Positions 1 to 64,000 of a DNA stretch of 64,000 nt are shown here, in pieces. Both the position numbers and the translations under genes were made by a program. The notes below the pieces were generated by a model. The model saw only the letters and a program-made list of their open reading frames with translations, did not search any database and was not told where the DNA came from. This DNA comes from an uncultured Caulobacterales bacterium. GTDB lineage: Bacteria; Pseudomonadota; Alphaproteobacteria; Caulobacterales; Maricaulaceae. The stretch lies in contig CALFVT010000009.1 in the NCBI GenBank assembly GCA_937928165.1, positions 1-64,000 of the forward strand. Reading direction: 5' to 3'. Position 1 is the first letter of the stretch. Each line of letters opens with the position of its first letter.

Positions 1-315
1 CTTCATTATGACGGGATGATTGGTGCCGACCGCGCAGGGGCGTAACGTCCTTTGCGTCCGGCTGTACCTCTTGTCTGTTGCGGGAAGGCCCGCAAGAGCG
101 GTGAGAGCCGAGATGGCCTAGACTCAATGGCTGTCCGAGAGCTGTAAAAAAGCTAATCGCGTAGCGGCGCTGCCTTTATGGCGGCGCTCCAAGCAAAGTG
201 TCTTGGAGCATCCGAAGCGTAAAACAAAAGATAATAGGTAACCCTCGCTCGGATGCCGCTGCGTTTGTCCAAACTGCGTCTTTAAGGCGGGCGGTGAATT
301 TTGTGCTGGGCATAT
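1..315. other. Intergenic / no gene recognised at left edge
   Basis: I see no gene I can support here. In frame 1 the first 14 codons are open and end in TAA at 43-45, so this could be the last few residues of a gene entering from the left, but nothing about them is recognisable. No tRNA, tmRNA or RNase P signature was found by eye. A small minus-strand ORF over 124-330 has no familiar composition and is not called. Confidence 0.4.
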
Positions 316-348
316 AAAAGGCCGGCGCATGAATAATCATAGGCCGGC
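316..348 (-). terminator. Putative rho-independent terminator of ccrM
   Basis: Two GCCGGC arms (321-326 and 343-348) enclose a second inverted repeat, ATGA/TCAT, giving a two-part hairpin. Read on the minus strand it is followed by CTTTT. It lies about 30 bp past the ccrM stop codon. Seen in sequence; the function is inferred. Confidence 0.55.
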
Positions 349-375
349 ATAATAATGCAATAATTCTGCGATTAG

Positions 376-1789
<1,414 letters not shown>

Positions 1790-2422
1790 TTATATATAAC
1801 TTCGTTTTTTAACCCTATTGAGCCCGCTAAAGCTGAGCCGGTGAATAGGGCAAGTACCGAGGGTTTGAATATGGGCGCGGTGGGCTTGGGTTGGGTAGCC
1901 TTTATGGCTGGCGAACCCATAAAGGGGAAACCTTTCATGGGCCTGTATCATCAGGCGGTCACGTGTGACTTTGGCAATGATAGAGGCTGCGGCAATAGAA
2001 AAACTGCGAGCGTCGCCTTTGACAATAGCTTTGGCGGGCATAGGTAGATCTGGGCACTTATTGCCGTCAATTAAGGCCATATTTGGTGTGACGGTTAGGC
2101 CCTTAACGGCGCGTTGCATGGCGGTTAAACTGGCTTGAAGGATATTAATATGATCGATCTCGGCGGGCTCACAAATGCCAATCGAATAATGTGCAGATTG
2201 GATGATAATATTCAGCAGGCGTTCACGTTGTTTGTGGGATAGGCGCTTACTGTCAGTCAGTCCGTCAGGAGCTGTTTGATTGGGAAAAATGACGGCAGCG
2301 GCCACAACGGGCCCTGCTAACGGGCCGCGTCCTGCTTCATCGACCCCGCAAACTAATCCTGCGCTCTGGCGCTCGAAAGACCAGTCTGGAGTAAAGTTAA
2401 TAGGCGATGTTTTAGATCTCAT
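1790..2422 (-). CDS. rnhB: Ribonuclease HII
   Basis: A 210-residue RNase HII, which cuts the RNA strand of RNA-DNA hybrids and initiates removal of ribonucleotides from DNA. The N-terminal GVDEAGRGPLAGPVV motif (about residues 26-40) carries the catalytic Asp-Glu pair. Further family motifs are ALIDGNK in the middle, with another catalytic Asp, and ASIIAKVTRD. The C-terminus is a little shorter and more basic than in many homologues but the core is complete. It sits upstream of ccrM on the same strand, separated by almost 300 bp, so the two are probably transcribed separately. Confidence 0.95.
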   Translation of the reverse strand: MRSKTSPINFTPDWSFERQSAGLVCGVDEAGRGPLAGPVVAAAVIFPNQTAPDGLTDSKRLSHKQRERLLNIIIQSAHYSIGICEPAEIDHINILQASLTAMQRAVKGLTVTPNMALIDGNKCPDLPMPAKAIVKGDARSFSIAAASIIAKVTRDRLMIQAHERFPLYGFASHKGYPTQAHRAHIQTLGTCPIHRLSFSGLNRVKKRSYI

Positions 2423-2528
2423 AATGGCCCGAATCCTGCATGATGCACAAAAGGGGTTTTAAATGAGAAATGGTCTGATAGAAACCCGCAGCTTAATTTA
2501 AGAGGGCTGAATGAAAGAGGAGTATCTC

Positions 2529-2903
2529 ATGGGTAAAATTCGTTATGGTGTCGTGGCTATTGCTGGGGCTCTTATCGCCGCGTCAACTGTGCCGTCATTT
2601 GCGCAAAGTGCAGATAAGCGCAGTTCTGATGCGCCTGATATTAATATCACTAATAAAAGCCAGTGTGAATTTGAAGGTGGCTCTATGGTCACCGTAAAGG
2701 GCAGTGATTATTGCCTCGTGCCAATTCGCCCCAAAGCTTATCATTCTGAAATTTATGATGGCAACCAACTCGGCGTGATTGATTGTCCAGGTGATAAATT
2801 AAATGATGATCTATATTGTCTTTTCCCTGTCACCATACGCCCGCAGCCAGAGCCTGCTGCGGCAGCTGCTGAAACTGATGAAGGCAGCGATGACGACGAA
2901 TAG
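2529..2903 (+). CDS. Small secreted protein with four cysteines, unknown function
   Basis: A 124-residue product if started at the ATG at 2529, which has a good AGAGGAG ribosome binding site six bases upstream; an ATG at 2511 would add six residues in front of the signal peptide. The first 25 or so residues form a clear Sec signal peptide ending near PSFAQS. The mature part has four Cys in two similar contexts (near SQC, DYC, IDC and LYC), suggesting two disulfides in the periplasm. The tail is Ala/Pro then acidic (Asp/Glu). I do not recognise a family. A strong terminator follows directly, so it is a monocistronic unit or the end of one. Confidence 0.75.
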   Translation: MGKIRYGVVAIAGALIAASTVPSFAQSADKRSSDAPDINITNKSQCEFEGGSMVTVKGSDYCLVPIRPKAYHSEIYDGNQLGVIDCPGDKLNDDLYCLFPVTIRPQPEPAAAAAETDEGSDDDE

Positions 2904-2926
2904 TCACTAATAACGCGGCGACATTC

Positions 2927-2964
2927 ATGCCCGGCTGTAAGTTTTTATGCAGCTGGGCATTTTT
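2927..2964 (+). terminator. Rho-independent terminator
   Basis: An 11-bp stem (ATGCCCGGCTG at 2927-2937 with CAGCTGGGCAT at 2950-2960, one G-U pair), a 12-base loop, then TTTT. It lies 24 bp after the stop of the secreted protein gene. Confidence 0.8.
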
Positions 2965-3002
2965 ATCTTGTTATTTATGTCCACCCTTTGTTTAACCGCT
3001 TT

Positions 3003-3665
3003 ATGATAACGGTTATAATCCCCAATCTTAATAATGAGGCGGCTGCGGCACAGCTATTGGCGCAATTATCTAAGGCGGATGTAAAGGTGATTTTGTCGGA
3101 CGGGGGATCACAGGATGAAAGTTTGAAAACCGCTGCTGCATATGGGGCGCGTATGGCCTGCGGCTGCTGCGGGCGAGGCCATCAACTTCGGCGCGGAGCA
3201 TGGCTGGCAGATACGCCGTGGCTGTTGTTTTTACACGTAGATAGCGGCCTTGAGGATGATTGGGCCGAAAAGTTACAGGCGCATATATCGCGTTACCCGC
3301 AAAAAGCGGGGTTTTTTAAAATGAAATTCTCCAGCGGTGGTTTAGCGCCCCGTATCGTCGAGTTTTTGGTGGGCCTACGGTCTTATTTTTTAAGATTGCC
3401 TTACGGCGATCAAGGGCTTTTTATCTCCCGTAAGCTTTATGATGAAATGGGCGGGTTTGAACCGCTCGCCTTGTTTGAAGATGTAAATATTATTCGCAAA
3501 ATTGGGCGAAAGCGTCTTATGTTTATTAAATCAACGGTGTTTACGGATGCGTCAAAATATGAACGAGACGGATATTTTCGGCGCGGATGGCGCAATATTA
3601 AACTGGCTAGACGGTTTTTTAAAGGAGAAGACGTCGATATTTTATGTAAAGATTATAATGCATAA
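3003..3665 (+). CDS. TIGR04283-type family 2 glycosyltransferase
   Basis: A 220-residue GT-A fold transferase. The opening MITVIIPNLNN, the SDGGSQD motif near residue 35 and the LLFLHVDS segment (equivalent to the usual FLHADT) are typical of the TIGR04283 family, named for a proposed role in arsenosugar biosynthesis. I start at ATG 3003 because the upstream in-frame TTG (2988) adds residues outside the fold. It is followed 22 bp later by a TIGR04282 gene, the usual partner, so the pair is probably co-transcribed. No arsenite methyltransferase or radical SAM partner is nearby, so the real acceptor is unknown. Two cysteine-rich residues (CGCC) around residue 54 are unusual. Confidence 0.85.
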   Translation: MITVIIPNLNNEAAAAQLLAQLSKADVKVILSDGGSQDESLKTAAAYGARMACGCCGRGHQLRRGAWLADTPWLLFLHVDSGLEDDWAEKLQAHISRYPQKAGFFKMKFSSGGLAPRIVEFLVGLRSYFLRLPYGDQGLFISRKLYDEMGGFEPLALFEDVNIIRKIGRKRLMFIKSTVFTDASKYERDGYFRRGWRNIKLARRFFKGEDVDILCKDYNA

Positions 3666-3687
3666 CCCGCCAGTATAGCTAAAAAAT

Positions 3688-4275
3688 ATGATCCGCCCTC
3701 GTCTTATTATTTTCGCCAAAGCGCCTGTCTTTGGACATGCCAAAACCCGCCTTGCGAAAGGGGTTGGGGTTGTCCATGCCAAACGGCTCTACCGGGCGAT
3801 GACCCAGCGTATTTTACGCCGCCTGAAAAGCCCGCGATGGGATATGATTTTAGCTTATGCACCGAGTAAAGCACCGGTTCGAGTTGTAGATTGGGACGGA
3901 ATTGTCAAGATGCCGCAAGTCTCAGGCTCGCTTTCGCCTCGCCTTGCAGCCGTTTTTAAAACAAAAGGGCCGGTTATTGTTATTGGTACGGATAGCCCCC
4001 AAATTCGCCGCCAAGATATTTTAAATGCCTTTAAAGCTATGGGAGGGAAGACGATTATTTTCGGCCCGGCGACAGATGGCGGGTTTTGGTTGATTGGCCT
4101 TAAGGGCCCGGCGCCAAGAGGGTTATTCGATAATATACGCTGGTCTCATGCGCAGACTTTAGCGGATATGCGGCGTAATTGTTCTGCTTTGGGTTATAAA
4201 GTCCATTTACTGCGGCCATTAACCGATATTGATGATATTGACGCCTTGCGGGCCTATCAACGCGGGGAAGCATAG
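3688..4275 (+). CDS. TIGR04282-type (DUF2064) glycosyltransferase
   Basis: A 195-residue protein of the DUF2064 family, a small nucleotidyl/glycosyl transferase fold. Visible motifs: KAPVFGHAKTRLA (about residues 11-23), IGTDSP around residue 95 and GPATDGGFWLIGL around 120-135. Members are often found beside or fused to TIGR04283 glycosyltransferases, as here. It probably transfers or activates a sugar in the same pathway; substrate unknown. It ends 4 bp before the end of the convergent uracil-DNA glycosylase gene. Confidence 0.87.
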   Translation: MIRPRLIIFAKAPVFGHAKTRLAKGVGVVHAKRLYRAMTQRILRRLKSPRWDMILAYAPSKAPVRVVDWDGIVKMPQVSGSLSPRLAAVFKTKGPVIVIGTDSPQIRRQDILNAFKAMGGKTIIFGPATDGGFWLIGLKGPAPRGLFDNIRWSHAQTLADMRRNCSALGYKVHLLRPLTDIDDIDALRAYQRGEA

Positions 4276-4279
4276 GCCG

Positions 4280-5107
4280 TTAAGGTGCTATATCGCCGGA
4301 GAGGCGGGCATGAAGTGCAAGTAAATCTCGCCAAGCCTCTTTTTTAAGCTCCGGGCGGCGGAGCAAAAAAGCAGGGTGGTATATCGGTAAGGCGGGAATA
4401 ATCTGGCTGTTAAGGCTTATATCTTGCCATTGTCCACGGTTTTTCATAATGCCCGTAAGCGGCGTTAGGGCGGCCATAGAAACGCCGCCGACCAGAAGCA
4501 AAATATCGGGCGCAGCTAGCTCTATATGCCGCATGAAGAAAGGCCGGCACAGCTCTATTTCTTCAGGGCTTGGCTTGCGGTTACCAGGCGGGCGCCAGTT
4601 AACAATATTGGTGATGTAAACATCTGCTTCGGTCAGGCCAATAGCTGCGAGCATGTGATCGAGTAAAACACCTGCGGGGCCGATGAAGGGCTTGCCGGCA
4701 TTGTCTTCTTCGCGGCCAGGGGCTTCGCCGATGATCATAAGGCGGCTGCCGGGGGTGCCGCGTGAGAAGACCAGTTGCGAGGCATTATCGGATAGGGTGC
4801 CTGCATCAAATGCGGCCATAATCTTTTGAAGCGCGGCTAAATCTTTGGCGCTGGTGGCAAGGGATTGAGCGGCTTTTATGCGTTCATTATTATCCGTAGA
4901 CGTCGGGGTGTTTTGAGGCGTTATAGATTGAGTTTTGGAAGGCTTTATTTTCGCCGCCGGGGTTTTTGCGGCGCTGCGGCGCGGTTTGGCGGGGCTAATA
5001 GCGGGTGTGTCAACGCCGACGATGTCCCACCAAGATAAGGCAGCCTCTAACGCAGTTTCTAAGGTGATGTCTGAAGCACCGGAAGATATGTTGGGCCTGT
5101 CTTGCAT
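4280..5107 (-). CDS. Uracil-DNA glycosylase, family 4-like, with cysteine loss
   Basis: A 275-residue enzyme of the family 4 uracil-DNA glycosylase group, which removes uracil from DNA. The catalytic region reads IGEAPGREED (about 126-135), followed by GKPFIGPAG, ITNIVNWRPPGNR, and a late HPAFLLRRP motif. The N-terminal 90 residues are a low-complexity Ala/Pro/Lys/Thr linker. Classical family 4 enzymes hold a 4Fe-4S cluster with four Cys; here only one Cys (in ELCRPFF) is present and the usual Cys of the FDGC-type motif is replaced (FDAGTL). So a normal cluster cannot form. It is encoded just downstream of the RimK-like gene, 2 bp apart, suggesting co-transcription. Confidence 0.9.
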   Translation of the reverse strand: MQDRPNISSGASDITLETALEAALSWWDIVGVDTPAISPAKPRRSAAKTPAAKIKPSKTQSITPQNTPTSTDNNERIKAAQSLATSAKDLAALQKIMAAFDAGTLSDNASQLVFSRGTPGSRLMIIGEAPGREEDNAGKPFIGPAGVLLDHMLAAIGLTEADVYITNIVNWRPPGNRKPSPEEIELCRPFFMRHIELAAPDILLLVGGVSMAALTPLTGIMKNRGQWQDISLNSQIIPALPIYHPAFLLRRPELKKEAWRDLLALHARLSGDIAP

Positions 5108-5109
5108 AA

Positions 5110-6483
5110 TTATGATTTCAAAACTGTATGCACATTGGCTTCGATGAATTGAATAATAAAAGAAGCAATGTCAAGACCTGTGGCCGTTTCTATGCCTTGT
5201 AGTCCCGGTGATGAATTAACCTCTAAGACTTTGGGTCCTGTTTCGCTTTGGAGAATATCAACACCGGCGACATTAAGCCCCATGGCGCGGGCTGATTTTA
5301 CGGCAGTTTGGCGCTCAGCTTTTGTAAGCCGAACCTTGGCGGCGCTACCGCCTTGATGAATGTTAGAACGGAACTCCCCTGCTTGGGCGGTGCGTTTAAT
5401 GGAGCCAACAACTTTGCCGTCGACGACGAAACAGCGAATGTCCGTTCCGCTAGCTTCTTTGACAAATTCTTGTACCAAAAAATTGGCGTCAAGTCCGCGA
5501 AAGGCGTCAATTAAGGCTGTTGCTGCTTTGCGGGTTTGGGCTAAAACTACGCCTTTACCTTGGGTGCTTTCGAGCAGTTTGACGACGACAGGCGAGCCGC
5601 CGGCAAGATCAATAATACCTTTTGTATCGCGCGAAGAGCGAGCAAAAGCCGTATTGGGCATGCCCAAATGATGTTGGGCCAAGATCTGGTGCGCAAGAAG
5701 CTTGTCGCGGGAGCGTCCAATACCGGCGGCGGAATTTAGACAGTACACGCCCATACTCTCAAATTGGCGGACAACGGCCATGCCGTAAAATGTAAGCCGG
5801 GAACCAATGCGCGGAATAATCGCATCATAGCGGGGGAGAGCTTTGCCGTCATAAAAAACTTCGGGCTTATGAGAATTAATATCCATATAACAGCGGCTTG
5901 TGGCGATAGCTTCGATGACATGGCCTCTCGCTTCTGCGGCGGCAATCATGCTGCGGTTAGAATAATTATTGGGCTCTTGGGTTAAAATACCAATGCGTAA
6001 AGGGCGACGTTTTGTGTTTTTACGGCGGCGGAGTTTTTTATAGGCTGTATAATCTAGCTGCGGCTGGAGGAAGGATTGAGACGGGACAATGGAGATATCA
6101 TCGCGCAGGGCCGAGCGGCCAAGTAACATGCGGTAATTCATACTCTCGCGGTTGGTAAGCGTGACTTCTATCGACCATGTACGCTCACCGATTGTAATCG
6201 GCGTTTGAATGACAAAGCGGTTCTCCCCTAGCCCATTAGAGCTTGTGACAACGCGGCGATCAATGACTTTGGCAGAACACACGACTTCAAGGGAAGGATC
6301 ATTTGAGTCAGGGCGGATAATAAAGCGGACTTGCGGATTGCCCTCAGAACCAAAAGGCTCAATAGCAACGGCATGTAGGGCAGATGTTTTGGCGCCCGTA
6401 TCCACTTTGACTTTAACGGCCGGGAGCTGTAAATCTGAAAGGGCGGCCCATTCTTCCCAGCCCAGTGAAAAGTCTTCACTCAT
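5110..6483 (-). CDS. Fusion: retropepsin-like zinc protease domain (PF05618) + RimK ATP-grasp glutamate ligase
   Basis: A 457-residue two-domain protein. Residues about 1-145 form the ATP-dependent zinc protease domain (PF05618), with the aspartic-protease-like motif KVDTGAKTSALHA near residue 27-39 and a second LLGRSALRD element. Residues about 160-455 are a RimK-type ATP-grasp ligase, with PRIGSRLT, VVKLLESTQGKGV and the metal-binding EVNSSPGL near the C-terminus. RimK adds glutamates to the C-terminus of ribosomal protein S6, and the protease domain is thought to act on such tails in some bacteria. The two domains are usually separate neighbouring genes; here they are fused. Substrate is not shown by the sequence. 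Confidence 0.88.
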   Translation of the reverse strand: MSEDFSLGWEEWAALSDLQLPAVKVKVDTGAKTSALHAVAIEPFGSEGNPQVRFIIRPDSNDPSLEVVCSAKVIDRRVVTSSNGLGENRFVIQTPITIGERTWSIEVTLTNRESMNYRMLLGRSALRDDISIVPSQSFLQPQLDYTAYKKLRRRKNTKRRPLRIGILTQEPNNYSNRSMIAAAEARGHVIEAIATSRCYMDINSHKPEVFYDGKALPRYDAIIPRIGSRLTFYGMAVVRQFESMGVYCLNSAAGIGRSRDKLLAHQILAQHHLGMPNTAFARSSRDTKGIIDLAGGSPVVVKLLESTQGKGVVLAQTRKAATALIDAFRGLDANFLVQEFVKEASGTDIRCFVVDGKVVGSIKRTAQAGEFRSNIHQGGSAAKVRLTKAERQTAVKSARAMGLNVAGVDILQSETGPKVLEVNSSPGLQGIETATGLDIASFIIQFIEANVHTVLKS

Positions 6484-6600
6484 ATTTCATCTCTAAATCT
6501 ATTATATTATTATTTGGCTTTGCGCTAAGAGGGAACTTTACCGCAGGCCTTCAACCCTCTAAGTAATGCGGTAGAGAATAAAATAAAGCGAGTCATATTT

Positions 6601-8304
6601 ATGCCGAATACTGAAATTCAACGGGAGTCTATGGAATATGATGTTGTTATTGTCGGCGCAGGCCCTGCAGGTCTATCTGCGGCTATTCGGCTGAAACAAT
6701 TAGGCGGTGATGAACTGAGTGTTGTTGTGCTGGAAAAAGGCTCTGAAGTGGGGGCGCATATTTTATCCGGCGCTGTGCTTGATCCCATTGGTCTGAATAA
6801 ACTCATTCCTGATTGGAAAGAAAAAGGCGCGCCGATCCATACAGATGTTAAAACGGATAAATTTGTTTTACTCGGCCCGAACGGAAGTTTGCGGGTTCCA
6901 AATTTACTTATGCCGCCTTTAATGAATAATCACGGTAATTACATTGTCTCTATGGGCAATGTCTGCCGCTGGCTCGCGGAACAGGCCGAAAGCCTTGGGG
7001 TTGAAGTTTTCCCCGGCATGTCTTGCTCTGACCTTGTTTACGGTGATGACGGCGCCTTAAAGGGCGTTATCGCCGGTGAGTTTGGTATTGATCAAGATGG
7101 CCGTAAAGGCGATAGTTATGAGCCGGGCCTAGAGCTACACGGCAAATATGTGTTTCTATCCGAGGGCGCACGCGGTTCGCTCTCAAAGCAAGTGATCGCT
7201 AAATATGACCTTGCCGCCGATAGTGACGTGCCGAAATTTGGCCTTGGGATGAAAGAGATTTGGGAGATCAAGCCTGAAAACCACAACCAAGGGGAGGTGA
7301 TGCATACCGCGGGCTGGCCTTTGGGCTGGAAAAACGGCGGCGGCTCTTTCTTATATCATCTTGAGAATAACCAAGTCTATGTCGGTTATATTGTCGATCT
7401 AAATTATAAAAACCCGCATTTATTTCCTTATATGGAGTTTCAGCGCTGGAAACATCATCCTGATATTGCGGCTGTACTTGAGGGCGGGAAGCGCGTTTCT
7501 TATGGGGCGCGAGTTGTGACAAAGGGCGGCTATCAGTCAATTCCGAAAGTGGCCTTTCCCGGCGGGGCTTTGCTTGGATGTACGGCAGGGCTTGTGAACT
7601 TGCCGCGCATTAAAGGTAATCATAACGCCATATTATCGGGTATTGCAGCGGCGCAAGCCGCGCATGCGGCCATAGATGCAGGGCGATCCAGTGATGTGCT
7701 TGAGGCTTATCAAGATGAGCTGATGAGCGGCGATATTGGCCAAGATTTAAGACCTGTTCGCAATGTCGCTCCCCTGAATGCGCGGTTTGGCCCGCTCTTT
7801 GGCGGGATGATACTGGGCGGTATGGATATGTGGGCGGCAACTCTGACAAAAATAAATATGATTGGCGGCGTTTTGAATGTGTTTAAAGGTAAGCTATCGT
7901 CAACTTTGGCTCACGGGAAAGATGATGCGCAATCAACAGAGCCGGCCGATAAGCATAAGATGATTGATTATCCAAAACCGGACGGGATATTGTCTTTTGA
8001 CCGCCTAACAAATGTTAGCTTTTCAGCGACAAACCATAGTGAAGATCAGCCATCTCATTTAAAATTGATAGATATGTCAATTCCTATAGAGACAAATCTA
8101 CCACAATATGACGAACCGGCGCAGCGCTACTGCCCGGCAGGTGTTTATGAGGTCTTACGTGATGATGATGGCTCAAATACGCGGTTTCAGATTAATGCGC
8201 AAAATTGTGTTCACTGTAAGACTTGCGATATAAAAGACCCAAGTAAAAATATTATTTGGTGTGTGCCTGAAGGCGCAGGCGGGCCAAATTATCCGAATAT
8301 GTAA
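6601..8304 (+). CDS. Electron-transfer flavoprotein:ubiquinone oxidoreductase
   Basis: A 567-residue ETF-QO. It takes electrons from the electron-transfer flavoprotein (fatty acid and amino acid oxidation) and reduces ubiquinone at the membrane. The N-terminal FAD motif is DVVIVGAGPAGLSAAIRL (about residues 14-31). The C-terminus carries the 4Fe-4S cluster ligands, YCPAGVYEV, then NCVHCKTCDIKDP. Length matches the family (540-570). An in-frame ATG ten codons in (6631) is a possible alternative start. It stands alone between divergent and downstream genes; no etfAB is in the window. Confidence 0.96.
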   Translation: MPNTEIQRESMEYDVVIVGAGPAGLSAAIRLKQLGGDELSVVVLEKGSEVGAHILSGAVLDPIGLNKLIPDWKEKGAPIHTDVKTDKFVLLGPNGSLRVPNLLMPPLMNNHGNYIVSMGNVCRWLAEQAESLGVEVFPGMSCSDLVYGDDGALKGVIAGEFGIDQDGRKGDSYEPGLELHGKYVFLSEGARGSLSKQVIAKYDLAADSDVPKFGLGMKEIWEIKPENHNQGEVMHTAGWPLGWKNGGGSFLYHLENNQVYVGYIVDLNYKNPHLFPYMEFQRWKHHPDIAAVLEGGKRVSYGARVVTKGGYQSIPKVAFPGGALLGCTAGLVNLPRIKGNHNAILSGIAAAQAAHAAIDAGRSSDVLEAYQDELMSGDIGQDLRPVRNVAPLNARFGPLFGGMILGGMDMWAATLTKINMIGGVLNVFKGKLSSTLAHGKDDAQSTEPADKHKMIDYPKPDGILSFDRLTNVSFSATNHSEDQPSHLKLIDMSIPIETNLPQYDEPAQRYCPAGVYEVLRDDDGSNTRFQINAQNCVHCKTCDIKDPSKNIIWCVPEGAGGPNYPNM

Positions 8305-8379
8305 CTTAATCGCCTTGTAACTTTAAATTACCGGCATGAGGCTCTAAGGTCAAATGTCCCCTCATTTTGAAAGCTCACT

Positions 8380-10098
8380 ATGCCTCGTTTAAAGTCATTA
8401 CCGGTGTCATTATTTGCTCTTTGTCTCACGGCCTGTGCTACAGCGAGTCTTTCCGAGCCCGATTATACAACGGCGGAAGGTCAGCTTTTTGGTGAATATC
8501 TTGCCGGAACATATGCCAATGAAATCACGAATGCGTCGGCGAGAGCGGATTATTATACCAAAGCCTTTAACCGCCTGCCAAGCGATAGTAATTTAGGCCG
8601 CCGCGCGATAACGGCGAGCTTGCAAAGCGGTGATTTTACACAAGCCAAATCACAGGCGCGGTCTTTAATAAAGATCAATCCAAATGAATCTCTTGCCCGG
8701 ACGGTTCTAGGTGTTGATGCTTTTCGTAACGGCAATTATCGTGAGAGCGAAAAATATTTAGGTGTTTCGACGAATGATCCTACATTGCGAATGGTTATGG
8801 AGCTTGTGCAGGGCTGGTCATATGTTGAGCAGAAAGATTACGCCAAAGCCAAGGCCTTGTTTGAATCGCTTGATAGTCCAGATATCCCCTTTATTCCGCA
8901 ATATTTCCCATTTATCGGTAAATTACAGCTTGGAAAACTCGCCGCGTTACAGGGCGATACTGATGCGGCTTTAGAGCTATTTACGCAGGTGCAGGCTGTT
9001 GGGGTTGCTCCCGTGGAAACAGTCATGGCGCGTGCCCGAACTCTAAGCGTGGCGGGGCGAAGTGATGAAGCTTTGAAGGAATTAAAAGATTTATCCAAGC
9101 TTAACGGCGGCTTTGAAACAGGGCCCATTGCATGGGCGATTAAAGAGCTTGAGGCTGGGCGGGGTCTTGGCCCGCTGTTAACGCCAAAGCAAAATGCAGC
9201 TCGTGCGCTGATTGAACCCTCTCTTGGTTTTTTTCGACGATTAAATGCAGATGATGGAGCTGAAATTTACATACGCCTTGCCAATGTGATTGACCCTGAA
9301 AGTGATAAGGGCGCGTTGTGGCTTGGGAATTTGATGGACCAAGTTGGGCGCAATGAGGAGGCAAAACCCTTATATAGCGGAATTAAGCCAAGCTCAGTTT
9401 ATTATGTGCAAGCAGAGCTGTCTTTGGCGACATTATATCTTCGAGAAGATGATGATGATAAAGCCCTTGCGCTTTTGGAAAAAAGCTATGCTCGTGAACC
9501 GCTCAACGCAACCCGGGAAACCTTAGGACGGGTTCGGATTTTTAGGGAAAATTATGAAGAGGCACTGCCGATTTACGATGCGCTTGTGAACAGCCTGTCG
9601 GAAGAGGAGTTAAAGCTTGATGTTGAGCCGTTATATTTTCGAGGCATTGCCTATGAGCGCCTCAAAGAATTTGATAAGGCTGTGGCTGATTTTCGCCGTG
9701 TCTTGGAGCTTGACCCTGATAATGCGGATGCCTTGAATTATCTTGGCTATACATGGGTCGACCGGGGCGAAAACCTAACTGAGGCCTTTGATATGATTCG
9801 CAAGGCCGTGGCGCTAGAGCCTGAAAGCGGCGCAATTACAGATTCCCTTGGATGGGCACATTATAAACTCGGTGAATATGAAGAGGCGAAAATTCATCTT
9901 GAAAAAGCGGTCGTTTTAACCCCGGCCAGTGCAACCATAGTCGATCACCTTGGGGATGTGTATTGGAAATTAGGACGGTTCCGCGAAGCTGGTTATCAAT
10001 GGCAGCGCGCTCTTGATTTTGACCCGACAGACGAAGAAGAAGCCATGATAAAGCGCAAGCTTGACGGCGGACTTGATACGGTTAATTTGGCGCCTTAA
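8380..10098 (+). CDS. TPR-repeat lipoprotein
   Basis: A 572-residue protein with a lipoprotein signal (lipobox LTAC, Cys about residue 19), so it is probably anchored in a membrane facing the periplasm. The rest is mostly helical TPR repeats, clearest at about residues 380-550 where units such as YFRGIAYERLKEFDKAVADF and the LDPDNADALNYLGYTW segment repeat every 34 residues. Such proteins scaffold complexes, often in envelope assembly; no enzyme motif is visible. ispE follows 27-47 bp downstream, so the two may share a transcript. Confidence 0.88.
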   Translation: MPRLKSLPVSLFALCLTACATASLSEPDYTTAEGQLFGEYLAGTYANEITNASARADYYTKAFNRLPSDSNLGRRAITASLQSGDFTQAKSQARSLIKINPNESLARTVLGVDAFRNGNYRESEKYLGVSTNDPTLRMVMELVQGWSYVEQKDYAKAKALFESLDSPDIPFIPQYFPFIGKLQLGKLAALQGDTDAALELFTQVQAVGVAPVETVMARARTLSVAGRSDEALKELKDLSKLNGGFETGPIAWAIKELEAGRGLGPLLTPKQNAARALIEPSLGFFRRLNADDGAEIYIRLANVIDPESDKGALWLGNLMDQVGRNEEAKPLYSGIKPSSVYYVQAELSLATLYLREDDDDKALALLEKSYAREPLNATRETLGRVRIFRENYEEALPIYDALVNSLSEEELKLDVEPLYFRGIAYERLKEFDKAVADFRRVLELDPDNADALNYLGYTWVDRGENLTEAFDMIRKAVALEPESGAITDSLGWAHYKLGEYEEAKIHLEKAVVLTPASATIVDHLGDVYWKLGRFREAGYQWQRALDFDPTDEEEAMIKRKLDGGLDTVNLAP

Positions 10099-10145
10099 AC
10101 GCGCGGGCTACTCGATATCTTATTATGACGCGCGGCGGCGATATC

Positions 10146-11021
10146 ATGTATGAAAGCTTGGCGCGGGCCAAGATTAACTTGACGCTTCATGTGGGCACGC
10201 CGACTTCGAGCGGCGTATATGAAGGCTACCACCCCGTTGATAGCTTGGTCGTTTTCGCAGATATCGGCGACAATTTGCGTTATGATGCCGCCGGAGGCCC
10301 GCCAGGGGATATTGCGCTGACAATATCAGGTCCTTTTTCAGATGGTCTGGGCATAGCTTCCAGCAATCTTGTTTTAAAAGCTGCACGGGCTTTCTTTAAG
10401 TATTATAACATGACCCCTTGCGGGAGTTTTCACCTGATTAAAAATTTACCTCTCGCGTCGGGCATTGGCGGCGGCAGCGCCGATGCGGCGGCGGCGTTGC
10501 GGCTTTTAGGCGGCGCGTTTAAAACAGAGGCAAGCGATATGATGGATATTGCAACAAAAATTGGCGCAGATGTTCCCGTTTGCTATGTCTCCAAAACGGC
10601 CCATATGCAGGGCATAGGGGAGCAGGTCACGCTTAAGCCGGCATATAGCGAAATGGCGGCAATTTTGGTTAACCCCGGATTTGCGGTCTCTACGGCTGAT
10701 ATCTTTAATCGCTTTGATAGGGTTTTACCGCCGTCTCATGCGCTAAAGCCGCAAGTTTGGGACGGAAACTTATATGACGTAGCCAGTGTAGGGCGGAATG
10801 ATTTACAGCCCATAGCCATATCTTTACGGCCTGAAATAAACCACGTCATAAAAGACATATCACAGCAAGCGGGCTGCCGCTTGGCGCGTATGTCCGGCTC
10901 CGGCGCAACCTGTTTTGGGCTATTTGATAACGCGGTGGCGGCTAAATTAGCGGCGCAAGCTGTTACCTTAGAATACCCAAATTATTGGTGCCGCGCCGTA
11001 AGCTTAGGGGAGGGCCTATGA
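10146..11021 (+). CDS. ispE: 4-diphosphocytidyl-2-C-methyl-D-erythritol kinase
   Basis: A GHMP kinase of the MEP isoprenoid pathway, phosphorylating CDP-methylerythritol. The N-terminal ARAKINLTLHV motif and the ATP-binding PLASGIGGGSADAAAALRLL are the family hallmarks, and SGSGATCFGLF is the third GHMP motif. I start at ATG 10146, right before the conserved ARAKIN; an upstream ATG at 10125 would add seven residues. The stop overlaps the start of the next gene (ATGA at 11018-11021), so they are translationally coupled. Confidence 0.94.
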   Translation: MYESLARAKINLTLHVGTPTSSGVYEGYHPVDSLVVFADIGDNLRYDAAGGPPGDIALTISGPFSDGLGIASSNLVLKAARAFFKYYNMTPCGSFHLIKNLPLASGIGGGSADAAAALRLLGGAFKTEASDMMDIATKIGADVPVCYVSKTAHMQGIGEQVTLKPAYSEMAAILVNPGFAVSTADIFNRFDRVLPPSHALKPQVWDGNLYDVASVGRNDLQPIAISLRPEINHVIKDISQQAGCRLARMSGSGATCFGLFDNAVAAKLAAQAVTLEYPNYWCRAVSLGEGL

Positions 11022-12052
11022 TATCTCTTTTTGGCTTTGTATGTCTTAGTGCCTTTAGCGCCTCATTTATGGCTAGCCGCCTTATGGTTAAAGTGGGTGT
11101 GTCTGATATTCCTGTTGGCCGATCTAATCATAAAGCGCCTGTACCAACGGCGGGGGGGCTTGGGGTTTTATGCGGCGTAGCGGCCGGGTGTTTGGCATTA
11201 AGTCTGCCGTGGGCCGGGGGCGGCGTATTTTCGGATTTACCTGCTATTTTATCTCTCAGTTTTGCCATTGCGTTAACCGGGTTTTATGATGATCTTTATT
11301 CCCCGCCAACAGAGATTAAGTTTGGTATCTTCCTCGTGGTTTCAGGGCTTTTGATTTACGCCCTTGGAGTTATTACGGCGCTGCCTATCGGTGGACATGT
11401 TTTATCACTCCCTTTGTGGATCGGCGCTACGGGGAGTGTGCTTTGGGTGTTTGTCGTGATAAATAGTGTGAATTTCATGGACGGAGCTAACGGCTTTATG
11501 CCGGGCTGTATTATGATTGCTTTCACCGCCTTAGCTGCGATGAGCCTGAAGGAACAGGCCATTCAGACCTGTTGGCTTGCAAGTATCTGCGCGGCAGGCT
11601 GGGCTGGATTCTTGCCGTGGAACGCGCGGAAAAAAGCGATAATATTTGCCGGAGATATTGGCGCGTTACTCGCTGGGTTCATGTTTGCTGCTGCGGCTTT
11701 ATTATTTATCCGTGAAACCAATAATCACAATTTAGTTTATATGGGACCTTTATTGCTTCTTCCCTTTTTAGCGGATGTTCTTTTAACGCTTTTATGGCGG
11801 CTTAAGCGGCGGCAAAACCTTTTGCGGCCGCACCGAGACCATTTATATCAGCGGGCAATACGCTGCGGCCTGACCCACCGCCGTATATCACTCATATATT
11901 ATGCGGCCTTTGCCATATGCGGCGCAGCGGCCTATGGGGTGCTGGGTCAAGACAGCAAGGTGGTTTTTTGGGGCTTTGCTGCTATGACGGCTTTATCCAT
12001 TATGGTCTATAGTTTAGGCCATATGACGTGGCGAGTAGAGGATATTAATTAA
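11018..12052 (+). CDS. WecA/MraY-like undecaprenyl-phosphate sugar-1-phosphate transferase
   Basis: A 344-residue polytopic membrane protein of glycosyltransferase family 4 (WecA/MraY type), which moves a sugar phosphate from a UDP-sugar onto a polyprenyl phosphate carrier to start a surface polysaccharide. Motifs: GFYDDLYSP, VNFMDGANGF, FAGDIGALLAGF and LLRPHRDHLYQR near the C-terminus. Start ATG 11018 has an AGGGGAGGG ribosome binding site within ispE and overlaps the ispE stop. Its stop overlaps by 8 bp the end of the convergent polyprenyl synthase gene, whose product may supply related lipid carriers. Confidence 0.88.
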   Translation: MISLFGFVCLSAFSASFMASRLMVKVGVSDIPVGRSNHKAPVPTAGGLGVLCGVAAGCLALSLPWAGGGVFSDLPAILSLSFAIALTGFYDDLYSPPTEIKFGIFLVVSGLLIYALGVITALPIGGHVLSLPLWIGATGSVLWVFVVINSVNFMDGANGFMPGCIMIAFTALAAMSLKEQAIQTCWLASICAAGWAGFLPWNARKKAIIFAGDIGALLAGFMFAAAALLFIRETNNHNLVYMGPLLLLPFLADVLLTLLWRLKRRQNLLRPHRDHLYQRAIRCGLTHRRISLIYYAAFAICGAAAYGVLGQDSKVVFWGFAAMTALSIMVYSLGHMTWRVEDIN

Positions 12053-13064
12053 TACGTTCAACGACGTAGCTGACAAGCGCTTTAAGGGTATCGCGAAGCG
12101 GTGAGGGCGGGAAAATATCCAGCCCTGCTTGGGCTTCATCTGCATAGGATTTAGCTAGCTCTAGAGTCGAGGTGAGCGCCCCCGTTTTGCGTAATAATGA
12201 AACGGCCCGTTCAAGGTCTGTCCCGCTTTGCTCATGGTCAACAATTACGCGCTTCCAGAAATCTTTATCATCTCCGCTGGCGGCGTTATAGGCGCGAATA
12301 ACAGGCAGGGTTACTTTGCCTTCACGGAAATCATCCCCGATAGACTTCCCAAGGGCGCTTTCCATGCCGCCGTAATCTAGTGTGTCATCGACGAGCTGAA
12401 AGGCGAGGCCGAGTTTAAGACCGTAATCTCGTAGGGCGTCTCGCTCTGCTACGGGGCGGTCGGCAATCACAGGCGCAACTTCGGTGGCCGCCGCAAAGAG
12501 CGCCGCCGTTTTTGCTTTAATCACGCTCATATAAGCGTCTTCTGTCATGGCAATATCGCGCAGCGCGGCGAGCTGTTGCACTTCCCCTTCGGCAATAACC
12601 GATGAGGCCGTGGAAAGAATGCCAAGGGCTTCCATAGACCCGGCTTCGACCATAAGGTTAAAAGCCCGCGCAAAAAGGAAATCCCCGACCAAAATAGAGG
12701 CAGAATTTCCCCAAATAAGGTTTGCCGGTTTCTGTCCGCGCCGCAGGGCACTTTCATCAACCACATCATCATGCAGCAAAGTGGCACTGTGGATAAATTC
12801 AACGGCGGCGGCCAATTTATGATGGGCATCATCCGCGTTATAGCCGCAAAGCTGCGCACTCGCGACAGTCAAGAGGGGCCGTAAACGCTTCCCGCCCGCG
12901 CCGACTAAGTGATGGGCAAGATTAGGGATAAGCCCAACCGGGCTTTGCATACGGTCTAAGATAATGGCATCAACGGCCGCCATATCATCACTTGATAGAT
13001 CAAAGAGACGCTGTGCGGGGGATTGCGCCCTGTCTGGCTGTGCTTGTTTTGCAGGTATGACCAC
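12045..13064 (-). CDS. ispB: Long-chain polyprenyl diphosphate synthase (octaprenyl/decaprenyl type)
   Basis: A 339-residue trans-prenyltransferase that builds the quinone side chain. Both aspartate-rich motifs are present: LLHDDVVDES (about residue 95-104) and LVDDTLDY (about 220-227). GGKRLRPLL in the N-terminal part is also typical. Chain length (8 to 10 units) cannot be told from sequence by eye. Convergent with the WecA-like gene, sharing 8 bp at the 3' ends, and divergent from the DUF2007 gene. Context with ispE fits isoprenoid supply. Confidence 0.93.
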   Translation of the reverse strand: MVIPAKQAQPDRAQSPAQRLFDLSSDDMAAVDAIILDRMQSPVGLIPNLAHHLVGAGGKRLRPLLTVASAQLCGYNADDAHHKLAAAVEFIHSATLLHDDVVDESALRRGQKPANLIWGNSASILVGDFLFARAFNLMVEAGSMEALGILSTASSVIAEGEVQQLAALRDIAMTEDAYMSVIKAKTAALFAAATEVAPVIADRPVAERDALRDYGLKLGLAFQLVDDTLDYGGMESALGKSIGDDFREGKVTLPVIRAYNAASGDDKDFWKRVIVDHEQSGTDLERAVSLLRKTGALTSTLELAKSYADEAQAGLDIFPPSPLRDTLKALVSYVVERIN

Positions 13065-13186
13065 AAATCTATTCCTTTTTGCCCAAAGCTAAGCTACGCC
13101 TGCTTGGGCGGCGCGGCAAGAGCTTTTGTGCTTTATTCGCAGAGCGTTATTGCCGCACTACAAAACTGCGTGAACAGGTCTTGATA

Positions 13187-13411
13187 ATGAAATGTATAAT
13201 CCGAACCAATGACCTTGTCACACTAAGCTTTGCGGAGGCTATCTTGAAAGATAGCGGCATTGAGCATTTTGTTATGGATCAACATATGAGCTTGATGGAA
13301 GGCTCGGTTGGGGCCATCCCGCGCCGCCTTATGGTGATTGACGATGACGAGGCGGCGGCGCGGCGGGCGCTAAGTTTGGCGGGGCTTGAAATTGAACTGA
13401 CGCCGCTTTGA
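13187..13411 (+). CDS. DUF2007 small protein
   Basis: A 74-residue protein matching the DUF2007 (putative signal transducing protein) pattern: MKCIIRTNDLVTLSFAEAIL opens a small ferredoxin-like fold, and the tail has the VIDDDEAAARRAL element. I start at ATG 13187 because upstream codons (from 13079) do not resemble the family. Function unknown; in many alphaproteobacteria it lies between the polyprenyl synthase gene and a methyltransferase gene, and here it is followed by glyQ. Confidence 0.8.
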   Translation: MKCIIRTNDLVTLSFAEAILKDSGIEHFVMDQHMSLMEGSVGAIPRRLMVIDDDEAAARRALSLAGLEIELTPL

Positions 13412-13473
13412 TAAAAGCTTGAAATTCGCCCCATTGGGCTTATTGATAGCGCAAATTAATCAGAGACCTTATC

Positions 13474-14391
13474 ATGCCTGACCGCGGTAAAACTTTATCT
13501 TTTCAAAGCCTGATTCTGACACTGCAAACTTACTGGGCAGAGCAGGGCTGCACCATCCTCCAGCCCTTCGATACCGAGGTCGGCGCGGGCACGCTGCATC
13601 CTGCGACTGTGCTGCGTTCACTGGGGCCAAAGCCGTGGAATGTGGCCTATGTGCAACCGTCACGCCGCCCGGCCGATGGGCGCTACGGGGAGAACCCCAA
13701 CCGCTTGCAGCATTATTACCAGTTTCAAGTCATTATGAAACCGAATCCGAAAAACCTCCAAGCGCTTTATCTCGGCAGTCTTGAGGCGATTGGCATTGAT
13801 ATGGATATTCACGATATCCGCTTTGTCGAAGATGATTGGGAAAACCCGACCGTCGGCGCATGGGGGCTCGGCTGGGAGGTGTGGTGTGATGGTATGGAAG
13901 TCTCCCAATATACCTATTTCCAACAAGTCGGCGGGCTGGATGTGGACTTAGTATCTGGCGAGCTGACTTATGGCCTCGAGCGCCTAGCGATGTATGTGCA
14001 AAATGTCGATAATGTTTACGACCTTGTGTTTACGGACGCCAATAAGGCGAACGGCACCCCCGAAGTGCTTTATGGGGATGTGTTTCACCAAAACGAAGTG
14101 CAGCAATCGACCTATAATTTTGAGCATTCTAATACGGAAAACACCCTTAAGAAATTTGAAATGGCCGAAGCGGAGTGTAAAGCGCTGCTTGCGCTAAAAA
14201 AACCGCTCCCGCTCCCGGCTTATGAACATGCCCTCAAGGCGTCCCATTTATTTAATCTGCTCGATGCGCGCGGCGTGGTCTCGCCGACCCAAAGGCAAGA
14301 ATATATTAAGCGCGTGCGCGACCTCGCCAAAGGCTGCGCGGAAGCTCATGTAGCGGGTGAGAATACCGCACAAGATAGGGCGTGGTCATGA
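13474..14391 (+). CDS. glyQ: Glycine--tRNA ligase alpha subunit
   Basis: A 305-residue alpha subunit of the bacterial heterotetrameric glycyl-tRNA synthetase. It binds glycine and ATP and forms the adenylate. Recognisable blocks: [39 protein letters not shown] and [11 protein letters not shown]. The stop overlaps the ATG of the next small gene by ATGA (14388-14391), and the beta subunit follows after it. Confidence 0.97.
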
Positions 14392-14804
14392 GAAGCGGCG
14401 CGTGTCTTTCACTCCTCGCCTTAGCCGCCTGTTCAGGCGGGGCGGAGACGCTGACAGTGGATGATTTTGCTTTGCTAGATTTGCCGTGGCCCGCTTATTG
14501 TGATTTTTATAAAGATGAAGCCAGTCAAGCGGCAGGACGTGCCGTTTTTGCGTCGCAGTTTAATAGCTCCAATCCGGCCTATATAATGCGTATCAATGGT
14601 GAATTTCGAACATTTTCTGACCGAACGCAGCATAAGCAAGGTCAAACATCGGTGTGGGCGTTCAAAGATGATAATTACGCGCTTGAACTTGACTTAAATA
14701 ACAGATCTGATGTGCCTGAAATTCAAACTTATACAGGGCAGTTGCGGCTCGTGCAGGGCCCACAGGCACAAACATTCAGTATTATTGGACGGTGTAGCGC
14801 ATAA
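14388..14804 (+). CDS. Small lipoprotein of unknown function between glyQ and glyS
   Basis: A 138-residue product with a lipoprotein signal (LALAACSGG lipobox near residue 17), predicted to be exported. No domain recognised. It overlaps glyQ by 4 bp at its start and glyS by 1 bp at its end (TAATG at 14802-14806), so all three are translationally coupled. Finding an exported lipoprotein between the two synthetase subunits is odd functionally; similar small hypothetical genes are sometimes seen there in alphaproteobacteria, as far as I recall. Two Cys remain in the mature part besides the lipobox Cys. Confidence 0.78.
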
Positions 14805-17212
14805 TGGCTGAACTTTTTATTGAAATATTTTCCGAAGAAATTCCGGCGCGGATGCAGGAACGGGCAGGCGCGGATTTGGCGAAGGCCTTAAGTGATGGCC
14901 TGACCAAGGCTGGGCTATCGGTTGACGGTGCGCAGAGCCTCACAGGGCCGCGGCGGCTTGTGTTCACGGCAGATGTGCCGCTGCGCTCGCCGGATATTTC
15001 TGAAGAGCGCAAGGGCCCGCGCGTGGGCGCGCCTGAACGTGCCCTTGAAGGCTTTATGAAAGCGGCGGGGTTGTCTGATATTTCGCAGGCGGAAACTCAT
15101 GAGGACAAGAAAGGCGCGTTTTACATTGCCAAGATTGAAAAACCGGGCCTCCCAAGCGCGGAGATTGTCGCGGGGCTTCTGCCTGAGATTATGAATAATT
15201 TCCCATGGCCGAAATCTATGAAATCTGGCGGTGCGAGTTTTCGCTGGGTGCGGCCTCTACAAGGCATAATTTGTCTGCTGGACGGGGATGTTATCAACAT
15301 AGAAATCGGCGGCATTAAGTCAGGCCGCAATACAGAAGGCCACCGCCGTCTTGGCCTCGGCCCTTATAGCGTTAAAAACTTTGCGGACTATAAAGCACAG
15401 CTTGAAGGCTCTCATGATCTTGGGGGCCATGTCATGCTGGATGCTGCGGCGCGGAAAGATAAAATTCTCGCAGACGCCAAAGCCGTCTGCGCGGCTAAAG
15501 GCTTGGAACTTGCCGAAGATATTGGCCTGTTAAATGAAGTTGCAGGACTGGCGGAATGGCCCGTTGTGCTCTTGGGGGATATGGATGAGCGGTTTTTGGA
15601 ACTGCCCGCTGAGGTTATCCGCCTGACCCTAAAATCGCACCAAAAAACTTTTACGGTACGCGATCCGAAGACGGGCAAGCTCGCGCCGCATTATATTATT
15701 ATCGCCAATCAAATTGCGCCTGACGGGGGCGAGGCGATTAAGGCGGGGAACGGTAAAGTTATTTCGGCGCGGCTCTCCGATGCACGGTTTTTCCAAGATG
15801 AAGACCGCAAACATAGCCTTGAGAGCTATTATGATAAGCTCGGCACAGTGGTGTTTCACAAAAAGCTTGGGTCTATCAAAGATAAAGCGGAGCGGGTCGC
15901 CGCTCTCGCGCGGGAGCTTGCGCCAAAGGTCGGGGCAAACCCCGATGTAGCCGAGACAGCCGCGAGGCTCGCCAAATGTGATTTGGTCACGCAGACGGTG
16001 ATTGAGTTTACCTCCCTCGAAGGCCAAATCGGCGGCATGATGTACCGCCATGAAGGCGGCGATGCGGATATCGCTCTCGCCATAGAGCAGCATTATAAAC
16101 CCAAAGGGCCGAGCGATGCCGTGCCGAGCAACCCTGTCGCTGTGGCCGTGGCCCTTGCGGATAAGCTCGATAGTTTAGTGGGCTTTTGGGCGATTGATGA
16201 AAAACCCACGGGGAGTAAAGATCCCTTTGCCCTAAGGCGGGCGGCCCTGGGCGTGGTACGGATTATTTTGGAAAATGAGGTTCGGTTTAAATTATCTAAG
16301 CAAATTAAATTTTCTATATTTCAGCTCAGAAAGCAGCAATTATATAAAGAAGTTAGGCAAAACTTATTTGTGCCTTGTGAAGTTCCAGAAGGAAATATTT
16401 GGAAGAATAGTACGGCTGCAAAAGTAGAACTAGAAAATACAGTATTCGCAAAATTTCCTATTGTATGGCCAAATGAAGTTGGCCAGTGCTTCGAAGATAT
16501 AGATTATCTTGCGCAAAGCTTTAGTGAAATTGCAACTGACTTTCCATCGAATAGACCTATACCTTTAAAAAAAGCTACTTTAAGAATCGTTGGTGAAGAT
16601 GGTGAGTTTCTTACAATAGATGACCCTGATGATTTAATTACGTCTGCAGTTACAATATCAACTAAGTCTATCTCTGCATTTGATGAAATAGCTAACCTCC
16701 TCGCCTTCATCTTCGACCGCCTCAAAGTCTATCTCCGCGATAAAGGCATTCGCCATGACATCATAGATGCTGTGCTGGGTAATGGCGAGGATGACCTTGT
16801 TGCGATCGTCAACCGCGTTGAAGCGCTGCAAGCTTTCCTCTCGACTGATGATGGGGAAAACCTCATGGCGGGCTATAAGCGGGCGGCGAATATCCTAAAG
16901 GCGGAAGCGAAAAAGGCCAAGGGTGAGCCCTTACCCACTGGCGCGCCGGACAAACCCGCCCAAGCGGAGGCCGTTGCGCTTTATGACGCCCTGAATAGCG
17001 TTAAACCCGCGATTGAGTCGGCGCTGGCGGATGAAAACTACGCGCTGGCGATGCAGGAATTGTCAAAATTACGCGCGCCGATTGATGGTTTTTTCGATCA
17101 TGTGACAGTTATTGACGATGACACCGCTGTCATGAAAAACAACCTTAGACTCCTTCTGCTAATTCGTGATACGGCGCGGCAGATCGCAGATTTTGAGGCG
17201 ATACAAGGCTAA
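14804..17212 (+). CDS. glyS: Glycine--tRNA ligase beta subunit with large AT-rich insertion
   Basis: The 802-residue beta subunit of glycyl-tRNA synthetase, which binds tRNA. Family blocks are clear: ELFIEIFSEEIPARM at the N-terminus, LRRAALGVVRIILEN (about 479-493) and FIFDRLKVYLRDKGIRHD near 635. The usual length is about 690-700. The excess is explained by an in-frame segment between residues about 497 and 628 (nucleotides about 16290-16690), whose base composition is strongly AT-rich and whose codon use differs from the rest of the gene. The reading frame is open through it, so the product may be full length. C-terminal anticodon-binding (DALR-like) helices are intact. Confidence 0.95.
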   Translation: MAELFIEIFSEEIPARMQERAGADLAKALSDGLTKAGLSVDGAQSLTGPRRLVFTADVPLRSPDISEERKGPRVGAPERALEGFMKAAGLSDISQAETHEDKKGAFYIAKIEKPGLPSAEIVAGLLPEIMNNFPWPKSMKSGGASFRWVRPLQGIICLLDGDVINIEIGGIKSGRNTEGHRRLGLGPYSVKNFADYKAQLEGSHDLGGHVMLDAAARKDKILADAKAVCAAKGLELAEDIGLLNEVAGLAEWPVVLLGDMDERFLELPAEVIRLTLKSHQKTFTVRDPKTGKLAPHYIIIANQIAPDGGEAIKAGNGKVISARLSDARFFQDEDRKHSLESYYDKLGTVVFHKKLGSIKDKAERVAALARELAPKVGANPDVAETAARLAKCDLVTQTVIEFTSLEGQIGGMMYRHEGGDADIALAIEQHYKPKGPSDAVPSNPVAVAVALADKLDSLVGFWAIDEKPTGSKDPFALRRAALGVVRIILENEVRFKLSKQIKFSIFQLRKQQLYKEVRQNLFVPCEVPEGNIWKNSTAAKVELENTVFAKFPIVWPNEVGQCFEDIDYLAQSFSEIATDFPSNRPIPLKKATLRIVGEDGEFLTIDDPDDLITSAVTISTKSISAFDEIANLLAFIFDRLKVYLRDKGIRHDIIDAVLGNGEDDLVAIVNRVEALQAFLSTDDGENLMAGYKRAANILKAEAKKAKGEPLPTGAPDKPAQAEAVALYDALNSVKPAIESALADENYALAMQELSKLRAPIDGFFDHVTVIDDDTAVMKNNLRLLLLIRDTARQIADFEAIQG
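16290..16690 (+). other. AT-rich in-frame insertion within glyS
   Basis: About 400 bp of clearly AT-rich sequence inside a GC-richer gene, without stop codons. It encodes roughly 130 residues rich in Lys, Ile, Phe, Asn and Glu that do not resemble the short linker normally between the two flanking glyS blocks. No inverted repeats or duplication at the edges were seen by eye, so it does not look like a recent simple transposition. The borders are approximate. Confidence 0.7.
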
Positions 17213-17300
17213 TATTGCGGCGGCGGTTTTCACCGTCATCATATACAGCCTCGCCTTAAATCATGCGTCACATGAGTGTGCGGCATAGAGGTAGCTGATC

Positions 17301-19970
17301 ATGACAAAATGGATTTATGCATTTGGCGGCGGTAAAGCGGACGGCAATACCGCGATGAAAAACCTTTTGGGCGGAAAGGGCGCTAATCTGGCCGAAATGG
17401 CCTCGCTTGGCCTGCCGGTTCCTCCCGGCTTTACGATGACCACAGAGGTTTGCACATCCTATTATGAAAATGGGGAGACCTATCCTGACGGCCTGGACGG
17501 ACAGGTGGAAGACGGCCTTGCCCATATCGAGCAAACAACGGGTAAAATCTTTGGCGATAAGACCAACCCGCTTTTAGTCTCTGTGCGCTCTGGTGCGCGG
17601 GCGTCTATGCCGGGCATGATGGATACGGTGCTGAATTTGGGCCTCAATGATGAAACCGTCGAAGGGCTTGCGGCCCTGTCTGGTGATCGCCGCTTTGCCC
17701 TCGATAGCTACCGCCGCTTTATCACCATGTATTCTGATGTGGTCTTGGGGGTGCATCACCATTTGTTTGAAGACATCCTCGATCAGCATAAAGATGATCT
17801 TGGGGTGATGCTTGATACGGATATGGACGCAGATAATTGGGCCGAGGTGATTAAAGATTATAAACAAGCGGTTCGTGATGAGCTTGGCCATGATTTCCCG
17901 CAAGATGCCCGCGCTCAGCTTCAAGGGGCGATTGACGCCGTATTTGGCTCTTGGATGAATGAGCGGGCGGTGGTTTATCGCCGCCTCAATGATATTCCCG
18001 CTGCATGGGGTACGGCCGTGAATGTACAGGCCATGGTGTTTGGCAATATGGGCGAAACCTCCGCAACGGGCGTGGCTTTTACCCGTGATCCGTCCACTGG
18101 CGAGAATGAATATTACGGCGAGTTTTTAATCAACGCCCAAGGTGAAGATGTGGTGGCGGGTATTCGTACGCCGCAAACCCTGACCAAACGTGCGCGGCTG
18201 GCGATGGAAGATGACGCCTTATCTATGGAAGAGGCTCTGCCTGATGTTTACGCGCAATTAGCGGCGACATTTGAAACCCTCGAAGCCCATTACCGGGACA
18301 TGCAGGATATTGAATTTACCGTCGAGCGCGGTCAGCTCTGGATGCTGCAAACCCGCACAGGCAAGCGTACGGCGAGAGCGGCCCTTAAAATTGCCGTGGA
18401 CATGGCCGAGGCGGCGCAAATTAACAAGGATGAAGCTTTGATGCGCGTTGACCCGCTCTCCCTCGATCAGCTGTTACATCCGGCGCTTGATGAGAAAGCC
18501 CCGCGTGACCTCATTGTCACGGGCCTTCCGGCCTCTCCCGGTGCGGCCATTGGCGAAGTGGTTTTTAATTCTGACGAAGCCGAGTCCAAAGCTAAGGCGG
18601 GGCATAAGGTTATTCTCGTGCGCGTAGAAACGAGTCCTGAGGATATACACGGCATGCACGCCGCCGAAGCGATTGTCACGGCGCGGGGCGGCATGACCTC
18701 TCATGCAGCCGTCGTCGCCCGCGGCATGGGCCGTCCCTGCGTATCGGGCGCGGGTGATTTGCGGATTAATTATGATGCCAATGAATTTACGGCTTCGGGC
18801 CGCACCGTGAAGGCAGGGGATGTCGTGACCGTGAACGGTGCATCTGGCGAGGTTTTCGCGGGGGCTGTGGATATGGTACAGCCTGAACTTTCTGGTGATT
18901 TTGCTAAGATCATGCGCTGGGCCGATGAGCTACGCAGTCTCGGGATTCGCGCCAATGCGGAAACGCCTCTGGATGTGCAAACCGCCAAAGATTTCGGCGC
19001 GGAGGGCATTGGTCTGTGCCGCACGGAACATATGTTTTTCGAAGCCGAACGTTTGGCCAATTTTCGCCAAATGATACTGGCCGCCGATAAAGCGGGCCGC
19101 GAGACGGCTTTGGCCAAGATACTACCCATGCAATCTGCGGATTTTGTGAAGATATTTGAAATTATGGGCGGGCTTCCGTTTACGGTGCGTTTGCTTGATC
19201 CGCCGCTCCATGAATTTTTGCCGCATTCCGGTGATGATATATCCGCCGTGGCGCAGGCCACAGGATTATCCGCAGATGAGTTGATGACGCGGGCCCGTGA
19301 TTTGGATGAGAGCAATCCTATGCTTGGCCACCGAGGCTGCCGCCTTGGGATTTCTTATCCTGAAATTTATGAAATGCAGGCACGGGCTATTTTTCAGGCC
19401 CAGCGTAGTGTCCTTCAAGCCGGCCATGCGAGCCCCATTGTTGAGATTATGGTACCCTTAGTGTCCTCCGCCAAAGAGCTAGAGATATTAAAGGCGCGGA
19501 TTGACGCCGTGGCCGCAGAATTTGCAGTCAGTGGTGATGCGCCGCTTTATACGGTTGGCACCATGATCGAACTCCCGCGCGCAGCGCTGCGGGCCGGGGA
19601 TATCGCGGTCCATGCAGAGTTTTTCTCTTTCGGGACAAATGATCTGACACAAACAACTTTTGGCCTCTCCCGTGATGATGCAGGGCGGTTCTTGCCGGAT
19701 TACGTGGCCCACGGTATTGTGGAAAAGGACCCTTTTGTTACGCTCGACCAAGACGGCGTTGGGGATTTGATCGAAATTGCCGAATCCCGTGGCCATGCGG
19801 CGCGGCCGAATATGAAAATGGGGATTTGCGGCGAACATGGCGGCGATCCAGCCTCTATAGATTTCTGCCACCGTGCGGGCTTGAATTACGTGTCTTGCTC
19901 CCCATATCGTGTGCCGATCGCCCGTTTAGCCGCCGCCCAGGCGGCAATAGCGGCGAAAAACGAAGGTTAA
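17301..19970 (+). CDS. ppdK: Pyruvate, phosphate dikinase
   Basis: An 889-residue PPDK, interconverting pyruvate + ATP + Pi with PEP + AMP + PPi. The N-terminal ATP-grasp part starts WIYAFGGGKADGN and GGKGANLAEMASLGLPVPPG. The swivelling phosphohistidine domain has GGMTSHAAVVARGMGRPC, with the catalytic His at about residue 468. The C-terminal PEP-binding barrel has GTNDLTQTTFGLSRDD and GICGEHGGDP. Length is standard for bacteria (870-890). It follows glyS by 88 bp on the same strand, a common alphaproteobacterial order. Confidence 0.97.
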   Translation: MTKWIYAFGGGKADGNTAMKNLLGGKGANLAEMASLGLPVPPGFTMTTEVCTSYYENGETYPDGLDGQVEDGLAHIEQTTGKIFGDKTNPLLVSVRSGARASMPGMMDTVLNLGLNDETVEGLAALSGDRRFALDSYRRFITMYSDVVLGVHHHLFEDILDQHKDDLGVMLDTDMDADNWAEVIKDYKQAVRDELGHDFPQDARAQLQGAIDAVFGSWMNERAVVYRRLNDIPAAWGTAVNVQAMVFGNMGETSATGVAFTRDPSTGENEYYGEFLINAQGEDVVAGIRTPQTLTKRARLAMEDDALSMEEALPDVYAQLAATFETLEAHYRDMQDIEFTVERGQLWMLQTRTGKRTARAALKIAVDMAEAAQINKDEALMRVDPLSLDQLLHPALDEKAPRDLIVTGLPASPGAAIGEVVFNSDEAESKAKAGHKVILVRVETSPEDIHGMHAAEAIVTARGGMTSHAAVVARGMGRPCVSGAGDLRINYDANEFTASGRTVKAGDVVTVNGASGEVFAGAVDMVQPELSGDFAKIMRWADELRSLGIRANAETPLDVQTAKDFGAEGIGLCRTEHMFFEAERLANFRQMILAADKAGRETALAKILPMQSADFVKIFEIMGGLPFTVRLLDPPLHEFLPHSGDDISAVAQATGLSADELMTRARDLDESNPMLGHRGCRLGISYPEIYEMQARAIFQAQRSVLQAGHASPIVEIMVPLVSSAKELEILKARIDAVAAEFAVSGDAPLYTVGTMIELPRAALRAGDIAVHAEFFSFGTNDLTQTTFGLSRDDAGRFLPDYVAHGIVEKDPFVTLDQDGVGDLIEIAESRGHAARPNMKMGICGEHGGDPASIDFCHRAGLNYVSCSPYRVPIARLAAAQAAIAAKNEG

Positions 19971-20125
19971 TGACATTAAATTGAGTGGCGGTTTATAGTT
20001 TTCCTGCCTATTGGCACTGCAATTCTATCAACGCCTGTAAAGGAAGTGTTAATATTAAGGCGCAAAGCTTGCATTTAGGTGATTCTAAGTGTAGGAGCGC
20101 GCCAATTTTGAAAAACAGGTCTTAT

Positions 20126-20869
20126 ATGACACGTTTAGGTGAAATATTAGCCGGATGGGCTATGGCAGCGGGCGCTTGCGCCATGGCTGCGGTTGCATTT
20201 CCAGCGATCTCCGCGAAAGCGGCGGCGCATAAAGACGCCGCGCGCTGGGACATGCGCGCGCAAAGTTTTGAAGCTGATACACCGCCTGTGACTGAAATAT
20301 CTCCGATTGCGGCATATTTGACTGATATCTACGCGGAAGATGATGTTAATTCCTTTACCCGTGATAACCGCTTGCTGTTTGCAGATAAAGCGCCGACGCC
20401 TGTTGTTTTAAACTGGTCGGAGCGTCAAGCCCAAACCCATCAATGCCTGGCCGAAGCGGTATATTATGAAGCTCGCTCTGAAACTACGGCGGGGCAAAAG
20501 GCTGTAGCAGAAGTGGTTTTAAATCGCGTGAAAAGTAAACATTACCCCAATACGGTTTGCGGCGTTGTCTATCAGGGCGCAGAGCGTAGTACGGGATGCC
20601 AGTTCTCCTTTACATGTGATGGCTCAATGGCTAAATCCCCAAAAGGAAAGCTTTGGTCGCGATCTAAGAATATTGCGGCTTTGGCGTTAACGGGCGCGAT
20701 GCCGGCCATTACGAACGGCTCTACGCATTATCACACGGTAGATGTATCACCTCATTGGGCGCCAAACATGCGGCCAACGGTCTTGATTGATAGTCACCAA
20801 TTTTACCGCTTTCGCTTTCGCGAGCGTCCTGCCGCGAATAGAGTGGCCGCTGTTGCGCCGCCGATCTAA
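20126..20869 (+). CDS. SleB-like cell wall hydrolase (Hydrolase_2, PF07486)
   Basis: A 247-residue exported hydrolase. The start at ATG 20126 gives a signal-anchor-like N-terminus (Ala-rich, residues about 8-35). The catalytic domain, about residues 105-225, begins CLAEAVYYEARSE with the family Glu, and continues VVLNRVKSKHYPNTVCGVVY and CQFSFTCDGS, typical of PF07486 proteins related to SleB spore cortex hydrolase; in alphaproteobacteria they act on periplasmic peptidoglycan. The preceding in-frame region back to 19985 lacks a good start and is not included. Confidence 0.9.
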   Translation: MTRLGEILAGWAMAAGACAMAAVAFPAISAKAAAHKDAARWDMRAQSFEADTPPVTEISPIAAYLTDIYAEDDVNSFTRDNRLLFADKAPTPVVLNWSERQAQTHQCLAEAVYYEARSETTAGQKAVAEVVLNRVKSKHYPNTVCGVVYQGAERSTGCQFSFTCDGSMAKSPKGKLWSRSKNIAALALTGAMPAITNGSTHYHTVDVSPHWAPNMRPTVLIDSHQFYRFRFRERPAANRVAAVAPPI

Positions 20870-20910
20870 GGCGCAAATGTCGATGATTAGCGCTTGAAAT
20901 GGACAGAGCT

Positions 20911-21144
20911 TTAGCGGTTCATTTTCCACCATTTCTTAGAGTGTTTCGCCCTCCTACAGGTCTTTTCATTAGCGAAATAACGAATAAGGCCGCAATCAGA
21001 ACAGATTGTCGGGATCATGCGCGCATAGGATAAAAACTCCCCAAGCCCCGGCAATAGATTTGTACTTTGGGCATGGGAGGAAATTGGCTTTGTTTTGTAA
21101 ATGTTGTCAGATCCGCAATTTGGACAGGTAAGTTTTGCTGACAT
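20911..21144 (-). CDS. Small zinc-ribbon protein
   Basis: A 77-residue protein with two CxxC pairs (CPNC at residues 7-10 and CSDC around 48-51), a zinc-ribbon arrangement, and a basic tail (RRAKHSKKWW). No family assigned. It starts 9 bp after the nadC stop codon and is probably the last gene of the nad transcript, though a functional link with NAD synthesis is only positional. Confidence 0.6.
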   Translation of the reverse strand: MSAKLTCPNCGSDNIYKTKPISSHAQSTNLLPGLGEFLSYARMIPTICSDCGLIRYFANEKTCRRAKHSKKWWKMNR

Positions 21145-21153
21145 TTTTGGTTC

Positions 21154-22017
21154 TTATTTATCCGCGTCTAATCCAATATCGAAATTCACGGCGCTATGGG
21201 TTAATGCACCTACGGAGATAATATCCACGCCGGTTTGGGCAATATCGGCCACCGTGCTGAGGTTCACCCCGCCAGAGGCTTCAAGCACAGGGCGGTGACC
21301 GTCAAAGGTATCGGCAATTTCTACGGCGCGGCGAAGCTGCTCAAGGCTCATATTATCTAAAAGCACCACATCCGGCGCAAAAGGAAGGGCTTTTTCAAGC
21401 TGCGCAAGGCGGTCTACTTCGACGCTGACGCGGCACATATGATCCGCGCCGTCTTTAATAGTTTTCAGCGCCGCCTCTATCCCGCCGGCAAGGGCGATGT
21501 GATTATCTTTAATCATGATCGCATCAGATAGGCTGCCCCGGTGGCTCGCCCCGCCGCCCGCAAGAACGGCGCGTTTTTCAAGCGCCCTTAGCCCCGGGGT
21601 GGTCTTACGGGTTGCGGCAATGCGCGCTTTTGTCTCCGATGTCTTTGCCGTATATTGCGCCGTTAGCGTGGCAATGCCAGATAATCGCCCCATAAAGTTA
21701 AGGGCCGTGCGCTCGCCCATTAAAAGACTTCTGACGGGCCCAGATAATGTCGCAATCAGCGTGCCTTTTTCAAGATGCGCGCCGTCTTCGATATGCGGCG
21801 TTAGGGTGACGGCGGGGTCAATCATTGCAAAGACTTGCGCCGCGGCCTGAAGCCCTGCGAGAACGCCTGTGTCTCTGGATTTAAAATAAAGCTCCGCCTT
21901 TGCCGTTTCAGGCACGAGTAAATTGGCCGTCACATCCCCGTAAACGCCAAAATCCTCCGTAAGGGCAAGGCGGATGATAGGCTCAAGAACAGTCGGCGGC
22001 AGAGGCGGATAGGTCAT
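21154..22017 (-). CDS. nadC: Nicotinate-nucleotide pyrophosphorylase (quinolinate phosphoribosyltransferase)
   Basis: A 287-residue enzyme that converts quinolinate and PRPP to nicotinate mononucleotide. Motifs: ALTEDFGVYGDVTANLL near the N-terminus, ALNFMGRLSGIATLT, ATRKTTPGLRALEKRAV, GGGASHRGSLSDAIMIKDNH and LEASGGVNLSTV at the C-terminus. Last biosynthetic gene of the nadA-nadB-nadC cluster; a 3-bp gap separates it from the unknown gene upstream. Confidence 0.96.
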   Translation of the reverse strand: MTYPPLPPTVLEPIIRLALTEDFGVYGDVTANLLVPETAKAELYFKSRDTGVLAGLQAAAQVFAMIDPAVTLTPHIEDGAHLEKGTLIATLSGPVRSLLMGERTALNFMGRLSGIATLTAQYTAKTSETKARIAATRKTTPGLRALEKRAVLAGGGASHRGSLSDAIMIKDNHIALAGGIEAALKTIKDGADHMCRVSVEVDRLAQLEKALPFAPDVVLLDNMSLEQLRRAVEIADTFDGHRPVLEASGGVNLSTVADIAQTGVDIISVGALTHSAVNFDIGLDADK

Positions 22018-22020
22018 AAC

Positions 22021-22425
22021 TTATGTTCCAAACAGATAAATTGTACCGTCTTCAATGTCATATTCACTCGCATCAATATGTAAGTGAGGCGTCGTTTTAA
22101 CAGGAAACAAAGCAGTTGCAGCGTAGTGTTCATTGTTTTCAAGGCAAGCAATAACTTTTCCGTTTGAGTAATCAGGATAGGCCATACAACTTGCAACAGG
22201 CATGACATCACTCTCTTTTATATGCTGAATCATTCCCTCTTGAAGCGCTGTCATGGCTTCGCTTACATCATCCTCAATAATGGATAATAAAACCGAGACT
22301 GTATTGTCTGGATTAAGAAAGAGCCCGATACCATCTGTCTTATTTGTGGCTTGAAGTGACTTATTCACACGGGGGATTAATTGGCTTAAAAGTTCAATGA
22401 ATTGTTCTTCTGAATGATCTGTCAT
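22021..22425 (-). CDS. Unknown 134-residue protein inside the nad operon
   Basis: Open frame with ATG at 22425, two bases after the nadB stop and ending three bases before nadC, so clearly part of the operon. Its sequence is acidic and AT-richer than nadB and nadC. It reads as a mixed alpha/beta cytosolic protein without signal peptide or membrane segment, and I recognise no family. A TTG at 22431 would give two more residues. Tight packing argues that it is a real gene. Confidence 0.65.
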   Translation of the reverse strand: MTDHSEEQFIELLSQLIPRVNKSLQATNKTDGIGLFLNPDNTVSVLLSIIEDDVSEAMTALQEGMIQHIKESDVMPVASCMAYPDYSNGKVIACLENNEHYAATALFPVKTTPHLHIDASEYDIEDGTIYLFGT

Positions 22426-22427
22426 CT

Positions 22428-23954
22428 TCAATCCAAACGGTCATAGGTGATATAAGACGATTTCGCGGTGGGGTTCTCGCTTGGGAAGTCATCGCGGTAA
22501 TGGCCGCCGCGGCTTTCTTCGCGGGCGAGGGCGGCGCAGGCGATAATGCGCGAGGCGATTAAGGGATTGGCGCGGCCCACCTCGTCAATGAGGCCGTCAA
22601 TTAAATCAATCAGGCGGTTGAGGCCCTTCGCATCTCGCCGCACCCCGCAATATTGCGTCATGGCATTACGAAGCCTTTGGCTGACGCCGGGGCGCATAAA
22701 GAGCCATGGCTGGGTGCGAATACGCTCGGCGCGTTTTTCGGCATGCTCACGCCCAAGTATCATCTCTGCGGCCCGCCCGCCAAAGACAACGGCCTCAAGA
22801 AGGGAATTACTGGCAAGGCGGTTAGCTCCGTGAACCCCTGTGGCCGAGCATTCCCCGACGGCAAGTAACCCGTCCAAATTTGTCTGCCCGTAACTATCCG
22901 TTTCCAACCCGCCCATATGGTAATGCACGGCGGGAGCCACGGGAATGGGCACGCGGGCGGGGTTAATGCCGGCGCTCATACAGCTTTGATAAACGGTAGG
23001 AAATTCATCTTTAAAATGGTGTCCTACGGCGCTGCGGCAATCTAGAAAAGGTTGACGCCCCGCTTGTATTTCCGCGAAAATTGCGCGGGCCACATCATCG
23101 CGCGGGGCGAGCTCTGCGTCTTCATGATAGCGCGGCATAAAGCGCTCACCGTCCGGGCCAATCAAAGTCGCGCCGTGACCCCGCAGGGCTTCTGTTGCGA
23201 GCGGGGCTGGGTCGCGGCCAATATTAATGGCGGTGGGGTGAAACTGAACAAACTCCATATCGCGCATTTTAGCCCCGACGACTGCGGCCATGCCGAGGGA
23301 ATCCCCGCGCGCAGTTTTGGGGTTTGTTGTCACCGCAAATAGGCCGCCAATGCCGCCCGTAGCCAGGATTGTAATATCGGCTTCAATACCTAAAAGCGCG
23401 CCGCAATCTCGCCGCGCCAGCGCCCCGGCAATGCCGCCTTGGCCATCGGTTAACAAGCTCTCGGCGCGCCATCCAATCAGGCCTTCTATGTGCTCGGCGG
23501 CTCTTGCGCGCTTGACCATGACGTCAATAATTTCGCGCCCCGCTGTGTCGCCTTTGACGCGGGCAACCCGCGGCATGGCATGGGCGGCCTCAAGGGAGAG
23601 GTGGAGTTGTCCGAGTTCATCCCTGTCAAAGGGCACGCCGAAAGCTTCGAGGTCGCGCACGCGCTCCGGGCCTTCACTGGCTAGGATATGAGCGATGTCA
23701 GAATCGACAAGCCCGTCCCCTGCCGCAATGGTATCGGCGGCATGGCTCTCAGGGGTGTCATCCGCATGTAGCGCGGCAGCAATCCCGCCCTGCGCCCAAG
23801 CACTGGCAGAGCCTTTGGCGGAGCGGCGAGAGGTCAAAACAAAAACCTTGCGCGGCGCAAGCTTCAAGGCTGTATAAAGCCCCGCTAAGCCGGCCCCAAC
23901 CACAAGGACAGACCCGGCGGGCAGGCGTTTTGTGTCAAGATCACCGAGGGGCAT
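22428..23954 (-). CDS. nadB: L-aspartate oxidase
   Basis: A 508-residue FAD enzyme oxidising L-aspartate to iminoaspartate, the first step to quinolinate. The N-terminal dinucleotide motif is VLVVGAGLAGLYTALKLAP. Further motifs are SAWAQGGIAAAL, HPTAINI and CSATGVHGANRLASNSLLE. The start ATG (23954) lies inside the 3' end of the preceding nucleotidyltransferase gene (14-bp overlap), so the two are coupled. Confidence 0.96.
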   Translation of the reverse strand: MPLGDLDTKRLPAGSVLVVGAGLAGLYTALKLAPRKVFVLTSRRSAKGSASAWAQGGIAAALHADDTPESHAADTIAAGDGLVDSDIAHILASEGPERVRDLEAFGVPFDRDELGQLHLSLEAAHAMPRVARVKGDTAGREIIDVMVKRARAAEHIEGLIGWRAESLLTDGQGGIAGALARRDCGALLGIEADITILATGGIGGLFAVTTNPKTARGDSLGMAAVVGAKMRDMEFVQFHPTAINIGRDPAPLATEALRGHGATLIGPDGERFMPRYHEDAELAPRDDVARAIFAEIQAGRQPFLDCRSAVGHHFKDEFPTVYQSCMSAGINPARVPIPVAPAVHYHMGGLETDSYGQTNLDGLLAVGECSATGVHGANRLASNSLLEAVVFGGRAAEMILGREHAEKRAERIRTQPWLFMRPGVSQRLRNAMTQYCGVRRDAKGLNRLIDLIDGLIDEVGRANPLIASRIIACAALAREESRGGHYRDDFPSENPTAKSSYITYDRLD

Positions 23955-24780
23955 GAGTTATGCTGTGTTGAGTTTGGCTTTGAATTTGCGGTTGGGATAA
24001 GAAAACTAAGTCTTGAAAAAGTTTGTTAGCGTCTGCCCAATAGTCTTCCATTGGCTTACGCAAACCTTTAAGACGTTCTCGCGCTTGCTCAAATTCGTGA
24101 TTAACAAAGTCATCAATAATAGGAATGGCTTCGCTGAGCTCACTTTCGTTCATTTTAGACTTTGTCTCTATTAAGTCGAAAATAACGTCTTTTAAATCTT
24201 GAGGTAAGTCAACACCTGCTATTAAATCTTGGAACCTCATAGGCGGTAACTTATCTGGGTTGTTTGATAGATACTTTAAAGCCATGGCAGGTCTTAATAC
24301 ATAAAAATATTTCTTAAGTTTGAAATTGCGCTTACCTTGAATGTTACGCTCCCAAGTATTCTGCCCTAAATGAAGATAATGGTAGGAGCTGGCAGGCTGA
24401 TGTGTAATTTTTCTAGCCAAATTAATTAATTGATCGCATATGGTTTCATCCCATATATAACGAATTGGACTTTGTAACCATTCGAGTAAAACGGGATTTG
24501 GTTTTAGTAATAAATCAAGGGCTTTTTGGACATCCCATCCGCTAATATCAAGGTCTTCGTCAATAGGTCGTTCTATGACGTCGCGTATAGGAGCCAACCT
24601 GACGTAATCTTTGGGTTGCCGTAAATAAACAAAACGGACATCATAATCACTATCAGGAGACGGAAAACCCCAAGCGCGGCTCCCGCTTTCAATCGCAAAA
24701 AGAATGCGGACGGATTCTTTAGACTCAATGCTACGAAGCTCGTTTATAATATTATTACGAATACCTTCTGGGATAGACAC
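23941..24780 (-). CDS. Predicted nucleotidyltransferase (YcgL/COG3541, PF10127-like) between nadA and nadB
   Basis: A 279-residue protein with a polymerase-beta-type nucleotidyltransferase core: FAIESGSRAWGFPSPDSDYD at about residues 28-47 supplies the GS motif and the two metal-binding Asp. The following VRFVYLRQPKDYV matches the COG3541 (YcgL) group; as I recall it is also called RlaP and linked to RNA repair. The gene is AT-richer than its neighbours. It starts 3 bp after nadA and overlaps nadB by 14 bp, so it is fully embedded in the NAD operon, an unusual place. Target nucleic acid or protein is unknown. Confidence 0.85.
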   Translation of the reverse strand: MSIPEGIRNNIINELRSIESKESVRILFAIESGSRAWGFPSPDSDYDVRFVYLRQPKDYVRLAPIRDVIERPIDEDLDISGWDVQKALDLLLKPNPVLLEWLQSPIRYIWDETICDQLINLARKITHQPASSYHYLHLGQNTWERNIQGKRNFKLKKYFYVLRPAMALKYLSNNPDKLPPMRFQDLIAGVDLPQDLKDVIFDLIETKSKMNESELSEAIPIIDDFVNHEFEQARERLKGLRKPMEDYWADANKLFQDLVFLSQPQIQSQTQHSITHAPR

Positions 24781-24783
24781 AGA

Positions 24784-25944
24784 CTAGATCACCTTCACAT
24801 CAACTTCAGCTAGGCCCGGATTGAAATGGCCTTTTATGGGGTCGAATTTGACATTAATCATATCCATGACAGCTTTATGGGCGCGGATGCGTTGGTCTTC
24901 ATCGACGAGGACTTCATTGGTTTCATCACGCAAACATTCATAAAGGTTTTCAAGTGTGATGCGCTTCATATGCGGGCACAGGTTACAGGGGCGCACAAAA
25001 TCCGTCTGCGGATTTTCTATGGCGACATTATCGCTCATGGAGCATTCCGTCAGAAGGATAACGTTTTTAGGGTTTTTATGGGCGACATAGTCGCTCATGG
25101 CTTTGGTGGAGCCGGTGAAATCGCTCTCGGCGACAACCTCTGGCGGGCATTCGGGGTGAGCGAGGACAACTACGCCAGGGTGAGCCTCTCGCATCTCGCG
25201 CACGTCTTGCGCGGAGAAGCGGGCATGAACTTCGCAGCGGCCATGCCACGCAATCACGTCAATATCTGTCTGCTTAGCAACATTTTTTGCGAGAAACTCA
25301 TCGGGTAGCATAATGACTTGGCTAACGCCCCATTCTTTTGCGATATGCTCCACGATGGCGACAGCATTGGAGGAGGTGCAGCAAATATCGCTCTCGGCTT
25401 TGACATCGGCGGATGTGTTTACATAGGTCACAACGGGAATGCCAGGATAGCGCTGTTTAATGAGGCGAATATCTTCCCCCGTAATAGAGGAGGCGAGGGA
25501 GCAGCCCGCGCGCATAGACGGAATAAAGACGCGCTTATCTGGGCAAAGAATTTTGCTGGTTTCTGCCATGAAATGAACGCCCCCTTGGATAATTATATCC
25601 GCGTCGGTTTGGGTGGCTTCTATGGCAAGGCCAAGGCTATCGCCCGTATAGTCACCAATCAGGCTAAAGATATCCGGTGTCATATAATTATGGGCGAGAA
25701 TGACCGCGTTTTTTTCTTTTTTAAGCTTATTGATGGCATGAACGAGCGGCGCATAGGCGGGCCATTCAAATTTGGGAATAAAGTCACTAACCGCATCATA
25801 AAGATGGTTAGTTGCGGCTTTGACCTCATCATCATAGGCAAGGCCACCTTCAGGCGCGGACGGGACAGCGCAAACGCCATTTTCAACTTCAAGGGTTTGG
25901 CCAATCCAGCGGCCGTTTTCCCAATTAACAAGCTCTTTGCCCAT
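24784..25944 (-). CDS. nadA: Quinolinate synthase
   Basis: A 386-residue 4Fe-4S enzyme that condenses iminoaspartate with dihydroxyacetone phosphate. Family motifs: VILAHNYMTPDIF, GDSLGLAIEA, the CSLASSIT cysteine, the CCTSSNA segment and the C-terminal NLCPHMKRITLENLYECL, giving the three cluster cysteines. It is longer than the minimal enzyme because of about 60 N-terminal residues. It has a strong AGGAGGG ribosome binding site 4-5 bp before ATG 25944 and is the first gene of the nad operon. Confidence 0.97.
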   Translation of the reverse strand: MGKELVNWENGRWIGQTLEVENGVCAVPSAPEGGLAYDDEVKAATNHLYDAVSDFIPKFEWPAYAPLVHAINKLKKEKNAVILAHNYMTPDIFSLIGDYTGDSLGLAIEATQTDADIIIQGGVHFMAETSKILCPDKRVFIPSMRAGCSLASSITGEDIRLIKQRYPGIPVVTYVNTSADVKAESDICCTSSNAVAIVEHIAKEWGVSQVIMLPDEFLAKNVAKQTDIDVIAWHGRCEVHARFSAQDVREMREAHPGVVVLAHPECPPEVVAESDFTGSTKAMSDYVAHKNPKNVILLTECSMSDNVAIENPQTDFVRPCNLCPHMKRITLENLYECLRDETNEVLVDEDQRIRAHKAVMDMINVKFDPIKGHFNPGLAEVDVKVI

Positions 25945-26329
25945 TCGTCCCTCCTAAAGATATCAGATGATAACTATATAAGGGGGGTGTTGTGAAAATG
26001 CGAATGAAATTCGCTTAAAAGCGAAGGTTTATCAAAGGCTAATAGAGGGCTTTTATTTGAAAAAGAATGAATAAATAACTTAAAACCCATCATTTATGAT
26101 GGACAATTACTATTATAAAATGACGTTATTCCGTGTTTTGTAAAAAGTGAATGTACATATATAGCTTTTGGATTGTTACATTCTGTTATATTGCTAAAAG
26201 ATTTGGCATATAATTGCCAATGTTTGTGAAATTTAATTTTAATTAGGCGTTTAATATCTGATAACAATAGCTAGATCATAGTAAGTCTCGATGTCAGTGA
26301 ATTTAATTATATAAAAATAAGAGTATTTT
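25945..26329. promoter_or_regulatory. AT-rich divergent intergenic region, nadA / metallopeptidase
   Basis: 385 bp of very AT-rich DNA between two divergently transcribed genes. Two short perfect inverted repeats stand out: CCATCA-TTTA-TGATGG around 26087-26102 and TTGGCA-TATAAT-TGCCAA at 26203-26220. Either could be an operator or a small hairpin. No ORF with a believable start was found. Confidence 0.4.
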
Positions 26330-27580
26330 ATGCCGCGATTTCAACTTTCTATTTTATTGGGACTTAGCATGACTATATTGCAAGCCTGCGGCGGCGGCGG
26401 ACAATCAACGCCGCCCCCGCAAGCTATTGTCCCGCCGCCAGTTATGAGCGGTGCGCCGCAAATTACAGGGCCGGGCACAGACTTTGTCGGTAAAAATGAT
26501 GGTAGCCAAACTTTAAATGTACTGATTATTCGCGCAGAGTTTTCCGATACACCGATAAATATTTCCAATGATCAGTGGAATAATATGTGGATACAAAATC
26601 TACAGTCTTTACAAAATTATATGACACAATATGCCTATAATGAAGTAGATGTTTCTGCGACGATTAGTTCAGCTATTATTCTACCCCCGAGCGCAGGTTT
26701 CTTTAACGAAAATGTTATACCTAGCCGGTTTCGGGCCGCTTACCGTGAGATTGCAGCTATTAGTGATGATGATGATGTCGCTACGATTGATAATGCGGAT
26801 GTTGTTATATTTAACTATCCGTCGATTGAACATAGCCGCTCATTTGGGGGGTTAGGTTCACCTGGAAATATTTGGCTGCCGGGGAATGATGTTTTTGATG
26901 GAGCTTTAATTCATGAAATGGGGCACCATTATGGTATGCCTCATTCGCAAGGCATGGAGGGCGTTACTTTCCGCTCCGACCCATCGACCCATAGGCTCAT
27001 AACGAATGACTTTACGGAAGGGTTTGATGGTTTACACATGATTGGTAGTGATGGGAATGGACGTACGGGCTTTTTTGCGCCCTACCCCGTGCCCTATATG
27101 GTGGATTCGGGGTTGATGCCCGAAATATACCGGGAGACGATTACGGCTGACGGAACTTATCGCTTATTTGATTTTGAACAACCGCGCCTGCCGGATACGG
27201 CGGATAAAATGGCTTATGTTATTAATATTAATAATGAAAATTTATGGATGAGCTTTTCTCCAAATATGGTGGAGCGGTGGTCACAATTCGGCTCTGATGG
27301 GTTTAGCAATGGGATGATTATGCACAGAAGATATAATCAAAACGAGATTTCTGTTATTGACTTTACGCCAAATTCTTACCGCCAGGCTAACGCTTTTTCA
27401 CAAGCGGATCATGATTTTCAATTATTTCAAGATTCGCGCGATGGCGCCTTGCAAGTGGGCGAGACGTTTGAAATTACAGACACAACGGGCGCTTCGCCGC
27501 GTGATATCATTATTGAACCTATTGCGACCGGAACGGAACGCGGTATGGATTATATTGATATTCGCGTTTCAGGACTTTAA
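26330..27580 (+). CDS. Lipoprotein with metzincin-type zinc protease motif
   Basis: A 416-residue lipoprotein (lipobox LQAC, Cys about residue 20, then a Gly run and a Pro-rich linker). At residues 195-205 it has HEMGHHYGMPH, which fits HExxHxxGxxH, the zinc-binding motif of metzincin peptidases; the preceding FDGALI supports an active-site helix. M6-type peptidases have a related motif ending in Asp. The C-terminal 150 residues look like beta-rich domains. Probable surface or periplasmic peptidase; substrate unknown. Its 3' end overlaps the convergent HD gene by 4 bp. Preceded by the AT-rich region, with AT-rich codon use in its first third. Confidence 0.75.
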   Translation: MPRFQLSILLGLSMTILQACGGGGQSTPPPQAIVPPPVMSGAPQITGPGTDFVGKNDGSQTLNVLIIRAEFSDTPINISNDQWNNMWIQNLQSLQNYMTQYAYNEVDVSATISSAIILPPSAGFFNENVIPSRFRAAYREIAAISDDDDVATIDNADVVIFNYPSIEHSRSFGGLGSPGNIWLPGNDVFDGALIHEMGHHYGMPHSQGMEGVTFRSDPSTHRLITNDFTEGFDGLHMIGSDGNGRTGFFAPYPVPYMVDSGLMPEIYRETITADGTYRLFDFEQPRLPDTADKMAYVININNENLWMSFSPNMVERWSQFGSDGFSNGMIMHRRYNQNEISVIDFTPNSYRQANAFSQADHDFQLFQDSRDGALQVGETFEITDTTGASPRDIIIEPIATGTERGMDYIDIRVSGL

Positions 27581-28161
27581 TCCTGATAAAGCCTATTAAA
27601 CCGCTCTAAAAACAGAGCTTCAGCCCGAGTTACGGGGTGAGGCTCTATTTTAATGTTTAGTGTATTGGGTGGTTTTGTAAAAAAATTATTGGCTTCATCG
27701 ATTGTAAAGCCCGCGATTTGTACCGCCTCAAACCAAGCGCAGTAAATATCACAGGCTTTAATCTTTTTCTTAAGAGTGGGCGTCACTATGGCGGGCAGGC
27801 CAAAGCGCAAATGAATGGCTTCCTCAAGACGAGCTTCAAAGCTTTTATAATCCAGACCAAGAGCCGTTTTAAACGGGCTGATCATATCGCCAATAACATA
27901 TTCTGCTGCATCATGGAGAAGGGCCGTAAGGCGGTCTTCACGGCTAGCTTTGGGATTTAACTGCGAAAATAAGTTTTCGACAATCACGCTATGCTCGGCG
28001 ACGCTAAAGGCGTGATCGCCCTGTGTTTGCCCGTTCCAGCGGGCCACCCGCGCAAGACCTCGGGCAATGTCTTCTATTTCCACGTCAAAGGGTGAGGGGT
28101 CCAGTAGGTCAAGCCTGCGCCCAGAGAGCATACGCTGCCATGCGCGGGGCGGCACTGTCAT
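27577..28161 (-). CDS. HD-domain hydrolase (YfbR-like)
   Basis: A 194-residue HD-domain phosphohydrolase. Metal ligands appear in HAFSVAEHS (about residue 50-58) and ALLHDAAEYVIGDM (about 80-93). The N-terminal WQRMLSGRRLDLLDPSP is typical of the alphaproteobacterial members, often annotated as hydrolases of the HD superfamily or 5'-deoxynucleotidase-like. Starts 1 bp overlapping the stop of the FabH-like gene, so the two are co-transcribed. Confidence 0.87.
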   Translation of the reverse strand: MTVPPRAWQRMLSGRRLDLLDPSPFDVEIEDIARGLARVARWNGQTQGDHAFSVAEHSVIVENLFSQLNPKASREDRLTALLHDAAEYVIGDMISPFKTALGLDYKSFEARLEEAIHLRFGLPAIVTPTLKKKIKACDIYCAWFEAVQIAGFTIDEANNFFTKPPNTLNIKIEPHPVTRAEALFLERFNRLYQD

Positions 28162-29306
28162 TACCCCACTCGCCTCACAAAAATAGCGCCTGCGCTATAG
28201 CCTGCACCGAAGGAGCAGATGAGCCCCGTATCGCCATTTTTAAAATCACTGCTGTGTTTGTGAAAGGCAATGATTGAGCCGGCGGAGGAGGTATTGGCAT
28301 ATTCATCCAAAACCACAGGTGCCTGTTCTAGGCTGACGTCTTTACCCAAGACTTTCTTGGCGATTAAGACGTTCATATTTAAATTAGCTTGATGGAGCCA
28401 CATGCGTTTAAGGGCGTGAGGGTCAAGGTCATTGGCGGCGCATTGTTCGGTGATTAAATTGGCCACTAAAGGCACGACCTCTTTGAACACGCTGCGGCCA
28501 TTTTGAACGAAGAGCTTATCCGTAAGGCCCTTTTTCCCGCGCTCACCTTTAAGGCCGTCATCTTCCGGGGCGCAGTGATTCAGAAAGCCAAAATTATTGC
28601 GAATATTATTGGAAAACTGCGTAACAAGCTTCGCGCCGATTACCTCCCAATGTTCTTTCGGCGCGACATCCTCATGCTCTAATAAGACGGCTGTAGCGAC
28701 GTCGCCAAAAATAAAATGTGCGTCCCGGTCTTTAAAATTAAGGTGAGCCGTGCAAATTTCGGGATTAACAACCAAGATAGAGCGTGCCTGCCCGCCCATA
28801 ATGAGACCTCGCGCGGCTTCTATGCCGAAAGTTGCGGAGGAGCAGGCGACATTCATATCAAATGCGAATCCATTTGTGCCTAATATGGACTGGACTTCAA
28901 CGGCAATGGCCGGATAGCCGCGCTGTAGATTGGAACAGGCCACGATGACCGCGTCGACATCTTCGGGTTTCCGCCCGACGCTCTCTAAGGCTTGCTGCGC
29001 GGCATTGGAGGCAATCTCTGCCAAGATGGACGGTTCATCATCGGGGCGCGCGGGAATATGGGGCGCCATAATATTAGGGTCTAAAATTGGCTCTTTAGAA
29101 ATCACAAAACGGGATTTAATACCAGAAGCCTTTTCGATAAAGGCAGGATCGGAATATGTTAAGGCGTCTTTTATTCCAGCCGTAATGTCGCTTGTGTTTT
29201 CTGTATTCCATTTATCAACATAAGCGTTGAAACTTTCGACAAGTTCCTCATTGTTGATTGAATTTTTGGGGGTCCAGAGACCTGTTGCACTAATAACGGC
29301 TTTCAC
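28161..29306 (-). CDS. Beta-ketoacyl-ACP synthase III-like enzyme
   Basis: A 381-residue thiolase-fold condensing enzyme. The KAS III catalytic triad is visible: Cys about 155 in MNVACSSATFG, His about 305 in WLHQANLN and Asn about 338 in YANTSSAG. It is longer than housekeeping FabH (about 320), with an N-terminal SATGLWTPKNSINNEELVES, resembling the PA3286-type synthases that use acyl-CoA from beta-oxidation; that sub-assignment is from memory and tentative. Operonic with the HD hydrolase. Confidence 0.88.
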   Translation of the reverse strand: MKAVISATGLWTPKNSINNEELVESFNAYVDKWNTENTSDITAGIKDALTYSDPAFIEKASGIKSRFVISKEPILDPNIMAPHIPARPDDEPSILAEIASNAAQQALESVGRKPEDVDAVIVACSNLQRGYPAIAVEVQSILGTNGFAFDMNVACSSATFGIEAARGLIMGGQARSILVVNPEICTAHLNFKDRDAHFIFGDVATAVLLEHEDVAPKEHWEVIGAKLVTQFSNNIRNNFGFLNHCAPEDDGLKGERGKKGLTDKLFVQNGRSVFKEVVPLVANLITEQCAANDLDPHALKRMWLHQANLNMNVLIAKKVLGKDVSLEQAPVVLDEYANTSSAGSIIAFHKHSSDFKNGDTGLICSFGAGYSAGAIFVRRVG

Positions 29307-29389
29307 AAAACTACCTTTTTCTTCGTCTTATCGCCTTGTCTTATGTATAGGCTAGGCGGGTATTACAAGCCAAATCAGAAAGGGTGTTT

Positions 29390-29533
29390 ATGACTAAGAC
29401 GGTTCTTATTACGGGGCGCTTAAGCGCAATGGGCAAGGATATAGCGGTGTATTTTGCGCAAAAAAACTATGATTCGGCGGTGGCCATACGCAATTTAGCG
29501 CGGGACGGTATTGACCTTGCTATCAGGCGATAA
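29390..29533 (+). pseudogene. Truncated short-chain dehydrogenase remnant
   Basis: 47 codons from ATG 29390. The start, MTKTVLITGRLSAMGKDIAV, matches the Rossmann N-terminus of short-chain dehydrogenases (usually VLITGASSGIG), but the glycine-rich motif is degraded and the frame ends after about 45 residues, where a full gene would have about 250. No continuation was found in other frames before the tag gene. A decayed gene is the simplest reading. Confidence 0.6.
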
Positions 29534-29617
29534 AGCTTAATCATCTAGGAGATGCGTCAAAACATTGGAGGTGCCGCCTAGGTTAAAATGATGAAAGATT
29601 AATTCAGCTTTAAAAAA

Positions 29618-30235
29618 TTAGCCATCTTGAAGCTTCGTCTTGCCCATATCTTTAACAGGGCCATAGGCATGACATGTCGTCAAATGATCGTTAATCATGC
29701 CGACAGCCTGCATGAAGGCGTAAATAATGACGGGGCCAACAAATTTAAATCCGCGTTTTTTTAGGTCTTTTGATAGGGCCTCTGATATAGGGGTTTTCAC
29801 GGGGCGCTGTTCGGGTAGTTTCCAGCTATTTTGGACCGGCCTGGCGTTAACAAAATCCCATAAATACTCATTAAAGTTTATGCCATCTTCATCGCGCATT
29901 TTAATAAAAACTTGCGCATTAGAAATAGCGGCGTTGATTTTAAGTTTGGAGCGGATAATGCCTGCATCTCCCATAAGGCGCGCCCGGTCTGCATCCGTAT
30001 AATGGGCGATAATATCTGGATCGAGTCCGTCAAAAGCTTTGAGGATATTTTCGCGTTTCCGCAAAATCGTAATCCACGCGAGGCCCGCTTGCATACCGTC
30101 TTGAATGAGCTTGGAGAATAAGGCTTTATCATCCCAAATCGGGCGGCCCCATTCTGTATCATGGTAATGAGTGTATAGCGGATCATCGGGAGGAGCCCAT
30201 CCACAGCGAGGCAGATCTGGAATATCTGTATACAT
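29618..30235 (-). CDS. tag: DNA-3-methyladenine glycosylase I
   Basis: A 205-residue Tag glycosylase, removing 3-methyladenine from alkylated DNA. The N-terminal PRCGWAPPDDPLYTHYHDTEWG carries family residues including the zinc ligands Cys and His, and LTTCHAYG near the C-terminus supplies the other pair. Middle block GLAWITILRKRENILKAFDG is also typical. Only 2 bp separate it from the PPK2 gene upstream on the same strand. Confidence 0.95.
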   Translation of the reverse strand: MYTDIPDLPRCGWAPPDDPLYTHYHDTEWGRPIWDDKALFSKLIQDGMQAGLAWITILRKRENILKAFDGLDPDIIAHYTDADRARLMGDAGIIRSKLKINAAISNAQVFIKMRDEDGINFNEYLWDFVNARPVQNSWKLPEQRPVKTPISEALSKDLKKRGFKFVGPVIIYAFMQAVGMINDHLTTCHAYGPVKDMGKTKLQDG

Positions 30236-30237
30236 AA

Positions 30238-31056
30238 TTATATAATCTCAAAGTCTTCTGGGCGGTAGCCGGGATCAGGATATTGCGGATTTATATTTTC
30301 AAGGGCCTGCCGTACGAGGCCTGAGATAATCGCCCCGCGGGCGGCGCGGTTATCAGACGGAATAACATACCACGGGGCATGTTCTGTGGAGGTTCGCTGG
30401 AGCATAGTCTCATAGGCATCCATAAATTCCGGCCAAAGCTTACGGTCTTCAAGGTCGCCCGGATTAAATTTCCAGCGTTTACGCGGCGTAATGAGGCGAT
30501 CACGAAGCCGCTCCCCTTGGATTTCATGAGAAATATGCAGCATGAATTTCAAAACGATAGTTCCGTTTTCCGTAAGGTGACGCTCGAAGTTATTTATTTG
30601 CTCATAGCGCTGCTCAGTGGCCGCCGCAGGGGCGAATCCACGCACCTTAACGACTAAAACATCTTCATAATGAGAGCGGTTGAAAATAGTGATATGGCCT
30701 TTCGGCGGACAATGAGGATGTATGCGCCAGAGGTAATCATGGGCGCGCTCGGTTTTACTCGGCGCTTTAAAGGCGGCGACATGAAGATTTAGCGGCGGTG
30801 TGCGGTGGAAAATCGCTGAAGTTGTCCCGTCCTTCCCGCTCGTGTCCATGCCTTGCAGGATAATTAAAAGACTTTTATCCGCCGCGCCGTAAAGCCTATG
30901 GGCGAGGCCCTTTATAGCCTTGGCATGGGTTTTTATCGCCGCCCGGGATTGGGTCTTGCTTTTATAAATATCACTAGAGGTCTTGTAATCTGCGAGGCGC
31001 GTTTGTCCGTCGACCGTAACGCGAAAAGGTGAAGGCGGCAGAAAAGATGACGGCAT
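30238..31056 (-). CDS. Polyphosphate kinase 2 family protein
   Basis: A 272-residue PPK2-family kinase, transferring phosphate between polyphosphate and nucleotides. Walker A-like motif LIILQGMDTSGKDGT (about 64-78), then FKAPSKTERAHDYLWRIH, HYEDVLVVKVR and the lid-region RDRLITPRKRWKFNPGDL. One-domain size fits class I-type enzymes (NDP or AMP specificity not determinable here). Followed directly by tag. Confidence 0.93.
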   Translation of the reverse strand: MPSSFLPPSPFRVTVDGQTRLADYKTSSDIYKSKTQSRAAIKTHAKAIKGLAHRLYGAADKSLLIILQGMDTSGKDGTTSAIFHRTPPLNLHVAAFKAPSKTERAHDYLWRIHPHCPPKGHITIFNRSHYEDVLVVKVRGFAPAAATEQRYEQINNFERHLTENGTIVLKFMLHISHEIQGERLRDRLITPRKRWKFNPGDLEDRKLWPEFMDAYETMLQRTSTEHAPWYVIPSDNRAARGAIISGLVRQALENINPQYPDPGYRPEDFEII

Positions 31057-31085
31057 AGAAGACTCCGGTTAGGCGTGATGATTTT

Positions 31086-31181
31086 TTATATGTCTATCAA
31101 CGGCTCGAAGAAGCACCATAGCGCGAAAACGGTAAAAATGAAAAGGCCTGTTAATGTATAAACGGGCAGATTAAGGCTCAT
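31086..31181 (-). CDS. Possible 31-residue membrane peptide
   Basis: Short frame with ATG at 31181 encoding one hydrophobic segment (VYTLTGLFIFTVFALWCFF). It follows another small membrane ORF in a different frame; the two may be remains of one small two-helix membrane protein broken by a frameshift. Weak support. Confidence 0.3.
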   Translation of the reverse strand: MSLNLPVYTLTGLFIFTVFALWCFFEPLIDI

Positions 31182-31227
31182 GAGCGTCACCACATCAGAT
31201 TGCGGGAATTGTGAGGCTGTTTGTTGG

Positions 31228-31362
31228 CTAAGTCGCGATATTGATGAGCGCCGTTAAACTGTCCATAGTCTTTGAATGCGTGGCCGTTCTATACCTTAAA
31301 ATGAGCCATATAGTTAGGGGTATGATCGCAAAAAATACGATAGGCATTAAAACAATATCCAT
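31228..31362 (-). CDS. Possible 44-residue single-span membrane protein
   Basis: ATG at 31362 preceded by a strong AAAGGAGA ribosome binding site. The product starts MDIVLMPIVFFAIIPLTIWL, a transmembrane helix, then LRYRTATHSK. The good binding site and the helix followed by Arg/His residues favour a real small protein, or the N-terminus of a DUF6249-like protein whose C-terminus has been shifted out of frame. No other genes fit in this 459-bp gap. Confidence 0.45.
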   Translation of the reverse strand: MDIVLMPIVFFAIIPLTIWLILRYRTATHSKTMDSLTALINIAT

Positions 31363-31451
31363 TTTATGTCTCCTTTGAGTTTATATTTGTAAGACGTCAT
31401 GAGTCTGTCAAAAAGTTGCAATAATGTGATATCTTTTTACCGGCCTAGTTT

Positions 31452-31480
31452 TTGACATCTTCATGCCAAGTTCATAAACA
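31452..31480 (+). promoter_or_regulatory. Candidate promoter of the yceI-like gene
   Basis: A perfect TTGACA at 31452-31457 with a 17-bp spacer to TAAACA at 31475-31480, 36 bp before the start codon. The -35 is good; the -10 matches only half of the consensus. Inference only. Confidence 0.35.
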
Positions 31481-31515
31481 CTCATGCAAATGCGAGTTTA
31501 GCGAAAGGTTTTGAT

Positions 31516-32271
31516 ATGCGATTTTTTACAACGCTTACACTCTGTGCAGCTTTTGGGTTTGTAACAGCCTATGAAGCGAGCAGTAGCTCATATGCACCGA
31601 GTGTAAACTCACTTGCCGTACAAAGCCAATCCTCGTCTAAACCTCAACCGCCCGTAAAGCGCAAGCTTATTCGCACAAGTGAAGTTCAGGCGTCGACACA
31701 AGGACAAGCCCTTGAGAGGCAAAACGCAAATGAACAAGGTATATCCAAAGCTCCGCGCGGTAAGATACTTCCAAATTGGTCTATTCGTCCCGATGAAAGC
31801 TCTATTGTTTTTAAAGGCCGCCAAACCGGAGATGAGTTCACTGGTGAATTTAAAACTTTCACAGCGGATATTGTTTTCCATGAGGCCGCCTTGAAAGGTG
31901 CAAGTGTGGAAGCGGTTATTGATATGACGTCTTTCGATGCAGGAAATAAAGACCGTAATGAAGCTTTGCCAGGAAAAGAATGGTTCTTTGTTAAATCATT
32001 TCCGCAAGCAAAGTTTTCAGCTTACGGGTTTGCAAAATTAGATGATGGCCGTTATGAAACCCAAGGGGAGTTGACAATTCGAGATGTGAGCCTTCCCGTA
32101 AAATTACCTTTTGATCTGACCGTGAGTGATGACGGTGTTGCAGTCATGAAGGGCTCTGTTGAGATTGACCGCAGCCAGTTCGGCGTTGGTCAAGGCGCTT
32201 GGGCCAAAGGGGAATGGGTCGATTTAAACGTAATAGTTGATATCACGATTGTCGCAGATAAGCGCTTTTAG
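31516..32271 (+). CDS. YceI-family exported protein
   Basis: A 251-residue protein with a signal peptide (MRFFTTLTLCAAFGFVTAY) and a 60-residue Ser/Gln/Pro-rich linker. Residues about 85-250 form a YceI lipocalin-like barrel: WSIRPDESSIVFKG, then FTGEFKTFTADIVFHEAAL, NEALPGKEWFFVKSFPQAKF and DRSQFGVGQGAW. YceI proteins bind polyisoprenoids such as quinone precursors in the periplasm. Standalone gene, convergent with the ABC-F gene. Confidence 0.92.
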   Translation: MRFFTTLTLCAAFGFVTAYEASSSSYAPSVNSLAVQSQSSSKPQPPVKRKLIRTSEVQASTQGQALERQNANEQGISKAPRGKILPNWSIRPDESSIVFKGRQTGDEFTGEFKTFTADIVFHEAALKGASVEAVIDMTSFDAGNKDRNEALPGKEWFFVKSFPQAKFSAYGFAKLDDGRYETQGELTIRDVSLPVKLPFDLTVSDDGVAVMKGSVEIDRSQFGVGQGAWAKGEWVDLNVIVDITIVADKRF

Positions 32272-32301
32272 GCGCTGGTGCCCAAATCTTTTTAAACTCG
32301 C

Positions 32302-34110
32302 TTATTGTCCCTCTTTAAGCATTTCAAGGGTGAGCCATTCATCTTCTTTCTCCGCAAGCGCATTTTGCGCTGCCGTTAAATCTTTAACATATTGACCATA
32401 TTTATCAGGGTTTTTGGAAAATAAGTCAGGGTCAGACAGCGCGGTTTCCAGCCGTGCTATCTCGCCCTGCACAGTTTCTATTTCTTCGGGGAGTTTACCC
32501 AGCCGGAATTTATGTTTATAAGAGAGTTTAGTTTTAGCTGTCGTGGGCGGCGGTGTTGTGGGGGTATCTTTCGCCTTTTCTTCTTTGGCTTTTTCTGCTG
32601 TTTTACGCGCCTTAATACCGGCGCCGCGCTGGCTGACCATATCACTATAACCGCCGGCATAGACCTGCCATTGACCCGGTCCTTCATAGGCAAGGCTGCG
32701 GGTGACCGTGCGGTCAAGAAAGTCACGGTCATGAGAGATTAAAATAACCGTGCCAGTGTAATCAGCAATAAGTTCTTGGAGTAAGTCGAGAGTTTCAAGA
32801 TCGAGATCATTTGTCGGCTCATCTAAAATCAGCAGATTGGATGGCCGCCTTAAGCCGCGCGCTAATTGTAAGCGGCCCCGCTCCCCGCCGGATAATGCGT
32901 GAATGGGGGTTCGGGCTTGTTCAGGTAAAAAGAGAAAATCTTTCATATAACGCATGACATGAATAGAACGGTCTCCGACCATAACGAGGTCGCCGCCGCC
33001 CTCTGTCATGGCTTCACTTAATGTCCATTCAGGGTTCAAGCTTTCGCGTTTCTGATCAATAATTAAGGGCATAAGGCCTGTGCCCATCTCAATGGTTCCG
33101 CTATCTGGAGCAAGCTCTCCTGTAATCATTTTCAGTAAGGTTGTTTTCCCCGCGCCGTTGGGCCCAATAATCCCGAGCCGTTCCCCGCGCATAAGCTTAA
33201 GGGACAGGTCTTTTACAATAGGCCGTTCCCCATAGGACTTGGAAATGTTATCAAGTAGGGCAACTTTCTTGCCGGAGCTATCTGCATCGAGCGAGGTCAT
33301 AGTGGCTGTGCCTTGAACACTGCGGTGTTCTTTGTACTGGCTACGAAGAACACCGAGTTCTTTAAGGCGGCGGACATTACGTTTACGCCGCCCAGAGACG
33401 CCGTGAACGACCCAATGTTGCTCCCGGTGAATTTGGCGTTTAAGCTTATGATGTTCTAGCTCTTCTTGCTGTAAAAACACATCGCGCCAATCCTCGAAAT
33501 AAGCAAAATTTTTATTCATCATATGGGTGATACCGCGGTCTACCCAAATGGTTTTGCGCGATAGCTTTTCTAAAAACCGACGGTCATGGGAAATTAGCAG
33601 CAGTGCCGATGACATTTGCGAAATTTCCTCCTCGAGCCACTCAATCGCCGGTAAGTCAAGATGGTTTGTGGGCTCATCTAGCATGAGTATATCGGGTTCC
33701 GGCGCGAGGGCCTGAACGAGGGCTGCGCGGCGTATCTCTCCGCCAGATAAAGCCTGCGGGTTTTCCGTCCCTGTCAGGCCTAAGGCATCTAGTAAATAAG
33801 GGATGCGGTAACCATCATCACTGCCTTCGAGCCCCGAAAGAACATATTCATTAACGGTCTTAAATTGAGAGAGGTCGGGTTCTTGGCGCAGATAGCGCGT
33901 TGTTGTGCCGGGTTTTAGGAAATAATCCCCTTTATCGGCTTCGATTTGCCTATCCGCCATTTTGAGCAATGTTGATTTGCCCGACCCATTACGGCCGACA
34001 AGGCAAATACGGTCGCGGGGCATAACCGATAGCTCCGCCCCTTCAAATAATGGGGTGCTGCCAAATGTTAGGTGAATGTCTTGGAGGGTTAAAAGAGGGG
34101 GCTGTGCCAT
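32302..34110 (-). CDS. ABC-F family ATPase, Uup-like
   Basis: About 602 residues with two ABC ATPase domains and no membrane segments: first Walker A GRNGSGKSTLL and signature LSGGEIRRAALVQAL, second Walker A GPNGAGKTTLL and signature LSGGERGRLQLARGL. The C-terminal 90 residues are a Lys/Glu-rich linker plus coiled coil, as in Uup, which binds DNA; ABC-F proteins act on ribosomes or nucleic acids. I start at ATG 34110 (MAQPPLLTLQDIHLTFG); an upstream start at 34128 would overlap rfbD further. Its start lies 2 bp past the rfbD stop. Confidence 0.93.
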   Translation of the reverse strand: MAQPPLLTLQDIHLTFGSTPLFEGAELSVMPRDRICLVGRNGSGKSTLLKMADRQIEADKGDYFLKPGTTTRYLRQEPDLSQFKTVNEYVLSGLEGSDDGYRIPYLLDALGLTGTENPQALSGGEIRRAALVQALAPEPDILMLDEPTNHLDLPAIEWLEEEISQMSSALLLISHDRRFLEKLSRKTIWVDRGITHMMNKNFAYFEDWRDVFLQQEELEHHKLKRQIHREQHWVVHGVSGRRKRNVRRLKELGVLRSQYKEHRSVQGTATMTSLDADSSGKKVALLDNISKSYGERPIVKDLSLKLMRGERLGIIGPNGAGKTTLLKMITGELAPDSGTIEMGTGLMPLIIDQKRESLNPEWTLSEAMTEGGGDLVMVGDRSIHVMRYMKDFLFLPEQARTPIHALSGGERGRLQLARGLRRPSNLLILDEPTNDLDLETLDLLQELIADYTGTVILISHDRDFLDRTVTRSLAYEGPGQWQVYAGGYSDMVSQRGAGIKARKTAEKAKEEKAKDTPTTPPPTTAKTKLSYKHKFRLGKLPEEIETVQGEIARLETALSDPDLFSKNPDKYGQYVKDLTAAQNALAEKEDEWLTLEMLKEGQ

Positions 34111-34111
34111 A

Positions 34112-34990
34112 TTATATCTTACGCTCATTTAAGGCCCGTATTAGGCCGTCTTGCCAAGTGGGGAGTGGCCCAAATTGCGCCTCATAATCAGATATATCCA
34201 TCACGCTATAGGCGGGACGCTTTGCGGGGGTTGGATAACCTGATGATGGAATATCTTTTACGCGGCAAGAGATATGGGCAGCTTTAAAAATAGCCCGCGC
34301 AAAATCGGCCCAGCTTATCGGCGTGCCGGAATTTGTAACATGGTAGATTTGTTTAATATCATTGCCGCTATGACGGCCTAGCGCAATATCTAGGCAAGCT
34401 TTTGCTAAGTCGGCGGCATAAGTGGGCCGTCCTATTTGGTCATTTACGACTGTAATGTCGCTGCGGTTTTGAGCCAGCCTTAACATGGTGTTTAAAAAGT
34501 TTGGGCTGAGCCCGTCATAAACCCAGCTTGTGCGAAGACATGTAGACACGCCTTGGCCATGATCTTTAACGGCTAGTTCTCCTTGGAGCTTTGTCGCCCC
34601 ATATATGTTAATAGGGTCTGTTGCGTCACCGAGTTCATAGGGAGCATGGGCTTGCCCATTAAAAACATAATCTGTGGATATATGAATCAAGCCTTTACCT
34701 TGGGCTTTGCAAGCCTGCGCCATGTTTTTAGGAGCGTGGTGATTTAAGGCCTGCGCGGCGGCTTTGTCTGTCTCGGCTTTATCCACTTGCGTATAGGCCG
34801 CTGCGTTAATAACAACATTTGCCGAAGACTGAGTAATGAGCTCGTAGGCTTGCTGCGGATTTGCAGCGAGGTCTGCTGTGCTAGAGCCTATAAATTGCGC
34901 TGTAATATCTTGTATTTGGCATAGGCGCGATAAAGCTTTGGCAAGCTGTCCATTTTGCCCAAACACTAAAAGTTTAAGGGGAGGGGGCAT
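34112..34990 (-). CDS. rfbD: dTDP-4-dehydrorhamnose reductase
   Basis: A 292-residue extended SDR enzyme, last step of dTDP-L-rhamnose synthesis. N-terminal LLVFGQNGQLAKAL for NADPH binding, INAAAYTQVDKAE, HISTDYVFNGQ and the YGATKLQGE catalytic Tyr-Lys pair. Overlaps the rfbB stop by one base (TAATG). No rfbA or rfbC is nearby, so the pathway must be completed elsewhere. Confidence 0.94.
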   Translation of the reverse strand: MPPPLKLLVFGQNGQLAKALSRLCQIQDITAQFIGSSTADLAANPQQAYELITQSSANVVINAAAYTQVDKAETDKAAAQALNHHAPKNMAQACKAQGKGLIHISTDYVFNGQAHAPYELGDATDPINIYGATKLQGELAVKDHGQGVSTCLRTSWVYDGLSPNFLNTMLRLAQNRSDITVVNDQIGRPTYAADLAKACLDIALGRHSGNDIKQIYHVTNSGTPISWADFARAIFKAAHISCRVKDIPSSGYPTPAKRPAYSVMDISDYEAQFGPLPTWQDGLIRALNERKI

Positions 34991-36051
34991 TAGCTGGCTT
35001 TATTTTCCAAGCCAATACGCTTGCCGACTTTATCGCGGTTAAGCAAGGGGCGCCACCAAGCTTCATTTTCAAGATACCAATGGACGGTTGTCTCAAAGCC
35101 TTCATTAAAGTTTATCTTTGGCTCCCATGATAACTCGGATTTAATTTTTTCAGGATTAATCGCATATCGCCGATCATGGCCGGGGCGGTCTTTAACAAAA
35201 CTTATGAGTGTCTCATATGATTTGTCTTTGCGTGGTTTGTAATTATCCATAATCTTGCAAATGGTTTTCACAAGCTCTAAATTACTTCGCTCATTATTCC
35301 CGCCGACATTATAGGTTTGGCCCGTTTGGCCTGTTTTAAGCACTGTTAAAATGGCATCGGCGTGATCTTCAACATAAAGCCAGTCACGAATGTTACTGCC
35401 ATTACCATAAACTGGAATGGCTTGCTCGGCGAGGCATTTTAAAATCACTACGGGAATGAGCTTTTCGGGGAACTGATAAGGGCCGTAATTATTTGAACAA
35501 TTTGTAATTAAAACGGGTAGCCCATAGGTGCGCTGCCAAGCCCGCGCTAAATGATCGCTCGCTGCTTTTGACGCTGCATAAGGTGAAGACGGGTTATAAG
35601 GCGTAGCCTCCGTAAAAGCGGGTTCGTCATGATCAAGATCACCATAAACTTCATCGGTTGAAACATGTAAAAAGCGAAAAGCCTGTTTTTCAGCTGTATT
35701 AAGAGCCTCCCAATAGGTCTTTGCTGCATGTAATAAGGTAAACGTCCCAACGATATTTGTTTGAATGAAATCGGCTGGGCCATCAATAGAGCGGTCAACA
35801 TGAGATTCGGCTGCAAGATGTATGACCGCTTGAGGCCTATATTTATTAAATAATTTTATTAAGGCCGTGCTGTCACAAATATCAGCTTTCTCATGTTGGT
35901 AATCCGCGCAATCTTCATAATCTTTGAGATTGGCAAGATTCGCTGCATAGGTGAGCTTGTCTATGTTAATGACCTTATAGCCTGATTTTATAGCTTGGCG
36001 AATAACGCAAGAGCCAATAAAACCCGCTCCGCCTGTCACAAAAATACTCAT
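34990..36051 (-). CDS. rfbB: dTDP-glucose 4,6-dehydratase
   Basis: A 353-residue dehydratase with NAD motif VTGGAGFIGSCVIRQA at the N-terminus, HLAAESHVDRSIDGP, the catalytic HVSTDEVYGDL triad segment, and the YAASKAASDHLARAW Tyr-Lys motif. It makes dTDP-4-keto-6-deoxyglucose for surface rhamnose. First of a minus-strand run rfbB-rfbD-ABC-F. Confidence 0.95.
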   Translation of the reverse strand: MSIFVTGGAGFIGSCVIRQAIKSGYKVINIDKLTYAANLANLKDYEDCADYQHEKADICDSTALIKLFNKYRPQAVIHLAAESHVDRSIDGPADFIQTNIVGTFTLLHAAKTYWEALNTAEKQAFRFLHVSTDEVYGDLDHDEPAFTEATPYNPSSPYAASKAASDHLARAWQRTYGLPVLITNCSNNYGPYQFPEKLIPVVILKCLAEQAIPVYGNGSNIRDWLYVEDHADAILTVLKTGQTGQTYNVGGNNERSNLELVKTICKIMDNYKPRKDKSYETLISFVKDRPGHDRRYAINPEKIKSELSWEPKINFNEGFETTVHWYLENEAWWRPLLNRDKVGKRIGLENKAS

Positions 36052-36191
36052 ATGCCTGTCCTAAAAGTCACTATTACGGGGGGTCTTATATGTTATATTA
36101 GCCCTCAGATGCTGACGGTAATGTTTTTTTGTTTCTATAATTTAGAATGCCCCATATAGATAGGTCATAATTGCAAAGAGACCGTTAGATT

Positions 36192-39100
36192 ATGGCGATT
36201 AAACAGCGATATATAAGCCGAACTGTCGGGTGCTTTATTCTTTATGCCTTTACGGCAATATTTGTGAGCTGGGCGCAAGTCAGTGCGCCGAGTATTGCAT
36301 TTCCTGATGCGCCTGTTTCTAACGAGGCTTTGCGCTCTGAACTTGCCGCCATTGATGCCAATGCGTCTTTAACGAATGAGCAGAAGGCATCCATTGAAAC
36401 GATTTATAAAGCCGCCTTAAATGAGGTGGATTTAGCTCTTCAAGCTCGGCAAGATGCGGTTCGTTTTGAAAATGAATTGTCTCAAGCCGATACCACAGAA
36501 GCTGGCTTGCGCGGTGAAATAAGCCGGCTTGATGTGCAAGCTTTGGACGGGGATGAGCTTGATAATCTCGATCAATCTTTAAATGCCTTAGAAAGAGAAC
36601 TCACCAGTTTAGAAGGCGAGCTGCGGGGTTACCGTACGGAACTTGCGCAATATGAAGCGACTTTGGATACGCTGTTGCAAAGACCTTTACAGCTAGGGGA
36701 TGAGCTTGCTTTAGTGCGCAGTGAAGAAAATGAGCTAAGTCAAGAGCTATCTGAAATTGCCGAAGTAAATGAAGACCCGCGCGAGCAAGCCGCGCGCCGG
36801 CTTTTAGATGCACAATATCATCGCCGCCAGATACAGATTATTGCGATGGAGCGCGAACTTGCGGGTCTCGCAACGCGGCAAACCTTGGTCGGTCTTCGCC
36901 GCGATCTGGTTATCCGTAAAATTGCCCGCACAGAGAGGCGGGTGTTACTTTTACAAAGCCGGACGGGACAACGCCGCATTCGTCTTGCACAAGATGTGGT
37001 TAATCAGGCGCAGTCTGATTTAAGTCTTTTAGAGAAAGAACATGCTTTTGTCCGCGAATATGCGGTCGATAATTATGCCTTGGCCTTGAAACTGTCTAAA
37101 ATTGCCGAAAATGGCGGACAATATCCGCGTAAACTTGCCAATGCACGGGATTCGCTTGAAATTGCTCGCGAAGACTTACGTTTGGCTAATCAACTGATCG
37201 AGCTAGGTAATCTAAACCGAGCATCTAATACAAACTTGCGGCGCATTCAAAGCAACCGCGCGCCTTTGAGTGCGATTGGCGTTGAGATTGCAAAGGTTAA
37301 AAAGGATATTGCGGACCAAATGCAATCTCGCATTTTAGCCGAAGATGAGCTTCGGGATTTAACGCTTCGGGGCAAAACTCTCAGTGGTGATTTTAACCTT
37401 TGGCAAGACGCTAACCCTTTGCAGGAGGAAATATCAGAGAGTGAACTCTCTTATCTCCGATCCTTAAATGAGCGTCGCCGCAATTTTTTGGAAGAACTTA
37501 TTAATGCGTCTAATATCAATATTGAAGATGCAAATGGTCTTTTGCAAGTGCAAACGGAATGGCGAAGCCAAGTCACCGCTCTGCGAAGTGTCTTAAATAA
37601 AACACTTCTATGGACGCCAAGCTCTGAAATTATCGGTAAAAAATGGGTTGGACAAGTTTACCGCGGAGCCCGAAAACTTACGAGTGCAGAACAGCTGAGT
37701 TTGATTGTGCGAAATTTATCATCTGGCTTGTGGCGTTATCTGCCTTTGGTTTTGTTAGCGAGCGCCGGATTCCTCGCCTTAATCTCGCTGCGTAAAAACC
37801 TGAAAATTGCATTAGAAGATATTTCTAAAAAAGTCGGCCATGTTCAAGTTGATAGCTATTGGCATACACCCCGAGCCATTGCGATTTGCGGTTTAATTGC
37901 CCTTCCCATTCCCATTGTTTTTACCGTTATCGGCTTTATTTTATCGCGGGCTGTTACGCCAGACCCATTGGTTATGCAGCTTGGAGTTACTGGGCTTGAT
38001 CTTTCGGGTTTTCTTTGGTTTTTCCTCACTTGGCGAGAATGGAACCGTAATCATGCCTTAATGGGCCCGCATTTTGACTTAGCAGAAGATATTCGTATTC
38101 GTGTCAATCAAGAGCTGCACTGGTTTATCCCTCTGGGAGCTTTTGTTATAGGCTGCGTTACGGCAACGCAAAACAGCCGAGATATTGACGTATATAGTGG
38201 ATTTAGCGTTCTGGCCTTTATGGTCATTGCTCTGCTAATGTCTGTATTCACGCTACGGGTTTTTTGGGCTAAAAAAGACGCCCTGCAGCAGGCGGCTGAT
38301 GAAGGTCATAGAGTCTGGCGCTACCGTAAAACCATTACTTTTGTTTTTGTGGCTTTACCTTTGCTATCTGGTATATTAGCCTTTCTTGGATTTTATGAAA
38401 CAGCCCGTGTTTTACTCTCACGTTTGTTGTTTTCAAGTGGTCTGGTTATTTCCGTATATGTCCTTTACGGGCTTATTCACCGTACAGTTTTAGTGGCGCA
38501 GCGCCGCATATCCTTGCAGCAAGCTATAGAACGCCGTGACCGGGTTCAAAAAGCGCGGCTTGAAAAAGAGGCTGCTGAGGAACGCGGTGATGCTGTTCCG
38601 GCGCCCCCGCCGGTTGATTATGACCGCATTGATGTGGAGACGACATCACGCCAAACAACCCAGCTTCTAAATACATTAGTTTCAGTTGGCTTTGCTATTT
38701 TAATGTGGCTGTTCTGGCAAGATCTGCTCCCGGCGCTGTCTGTGTTTGATAATGTTAAAATCCCCCTTGGCCGCTCTATTGGGCCGGGCGGTGAAATTAT
38801 GACGGATAGTTCAATTTCACTTTGGACGATTTTAAAGTCTATCGTTATTATAACCTTAACTATTATTGCGGGTAAAAACTTACCGGGCTTTTTGGAGGTC
38901 TTTGTCCTTGATAGTGTGAAATTAGAACCCGGGATTCGCTATGCGGTGATTACGATTTTGGGTTATCTTATTTTTGCTATTGGCCTGACGATTGCCTTTT
39001 CAGTGCTTGGGGTTGAATGGGCAAAACTACAATGGATTGTGGCGGCCTTGGGTGTGGGTATTGGCTTTGGCCTTCAAGAGATTATTGCTAATTTTATCTC

Positions 39101-39668
39101 GGGCCTGATTATTTTATTTGAACGTCCAATCCGTATTGGTGATTATGTTACAATAGGCGATCAAAGCGGAACCGTTAGCCGTATTAAGATACGCGCAACC
39201 ACTTTGACGGATTTAGACAACCGTGAAATCCTTATCCCGAACAAGGAGATTATTACGGGCCGCGTAACGAATTGGACCCTAAGTAATGCTGTGACGCGGC
39301 TTAAAACTCATATTGGTATTGCTTATGGGTCTGACACGGATAGGGCCCGTGATGTTATGCTTGAGGTGCTTAAAAACCATAATAAAACCTTGCAGCAACC
39401 GGGGCCGCAAGTTCTCTTTATGGGCTTTGGGGATAGTGCTTTAGATTTCGAACTTCGCGCCTTTATCGCAAGTTTTGAAGACCGTTTCCCCGTTTTGGAT
39501 GCGCTGCATAGCGATATTAACAAAGCGCTTGAGGCAGAAGGAATTTCTATTCCGTTCCCGCAGCGTGATTTACATGTTAAATATGACAGTTTCCCGCCTA
39601 ATAATACGCCTGTTGAAACCTCAAAGGCGAAACCAAAAAGTAAACCAGGCCCGGTAAAGCCGGCTTAG
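36192..39668 (+). CDS. Large MscS-type mechanosensitive channel with DUF3772-like periplasmic domain
   Basis: A 1158-residue channel. An N-terminal signal sequence leads to a coiled-coil-rich periplasmic region (about 40-450; many heptads such as LDNLDQSLNALERELTSLEG), then roughly ten transmembrane segments from about 515 onward and a C-terminal MscS domain. The pore helix and start of the cytoplasmic beta domain are VGIGFGLQEIIANFISGL and ERPIRIGDYVTIGDQSGTV (about 960-1000), followed by IPNKEIITGRVTNWT. Comparable to MscK/DUF3772 channels that release solutes in hypo-osmotic stress. Ends in a basic Pro/Lys tail. Confidence 0.93.
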   Translation: MAIKQRYISRTVGCFILYAFTAIFVSWAQVSAPSIAFPDAPVSNEALRSELAAIDANASLTNEQKASIETIYKAALNEVDLALQARQDAVRFENELSQADTTEAGLRGEISRLDVQALDGDELDNLDQSLNALERELTSLEGELRGYRTELAQYEATLDTLLQRPLQLGDELALVRSEENELSQELSEIAEVNEDPREQAARRLLDAQYHRRQIQIIAMERELAGLATRQTLVGLRRDLVIRKIARTERRVLLLQSRTGQRRIRLAQDVVNQAQSDLSLLEKEHAFVREYAVDNYALALKLSKIAENGGQYPRKLANARDSLEIAREDLRLANQLIELGNLNRASNTNLRRIQSNRAPLSAIGVEIAKVKKDIADQMQSRILAEDELRDLTLRGKTLSGDFNLWQDANPLQEEISESELSYLRSLNERRRNFLEELINASNINIEDANGLLQVQTEWRSQVTALRSVLNKTLLWTPSSEIIGKKWVGQVYRGARKLTSAEQLSLIVRNLSSGLWRYLPLVLLASAGFLALISLRKNLKIALEDISKKVGHVQVDSYWHTPRAIAICGLIALPIPIVFTVIGFILSRAVTPDPLVMQLGVTGLDLSGFLWFFLTWREWNRNHALMGPHFDLAEDIRIRVNQELHWFIPLGAFVIGCVTATQNSRDIDVYSGFSVLAFMVIALLMSVFTLRVFWAKKDALQQAADEGHRVWRYRKTITFVFVALPLLSGILAFLGFYETARVLLSRLLFSSGLVISVYVLYGLIHRTVLVAQRRISLQQAIERRDRVQKARLEKEAAEERGDAVPAPPPVDYDRIDVETTSRQTTQLLNTLVSVGFAILMWLFWQDLLPALSVFDNVKIPLGRSIGPGGEIMTDSSISLWTILKSIVIITLTIIAGKNLPGFLEVFVLDSVKLEPGIRYAVITILGYLIFAIGLTIAFSVLGVEWAKLQWIVAALGVGIGFGLQEIIANFISGLIILFERPIRIGDYVTIGDQSGTVSRIKIRATTLTDLDNREILIPNKEIITGRVTNWTLSNAVTRLKTHIGIAYGSDTDRARDVMLEVLKNHNKTLQQPGPQVLFMGFGDSALDFELRAFIASFEDRFPVLDALHSDINKALEAEGISIPFPQRDLHVKYDSFPPNNTPVETSKAKPKSKPGPVKPA

Positions 39669-39690
39669 ACTGCGCTTAACAAATCTGCGC

Positions 39691-40824
39691 CTAATGAGCG
39701 GCTTTTACCATATCCTTTGTCAAGATTTTCGTCATGTACCCACCGACGTTTTTAAGAACGAGCGGGTCCATAATTTTACGAAAAAGCGGCGGGAAATAGG
39801 CGATATTAAACATTACCATATAACCAAAGGGTAGGTGAGGTACCGCGTTAAATTGGCGAAGATGTTGATAATGACGCGCAGGATGGGCGTGATGATCCGA
39901 ATGACGCGCGAGATTGTAACTTGTGAGGTTAGTAATCAGAAGATTACAATTCCAGCTATGATGGGGCTGGCAGGGTAAATATTTACCATCAGCCCGCCGC
40001 TCCCGTAGAAGACCGTAATGGGCGATATAATTTTGCGAGCTGAGCGCCATAGACGAAACAAGCCAAGCTATAAATAAATAGGGCAGAACCGCCGCTCCAA
40101 GCCAAATAATCACGATGCTATAGAGCAAGATTTGTATGATAAGGCTCATGATAACTTCGTTTTTGGGTGAGAATTTTGAATAGCCTTTACGGCTGGCACG
40201 CTTGCCCTCAAGCCGCCAAGCGCGTGACCATGCGCCGGGATATTCACGCATAATAAAGGCCCAATAGCTTTCCCCAAAGCGCGCGGTCGCCGAATCGTGC
40301 GGTGTAGCCACATCACTATGGTGGCCGCTATTATGTTCAATACGGAAATGGCCATAAAAACTTGGCGCGAGCATTAATAACGCCATATATTTACTAAGCT
40401 TATCGGTTTTATGCCCAACTTCATGGCCGGAATTAATTGCAAAAGCAAGGCCCCAGCCATGGGCGACACCCAGAGCGATAAGTGAGCTAACGGGCAGGTC
40501 ATAACTTGCAGCAAACCATGCACCGCCAAGCCATGTGAGGTAAATAACGGGTAAAAGCGCATGCACCATATATTTATAAAATGCAGAGAGCTGCGCCTCA
40601 CTTTCCATTTGTCCTAAAATGTCATGTTTATCTTCGCCCAATAGGGTGTCGAGTAGGGGCGTTATAATATAAAATAAAATAATTGGGGCCCATGCCATAT
40701 GCACATTCCCCGTCACCATAATAAGGCCCGCCCCCCATAATGGCGAAAGTGGATAACTCAGAGAGATAAGCCATAAATGCCGTTTATGCGTGGGGTTACG
40801 GGTAAAATAATTGGCAACGCTCAT
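39691..40824 (-). CDS. alkB: AlkB-type alkane 1-monooxygenase (one motif residue altered)
   Basis: A 377-residue integral membrane non-haem di-iron hydroxylase that oxidises terminal carbons of alkanes or related chains. Histidine boxes: NSGHEVGHK (HEVGH 134-138), EHNSGHH (164-169) and ARHSDHH (308-312), plus NYIAHYGLL around 265-273. AlkB proteins normally have NYxEHYG there; here the Glu is Ala (about residue 268). I start at ATG 40824 because it has an AAGGAT binding site; an upstream ATG at 40854 would add ten residues. Divergent from a TetR gene, probably its regulator. No rubredoxin gene nearby. Confidence 0.9.
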   Translation of the reverse strand: MSVANYFTRNPTHKRHLWLISLSYPLSPLWGAGLIMVTGNVHMAWAPIILFYIITPLLDTLLGEDKHDILGQMESEAQLSAFYKYMVHALLPVIYLTWLGGAWFAASYDLPVSSLIALGVAHGWGLAFAINSGHEVGHKTDKLSKYMALLMLAPSFYGHFRIEHNSGHHSDVATPHDSATARFGESYWAFIMREYPGAWSRAWRLEGKRASRKGYSKFSPKNEVIMSLIIQILLYSIVIIWLGAAVLPYLFIAWLVSSMALSSQNYIAHYGLLRERRADGKYLPCQPHHSWNCNLLITNLTSYNLARHSDHHAHPARHYQHLRQFNAVPHLPFGYMVMFNIAYFPPLFRKIMDPLVLKNVGGYMTKILTKDMVKAAH

Positions 40825-40839
40825 GGCAAATATCCTTAT

Positions 40840-40853
40840 TGATAAGTTTATCA
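40840..40853. promoter_or_regulatory. Candidate TetR operator between alkB and tetR
   Basis: A perfect palindrome TGATAA-GT-TTATCA immediately upstream of the alkB start codon, in the divergent promoter region shared with a TetR-type gene. A second, weaker one (CAATATTG, 40877-40884) follows. Such sites are typical TetR targets; function is inferred. Confidence 0.4.
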
Positions 40854-40908
40854 TTAGGGGCTATGAGCGATTTTGTCAATATTGTTGAAATCATGTTAAG
40901 GCGTGACC

Positions 40909-41496
40909 ATGACTGAAGATCTTCGCATCAGGCCTCTTGGAGCCAAAAATCCGCATCAACGCATGTCCCCTGAGGACCGTAATGCGCAGCTTTTAAGCTT
41001 AGCGGTTGAACTAACGGCTCAAAGAGGGGTGGGCCGGGTCGGGCATGGAGATATTGCCAAAGCAGCAAAAGTCTCGACAGGAACCGTGTTTAATTATTTC
41101 CCAACCATGGAGGCGTTAAACTCTGCAGTGATTGCCAAAGTACAGGCAGAAACAATGGGATTATTTACAGATGATCATGCGGGCAAAACGGCGGCAAGTG
41201 CTTTAATCTTTTATAGCCAAGGAATTTTGCATCTTGTCGAAACACAGCCGGCTATTTTCAAAGTTTTTTTAAATTGGTCACAAAGCTTTGATGACCCCTT
41301 TCGGACGCAATTCCTTGCGCTTAAAACCTATATTCTTGAGATATTAAAACCTCTTTTGGGGCTGCGGGGCCATGCGGATACTGACGTTCATATTATTTAC
41401 GGTACTGGTCTTCTTTACGGGCAAATGAAACTAGAAGGTTATTCCGATAATGATTTAACCAAACTCGCCTCGAGAGTAGCTGAGCTTGTGACCTAA
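40909..41496 (+). CDS. TetR-family transcriptional regulator
   Basis: A 195-residue regulator if started at the second ATG. The helix-turn-helix is GHGDIAKAAKVSTGTVFNYFPTME (split: GHGDIAKAAKV, then STGTVFNYFPTME) near residues 45-70. The C-terminal ligand domain is poorly conserved, as usual. Divergent from alkB, so likely its local repressor, responding to a fatty or alkane-derived ligand; inferred from position. Its end overlaps the GH42 stop by 4 bp. Confidence 0.88.
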   Translation: MTEDLRIRPLGAKNPHQRMSPEDRNAQLLSLAVELTAQRGVGRVGHGDIAKAAKVSTGTVFNYFPTMEALNSAVIAKVQAETMGLFTDDHAGKTAASALIFYSQGILHLVETQPAIFKVFLNWSQSFDDPFRTQFLALKTYILEILKPLLGLRGHADTDVHIIYGTGLLYGQMKLEGYSDNDLTKLASRVAELVT

Positions 41497-43439
41497 CGCC
41501 AAATAGCGGCGTTCGCTGGGCCTAATTTATCTGTCCTGTAAATATAATCTGCACCGGGATAGAGCTGCGATAGATGAATTATCTTAGATCCGTAATTAAA
41601 CGCAAACTTTAAGCCCCCGAATTGCCGAACTCGTAAGTCTTTGGGTAGCCATAATTGCGGTAAGCCGCAGGTATTTAAAACATGGGTTAAGACTGATTTA
41701 ATTAAGCCTTTATCTGGCCAAACGGCTAAATAGCTTAGGCCGCCTTGGCTGATAAAGGCCGGATAGTCATCGGTGCAGCGCGCAATTACTGCCGTATTAT
41801 CGGACGCTGTTTCCACGAGGTCACGCCAAATACAGGCATGGGCGGCGCTTAAGCCCATATTAATAGGAATTTTAACGGATTCACGAAGAGATTCGCTGCG
41901 CGGAATGGTAATATTAAGAACTGCCTCAAGCGAATTAGGACGAGGCATTAATTGGTAATCGCGGGTTTTGGACTGACTACGCGGGCCAAGCAGGACATGC
42001 GCGCCGGCCTTACTCGCACGGTTTAGAAAAGTTTCGGGTAATATGGGTAAGCTTGGGGCAGCAACAAGTTTATACCCCGTAAGCGGTGCGTCTGGCGATA
42101 TAATATCAATATTAAAGCCCATCCGCCGCAGAACCGTGTAAAACATGAAACAGAGTTTCTCATAATGCCACGCCGCCCCTTGGGGCTGAATGTCAAACAG
42201 CCATTTGCTTTCATAGTCATAAATCAGCGCAATGGGGGCTTGATGCGTTGTTTGCTGCGAAAGGTCAATTTGAGATAATATGTCACCCGCAGCGGCGGCA
42301 TCGACTCCGCCTTGGGCGATCTCTGAATTGGGATATAATAGGCCCGCGTGATTTTGTTCTTGGGCAAAGGGGGCCTGCCGCCAGCGAAAATAAGAGCAAT
42401 ATTCCGCGCCGTGGGCGGCGGCTTCAAGGGCCCATAAGGCCGCCATGCCGGCGCGCGGTGCGGGGTTATGCGGGGCCCAATTTACTGGGCCGGGCTGCTG
42501 CTCCATAACGCCCCAGCGTTGATTACAGCCCCGGTAAAGATCGTGATGGAAGGCAGCAAAATCAGGATGGCCACTCCGCATCCAGCGCTGCTTATCGGCC
42601 TCTTTCCACCAAGCTTGATCTAAAAACCCAAGTGGATAGCTATCCCATGTGAGTATATCAACATTACGGCCAAGGATATAATGATCAAAAGCATTAAAAT
42701 GCCCCATAACATTATGGGTAATATCGGCCTTTGAGGCGTGGCGGCGAATAATTTCCGCCTGCGCCTTATGATAGCGGATCACTTGGCCGGAGCTAAAGCG
42801 CTGAAAGTCAAGGCGGTGGGCGGGATTGGCTTCGGTCACCGTCTGGTTGGGTAGATCAATTTCGCCAAAGCGGCGATACTCCATCGACCAAAACACAGTC
42901 CCCCAAGCAGTGTTTAGAGCGTCTATAGTCTTATATTTATCTTCTAGCCAAAGCCGAAAAGCCAGTCGTGCATTTTCCGAATAGCTTTCCACCGTATCAT
43001 GGCAGCCAAATTCATTATCGGTCTGCCAAGAGGTAATAGCGCGGTGCGTGCCATATCTCGCGGCAAGACTTTCTGTAATGCGGCGACTTTCTTTAAGATA
43101 GGTTTGGGAGGAGAAACAATAATGCCGCCGAGAGCCAAAGCCGCGCGGCGCGCCGGCCGCGTCGATGGCTAGGATGTCTGGATGGGCGTCAATTAACCAT
43201 TTTGGCGGCGTCGCTGTGGGCGTACCCATGGTGATCTCAAGGCCTTGGACGGCTAATGTCTCAACGGCTTTATCCAGCCAGCCCCAATCAAACTCTCCGC
43301 GTGAAGGTTCAATACGGCTCCAAGCAAATTCGCCAATGCGGACTTTGGAGAGACCCATATCCACCATGCGCCGCGCATCCTCGGCCCATATTGTCTCGGG
43401 CCAATGTTCGGGGTAATAACAAACGCCAAGTTTCATCAT
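41493..43439 (-). CDS. Beta-galactosidase, glycoside hydrolase family 42
   Basis: A 648-residue GH42 enzyme. The TIM barrel begins LGVCYYPEHWPETIWAED; the acid/base Glu lies in TDNEFG (N142-E143) and the nucleophile Glu in GVMEQQPG (about 313). Downstream are the trimerisation-like and C-terminal beta domains, ending shorter than some. No signal peptide, so cytoplasmic; it would act on imported galactosides. It stands apart from the sugar locus at 51-64 kb but may serve the same diet. Starts 7 bp after the TIGR02301 stop on the same strand. Confidence 0.93.
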   Translation of the reverse strand: MMKLGVCYYPEHWPETIWAEDARRMVDMGLSKVRIGEFAWSRIEPSRGEFDWGWLDKAVETLAVQGLEITMGTPTATPPKWLIDAHPDILAIDAAGAPRGFGSRRHYCFSSQTYLKESRRITESLAARYGTHRAITSWQTDNEFGCHDTVESYSENARLAFRLWLEDKYKTIDALNTAWGTVFWSMEYRRFGEIDLPNQTVTEANPAHRLDFQRFSSGQVIRYHKAQAEIIRRHASKADITHNVMGHFNAFDHYILGRNVDILTWDSYPLGFLDQAWWKEADKQRWMRSGHPDFAAFHHDLYRGCNQRWGVMEQQPGPVNWAPHNPAPRAGMAALWALEAAAHGAEYCSYFRWRQAPFAQEQNHAGLLYPNSEIAQGGVDAAAAGDILSQIDLSQQTTHQAPIALIYDYESKWLFDIQPQGAAWHYEKLCFMFYTVLRRMGFNIDIISPDAPLTGYKLVAAPSLPILPETFLNRASKAGAHVLLGPRSQSKTRDYQLMPRPNSLEAVLNITIPRSESLRESVKIPINMGLSAAHACIWRDLVETASDNTAVIARCTDDYPAFISQGGLSYLAVWPDKGLIKSVLTHVLNTCGLPQLWLPKDLRVRQFGGLKFAFNYGSKIIHLSQLYPGADYIYRTDKLGPANAAIWR

Positions 43440-43445
43440 ATTGCC

Positions 43446-43958
43446 TTAAAAATCACGGTAAGGATCGCCAAGCATGCTGGCGAGCCGCCGCCCATTTTCA
43501 GCCAAAGCGGCGGCGTCAATAGCTACGCCCGCTGAACAGGTTTTAAACCGCTGCTCTTCAAGGAAGTAACCTGCATTAAAAGCGCGGGTAAGGGTTTCAC
43601 GGCGGGGGTCATCATTACCGGCTTCGAGTTGTAACATGCGTCCGGCAAAGTCACGCCAATATTGATCTTGTTCGCCAAAACATAACGCCCGAAGATAATG
43701 AAGTTGTCCAAGGTTTTTAATTAAAGCTTCTGTCACATCCGACATTTCAATCATTTGCGCTTCAATCCGTTTTTCTGCGCTTTCTCTTGCGGCTTCGGCG
43801 GCCTTTTGAGCCGCTTTTTGAGCCTCTTTATCAAGCGGTTTTATGTTCTCTACTATAGGCGTTTGTTCCTGTGCTTGCACATAATTGGGCACGCCGAGAG
43901 ATGAAATCATGGCGAAAGCTATTACCGCCAAAATTGATATAAAACGCTGTGTTAACAT
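43446..43958 (-). CDS. TIGR02301-type exported protein
   Basis: About 170 residues with a signal peptide (MLTQRFISILAVIAFAMISS), then a Lys/Ala/Glu-rich stretch and a conserved part with LGQLHYLRALCFGEQDQYWR, EAGNDDPRRETLTRAFNAGY and RFKTCSAGVAIDAAALAENG. This pattern matches the alphaproteobacterial TIGR02301 family, of unknown function, with two Cys for a disulfide. Start ATG 43958. Same strand as GH42, 6 bp upstream. Confidence 0.85.
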   Translation of the reverse strand: MLTQRFISILAVIAFAMISSLGVPNYVQAQEQTPIVENIKPLDKEAQKAAQKAAEAARESAEKRIEAQMIEMSDVTEALIKNLGQLHYLRALCFGEQDQYWRDFAGRMLQLEAGNDDPRRETLTRAFNAGYFLEEQRFKTCSAGVAIDAAALAENGRRLASMLGDPYRDF

Positions 43959-44008
43959 AGGACTCACTTAGCTTGATTAAGATGTTTTGCCCATTAAAAT
44001 ATTCAGGC

Positions 44009-44449
44009 TCATTTTAAGTCTTTCCCCTGTATAGATGTTTCCAGCCATATCTCATATCCGTCCAGAATAACGTCGCGGGTCTTTGCCCAAATTTTCATGT
44101 GACTAACTTTGGATACAGGAACAAAAACGCAGTCTGCTGCGTCGTCCCCGGCGGTAGGCTCGCCGCCTGTCCATGTAGCGATGTAATCATGAAGGCGGTA
44201 ATGATAGCCTTCGAAGATAGCTGGAATATCTGCAATCTTAGGGCCTAAATCTGCCGTAATGCCAGTTTCTTCCATCAACTCACGCAGGGCTGCGGCCTGT
44301 TCGCTTTCTCCGGGTTCTATCCGCCCGCCCGGTATAGACCACTCGCCCATTCGGGGCGGTTGTCCGCGCTTTATCATTAAAACATGATCGCCGCGAAAAC
44401 AGATGACGCCGACGCAATCTGTCCACTGTTTTTCATCTTCTTGGGCCAT
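44009..44449 (-). CDS. Nudix hydrolase
   Basis: A 146-residue Nudix enzyme. The box is complete: GGRIEPGESEQAAALRELMEETGI (written in parts: GGRIEPGESE, then AALRELMEETGI), about residues 36-59. It cleaves nucleoside diphosphate derivatives; specificity unclear. ATG 44449 has an AGGAAA site four bases upstream. Divergent from the SRAP gene. Similar proteins are seen next to TIGR02301 genes in alphaproteobacteria. Confidence 0.92.
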   Translation of the reverse strand: MAQEDEKQWTDCVGVICFRGDHVLMIKRGQPPRMGEWSIPGGRIEPGESEQAAALRELMEETGITADLGPKIADIPAIFEGYHYRLHDYIATWTGGEPTAGDDAADCVFVPVSKVSHMKIWAKTRDVILDGYEIWLETSIQGKDLK

Positions 44450-44480
44450 GATTTCCTGTCTTTTTATGTTATGAAACATT

Positions 44481-45164
44481 ATGTGCGGTCGATTCACATT
44501 AGCAAAACACTTAGCCGAAATTGCGGCCTATTTTAAGGCTAAAACAAGCAGGCCCGGTGATGACGGCTCGCCCCTATGGGATTGGGAGCCGCAATATAAC
44601 ATTGCCCCCGCCAGCGTTATTCCTGTGATTGCCTTTGATGGCCGAAAGCGGCGCAAAGCCGTGCCTATGCGCTGGGGGCTTCATCCCCATTGGAAAAAAT
44701 CCCCGCCCGAAGGCCGCCCGCTTTTTAATGCCCGGGTTGAAACGGCTCATGAAAAGGCAAGCTTTCGCACGTCGTTCCAAAGACGCCGCGCGCTTATCCC
44801 TGCCAGTGGCTGGTATGAATGGGAAGGAGTCGAAAAGCCGAAAACGCCGTTTCTTATTCATGAAAAAGAGGCCGAGCTTTTTGCTTTTGCAGGGCTGTGG
44901 GATCAATGGCGCGTGAATGAAGGGATTACGCTGCTCACCTGTACAATACTTACCACCTCGGCGACGGGGCCGATTAAACATCTTCATCACCGTATGCCTG
45001 TTCGCCTCCCGCGGTCGAAATGGGATGACTGGCTGAATTGGGATGAAAAACCCGCAGATGTTTTGAAACATGTGAAATCAAGCCATGACCTTGATTTCTA
45101 CGAAGTCGACACAGCCGTAAATTCCGGCCGCGCCAGCGGAGAAGGACTCGTGCGGCCGGTGTAG
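44481..45164 (+). CDS. yedK: SOS response-associated peptidase (SRAP; YedK/HMCES family)
   Basis: A 227-residue SRAP protein that covalently traps abasic sites in single-stranded DNA. It begins MCGRFTL, with the catalytic Cys2; NARVETAHEKASFR, IPASGWYEWEG and HLHHRMPV supply the conserved Asn, Glu and His. Convergent with the YihY gene. Its role in DNA damage fits with the tag and UDG genes elsewhere in the window. Confidence 0.95.
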   Translation: MCGRFTLAKHLAEIAAYFKAKTSRPGDDGSPLWDWEPQYNIAPASVIPVIAFDGRKRRKAVPMRWGLHPHWKKSPPEGRPLFNARVETAHEKASFRTSFQRRRALIPASGWYEWEGVEKPKTPFLIHEKEAELFAFAGLWDQWRVNEGITLLTCTILTTSATGPIKHLHHRMPVRLPRSKWDDWLNWDEKPADVLKHVKSSHDLDFYEVDTAVNSGRASGEGLVRPV

Positions 45165-45174
45165 ATATTATACG

Positions 45175-46125
45175 TTAGACATCATCCACGCTGCGTAGAT
45201 AATCCGCCATTACGGCGCCGCGCTCACCTATGGGACGGTCAGGGCCTCGGGTTGTGTCCGTACTGGTATGGCGTTCCATTTCGCCGTTAATCTCTGCGCC
45301 CATGATAATTGCAAAAGATGTTAGCCAGAGCCAAATCAATAAGATGATCACCGCCGAGAGACTGCCGTAAGTCGCGTTATAGGTATTAAAGGCGGAGACG
45401 AAATATGAAAACCCTGCGGAAATAAGCAGCCATGACAGAGCGGCAAATAAAACGCCGGGTATAAGCCAGCGTAGTTTCGCTGGGCGGCGGCTGGGGCCGA
45501 ACCGGTATAAAACCGCCGTCATTAGGGCAAACACCGTGACCAATAACCCCCAAGGCAGCCAGCGCGTTAGCACCCCGCTTATATCGTCTAATTTTAAGAT
45601 ATTTAATAATGCAGGCAAGCCGACAATCACGCCTAACGCGGCGATAATCACCAAAGCCATAGACAAGGTGAGGAGAAAGGCGAGGCTATAAAATTTTACC
45701 GGGTGGCGTTTTTCCCGCTCTTCATAGGCGATATTTAATGCGCGCATCATCGCTCTTATGCCCGCGCCTGCAGCCCAAAAGGCAAAGAGGAGACTACAGA
45801 TAATCCGTAGTCCCAGCCCTGTTTTGGGCGCGCTGGCCACGCTTTGGACTTGGGCATTAATCAAACTCCAGGCTTCCGGCGGGAGCAGGTTGGACATTTG
45901 GTTTAAATGGTTTTGTGCGCTCGCCGGGTCGGCTAGATAGCCGTAGACCGACACACAGGCAGAGATAAGCGGGAACAAGGCTAAAAGCGCAAAAAAGGCA
46001 ACACCCGCCGCAATGATCGGGACATTATCACGGCTGATCTCGCCCCAAGAACATTTGGCAATATGCCAAATGTCTTTGCGGGTAAACCTAAGGGGTGAAG
46101 CTGCATCACATGTTAAAACCATCAA
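45175..46125 (-). CDS. YihY/BrkB-family membrane protein
   Basis: A 316-residue polytopic protein with six hydrophobic segments. Family motifs: DNVPIIAAGVAFFALLALFP near the N-terminus, LLPPEAWSLI, FWAAGAGIRAMMRALNIAYEE and YGSLSAVIILLIWLWLTSFAIIMGAEIN near the end (quoted in part). Members are inner-membrane proteins of unknown transport role, once called tRNA-processing RNase BN in error. Confidence 0.93.
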   Translation of the reverse strand: MMVLTCDAASPLRFTRKDIWHIAKCSWGEISRDNVPIIAAGVAFFALLALFPLISACVSVYGYLADPASAQNHLNQMSNLLPPEAWSLINAQVQSVASAPKTGLGLRIICSLLFAFWAAGAGIRAMMRALNIAYEEREKRHPVKFYSLAFLLTLSMALVIIAALGVIVGLPALLNILKLDDISGVLTRWLPWGLLVTVFALMTAVLYRFGPSRRPAKLRWLIPGVLFAALSWLLISAGFSYFVSAFNTYNATYGSLSAVIILLIWLWLTSFAIIMGAEINGEMERHTSTDTTRGPDRPIGERGAVMADYLRSVDDV

Positions 46126-46201
46126 CCAATAATTCCTATAGCTATTGAGTACAGACGTGTAGGTGATGAAGCTTTATTCTATAAATATCATTATGAAGCA
46201 A

Positions 46202-46410
46202 TTAAGCATTTAATGTCCAAGAACGGATTTCTATTAATTCGTTGGACATATAGACTGCGTCAACAAGAGCAAATAACTGTGTAGATATCTGTGTATTAAT
46301 TATCTCATTACGTTCAAAGCCATTTTTAGCAATCTTTGTGTAATCTGCCGCTCTATCATTAAAGTTAATTACCATAAAATTAGGTGTGCCTTGAATAATT
46401 TTGAAGTTTA
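46202..46410 (-). pseudogene. 3' part of a 150-codon gene split by the IS1-type element
   Basis: Codons from the target duplication to TAA at 46202. It continues the frame of the 5' part at 49703-49954: the 5' part ends ...HAALNF and this part goes on KIIQGTPNF..., where LNF is the duplicated 8 bp read in both copies. Uninterrupted, the protein would have 84 + 66 = 150 residues. The apparent ATG at 46420 is inside the transposon end and is not a real start. Confidence 0.85.
46403..46410. repeat. Left copy of 8-bp target site duplication
   Basis: GAAGTTTA next to the left terminal inverted repeat; the same 8 bp follow the right end at 49703-49710. 8 bp is a usual size for IS1-family insertion. 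Confidence 0.92.
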
Positions 46411-46433
46411 GGTAGTGCATCAGTTTGAAATCT
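46411..46433 (+). repeat. Left terminal inverted repeat (IRL)
   Basis: Matches the reverse complement of 49680-49702 at all 23 positions. The outer GGTNNTG start resembles IS1-family ends. Confidence 0.92.
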
Positions 46434-46494
46434 AGCCTTTGATATTCTGTCAGACTTCCTATATGCTTAGCGTTAAGCAGAAATGGAGACTAAT

Positions 46495-46650
46495 ATGGGA
46501 CGTGCTAAAGCTGAAATGATGGAGCAAGACGAACCATCTGGTATTGAATGCCCTGTATGTACTAGCCCTATATCAAAGGGCGATGTTGAATTTTTTGAAG
46601 AAGTCGGCGCATGCTCATATTGCAATCATATAATGACTAAAGATGACTAA
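46495..46650 (+). CDS. 51-residue zinc-ribbon peptide (passenger)
   Basis: ATG at 46495 with a GGAG ribosome binding site seven bases upstream. The product has two CxxC pairs, CPVC (19-22) and CSYC (40-43), spaced for one zinc ribbon. It overlaps the next gene by 8 bp (ATGACTAA at 46643-46650), a sign of translational coupling. Too short for usual ORF calling. Function unknown; might bind the ends or assist the transposase (IS1-like transposases often have their own N-terminal zinc finger, which this one lacks). That is a guess. Confidence 0.72.
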   Translation: MGRAKAEMMEQDEPSGIECPVCTSPISKGDVEFFEEVGACSYCNHIMTKDD

Positions 46651-46873
46651 AAAGCTCAAACGCCCCCGCGATGTAACAGGCGGTGCTGTATTCGATATGA
46701 TGCGCCTTACTGGCGAGATTGAAGACGAAAAGCCCGCAGAATCAGACAAAGACCCTGCCGCCGTTGCTATGGGGCGCAAGGGTGGTAAGGCGCGCGCATC
46801 TAAGCTAACTGCAAAAGAGCGTAGCGAAATTGCAAAGAGGGCGGCAAAAAAAAGATGGAGTAAAAAGGAATAG
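46643..46873 (+). CDS. Small basic KGGKARA-motif protein (passenger)
   Basis: A 76-residue protein with an acidic first half and a very basic second half: MGRKGGKARASKLTAKERSE then IAKRAAKKRW. The GGKARA..LT..ER.EIAK.AA..RW pattern occurs widely in small hypothetical proteins and suggests nucleic acid binding. Coupled to the zinc-ribbon gene before it. Confidence 0.7.
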   Translation: MTKKLKRPRDVTGGAVFDMMRLTGEIEDEKPAESDKDPAAVAMGRKGGKARASKLTAKERSEIAKRAAKKRWSKKE

Positions 46874-46940
46874 TGGTTGACAAAACCATTAAATAATCGC
46901 ATACGGTTGCTGCGACCACACTGCTACCTGAAAGAACGAT

Positions 46941-47591
46941 ATGTCCACAAGCCCAGAAAATTTTGTCAAAGACCAAATTCCTGTATCTTCTTGGCCCTCC
47001 TTTCCAACAATCCTAAAAACAGCCTATAAGGCTGTCGATGATTTAATGGCCAACAATCCCATGCTAATGGTAAATAGTGCACAGGACAACAAGGGCCGAT
47101 TAATTTCTTTTGCTGTAGACCATGGCTTAGAACGCGCGATTCAGCGCGGATCTATAGATTGTGATTATCGATGGAAAAATTTTGCAAAGCCAACAGGTCG
47201 ATATTTGGAAATGCGCTTTTCGCATTCCATAGCAACTGTTAGTCAAGTTAAAGACCCGCACAGGCAGCCAAGAAGCGTAGTATTCCGAGAGAATGCAAAA
47301 ATCAGCAACACAGGGTCACTATTTCAGGGAATTGAAGGTTTTGATGATGAAATATGTGGGTTGCCACACATTCTTTTAGTTCACGGACATCAATCTTTAG
47401 ATTTTTCTCATTTTGGCATACCTTCTCATTCCTCAAAAACAAAATATGAGTGGCTTTCTACTAACTTAATGAATATGCCGCATGAAATACCGTCTGAACT
47501 GCCACCGTCGGAAGACACGGATTCTAGTTTAGATGGTCTGGAATTACTAAAGCAAGATATAGCGCGATGGGAGCGTGATAACGATGGCTAA
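46941..47591 (+). CDS. Unknown 216-residue protein, partner of the XRE/ImmA protein (passenger)
   Basis: Soluble protein without signal or membrane segment; no recognised domain. It ends in an acidic linker and ELLKQDIARWERDNDG. Its last 8 bp (ATGGCTAA, 47584-47591) contain the start of the ImmA/IrrE gene, so both are made together. From memory, proteins of similar size and ending often precede XRE-ImmA genes on mobile DNA. Two-gene stress, immunity or toxin-antitoxin function is possible but not shown. Confidence 0.72.
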   Translation: MSTSPENFVKDQIPVSSWPSFPTILKTAYKAVDDLMANNPMLMVNSAQDNKGRLISFAVDHGLERAIQRGSIDCDYRWKNFAKPTGRYLEMRFSHSIATVSQVKDPHRQPRSVVFRENAKISNTGSLFQGIEGFDDEICGLPHILLVHGHQSLDFSHFGIPSHSSKTKYEWLSTNLMNMPHEIPSELPPSEDTDSSLDGLELLKQDIARWERDNDG

Positions 47592-48768
47592 TGATAACAT
47601 CATTCAGTTTTCCAAGGCCGCCCAAATTAACCAAAATGGGCGGCTTTTGATTCCAACAAGACTCACCGAAGCTCGGCTAGCATGTAGACTCACTCAGACC
47701 GACCTAGCAAAAATGATTGGGTTAACTCGGCAATCCGTATCGGCGTATGAGCGCGGAGATAAGACGCCAGAGCCGTCAACAATGGCTAATATTGCTCGCT
47801 CATTAGAGCAACCAATTTCGTTTTTCACAAAAGAAGAACGAAAAACATTTGGTGTGCATAGCGCGAACTTCTTTAGGAAAACTGGCGCTGACACAAAGCG
47901 CAGGCGTCAAGCTTGTGAAATTTATGCGACCTGGCTTGCTCAGACGGCGTATGCTTTCGACTCTATTGCCAATTTTCCTAAGGTCGATATTCCTCAATTT
48001 GAGCCAAAGGGTGATGATTACACTCGCGATGAAATAGAAAACATTGCGGAGGAAGTTCGCATTCATTTCGGCTTAGGGCTTGGCCCAATCTCAAACATCA
48101 TACGACTAATGGAGTCAAAGGGCGTTATTGTTTGCCGTTACAAAATGGAAGGAGAGCAAGTTGAGGCCTTTTCTTTTTGGTCGGGCAATAAGCCATTCGT
48201 TTTTCTTGCTTCTGATAAAAATAGCGCTGCAAGGGCTAGATTCGATGCGTCCCACGAACTGGCTCATTTGTGCTTACATAGATGGGTTGGCGCTGAAGAA
48301 ATTGAGGATAAGGAACGGCTTAAGGTAATAGAGTCACAAGCTGATCACTTTGCGGGAGCCTTTATGCTTCCAAGAAAATCCTTCCCTAATGAAGTTTACT
48401 CTCCAAGGGCCGAATCTTTCATAGATTTGAAGGCGCGTTGGAAATCTTCCATTGGTGCTATGATTTATCGCTGCAAAGACCTTGGGCTTTTTGACGATAG
48501 ACAGGTTTTGAATCTCTATAAGACTATATCCCGAAAAAAATGGCGAACTATTGAACCATTAGACCGTGGCGCTGATGCCCTGCCGTTTGAGGAACCTGTG
48601 CTGTTGAAGCGCGTGGCTGAATTGGTTTTTGAGAGTGGCAGATATAAATTCGAAGAGTTTAAGGCTGATTTGGCAATATCTAATGACGCTTTAAGTCAGC
48701 TTGTTGGAATAGACTTCGGAACCGAATATGGACAGGTAAATCTTGGCTACGAACCAACATTAAAGTGA
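47584..48768 (+). CDS. XRE HTH + ImmA/IrrE metallopeptidase (passenger)
   Basis: A 394-residue fusion. Residues about 27-80 are a Cro/XRE helix-turn-helix (TQTDLAKMIGLTRQSVSAYE). Residues about 150-290 form an ImmA/IrrE (COG2856) zinc protease with HELAHLCLHRW, HExxH at 224-228, and the downstream ESQADHFAGAFMLPR that gives the third ligand. Such proteins cleave a repressor: ImmA cuts ImmR of ICEBs1 and IrrE/PprI cuts DdrO. Here it lies in a transposon, coupled to an unknown partner and 43 bp before the transposase start, so it might control element gene expression or act as a toxin-antitoxin half. Confidence 0.88.
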   Translation: MANDNIIQFSKAAQINQNGRLLIPTRLTEARLACRLTQTDLAKMIGLTRQSVSAYERGDKTPEPSTMANIARSLEQPISFFTKEERKTFGVHSANFFRKTGADTKRRRQACEIYATWLAQTAYAFDSIANFPKVDIPQFEPKGDDYTRDEIENIAEEVRIHFGLGLGPISNIIRLMESKGVIVCRYKMEGEQVEAFSFWSGNKPFVFLASDKNSAARARFDASHELAHLCLHRWVGAEEIEDKERLKVIESQADHFAGAFMLPRKSFPNEVYSPRAESFIDLKARWKSSIGAMIYRCKDLGLFDDRQVLNLYKTISRKKWRTIEPLDRGADALPFEEPVLLKRVAELVFESGRYKFEEFKADLAISNDALSQLVGIDFGTEYGQVNLGYEPTLK

Positions 48769-48811
48769 ACTAATGCTTGACGCTAAGCATAATGGTTCAT
48801 ATATTAAGTCT

Positions 48812-49693
48812 ATGAACAGGCTTGATACAAAAACACGTGCTCAAATTCTTGGAATGCTTTGCGAAGGAATGTCCATGCGGGCAATCTCACGCTTGACTGG
48901 CGCATCATTCAACACAGTTTCAAAGCTTATGATTGATGCGGGTAAAGCTTGCGCGGCGTATCATCATGAAAACGTTGTAGGCGTTTCTGCCAAGCGTGTT
49001 GAGTGTGACGAAATATGGTCATTCACTTATTCAAAGCAAAAGAACGTAAAGACAGCTAAGGCTGCCCCAGAGGGCGCAGGTGACACATGGACTTGGACAG
49101 CTCTTGATGCAGATAGCAAGCTTATAGTTTCATATCTCGTTGGAGGCCGTGACAGCCGCTACGCTAACGCCTTTATGGAAGATGTGGCCTCTCGCCTTAC
49201 TAATCGCGTTCAGCTCACTACAGATGGTCACAAGGCTTATTTAGAGGCTGTTGAAGGCGCGTTTGGATGTGATGTGGATTACGCTCAACTAGTCAAGATG
49301 TATGGCAAGTCACCTGAAAGCGCGAAAGGCCGCTATAGCCCCGCTAAATGCACTGGCATTAAGAAGATACCAGTTGAAGGCAATCCAGATGAAAAGCACA
49401 TAAGCACGTCGTATGTTGAGCGCCAGAACCTAACAATGCGCATGCACATGCGCCGCTTTACGCGCCTAACAAATGCATTCTCAAAGAAGTTTGAAAACCA
49501 CGCCCATATGGTCGCGCTATACACTGTCTTTTATAACTTCTGCAAAATCCACAAAACGCTACGCGTTAGCCCTGCGATGGAAGCGGGATTGACTGACACG
49601 CTAAAAGACTTTGAATGGATTGTTAGCCTCGTTGATGCTGCGGCTCCAAAAGTTGGACGCCCTAAGACTTATAAGAAGAAGATTTCAAACTGA
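48812..49693 (+). CDS. IS1-family transposase (single ORF)
   Basis: A 293-residue DDE transposase. N-terminal helix-turn-helix-like part, RAQILGMLCEGMSMRAISRL. Catalytic residues inferred as D66 in CDEIWSF, D138 in TDGHKAYLEAVE and E203 in YVERQNLTMR, followed by FTRLTNAFSKKFENH, all typical of IS1-family enzymes. Read as one uninterrupted frame, unlike classical IS1, which needs a -1 frameshift. I start at ATG 48812 (MNRLDTKTRAQI) rather than 48773. Stop is inside the right inverted repeat. Confidence 0.92.
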   Translation: MNRLDTKTRAQILGMLCEGMSMRAISRLTGASFNTVSKLMIDAGKACAAYHHENVVGVSAKRVECDEIWSFTYSKQKNVKTAKAAPEGAGDTWTWTALDADSKLIVSYLVGGRDSRYANAFMEDVASRLTNRVQLTTDGHKAYLEAVEGAFGCDVDYAQLVKMYGKSPESAKGRYSPAKCTGIKKIPVEGNPDEKHISTSYVERQNLTMRMHMRRFTRLTNAFSKKFENHAHMVALYTVFYNFCKIHKTLRVSPAMEAGLTDTLKDFEWIVSLVDAAAPKVGRPKTYKKKISN

Positions 49694-49702
49694 TGCACTA
49701 CC
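49680..49702 (-). repeat. Right terminal inverted repeat (IRR)
   Basis: 23 bp, perfect inverted match to 46411-46433; contains the transposase stop codon. Confidence 0.92.
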
Positions 49703-49710
49703 GAAGTTTA
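49703..49710. repeat. Right copy of 8-bp target site duplication
   Basis: GAAGTTTA, identical to 46403-46410. Confidence 0.92.
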
Positions 49711-49954
49711 AGGCAGCATGTGCTCTGTCTGTAGAACTTGTACCTTCGCCCCATGACCCAAGAATTAGATCAAATGTAGCGCCATGATCAGGACTATCGA
49801 TAGTCCAGCCAACAAAATAAGCTGCAATTGTAATTTCTTCTTGGTGGATGAAGCCCCAGATTTTTTGTGTTTTTGTCTGACAACAATTACAGTGGCCGCT
49901 ATCTTTTCCTGTTGGTTCAATTTGATAGTTTTGCCACTGATATGTTTTTGCCAT
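49703..49954 (-). pseudogene. 5' part of a 150-codon gene split by the IS1-type element
   Basis: 84 codons from ATG 49954, four bases after the yaaA stop. A CNCC motif (residues 22-25) and the IWGFIH and ILGSWGEGTSSTDR segments resemble a conserved hypothetical family that I cannot name. The frame continues exactly in 46202-46410. With the element present the product would run into the transposon end and stop within a few residues (…ALNFGSASV and on), so the gene is broken. Confidence 0.85.
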
Positions 49955-49958
49955 AGTT

Positions 49959-50744
49959 CTATTTTTTCTTCGGCGGTTGCTTTCGGGTAAACACAAGCTC
50001 ACTGTCGGTGGAGGCCGCTTTATCGAGCTTATAGCCGTCGGCGTTGAAATCTTTAAGGCCCCCGGCGCGGTCTACGCGGTTGTCCATAATCCAGCGGGCC
50101 ATAGCGCCGCGGGCATGTTTGGCATAATACATCAATGCGCGGGCTTCGCCGTCTTTGATGTTTAAGAACTTCGCCGTAATCACATCGCGTCCCAAAGCTT
50201 TTTTATCGACAGCTTTGAAATATTCATTGGACGCCAGATTAACAATCGCTGCGTCGTCATGATCTGCCAAATCTGCGTTGAGTTGATCGGCAATCTTCGT
50301 GCCCCAGAACTTATAAAGATTTGCGCCGCGCGGGTTTTCAAGCTTTGTCCCCATCTCAAGCCGGTAGGGCTGTATGGCGTCCATTGGGCGTAGTAATCCG
50401 TAAAGCCCTGATAGAATACGAAGGTGATTTTGGGCGTAAGACAGAGTCTCGTCTTTCATTGTTTTGGCATCAAGCCCCCAATAAACATCACCGTCAAAAG
50501 CAAGCCCTGCAGGCTTGGCGCTATTACTCTGATTATTTAAATTAAAGGCTTTGAACCGTTCAAAATTAAGCTCTGCAAGATTATCGCTAATATGCATGAG
50601 GCGCTTTAAATCATCGGCGCTTTGCTGTTTGGCAACCGCCGCAATTTCGCGCATGTCGCCGTTAAGACGCGGCTGTGTGGCATCAAGACCTGTCTGCGCA
50701 GGGTTCATATTTAATTTTTTTGCAGGGGAGAGTAGTGTCAACAT
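49959..50744 (-). CDS. yaaA: Peroxide stress protein YaaA (DUF328)
   Basis: A 261-residue YaaA, which in E. coli lowers free iron and oxidative DNA damage under peroxide. Motifs: MLTLLSPAKKLN at the N-terminus, FNGDVY-type FDGDVYWGLDA, GLYGLLRPMDAIQPYRLEMG, FWG and VNLASNEYFKAVD, and FLNIKDG. Start at ATG 50744. Basic C-terminus. Co-oriented with the disrupted downstream gene. Confidence 0.94.
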   Translation of the reverse strand: MLTLLSPAKKLNMNPAQTGLDATQPRLNGDMREIAAVAKQQSADDLKRLMHISDNLAELNFERFKAFNLNNQSNSAKPAGLAFDGDVYWGLDAKTMKDETLSYAQNHLRILSGLYGLLRPMDAIQPYRLEMGTKLENPRGANLYKFWGTKIADQLNADLADHDDAAIVNLASNEYFKAVDKKALGRDVITAKFLNIKDGEARALMYYAKHARGAMARWIMDNRVDRAGGLKDFNADGYKLDKAASTDSELVFTRKQPPKKK

Positions 50745-51095
50745 GAAATTATCCTTTCCTCCTAACATCTATTCGGCCCATCCGAATATGTATGCGTGGG
50801 TTAATGACATTGTGAGGTTAATATCGGTGATGAATGATATCAAATCACGCGCATACAAAAAAATGTGAGTGCCAGATTGTAAAGTCTATTGATTGTGCCG
50901 TTAAGTGACCCTGTTGACTTTATCTTTAAGTTTGATAAGTGGCCTTTAAATTGGAGATTGAAATGTTCTTTTTTAGAGAAAACCGCCCGCCATTTAACGG
51001 CTAACGCAGCCGCGTTTTCTTTAAGGGGTGGTTATAACTTATAGCTACCTGAATATTTTTAAGAGCCTTTGGGCTCTCTCTCTTATGGACATATC
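50745..51095. other. Intergenic region with inverted repeats and a 13-codon ORF
   Basis: No conventional gene. It holds a palindrome ATTCGG-CCCAT-CCGAAT (50771-50787) right upstream of yaaA, a possible operator. A tiny frame (ATG 50963, 13 codons, MFFFRENRPPFNG) is followed directly by a hairpin AACGC-AGCC-GCGTT and a short T-run (51003-51020), like a leader peptide with terminator, and by a second hairpin AGAGCC-TTTG-GGCTCT (51062-51077). These would be transcribed toward the gene at 51096. Interpretation is tentative. Confidence 0.4.
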
Positions 51096-51476
51096 ATGTA
51101 TATACGTTTTGAGTCCTATCTTCGTGACAGGGACTATCCATACCGGCTTGGCATTTTCCAAGCCGCCTTTGCACTTCGCGGTAATGATGCTGTTGCGCCG
51201 TATGCGCGGGATGCAATGCGCGAAGATATTGACTGGTTTAAGGAACATCTTCCCTCTCCGGATTATGTTCATTTTTAACTGCGCCGTTTTGGCCGCCGAG
51301 AATGTTTGGGGGTATGCTGGTTTAAATATCAAGCTGTTGAAATGATAAGGCGAGGTTTTCTGATGAAAACCCGGCTTGAAGATTGGGGCTATCCGGTCAC
51401 GGTATTAAAAAGCCGAAGGCCGGGGCGGATTAAATATCAAGATGAATTTCAGATTATTGTAAATCCTTACGGTTGA
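51096..51476 (+). pseudogene. Conserved hypothetical gene with one in-frame TAA
   Basis: From ATG 51096 the frame is open for 60 codons, has TAA at 51276-51278, then stays open in the same frame to TGA at 51474-51476. Both halves look like one family of about 125 residues: the first ends DWFKEHLPSPDY and the second has LGVCWFKYQAVEMIRRGF, then EDWGYPVTVLKSRRPGRIKY and QDEF. I recall a family of unknown function with WF..HLP.P, then CWF, then a RPG..YED..Q pattern. A nonsense mutation, or two peptides using ATG 51363 (good AGGCGAGG site), are the options. TAA is not a usual recoding stop. Confidence 0.65.
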
Positions 51477-51485
51477 TTTAAAAAA

Positions 51486-51510
51486 GATGACCGAGCCTAG
51501 CTTGGTCATC
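51486..51510 (-). terminator. Second hairpin downstream of the symporter gene
   Basis: Ten-base stem GATGACCGAG / CTTGGTCATC with one G-U pair; on the minus strand followed by CTTTTTTAAA. Could be a back-up terminator for the SSS symporter. Confidence 0.5.
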
Positions 51511-51557
51511 CAAACTGCTGCGCATGTGCACCTTAAAAATTTAGGATTGGATATAAT

Positions 51558-51582
51558 AAAGCTCCCAAAACATGGGAGCTTT
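51558..51582. terminator. Strong bidirectional rho-independent terminator
   Basis: Perfect 9-bp stem AAAGCTCCC (51558-51566) / GGGAGCTTT (51574-51582) with a 7-base loop, T-rich on both sides. It lies between the end of the plus-strand hypothetical gene and the end of the minus-strand symporter gene. Confidence 0.8.
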
Positions 51583-51622
51583 ATGGTCTTATTTTACGCC
51601 GTGCAGAGCGGCGCACGTATTT

Positions 51623-53215
51623 TTACCAGAACTTTGCGTAAAGCGCGATTAGAATAAGGACTATGATAACTGTCCATATGTTAAACATCTTATTGGTCTT
51701 AAAATTGACATCTCCCATGCGCACAAGTTGTTCCTCACGAGGAGCTGTTGTTAGGGTCGATGCTGCAACGCCAAGGATCATACAAAGTAAGAACACCACC
51801 CAAATCCGGTTGACGAAGCTAAAGTCAGGTAGTCCAAATTTGAATACTAAAGATACTACGACAGAAACGATTAAAGCCGTGAACGCACCGGTTGAATTTG
51901 TTTTTTGCACAAACATGCCCAAGAGGAATACGGCAACAATGCCCGGCGCAATAAAGCCTGTATATTCTTGTACGGTTTGGAAGGCGCTTTCAAATCCGCC
52001 AAGGAAAGGTTTGGCGGCAATGACGGCGATAATCATGGCGAGAATAGCCGTTATACGTCCAACACTGACATAATGTGTCTCTGACTCATTAGGCTTGATC
52101 ATGGATTTATAAATATCCATTGTGAAGATGGTTGAGATAGAATTAACCATAGATGCCAGTGATGATACGATAGCCGCCACAAGCGCCGCAAAGATAAGCC
52201 CTCTTAGGCCGCCTGGCATAATGCTCATAATGGATGGATAGGTTGCATCGGTCTTAGCATCTAAAACACTGGCATCTAACGCGCCAATTTCTGGCCGCGC
52301 GAGCATAACGGCGGCTATACCGGGCAGAACAATAATCAACGGCATGATTAATTTAAGGGCAGCCGCAAAGACGAGGCCTTTTTGGGCTTCTTGTACGTCT
52401 TTTGCGCCAAGGGCTCGTTGGATGATATATTGATTAAATCCCCAGTAATTTAAATGTAAAATCCAAAGCCCGCCAAGGAGTGTCCAGATACCGGGCAAGG
52501 TATCATAGCCTTTTTGGTCTTTGTCAAAAATCATATTAAACTTATCAGGAAGCTCTGTGTAAAGACGCTCAAACCCGTTGAAGAAATTACCATTACCAAT
52601 CATATTTAGCGTTAAAATCGCAATGAATAAACCGCCAATAACCAAGATAACGACTTGGATAATGTCGGTAAGGGCGACAGCTTTCAGCCCGCCCAAGATA
52701 GAGTAAGCGATGGCAAAAGCGCCAAGTCCAGCCATGGCGATAACGATATTGACGCCCGTTAGGGTTTCAACAGCTATCCCCCCGAGCCATAAAACAACCG
52801 TTAAATTGACAAGGGTATAAAGGGCTATCCAATAAATTGACATTGTTGTCTTCACGCCGCGGCCAAAGCGTTGGTCGAGAAATTGCGGCATGGTGTAAAT
52901 TTCACGTTTTAAGAAAATGGGCAGAAAATATTTAGCGACTAATATCAAAACAATTGCGGCCTGCCATTCATAGGCGGCAATAGCAAGGCCAATACGGTAG
53001 CCTTCACCGGACATGCCAATGATTTGCTCGGCTGAAATATTGGCCGCAATTAAGGATGCACCAATGGCCCACCACGGAAGGGATTTACCCGCAAGAAAGT
53101 AATCTTCCGTAGATTTAGCACGGCCTTTCGGCTCGCGGGAGACATAAATGGCGACCCCGAATAATATCACTGCATAAGCAATGAGCACAAAAATATCTAA
53201 GCCGTTTAATGACAT
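51623..53215 (-). CDS. Sodium:solute symporter (SSS family), probable sugar transporter
   Basis: A 530-residue membrane protein with about 14 hydrophobic segments. SSS family features: DYFLAGKSLPWWAIGASLIA near residue 38-57, ANISAEQIIGMSGEGY, and LSGGLKAVA-like YSILGGLKAVALTDIIQ. It resembles vSGLT-type Na+/sugar carriers. Located 45 bp downstream of the cupin gene, in a presumed operon controlled from the divergent region at 53.75 kb. Cargo: sugar or sugar derivative produced by the neighbouring periplasmic enzymes; inferred. Confidence 0.92.
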   Translation of the reverse strand: MSLNGLDIFVLIAYAVILFGVAIYVSREPKGRAKSTEDYFLAGKSLPWWAIGASLIAANISAEQIIGMSGEGYRIGLAIAAYEWQAAIVLILVAKYFLPIFLKREIYTMPQFLDQRFGRGVKTTMSIYWIALYTLVNLTVVLWLGGIAVETLTGVNIVIAMAGLGAFAIAYSILGGLKAVALTDIIQVVILVIGGLFIAILTLNMIGNGNFFNGFERLYTELPDKFNMIFDKDQKGYDTLPGIWTLLGGLWILHLNYWGFNQYIIQRALGAKDVQEAQKGLVFAAALKLIMPLIIVLPGIAAVMLARPEIGALDASVLDAKTDATYPSIMSIMPGGLRGLIFAALVAAIVSSLASMVNSISTIFTMDIYKSMIKPNESETHYVSVGRITAILAMIIAVIAAKPFLGGFESAFQTVQEYTGFIAPGIVAVFLLGMFVQKTNSTGAFTALIVSVVVSLVFKFGLPDFSFVNRIWVVFLLCMILGVAASTLTTAPREEQLVRMGDVNFKTNKMFNIWTVIIVLILIALYAKFW

Positions 53216-53260
53216 GACGTTCTCCCTCTGAAACCACTTTGTTCGCGTTAGTTTTTATAA

Positions 53261-53728
53261 TTATTCTTTGGGATTATATTTAAATACGACGAATTTCAAT
53301 GGCTTATCGCCTGTATTTTTTATGCCGTGAAGCTCTCCGGGGACAGCAAAGAGAATATCTCCCGTCCTCGCGGGGCTTTCAACGCCTTCAATGCTCCATG
53401 TGCCTTGCCCCTCTATCACCATGAGAAATTCTTCTTCCGGATGTTTATGGGGCGGATGAATTTCTTCGCCAGGATTAATAATCGCAACGCCTGTTAAAAT
53501 ATCTTGGATGTGATCTGACCGCCCTTCATAATAGCTTAAAAACTGACCCCAAGATTCTTGTGCGGTTTTTGCGTTCTGCTCGGATATAACCTCGGTTCTC
53601 AGTTTTTGGGGGAGTTGATTGATATTGTCAGCTACGCTAGTCGGTCTCGGCGCGGTTATGCAAGCGGTTAAGCTCATGGCAAAAAATGCGGCGCTGAGAC
53701 GAAGGTTCTCTGGGGTAAAGTTTGGCAT
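53261..53728 (-). CDS. Cupin-domain lipoprotein
   Basis: A 155-residue protein with a lipoprotein leader (lipobox LTAC, Cys about residue 23). The cupin core, about residues 65-150, has GEEIHPPHKHPEEEFLMVIE with His/His/Glu metal ligands, and GELHGIKNTG with the fourth His. May bind or isomerise a sugar acid in the periplasm; exact role unknown. Co-transcribed with the SSS symporter. Divergent from the GMC dehydrogenase operon. Confidence 0.85.
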   Translation of the reverse strand: MPNFTPENLRLSAAFFAMSLTACITAPRPTSVADNINQLPQKLRTEVISEQNAKTAQESWGQFLSYYEGRSDHIQDILTGVAIINPGEEIHPPHKHPEEEFLMVIEGQGTWSIEGVESPARTGDILFAVPGELHGIKNTGDKPLKFVVFKYNPKE

Positions 53729-53777
53729 ATGTCCCTCTTAATTATGACCTTGTTAGATTAATTTTTAAGCTATCAAG

Positions 53778-53795
53778 ATTGACAACGATGTCAAT
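53778..53795. promoter_or_regulatory. Candidate LacI-family operator
   Basis: ATTGACA-ACGA-TGTCAAT: seven-base perfect arms around a central CG-containing core, the classical LacI-family layout. It lies in the 111-bp divergent promoter region between the cupin/SSS and GMC operons. The LacI-type gene at 57.0-58.0 kb is the obvious candidate to bind it. Confidence 0.65.
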
Positions 53796-53839
53796 TCGAC
53801 TATGTAAAATTATCGAGCTAAGTCATGGGGATCGCATAA

Positions 53840-54397
53840 GTGAATAAACTAAATTTTACAAAACGTGACACGATTAAGGCGCTTTTGGCAATCTCAGCGG
53901 TCAATGCACTGACGGCCTGCGCCCCTGAAAGGCTGGAAACAAGTGAAGCGTTGTTAAGTAATAAAACAGCGACACTCTCCGCAACTCATATTATGTTCCT
54001 AACAGTTTTAGCGCAGACGATTATCCCAAAAACAGATACAGGCGGTGCGGTTGAAGCGGGCGTTCCTGATGTCTTAGTTTCATTGATTACCAAATGGGGG
54101 GATTCGGATTATCAAACTTATTGGACGCGAGGGCTGAAGCAGCTGGCTGATATTTTACCCAAGGACTATGCCACTCGGTCTAAGAAGGAACAATATGATG
54201 CCTTGTTTGCTTATGATGCGAAGGTCTTTAGCGGCGAGGTTGAAAACGGGTTTTATAAAGATATGAAATCTACAATCGTTACAGCCTATTACATGTCAGA
54301 GCTCGGGGCGAGTGAAGAGCTGCAATATGAAGCGGTTCCTGGGGACTGGAAAGGCTGTGTTGATGTCGATGAAATTGGACGAGCGTGGGCGTTTTAG
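53840..54397 (+). CDS. Gluconate 2-dehydrogenase subunit 3-type protein (GMC partner)
   Basis: A 185-residue exported protein of the subunit-3 family that accompanies membrane-bound GMC dehydrogenases. Start is GTG 53840, since the ATG just upstream is out of frame. N-terminus NFTKRDTIKALLAISAVNAL then TAC gives a lipoprotein-like leader. The mature part has FLTVLAQTIIPKTDTGGAVEAGVPD, split family motif around residues 55-80, and ends close to the GMC gene (2 bp gap). It probably carries the catalytic subunit across or to the membrane. No cytochrome c subunit follows, unlike classical three-part enzymes. Confidence 0.87.
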   Translation: MNKLNFTKRDTIKALLAISAVNALTACAPERLETSEALLSNKTATLSATHIMFLTVLAQTIIPKTDTGGAVEAGVPDVLVSLITKWGDSDYQTYWTRGLKQLADILPKDYATRSKKEQYDALFAYDAKVFSGEVENGFYKDMKSTIVTAYYMSELGASEELQYEAVPGDWKGCVDVDEIGRAWAF

Positions 54398-54399
54398 AT

Positions 54400-56100
54400 A
54401 TGGCTGATTTTGACGTTATTATTGTCGGCTCGGGTATGTCCGGAGGATGGGTTGCGAAGGAACTCTCAGAGCGAGGCTTTAAAGTGGGCGTGATTGAACG
54501 AGGCCGCGACACGAACCCGTTGGAAGATTACGGCGATCATCTTAATCCATGGGATATGCCGCATCTTAACCGTAAGACCGCTGAAGATCTTGAAAAACAT
54601 CCGATTCAATCAACCGTTTATGCGTTTGACCAAGGCTCGAAACAATTTTGGGTCGATGACAATGAGAACCCTTATGAGGTGCCTGAAGGTCAAACATATA
54701 CGTGGCGGCGCGGCTATCATAAAGGCGGACGCTCATTAATGTGGGCCCGTCAAAGTTACCGCCTCTCAGAGATTGATTTTGCCGCAAATAAAAAAGAAGG
54801 GATCGGTGTTGATTGGCCTGTTCGCTATAAAGACCTTGCGCCTTGGTATGATCACGTTGAACGGTTTGCTGGAATTTCAGGCTCTAAGGAAGATGTTGAA
54901 ACACTACCAGATGGTATTTTTCAGCCGCCTCATGAGCTAACCTGCGCTGAAAAAGTTTTTAAAGAAAAAGTAGAGCAAGCCTTTCCAACTCGTAAAGTTA
55001 TTCCAGGCCGTTGCGCGAACCTAACTGAACCGACCCAAGAACAATTAGATCTAGGCCGAGGCCGCTGCCAATCACGGGATCATTGTCATAGAGGCTGTGT
55101 GTTTGGAGCTTATTTTAGTTCCGTCTCTGCAACGCTCCCGGCGGCAGAGCGTACGGGCAATATGACGCTTATCCCCGATACAACAGTATTAAAGCTTGAT
55201 TATGACGGGGCGGTAAACCGTATAACCGGCGTTCAAACTGTTAATATTAAAACGGGGGCTAAAAAAACCTATACATCCAAGGTCGTATTTTTAAATGCCG
55301 GCACAATCCCAACGACGGTTATATTGAAGAACTCCGCCAATACGGAGTTTCCAAATGGCCTTGCCAATTCATCCGGACAGCTCGGACATAACCTTATGGA
55401 TCACATTGCGGGGGCGCGCGGTAGCGGCATTATGCCGGGCATGATGGATAAATATCATTATGGCCGCCGCCCAAATGGGTTTTATATTCCGCGTTACCGC
55501 AATCATCTCGAAAACGGGGACGGATTTAAACGCGGTTATGGATTTCAAGGCCGGATTTACCGCCAAGGCTGGCAAGCTTTACAAGGGCGCGCAGGGGTGG
55601 GGGCGGATTATAAAACCGCACACCGTACGCCGGGGCCGTGGTGGTTCTCAATTATTGCCTTTGCCGAAATTCTACCAGATTTTCGAAACCATATCCGCCT
55701 CCATCCTAATAAGACGGATAAGTGGGGTTTTCCCGTTCCGATTCTTGATGCAGTTATGCGCGAAAATGAGCGCGGCCTTATTTCCCAAGCGGTTCGAGAT
55801 GCAAATGCTATGATGGCGGCTGCTGGCATTGACATTCATAACGCAGATAATCCTGAAAACCCTAAAATAGATGACCCAGGGAACGGTATTCATGAAATGG
55901 GCACGGCGCGCATGGGACATGATGCAAAGACGTCTGTACTCAATAAATATAATCAAAGTTGGGATATAGATAATTTATTTATCTCCGATGGCTCCTTTAT
56001 GACGTCAGGTGGTTGCCAGAACCCATCCTTGACCTATATGGCCTTCTCTGCGCGGGCGGCCAATCACGCGGCTGACCTCCTGCAACAAGGTGTTTTATAA
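54400..56100 (+). CDS. GMC-family FAD oxidoreductase (sugar dehydrogenase, glucoside 3-dehydrogenase-like)
   Basis: A 566-residue GMC dehydrogenase. The FAD motif is DVIIVGSGMSGGWVAKELSE (about 5-24). C-terminal active-site region: GIHEMGTARMG and then GGCQNPSLTYMAFSARAANH with the His/Asn pair region. Cysteines in CQSRDHCHRGCVFGAY are typical of the gluconate/glucoside dehydrogenase branch. With its subunit 3, it is similar in organisation to the glucoside 3-dehydrogenase needed for lactose use in Caulobacter (LacA/LacC). Oxidises a sugar hydroxyl on the periplasmic side; exact substrate unknown. Its stop overlaps the next start (TAATG). Confidence 0.9.
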   Translation: MADFDVIIVGSGMSGGWVAKELSERGFKVGVIERGRDTNPLEDYGDHLNPWDMPHLNRKTAEDLEKHPIQSTVYAFDQGSKQFWVDDNENPYEVPEGQTYTWRRGYHKGGRSLMWARQSYRLSEIDFAANKKEGIGVDWPVRYKDLAPWYDHVERFAGISGSKEDVETLPDGIFQPPHELTCAEKVFKEKVEQAFPTRKVIPGRCANLTEPTQEQLDLGRGRCQSRDHCHRGCVFGAYFSSVSATLPAAERTGNMTLIPDTTVLKLDYDGAVNRITGVQTVNIKTGAKKTYTSKVVFLNAGTIPTTVILKNSANTEFPNGLANSSGQLGHNLMDHIAGARGSGIMPGMMDKYHYGRRPNGFYIPRYRNHLENGDGFKRGYGFQGRIYRQGWQALQGRAGVGADYKTAHRTPGPWWFSIIAFAEILPDFRNHIRLHPNKTDKWGFPVPILDAVMRENERGLISQAVRDANAMMAAAGIDIHNADNPENPKIDDPGNGIHEMGTARMGHDAKTSVLNKYNQSWDIDNLFISDGSFMTSGGCQNPSLTYMAFSARAANHAADLLQQGVL

Positions 56101-56993
56101 TGTTCTCAAGACGTTTATTTTTGCAAATGACAGCGGCTGCCGGCGGGCTTGCTATTACGGGATGCCAAGAAGATTTACCTATAAAAGCCGCCGCCAGGCA
56201 GATTTCTAAAATCGGAATTCAAACTTATACATTGCGGGAAATTTTTAAACTTGACCCGCTTGCTACGCTTAAAATGATCAAAGCGGCTGGATATGATTAT
56301 GTGGAATTAAATAACCGTAATTTCGCCGATCTGCCGCCCGCAGAACTGCGTGCAATGATTGATGATTTAGGCCTATATGCGCCGTCTACCCATATCTCAT
56401 TGGACATGATTCAAGGGGATTTATCGGGCCTTATTGAGACCTGTAAAACATTGGGGGTTAAATATGCGGTTGTGCCTTATATTGATGACAATCAGCGCGG
56501 ATATGACGATTGGAAATCCCATGCGGCGGCTATGAACCGCGCCGGTAAAATCTTAAAAGATAATAATATTCATCTTGCTTATCATAATCACCAATTTGAA
56601 TTTGAAGATTTAGGCGGCGGTACAACAGCCATGGATGTTTTATTTGGTGATTGCCTACCTGAAAATCTTGATTTTCAACTTGATATATTTTGGACCGCCT
56701 TAGCGGATGTTGATATTGAGGCTTTATTGCGTGCGCATCCCGGCCGGTTTAAGCTGTGCCATGTTAAAGATATGAATGGTAAATTAGATCAATATCGTCA
56801 TGCGTCTTATGAAGAGATTTCAGCCAATTTAATGGTTAACGTTGGGGAAGGCGTGATTCCGTTTGAGCGCTATTTTTCGCTGAATAATATCTCAGGCATG
56901 GAATATTTTATTGCTGAGCATGATAACCCGCGTAAGCCCTTTGCGCAGGCTATTAAAACTAGCTATGAGGCCATGAAGGCTATGCGGTTTTAG
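56100..56993 (+). CDS. Exported sugar phosphate isomerase/epimerase-like TIM barrel
   Basis: A 297-residue xylose isomerase-like (AP endonuclease 2) TIM barrel. The N-terminus MFSRRLFLQMTAAAGGLAIT has a twin-arginine-like SRRLFLQ and a lipobox-like ITGC, so it is probably a Tat-exported lipoprotein. Barrel motifs: IGIQTYTLREIF, YDYVELNNR, LAYHNHQFEFE, QLDIFWTALADVD, KLCHVKDM and EYFIAEHDNP with metal-binding Glu/Asp/His. Paired with a GMC dehydrogenase, it may process a keto-sugar; related proteins are found with 3-keto-glycoside pathways. Convergent with the LacI gene. Confidence 0.87.
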   Translation: MFSRRLFLQMTAAAGGLAITGCQEDLPIKAAARQISKIGIQTYTLREIFKLDPLATLKMIKAAGYDYVELNNRNFADLPPAELRAMIDDLGLYAPSTHISLDMIQGDLSGLIETCKTLGVKYAVVPYIDDNQRGYDDWKSHAAAMNRAGKILKDNNIHLAYHNHQFEFEDLGGGTTAMDVLFGDCLPENLDFQLDIFWTALADVDIEALLRAHPGRFKLCHVKDMNGKLDQYRHASYEEISANLMVNVGEGVIPFERYFSLNNISGMEYFIAEHDNPRKPFAQAIKTSYEAMKAMRF

Positions 56994-57005
56994 GCAAGCT
57001 TCTCG

Positions 57006-58043
57006 CTATTTATTTGGCGGCGCCGAAGTTGATGCACGCAAGATTAATTTGTAATCCATAAGTTCGACTGTGTTGACGGCATATCTTTGTCTTGACCGCG
57101 ATCCGGCCATTTTAATTAAAAGTTCGGTTGAACGTTCACCATATTCAACCCGTGGTTGGCGAATGGTCGTCAGCGGCGGCCAAATACGTTCTGCCATTTC
57201 AGAATCATCAAAGCCAATTATAGAAATGTCATCGGGAATCTTTACATTATTTTTATGGGCTGCAACAATCACGCCGGCGGCCATGTCATCATTGGCGGCA
57301 AACACAGCGCTTGGACGGTTTTGCATAGTCATAATGGCTTCGCCGGCTGCCATGCCGCTGGCGAAACTAAACTCGCCTGAAAATACAAGTGAGTCGTCAA
57401 CCGTAATCCCCGCATTATTAAGCGCATCACAATAGCCCTTAAACCGTTCATGTGTGGCGCTTTGGTTTTCTATCCCGCGTATGAAGGCGATATCTTTATG
57501 GCCAAGGTCAAGTAGATGTTGTGTGGCGTCTCTCCCGGCAAGCCGGTCATCAATTTTAACCGTAATGTTATTATCAATAATTTGATTGGGGCCAATACGC
57601 ACAATAGGTAGGTTATGAACGTTTAAAAGCGAGTTAATTGTCTTATCATTTGTGTAAGGCGGCGTAAGAAGAATACCGTCAGGGCGCTTATGCTTAATAA
57701 GATTCTCACACCAGGCTTTTAAGGCTTTCGGATTATCCGCGACGTCAGGGCTAAGATAGTCCCAAAAAAAGTTATATCCTAAGTTTTGGCAAGCAACTAA
57801 GGCACCGGATTGAACCGAGTGAAGAAAATTACTTCGGGGTGAATGTGCTATAAAATGCAAAGCATAGGTTCGCCGGCTTCTAAGATTGCGTGCGGAGGCG
57901 CTGGGAACGTAACCTAATGTTTTGACTGACTCAAAAACACGTTTGCGAATATGATCTTTTACATGAGCTTCATTATTAAGTACCCGTGATACTGTTTTAA
58001 TGGACACGCCTGCATGTTCAGCTACATCAACCATTTTAACCAT
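57006..58043 (-). CDS. LacI-family transcriptional regulator
   Basis: A 345-residue LacI regulator. N-terminal helix-turn-helix and hinge: MVDVAEHAGVSIKTVSRVLN, then ARNLRSRRT. The rest is a periplasmic-binding-protein-like sensor (PSAVFAANDDMAAGV, SIIGFDDSEMAERIWPPLTT). Start ATG 58043, or 58034 just after the GPH stop. Last gene of the minus-strand run SMP-30, GntP, GPH, LacI. Candidate ligand for operators at 53.78 and 61.9 kb. Confidence 0.93.
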   Translation of the reverse strand: MVKMVDVAEHAGVSIKTVSRVLNNEAHVKDHIRKRVFESVKTLGYVPSASARNLRSRRTYALHFIAHSPRSNFLHSVQSGALVACQNLGYNFFWDYLSPDVADNPKALKAWCENLIKHKRPDGILLTPPYTNDKTINSLLNVHNLPIVRIGPNQIIDNNITVKIDDRLAGRDATQHLLDLGHKDIAFIRGIENQSATHERFKGYCDALNNAGITVDDSLVFSGEFSFASGMAAGEAIMTMQNRPSAVFAANDDMAAGVIVAAHKNNVKIPDDISIIGFDDSEMAERIWPPLTTIRQPRVEYGERSTELLIKMAGSRSRQRYAVNTVELMDYKLILRASTSAPPNK

Positions 58044-59385
58044 TCGTGATGTCCTTATTTTGAAGTTTCGTGACGATATCTGAATGTGTATGCCGTTCTA
58101 ATGGCAGTAATGTAATAGGTATAAGCGTAAAAATTAGTAATAAAGCGGGAAACACAGCGAGAAAAAGCGTCAGTTTTTCAGAACTTACGACAAATGTTCC
58201 CGTGGCTTCTGATACGCCAAAGGCGGCAAGCAGAAAGCCGATGAGCAGTCCCGTCATGGCTCCAGAGAGTTTTTGCGTCACCAATACGGACCCAAAAACG
58301 CCTGCTTCAGACCTATAGCCGCTGTCCATTTGCCCAAATTCTACGCAATCGGGAATAAACGCCCATATGATAATTGAAAATCCGCCGCCGCAGGCACCAA
58401 AAATTATAATTTGTATGGGGATGCCATAAACTGTGAGAGATGAGAATATGGCCATATGTATGGCGGCCAATGTGTAAATGCCAACTAAGAGTGCCCATAT
58501 TTTTTTTCGTCCATAACGGTGCACTAAAAATGTCCAAACAGGTACGAAGATAAGCGTACATATAGCATATGCGGTTAAGACAGCTTCTTTTGAAGCAAAG
58601 ACCCCCTGATTAGCATCAATAAAAAACACTAAGGTCAAGTTCAAACTTGCGCCTGCGATTGTGTTGAAAACTAAAAGATATAATAAAATACGCAGGGATT
58701 TGTTGGCGCGTATGTTTTTTATAATGCCGGCCCAAACTTTATTTGATTGAACGGTTTTAGGCGGTAGGGGTTGTTCCTTTGTGAGGATGAAACATAGCAA
58801 TATGGCAAGGGTAGCGATAATGGCTCCTAATCCGGCCGCATGCTGAAAGGCTTTTTGTTCCGAGCCTGTTTTCTGGGTGAAGGCTTCGACGAGGGGCGGT
58901 AAAAACATTGAGACCATGAGCAAGCCAAGAAAGGCGCAAAACATACGTGCGCCAGAATAATCTGAACGTTCTATGCTATTATAGGTAAGGCGTGAGGCCA
59001 TGGCTGCATAGGGAATTGCGACGATTGTATAGGCACTTCGAAATATTATACAGGCGAATATAAGATAGGCAATTAAGACTGACCCGCTGAATGGGGGCAC
59101 CCAAAATAAGAGGGTGAAAGCCAGCCCTAAAAATATGGATCCATAAAGTAGGAATGGCCGGTAAGTTCCAAAACGTGACGTCACACGTTCGGATAAAGAT
59201 GCAATAATGGGATCCGATATAGCGTCCCATGTCATGCCAATAAAAAACAATATACCTGCAATGCGAGGATCAAGTCCAACAACAATAGTGTACCAATAGA
59301 CAAGATAAAGCGATATGGTTTTCCAATAAATATTGAGTCCAAAATCACCTATTCCATAACCGAAAAGCTTTTTAAGCTTATTCAA
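58036..59385 (-). CDS. GPH-family (MelB-like) MFS sugar:cation symporter
   Basis: A 449-residue transporter with 12 predicted helices. N-terminal GYGIGDFGLNIYWKTISLYL and GMTWDAISDPIIASLSERV are diagnostic of the glycoside-pentoside-hexuronide symporters; ADISSRFGT-type TSRFGTYRPFLLYG follows. Carries sugar or glycoside in with a cation. Ends 2 bp before or overlapping LacI. 38 bp downstream of GntP. Confidence 0.93.
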   Translation of the reverse strand: MNKLKKLFGYGIGDFGLNIYWKTISLYLVYWYTIVVGLDPRIAGILFFIGMTWDAISDPIIASLSERVTSRFGTYRPFLLYGSIFLGLAFTLLFWVPPFSGSVLIAYLIFACIIFRSAYTIVAIPYAAMASRLTYNSIERSDYSGARMFCAFLGLLMVSMFLPPLVEAFTQKTGSEQKAFQHAAGLGAIIATLAILLCFILTKEQPLPPKTVQSNKVWAGIIKNIRANKSLRILLYLLVFNTIAGASLNLTLVFFIDANQGVFASKEAVLTAYAICTLIFVPVWTFLVHRYGRKKIWALLVGIYTLAAIHMAIFSSLTVYGIPIQIIIFGACGGGFSIIIWAFIPDCVEFGQMDSGYRSEAGVFGSVLVTQKLSGAMTGLLIGFLLAAFGVSEATGTFVVSSEKLTLFLAVFPALLLIFTLIPITLLPLERHTHSDIVTKLQNKDITNG

Positions 59386-59423
59386 GACATTGCCCTCTCT
59401 AACTGGCCGTAATATCTGTCATA

Positions 59424-60800
59424 TTAACCGACAAGACCATATAGGCAAAGACAGGCTAAAAGGCCAGTTATAGAAATAACGCCAGTGGATAGGGTCCAGC
59501 TTTTTAGCGTCTCATGCTCTGTTAAGTTAAACAAACGGCTAACCAACCAAAAACCCGAATCATTGACATGAGAGAACCCAGTGGCGCCTGCAGCAATAGC
59601 TGTCGTTAAAACTGCCAATTGCCATGGATTTGGATTTATCACGATAATTAAAGGCGCAATAAGTCCCGCTGCTGTAATCATTGCGACAGTTGCGCTGCCT
59701 TGAACGACGCGCAATAATAAGGCGAGTGTAAACGCCAGCAGAACAGGCGTTAATCCTATGTTGATGAAGTAATTTGCAATGTCTGCCCCCGCGCCCGTGT
59801 CGACAAGCACTTGTTTAAATGCCCCGCCTGCGCCGGTTACTAGAATAACGGCTGCCGTCGGTTCAAATGCGCGGGACAATGTTTTTTTCATGGCGCTGCG
59901 TTCCCCTGCTGTTTTAGGGGCGAGCAGAAACCAACTTGCGGCGCAGGCTATGATTAAGGCCGAGAAGGGATGACCGACAATGATGAGGCCTGTTTTAACG
60001 CTGCCGTCAACTAAGAACAGATTGCCGATAGTTGCCAAAATAATTAATATGATAGGCAAGAGCATAACGCTAAGCGCCAGCGGGAAGGAGATAGCGCTCT
60101 TAAGTGCGGCGCTCGTTTCGCTATCTTGCGCATGATTTAAAGTGATTGGCCCGCCGCCGATAATGCCGGGCAGGCGTCCGCTTTTATCAAGCCAAACCGT
60201 TAAAACAGGCCCAGATATAATAAGGCATATCACACTAATAAGGCCGCCCATGACAATAACATAGCCTAGTTTTGCGCCAATTAACTCTGCGATAGCTATG
60301 GGGCCGGGTGTTGGCGGGATAAAGGCATGACCAATAGCGAGGCCCGCGCAAAGGGGGAGGCCAAAAAATAACGGCTTCTTATTGACCTTTTTGGCGAGGT
60401 TCATAATGAAGGGCAGAAGTATTATCAACGCGACGTCAAAAAACACAGGTATGGCGGCAATTAATCCCATGAGGCCAGCGGCCATAGATCGCGGGCCGTC
60501 GCCTTTAACTTTATCAACCTGCCCCGCGAGAGTTTGTATCGCGCCGCTTTGTTCCATGATGGCGCCAAAGATAGCGCCAAGACCAATAACGGTGGCAATA
60601 AACCCAAGGGTTCCGCCCATGCCGTTTTGAACCGTTTTAAAGGCGGTGTCAGGGCTCATACCAGCTAAAAGGGCTGCTAGAATTGCGCATCCAAGGAGCG
60701 TTATAAATGCGTTGGATTTAAATTTTAATATCAGCGCCAATAAGACAATCAAGCTAAATAAACTGGCCCATATTGCGCGGTATTCAATTAAGAACGCCAT
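59424..60800 (-). CDS. GntP-family gluconate transporter
   Basis: A 458-residue permease with about 12 hydrophobic spans. GntP family motifs: FIPPTPGPIAIAELIGAKLG, VVQGSATVAMITAAGLIAP and HVNDSGFWLVSRLFNL. It imports gluconate or a related sugar acid with a proton. Its first 13 bp overlap the 3' end of the SMP-30 lactonase gene, supporting a lactone to acid to uptake sequence. Confidence 0.93.
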   Translation of the reverse strand: MAFLIEYRAIWASLFSLIVLLALILKFKSNAFITLLGCAILAALLAGMSPDTAFKTVQNGMGGTLGFIATVIGLGAIFGAIMEQSGAIQTLAGQVDKVKGDGPRSMAAGLMGLIAAIPVFFDVALIILLPFIMNLAKKVNKKPLFFGLPLCAGLAIGHAFIPPTPGPIAIAELIGAKLGYVIVMGGLISVICLIISGPVLTVWLDKSGRLPGIIGGGPITLNHAQDSETSAALKSAISFPLALSVMLLPIILIILATIGNLFLVDGSVKTGLIIVGHPFSALIIACAASWFLLAPKTAGERSAMKKTLSRAFEPTAAVILVTGAGGAFKQVLVDTGAGADIANYFINIGLTPVLLAFTLALLLRVVQGSATVAMITAAGLIAPLIIVINPNPWQLAVLTTAIAAGATGFSHVNDSGFWLVSRLFNLTEHETLKSWTLSTGVISITGLLACLCLYGLVG

Positions 60801-61822
60801 GCAAGACCTCGGGTTAAAGTTTGGATTTTAACCAAGCGGTCATGGTTGGTGATAAACAAGACAGAACCGTCTTCACCAAAGGTACAGTTCGCGCTGCCTT
60901 TTCCAGTTTTAATCCGCCCCAAAACCTCCCCAGTTGGTGCAATAATAAACACGCCGCCTGGGCCTGTGGCAAATAAATGACCTTTGTCATCGATCACCAT
61001 ACCGTCCGGCAGTCCGGGCAGGCCAGAGGCAGCATAGGGTGCAAGATCAACAAAAAGCTCTTTTTGAGCATTAGGCTGTGTAAGGTCTAGGCGATAAATA
61101 TGCATAGCTTTTGGGTCGGATTGTGCAACATATAACCACCGTTCATCAGGCGAGAGGGCAATACCGTTGGGGAAGGTTAAATCCGAAATGACTTGTTTGA
61201 CCTGCCCGTTTTCACCAAGGTGATAAACGCCGTTATGGGCTTGCTCTTTGAGGGGGGAGTTGTCGAGGCCTTCTAGGCCGTAGGGCGGGTCTGTAAAATA
61301 AAGATCACCCGTGATGGCTTCAACCACATCATTTGGTGAGTTATAGGCTTGGCCTTGATAATTATTTGTCAAAGATGTGCGGGCTTTGCTGTCCAGGTCA
61401 AGCGATTCTAGCCCGCGTTTTCCGTGGTTGCATAATATGAGCCGTCCGCTACGGCTATAAAATAACCCATTGGCACCGGGTTCTCGAAACCCCTCAACAA
61501 TGGCACCTGATGGCGAAAGAAACGTTTTAACCTCTTGCCCCGGCTTCCAGACATAAGCCGTGTTGCCTGGGACATCGGTAAAATATAATTGCCCGCGAGA
61601 TTTATCCCATGCAGGACCTTCGGACCAACCATAACCCTTACCAAGGACTGTAAGGGACGCAGAGCTGTCGATTAGTTTAAAAAATTGCGGCGAGAAAGCG
61701 TCAAATGCATCTAATATAGAGCTGTTATCTTTTGGTGAGCTGGCTGTAATCGTCTGTGTGTTACTTTGACAAGCAGATAAAAAAACAGTAACTCCCAATA
61801 GAACGCGGCGTCGATTCATCAT
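60788..61822 (-). CDS. SMP-30/gluconolactonase-family lipoprotein
   Basis: A 344-residue six-bladed propeller protein. Started at ATG 61822, it begins MMNRRRVLLGVTVFLSACQS, an Arg-rich leader with lipobox LSAC, so periplasmic lipoprotein. Family motifs: GYGWSEGPAWDKSRGQLYFT, NSPNDVVEAITGDLYFTDPPYG, FPNGIALSPDERWLYVAQSD and LPDGMVIDDKGHLFATGPGG with the Asp/Glu/Asn metal ligands. Hydrolyses a sugar lactone, probably produced by a periplasmic dehydrogenase, to the acid that GntP imports. An upstream TTG (61834) is less likely. Confidence 0.92.
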   Translation of the reverse strand: MMNRRRVLLGVTVFLSACQSNTQTITASSPKDNSSILDAFDAFSPQFFKLIDSSASLTVLGKGYGWSEGPAWDKSRGQLYFTDVPGNTAYVWKPGQEVKTFLSPSGAIVEGFREPGANGLFYSRSGRLILCNHGKRGLESLDLDSKARTSLTNNYQGQAYNSPNDVVEAITGDLYFTDPPYGLEGLDNSPLKEQAHNGVYHLGENGQVKQVISDLTFPNGIALSPDERWLYVAQSDPKAMHIYRLDLTQPNAQKELFVDLAPYAASGLPGLPDGMVIDDKGHLFATGPGGVFIIAPTGEVLGRIKTGKGSANCTFGEDGSVLFITNHDRLVKIQTLTRGLAWRS

Positions 61823-61891
61823 ACGGTTTTCCAATCATATGCTAAGGTAGATATAAGTTTTCTCTTGCTCTTTATTGAGTTTTATAGAAGT

Positions 61892-61911
61892 ATTTGTCCT
61901 ACGTTGTCAAT
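61892..61911. promoter_or_regulatory. LacI-type operator half-site
   Basis: CG-T-TGTCAAT at 61902-61911 matches the right half of the 53.78-kb palindrome; the left half (TTGTCCTA) matches poorly. Lies in the divergent region between the SMP-30 operon and the GH3 gene. Confidence 0.4.
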
Positions 61912-61964
61912 TTTAACTCATTGGTGATAACGCAAATATATTGAATGGGTTTTAAGGTCTGAAC

Positions 61965-64000
61965 ATGGATATCTTTAAGATAAAACGCAGTTTACTTCTT
62001 TTATCAACATCAGTGTTTGTGGTAGGATGCAGCGGTGGCTCGCCCGAAGGGGCTTTGGATGAAAAATCCAGTGTATCATCTCAAGTTTTGGCCGCTGAAG
62101 TGGACGCCGTTACCCCGGCACTTAAGCCTGAAAAATCTATTATTAGGCCCCGTAATTGGCCCGCCGTTAAGACCGCGCCGCTAGACCCTAAAGTCGAGGC
62201 GCGTATCGATGATATTATTTCAAAAATGACCCTTGAGCAAAAAGTAGGTCAAGTTTTGCAAGCTGATAGTAATGCGGTGACCCCGGAAGAAGTTAAAACC
62301 TACCGTCTTGGTTCTGTCTTAAGCGGCGGAAATTCAGCCCCCGGTGATCTGCCTTATGCAAATGCGCCGGCATGGATTAAGGCTGCTGATGAATATTATG
62401 CCGCTTCGGTTGATCCGGAAGGCGTTGAAGTTGCTATTCCAATGGTATGGGGCATTGACGCCGTTCATGGTCATGCAAACCTAACGGGCGCGGTTGTTTT
62501 CCCGCATAATATCGGTTTGGGCGCTGCCAATGATCCTGATCTTTTAAAACGCATTGCCGAAGTTACGGCAACGGAGCTAAGCGTGTCGGGCCATGACTGG
62601 ACATTTGCGCCGACATTAGCCGTGCCGCAAAATGACCGCTGGGGACGGGCTTATGAAGGGTTTTCTGAATCGCCTGAAATCGTTAAATCTTATGGCGGAG
62701 CTATTGTTCGCGGCCTTCAAGGAGAGAAGGGTACGGATGGGTTTATGGCTGACGGAAAAGTCATATCCAGCGCGAAGCATTTTCTTGGGGACGGCGGAAC
62801 AGAAAACGGCGTTGACCAAGGGGACGCGCGAATTACGGAAGCCGAGTTGCGGGACATTCATTTAGCTGGCTACCTCACAGCGGTTGCGGACGGTGCGCAG
62901 TCTGTCATGGCAAGTTTTTCCTCATGGGATGGTCAGCCCATGCACGGGCAAAAAGAGCTTTTAACAGATGTTCTAAAAGGGCGAATGAATTTTCAAGGGT
63001 TTGTTGTGGGCGATTGGAATGGTCATGCCCTTATTCCGGGTTGTACGGCGACAGATTGCCCGCAGGCGCTTAATGCAGGTCTTGATATGTATATGGCGCC
63101 TGACAGCTGGAAAGGGCTTTACGAGTCCTTGCTTATACATGTGAAATCAGGCCGGGTTCCAATGGTGCGCCTTGATGATGCAGTTCGCCGAATTTTACGA
63201 GTTAAGATTAACTCAGGCGTCTTTGAAAAACCCAAGCCTAGTGCGCGCAAATATTCAGGACAAACAGCCTTGCTTGGCTCCCAAGCCCATCGTGATGTCG
63301 CCCGAGAAGCTGTGCGTAAATCTATGGTGCTTTTAAAAAATGATAATCAACTGCTTCCCCTGAAGGCGGGATCAAATATTCGCGTTGTTGGTAAGGGCGC
63401 AGATAGCATTGCTAAGATGGCCGGAGGTTGGACGTTATCTTGGCAGGGCGGTAAACATACAAATGATGAGTTCCCCAATAGCCAAACTATTTTAGCCGCT
63501 ATTCAAGAGGCTGCCGCCGCTGCGGGGGGGCGCGTAAGCTTTGACCCTGATGGGACATCTGCGCCGGGGGACGCTGATGTAGTAATTGCGGTTTACGGCG
63601 AAGACCCTTACGCGGAGTTTCAAGGTGACCGTGAGAATGTAGATTTTACGCCGAATGATTTCGACCCGCAAAATCTGAAAGCCTTCAAAGAGGCGGGCGT
63701 GCCGGTAGTATCTGTTTTCTTATCCGGGCGACCTTTATGGACAAATCCCGAATTTAATCTGTCTGATGCTTTTGTTGCCGCTTTTTTGCCAGGTAGTGAG
63801 GGCGGCGGTGTGTCGGATTTATTATTTCAAACTGAACCAAGCTATGACTTTACAGGACGGCTCTCTTTTTCTTGGCCAAAACTTGCAACTCAAAGCAAAT
63901 TAAATGCCTATCATGCAAATTATGATCCCTTATTTAAATTAGGTTACGGGCTTAGCTATAAAGACGACAAAACGTTAGGTGAGTTATCAGAAGAGAGCGG
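61965..64000 (+). CDS. GH3 beta-glucosidase/exoglucanase lipoprotein (runs off right edge)
   Basis: ATG 61965, with an AAGG site upstream; open to the window edge, so 678 codons are seen and the 3' end is missing. Leader LLLLSTSVFVVGCSGG has a lipobox Cys, so surface or periplasmic lipoprotein. First GH3 domain: ISKMTLEQKVGQVLQADSNA, WGIDAVHGHANLTGAVVFPH, then SAKHFLGDGG and GFVVGDWNGH, where Asp350 is the expected nucleophile. Second domain begins near LLKNDNQLLPLKAG. Closest to GH3 exo-1,4-beta-glucan glucohydrolases (ExoP/CdxA-type). Probably releases glucose from cello- or laminari-oligosaccharides. Confidence 0.93.
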   Translation, partial: MDIFKIKRSLLLLSTSVFVVGCSGGSPEGALDEKSSVSSQVLAAEVDAVTPALKPEKSIIRPRNWPAVKTAPLDPKVEARIDDIISKMTLEQKVGQVLQADSNAVTPEEVKTYRLGSVLSGGNSAPGDLPYANAPAWIKAADEYYAASVDPEGVEVAIPMVWGIDAVHGHANLTGAVVFPHNIGLGAANDPDLLKRIAEVTATELSVSGHDWTFAPTLAVPQNDRWGRAYEGFSESPEIVKSYGGAIVRGLQGEKGTDGFMADGKVISSAKHFLGDGGTENGVDQGDARITEAELRDIHLAGYLTAVADGAQSVMASFSSWDGQPMHGQKELLTDVLKGRMNFQGFVVGDWNGHALIPGCTATDCPQALNAGLDMYMAPDSWKGLYESLLIHVKSGRVPMVRLDDAVRRILRVKINSGVFEKPKPSARKYSGQTALLGSQAHRDVAREAVRKSMVLLKNDNQLLPLKAGSNIRVVGKGADSIAKMAGGWTLSWQGGKHTNDEFPNSQTILAAIQEAAAAAGGRVSFDPDGTSAPGDADVVIAVYGEDPYAEFQGDRENVDFTPNDFDPQNLKAFKEAGVPVVSVFLSGRPLWTNPEFNLSDAFVAAFLPGSEGGGVSDLLFQTEPSYDFTGRLSFSWPKLATQSKLNAYHANYDPLFKLGYGLSYKDDKTLGELSEES

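Follow-up and report, generated by a model that had tools for sequence, protein, structure and literature searches.

A compact transposon with an IS1-like transposase and a RosmerTA-like cargo in an uncultured Caulobacterales bacterium, probably one of a family with exchangeable defence genes

Within the window (the whole 64,000-nt stretch of DNA that was analysed, from an uncultured Caulobacterales bacterium), positions 46411-49702 hold an element of 3292 bp carrying five ORFs, all on the + strand, as the first-pass annotation had described (Table 1). The 8-bp gene overlaps that it had reported are also present, at 46643-46650 and, with RmrA read from the ATG at 47584, at 47584-47591. The two ends of the element are perfect inverted repeats of 23 bp, without a mismatch (a repeat scan gave 26 nt at 96%), and, again as first claimed, an 8-bp repeat, GAAGTTTA, flanks both of them. 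Excision in silico of the element together with one repeat copy restores a host frame of 150 aa, and a homologue of this host gene elsewhere, 32% identical, spans the junction position in an unbroken alignment. Since perfect ends adjoin a perfect duplication, the host frame is restored and the homologue is unbroken, the element is real and beyond chance; a composite transposon is ruled out, as the element has a single transposase and a single pair of ends. An empty copy of the exact insertion site was searched for in sister strains and not found, and an Rfam scan of the window at gathering scores gave no match.

Table 1. Features of the element and of its insertion site (positions in the window).
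Feature	Position	Strand	Basis
Interrupted host gene, 3' part	46202..46402	-	ORF, reconstruction and homologue alignment
Left target-site duplication GAAGTTTA	46403..46410		read from sequence
Left terminal inverted repeat GGTAGTGCATCAGTTTGAAATCT	46411..46433	+	23 bp, perfect
Left-operon promoter-like site TTGATA-17-TATGCT	46439..46467	+	promoter scan; weak alone, coincides with conserved operator-like site
Operator-like palindrome TATGCTTAGCGTTAAGCA, left copy	46462..46479	+	repeat scan, family comparison
Slot-1 gene, 55-aa zinc-ribbon-like protein, two CxxC pairs, replaceable	46483..46650	+	ORF; NF047912 below cut-off
Core gene, 76-aa basic protein, GRKGGKARA...EIAKRAAKKRW helical hairpin	46643..46873	+	family occurrence, alignment, model
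Slot-2 cargo, RmrT toxin candidate, 216 aa	46941..47591	+	PADLOC RmrT 1.6e-88
Slot-2 cargo, RmrA antitoxin candidate, XRE HTH and ImmA/IrrE peptidase	47584..48768	+	PADLOC RmrA 4.9e-183, PF06114, PF01381, motif HELAH
Operator-like site, second inverted copy, inside transposase promoter	48776..48791	-	repeat scan, family comparison
Transposase promoter-like site TTGACG-17-TATATT	48777..48805	+	best-scoring of 5 sites
IS1-like single-frame transposase, 293 aa (306 if from 48773)	48812..49693	+	PF03400, NF033558, conserved D, D, E
Right terminal inverted repeat	49680..49702	-	23 bp, perfect; overlaps transposase stop
Right target-site duplication GAAGTTTA	49703..49710		read from sequence
Interrupted host gene, 5' part	49711..49954	-	reconstruction and homologue alignment

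The transposase scores 32.4 bits against PF03400 (Pfam DDE_Tnp_IS1), above the cut-off of 24.1, and 67 bits against the NCBIfam IS1 profile NF033558, below the cut-off of 100. Residues D79, D151 and E216, conserved in at least 97% of 68 aligned transposase rows, are the presumed catalytic residues. The reading frame is single and uninterrupted, with no insA/insB-type split, which bears out the earlier description of an intact single-frame IS1-like transposase; only its start is refined, from 48773 to the ATG at 48812, most likely the true one since the earlier codons fall in a promoter-like site and many homologues begin aligning at about codon 8-15. Ends, duplication, transposase and restored host frame together support the initial reading of a complete IS1-type transposon with cargo.

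Members of the IS1 family have GGnnnTG ends, generate duplications of 8-9 bp, measure about 0.7-1.2 kb and contain transposase genes only; in classical IS1, insA and insB frames are joined by frameshifting, while single-frame members also exist, and the family includes single-ORF and passenger-carrying subgroups (ISfinder). The window element resembles this family in its above-threshold DDE_Tnp_IS1 match, its GGTAGTG ends and its 8-bp duplication, but differs from classical IS1 in its single-frame transposase, which stays below the NCBIfam IS1 cut-off. As had been noticed at the outset, it is also longer than a plain IS1-family insertion sequence, by about three times; the elements related to it are set apart likewise by this length, by cargo in every delimited element and by a dedicated basic protein.

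These relatives form a first set (the best 80 of 165, searched with a single end consensus), and 68 elements were drawn from loci L001-L096 and the window. Admission required ends and a duplication with at most one mismatch, or a duplication unreadable at a contig end, or good ends without a duplication, the 1800-bp size floor applying to this last group only and shutting out L078; loci without clear ends (contig ends, fragments, decay) were left out. The 68 elements measure 2018-5291 bp and 55 of them have a perfect 8-bp duplication. Ends around the transposase alone had been named in advance as speaking against the cargo reading; this arrangement was looked for, and none of the 68 elements is a plain copy consisting of ends and transposase only. 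When all 224 loci (overlapping) were scanned, 123 of the 161 transposase matches that reached 200 aa were flanked by ends left and right; of these, just L078, with 719 bp, a 5'-truncated transposase and no duplication, fell below 1800 bp. Plasmid-borne copies of the family exist, and the search for other copies with the same ends yielded an element in another genus (G015), 95.3% identical in DNA over 2859 bp and located at another site, with a different 8-bp repeat, CTAATTTT, adjoining both ends. Such a close copy elsewhere counts as support for mobility.

It is very improbable that the element is no more than a common IS1-family insertion sequence with neighbouring genes captured on a single occasion, and that the family pattern is an artefact of the choice of loci. 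The Pfam IS1 match, the existence of passenger-carrying insertion sequences and the composition of the first set, with its best 80 of 165 relatives and its single end consensus, would fit such a view; on the other hand, of 36 new loci in a second sample, 24 again show the family's ends, duplication and size range, 23 of these 24 elements encoding a small basic protein, and the pattern extends, going by record titles among the best 80 of 165, to Bacteroidetes, Acidobacteria and further phyla. In the second sample, L216 has only the hairpin, inside a 381-aa frame, and L214 and L221 give weak basic-protein matches. The other 12 loci are without ends plus duplication; six of them (L192, L193, L203, L213, L215, L219) still have a basic-protein match, and two (L193 and L219) an RmrA-like match.

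Across the family, conserved blocks (left end with promoter, basic-protein gene, transposase gene, right end) alternate with three slots, located between left end and basic protein, between basic protein and transposase, and between transposase and right end. In L034 and L021, for instance, the four blocks share 93-95% DNA identity, whereas no similarity was detected between the blocks. The presence or absence of RmrA-like genes requires 18 changes on the transposase tree, against a mean of 18.2 for 200 shuffles; as these genes are as scattered as shuffled labels, cargo is, to judge from the sequences, freely exchanged in the slots. The zinc-ribbon gene of slot 1 illustrates this, an unrelated 74-aa ORF taking its place in G015 while the rest is 95% identical. 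Its candidacy as a core gene was rejected on this replacement and because its profile is passed only by the window's own protein, L056 being weak; ORFs with paired CxxC motifs precede the basic-protein gene in 5/68 elements. A recognisable toxin-antitoxin or defence gene is present in at least 33 of the 68 elements, including, besides RmrA-like genes, type IIG R-M, PD-Lambda-5, PD-T4-5/Abi, PemK, Panacea and Fic. Defence carriage is thus established for at least these 33, since about half of the elements have only cargo of no recognised type.

In the window, slot 2 is occupied by adjacent genes, overlapping by 8 bp, that the first-pass annotation had listed as an unknown partner and an XRE/ImmA gene, and that probably encode an antiphage RosmerTA toxin-antitoxin or defence pair. 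The suggestion that the cargo is a mobile defence or TA module gains support from the PADLOC matches to RmrT and RmrA and from the TA and defence genes of relatives. The predicted RmrT model has a mean pLDDT of 62.8, and its fold search gave no match at E 0.001. RosmerTA consists of the HTH-ImmA antitoxin RmrA and a toxin, RmrT, that varies; one such pair, carried by a phage, is described as toxic, incompletely neutralised and antiphage, and the toxin tested there depolarises membranes (PMC10440598). The window pair, with its predicted function, is similar in that an RmrA-type HTH and ImmA-type peptidase protein lies beside RmrT, but is transposon cargo, unlike the phage-borne pair described in that source. 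RmrA-like genes are found in 21/68 elements versus a single weak match in the flanks; of the 27 RmrA-like loci in the order Caulobacterales, 22 lie outside such elements. Cargo genes occurring without the transposase, which had been named in advance as evidence against the element reading, are thus partly seen; the element reading is still supported, and RosmerTA, being common outside, appears as a wider pool supplying cargo to the transposon.

The basic protein behaves differently. It is encoded in 67/68 elements (66/68 with a stricter cut-off), L027 being the exception, and has 0 matches in 903,209 bp of flanking DNA, which makes it a core gene rather than cargo. Of the four-gene cargo initially proposed, it thus stands that extra genes precede the transposase, but the basic peptide belongs to the core and the zinc ribbon is an exchangeable slot-1 gene. 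The predicted model of the basic protein has a pTM of 0.37, and a fold search with it gave no significant match. P63C cargo proteins have a similar hairpin near their N-terminus, where L006 has a YdaS/Cro-like HTH, and this position hints at DNA binding by the basic protein, which probably regulates its own transposon. Another reading, that it is an always-carried third defence or TA component such as an antitoxin or an anti-defence protein instead of a transposition gene, is unlikely: its gene often overlaps or closely trails the slot-1 ORF, its hairpin recurs in P63C cargo and in L060 it forms a fusion with a type IIG enzyme, but it accompanies very different cargo, some of it on the opposite strand, and is missing both from the flanks and from 20 of the 22 RmrA loci outside elements.

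Regulation is further suggested by an operator-like palindrome whose two copies in the window both overlie promoter-like sites, in a region where the promoter scan returned 5 sites versus 5.4 expected by chance. Both sites (at most 3 mismatches) are present in 32 of 92 elements (23/68, and 9/24 in the second sample), compared with 1.1% and 1.4% per site in controls, for a pattern that was derived from first-set elements. Their presence differs with the form of the basic protein (25/38 vs 1/22), a distribution that tracks the family tree and does not count as independent evidence. The palindrome is unlikely to be an RmrA operator, as it co-occurs with AAA, ClpP-like, P63C, Abi and other cargo. 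Alternatively, the basic protein could be a structural, histone-like co-factor of transposition that binds the ends or bends DNA, a possible but doubtful role: the protein is strongly basic, carries the annotation 'histone H1' in Mesorhizobium loti, has 7 invariant residues among 52 aligned sequences and, unlike a clear operator, occurs in nearly all members of the family, but operator-like sites common to its own operon and the transposase promoter point to regulation by a core protein.

Taken together, the element is, with good confidence, a complete member of a family of compact transposons with an IS1-like transposase, in which cargo, much of it toxin-antitoxin or other defence modules, is swapped in slots and the basic protein probably acts as a regulator. 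Going by the anatomy of the elements, the transposase would recognise GGTAGTGnnnCAGTTTGAA-type ends and insert with an 8-bp duplication. By homology, the RmrT toxin of slot 2 would be held in check by RmrA and released from it upon phage infection or other stress, and this cargo would both give the host protection against phages and make the element costly to lose. For the basic protein, the proposed role is repression of both the left operon and the transposase gene through binding to the palindrome TATGCTTAGCGnnAAGCA in their promoters, which would couple transposition to establishment of the element; the transposase itself or a host factor might just as well be the repressor acting there.

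Tn3-family transposases are unrelated to the IS1-like transposase, and the Tn7-like transposition machinery is different from an IS1-like one. In Tn3-family transposons, TA genes lie beside the transposition genes and are exchanged, with a proposed regulatory role (PMC7157771); the family described here similarly swaps TA genes next to transposition genes, but its cargo also comprises restriction and Abi genes, and its shared operator goes with the core and not with the TA genes. Like the Tn7-like transposons that carry diverse defence genes (PMC8649781), it is a transposon carrier of diverse defence systems, but with elements of 2-5 kb, one transposase and sites with differing 8-bp duplications. 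A number of IS families contain members with passenger genes (tIS), which likewise have one transposase, one pair of ends and extra internal genes; unlike the single IS6 tIS member described in that source (PMC7986276), all 68 elements here carry extra genes, arranged as fixed blocks and slots. Cargo-carrying insertion sequences are therefore a known concept, while an IS1-like family with these ends, a basic protein and swappable slots is apparently undescribed, no description having been found in the open-licence PMC literature, judged on titles and abstract openings among the matches listed; nothing further on passenger genes was found in PMC10017437. We lean slightly towards regarding these small transposons as a class of their own, not described before and specialised in defence carriage, with an IS1-like transposase, a family-specific basic regulator, fixed ends, three slots and a shared operator by which transposase expression would be tied to establishment.

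The routes by which small defence modules and TA pairs move between genomes are often unclear. If the proposed reading is true, this family would act as a shuttle by which chromosomes, plasmids and phages acquire toxin-antitoxin, Abi and restriction modules from one another. As the modules lie within exact boundaries, in elements recognisable by characteristic ends and a characteristic protein, the extent of the cargo can be read with single-base precision, and the unrecognised cargo between the ends, found in roughly half of the elements, would be a list of candidate defence genes and a guide to new defence systems. The basic protein and its operator-like site would, in addition, offer an entry to the self-regulation of a transposon with toxic cargo.

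The first-pass annotation described a complete element with perfect 23-bp ends and an 8-bp duplication, and this description is borne out: GAAGTTTA adjoins both ends as the target duplication, and two minus-strand pieces fuse into a single 150-aa frame once the element and one repeat are removed. The reconstructed product matched in three of 119 genomes, the element's own among them. A 32%-identical homologue in another genome (G042) aligns unbroken over the junction (query residues 21-141), and the other match (38%, residues 77-147), which contains a stop, also crosses it. The restored frame and these alignments suggest that the insertion most likely interrupted a host gene; no empty copy of this exact site turned up. 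All five genes of the element lie on the plus strand. The transposase can be read in frame from 48773, but homologues, the promoter-like site and the sequence favour a start at 48812, for a protein of 293 aa.

Features of the element in the window
Feature	Coordinates	Detail
Element	46411-49702	3292 bp; perfect 23-bp inverted-repeat ends
Zinc ribbon	46483-46650	55 aa
Basic protein	46643-46873	76 aa
RmrT match	46941-47591	1.6e-88
RmrA match	47584-48768	4.9e-183
Transposase promoter-like site	48777-48805	TTGACG-17-TATATT

A search for other copies, as the annotation had proposed, recovered the same element in G015, a genome of the same family and a different genus (identity 95.3% across 2859 bp, and 90% each across the left 73 bp and the right 232 bp). 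This copy is spread over two contigs, with CTAATTTT adjoining each end. Since its site and repeat both differ from those in the window, the sequences indicate that the element has moved, and it is presumably capable of transposition. Between its left end and the basic-protein gene, the G015 copy carries a 74-aa ORF unrelated to the zinc ribbon. No further full copy was found in the element's own genome, where contig C10 contains a 53-codon transposase fragment (42% identity). This part of C10 (12315-12751; 4316-4752 of locus L186) also has a solitary end, GGTAATGGGTCAGTTTGAAATCC, which belongs to another subtype and lies 65 bp past a tRNA-Met gene; the transposase there is a different, related one, and end and fragment together are probably the relic of a second family member.

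The element belongs to a family. Loci were fetched with the transposase as query (the best 80 of 165 relatives from genome contigs, plus loci from relatives) and searched for ends with the consensus GGTAGTGnnnCAGTTTGA, allowing up to 4 mismatches. This yielded 68 elements, the window's included, 55 of them with a perfect 8-bp duplication; they span 2018-5291 bp (median 3309.5), a floor of 1800 bp having been applied only to elements without a duplication. A rescan of all 224 loci gave 161 transposase matches spanning 200 aa or more, 123 of which had ends on both sides within 9 kb; these counts are not independent, as the loci overlap. The sole case below 1800 bp, L078 9975-10693 (719 bp), has only the 3' part of a transposase between two family ends, without a matching duplication, and is probably an internal-deletion derivative. 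At L033 5634-10924, the stretch between the ends has grown to 5.3 kb, with a non-matching duplication; its slot before the basic-protein gene contains two additional genes for transposases, one ISAZ013-like and one DDE_Tnp_1_3.

A second sample, fetched after the pattern was formed, comprised 37 loci from other genomes, of which one was a duplicate. Ends plus a duplication with at most one mismatch were present in 24 of the 36 new loci (22 perfect), and these elements measure 2389-4021 bp without any size floor; of the remaining 12, several lie at the end of a contig or have only fragments of a transposase. As query and end consensus were those of the first set, this sample tests the pattern and not whether other kinds exist.

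By record title, Alphaproteobacteria dominate among the best 80 of 165 relatives, with Gamma- and Betaproteobacteria, Nitrospirae, Bacteroidetes, Ignavibacteria, Acidobacteria, Actinomycetota and others also represented; many of these records are metagenome bins whose names may be wrong. One family element (L004) lies on a contig binned as the archaeon Nitrosopumilus, possibly a mis-binned bacterial contig. Relatives (E <= 1e-60) occur in 29 of 385 sampled genomes of the class and 11 of 398 of the phylum, own genome included. Among 21 matching plasmid records, five were examined: three are bounded by ends and a perfect duplication, a fourth has ends but no such duplication, and the fifth (L101, Sphingomonas daechungensis) lacks the family ends. 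The transposase of L101, at 31% identity, carries an IS1-family annotation and possibly represents a second branch that uses ends of its own. Thirteen viral-contig loci, two of which (L171 and L179) appear to be one element, include ten with a basic-protein match (three weak), five with an RmrA-like gene and five with a perfect duplication.

Profiles of the four non-transposase proteins of the window element, run on the 68 elements, matched in 67 for the basic protein, 21 for RmrA, two for window-type RmrT and one for the zinc ribbon. The basic protein is thus the core gene besides the transposase, and cargo occupies three slots: left end to basic protein, basic protein to transposase, and transposase to right end. 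When the search-space size was fixed and E <= 1e-5 required, 66 of the 68 elements had the basic protein, which was not found in the flanking DNA (903,209 bp). RmrA, the one recognised cargo gene whose enrichment over flanks was measured, was found in 21 elements versus a single weak match in those flanks. The basic protein is absent from L027, while L060 has it as an in-frame N-terminal fusion to a type IIG restriction-modification protein. In the second sample, 23 of 24 elements carry it (two weakly), the other, L216, having only a hairpin inside a 381-aa frame. D10, A15, G47, R51, A68, R71 and W72 are invariant in a 52-sequence alignment. The structural model (pTM 0.37; pLDDT between 68 and 95 when averaged over blocks of ten) shows three helices, of which the second and third make up a hairpin, and gave no structural match. 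Five P63C-domain cargo proteins (L023, L024, L049, L030, L069) have a similar KGG hairpin at their beginning or close to it, where L006 has a YdaS/Cro-like helix-turn-helix; this shared position hints that the basic protein may bind DNA.

In the window element, TATGCTTAGCGTTAAGCA overlies the -10 element of the promoter-like site on the left, and its inverted copy begins inside the -35 of the transposase promoter-like site. Both operator-like sites recur with up to 3 mismatches in 32 of 92 elements (23/68 and 9/24), and with up to 2 in 26 of 92, control windows within elements matching at 1.1% and 1.4%. They accompany unrelated cargo, so the factor acting at the palindrome should be a core one, with the basic protein as candidate: it would bind there and repress. 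At least one site occurs in 25 of 38 elements with the 'P.DVIG' form of the basic protein; for the other main form the count is 1 of 22, and for the rest 0 of 6. This association tracks the family tree and is no independent evidence.

RmrA is described as an antitoxin that has a protease domain and, in many cases, an HTH, and whose partners are diverse toxins; a phage-borne RosmerTA pair is reported to be toxic and protective (PMC10440598). RmrT would likewise be a toxin, and the RmrT/RmrA pair may defend against phages. The RmrA-like genes of 21 family elements have several partner types on either strand; among representative partners, PADLOC recognised those of L011, L031 and L077 as RmrT, but not those of L017, L039 and L072. 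Other cargo includes type IIG restriction (L048, L059, L060; single scans for the first two, three members in bulk), PD-Lambda-5 (L064), PD-T4-5/Abi-like (L024, L029; L006 and L049 by cluster and bulk count), PemK (L008, L027; L035 by cluster), Panacea (L053) and Fic (L027, beside PemK). Single scans covered 50 cargo proteins against Pfam and 20 against PADLOC, and bulk scans against both covered 107 of the cargo ORFs listed at 100 aa or longer (140 in all). At least 33 of the 68 elements have a recognised toxin-antitoxin or defence gene, a count from which ATPases, ClpP-like proteases and P63C proteins are left out.

In a pair of Methylobacterium elements whose transposases are 97.2% identical, DNA identity of 93-95% is confined to four blocks: 111 bp at the left, the initial 149 bp of the basic-protein gene, the transposase region and the right end. 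Between these blocks the DNA comparison detected no similarity. The pairs L076/L077, L033/L038 and L031/L036 likewise share the transposase side and some other blocks, with different cargo. On the tree of 68 transposases, presence of RmrA-like genes changes 18 times, versus a mean of 18.2 (range 14-21) for 200 shuffles, 104 of which gave 18 or fewer. RmrA-like genes lie within 4 of the 24 second-sample elements. Conversely, a search for RmrA in 299 genomes of the order gave 28 matches, the window's included; five of the other 27 sit inside elements flanked by a perfect duplication, and the remaining 22, some of them close to contig ends, are not in such elements. Block swaps, shuffle-like scatter and RmrA outside elements together indicate, at the level of sequence, that cargo and vehicle are uncoupled.

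The annotation's reading as an IS1-type transposon with cargo is supported: functionally the element resembles an insertion sequence of IS1 type that carries cargo. In transposase and ends it agrees with the IS1 family; in size and gene content it does not.
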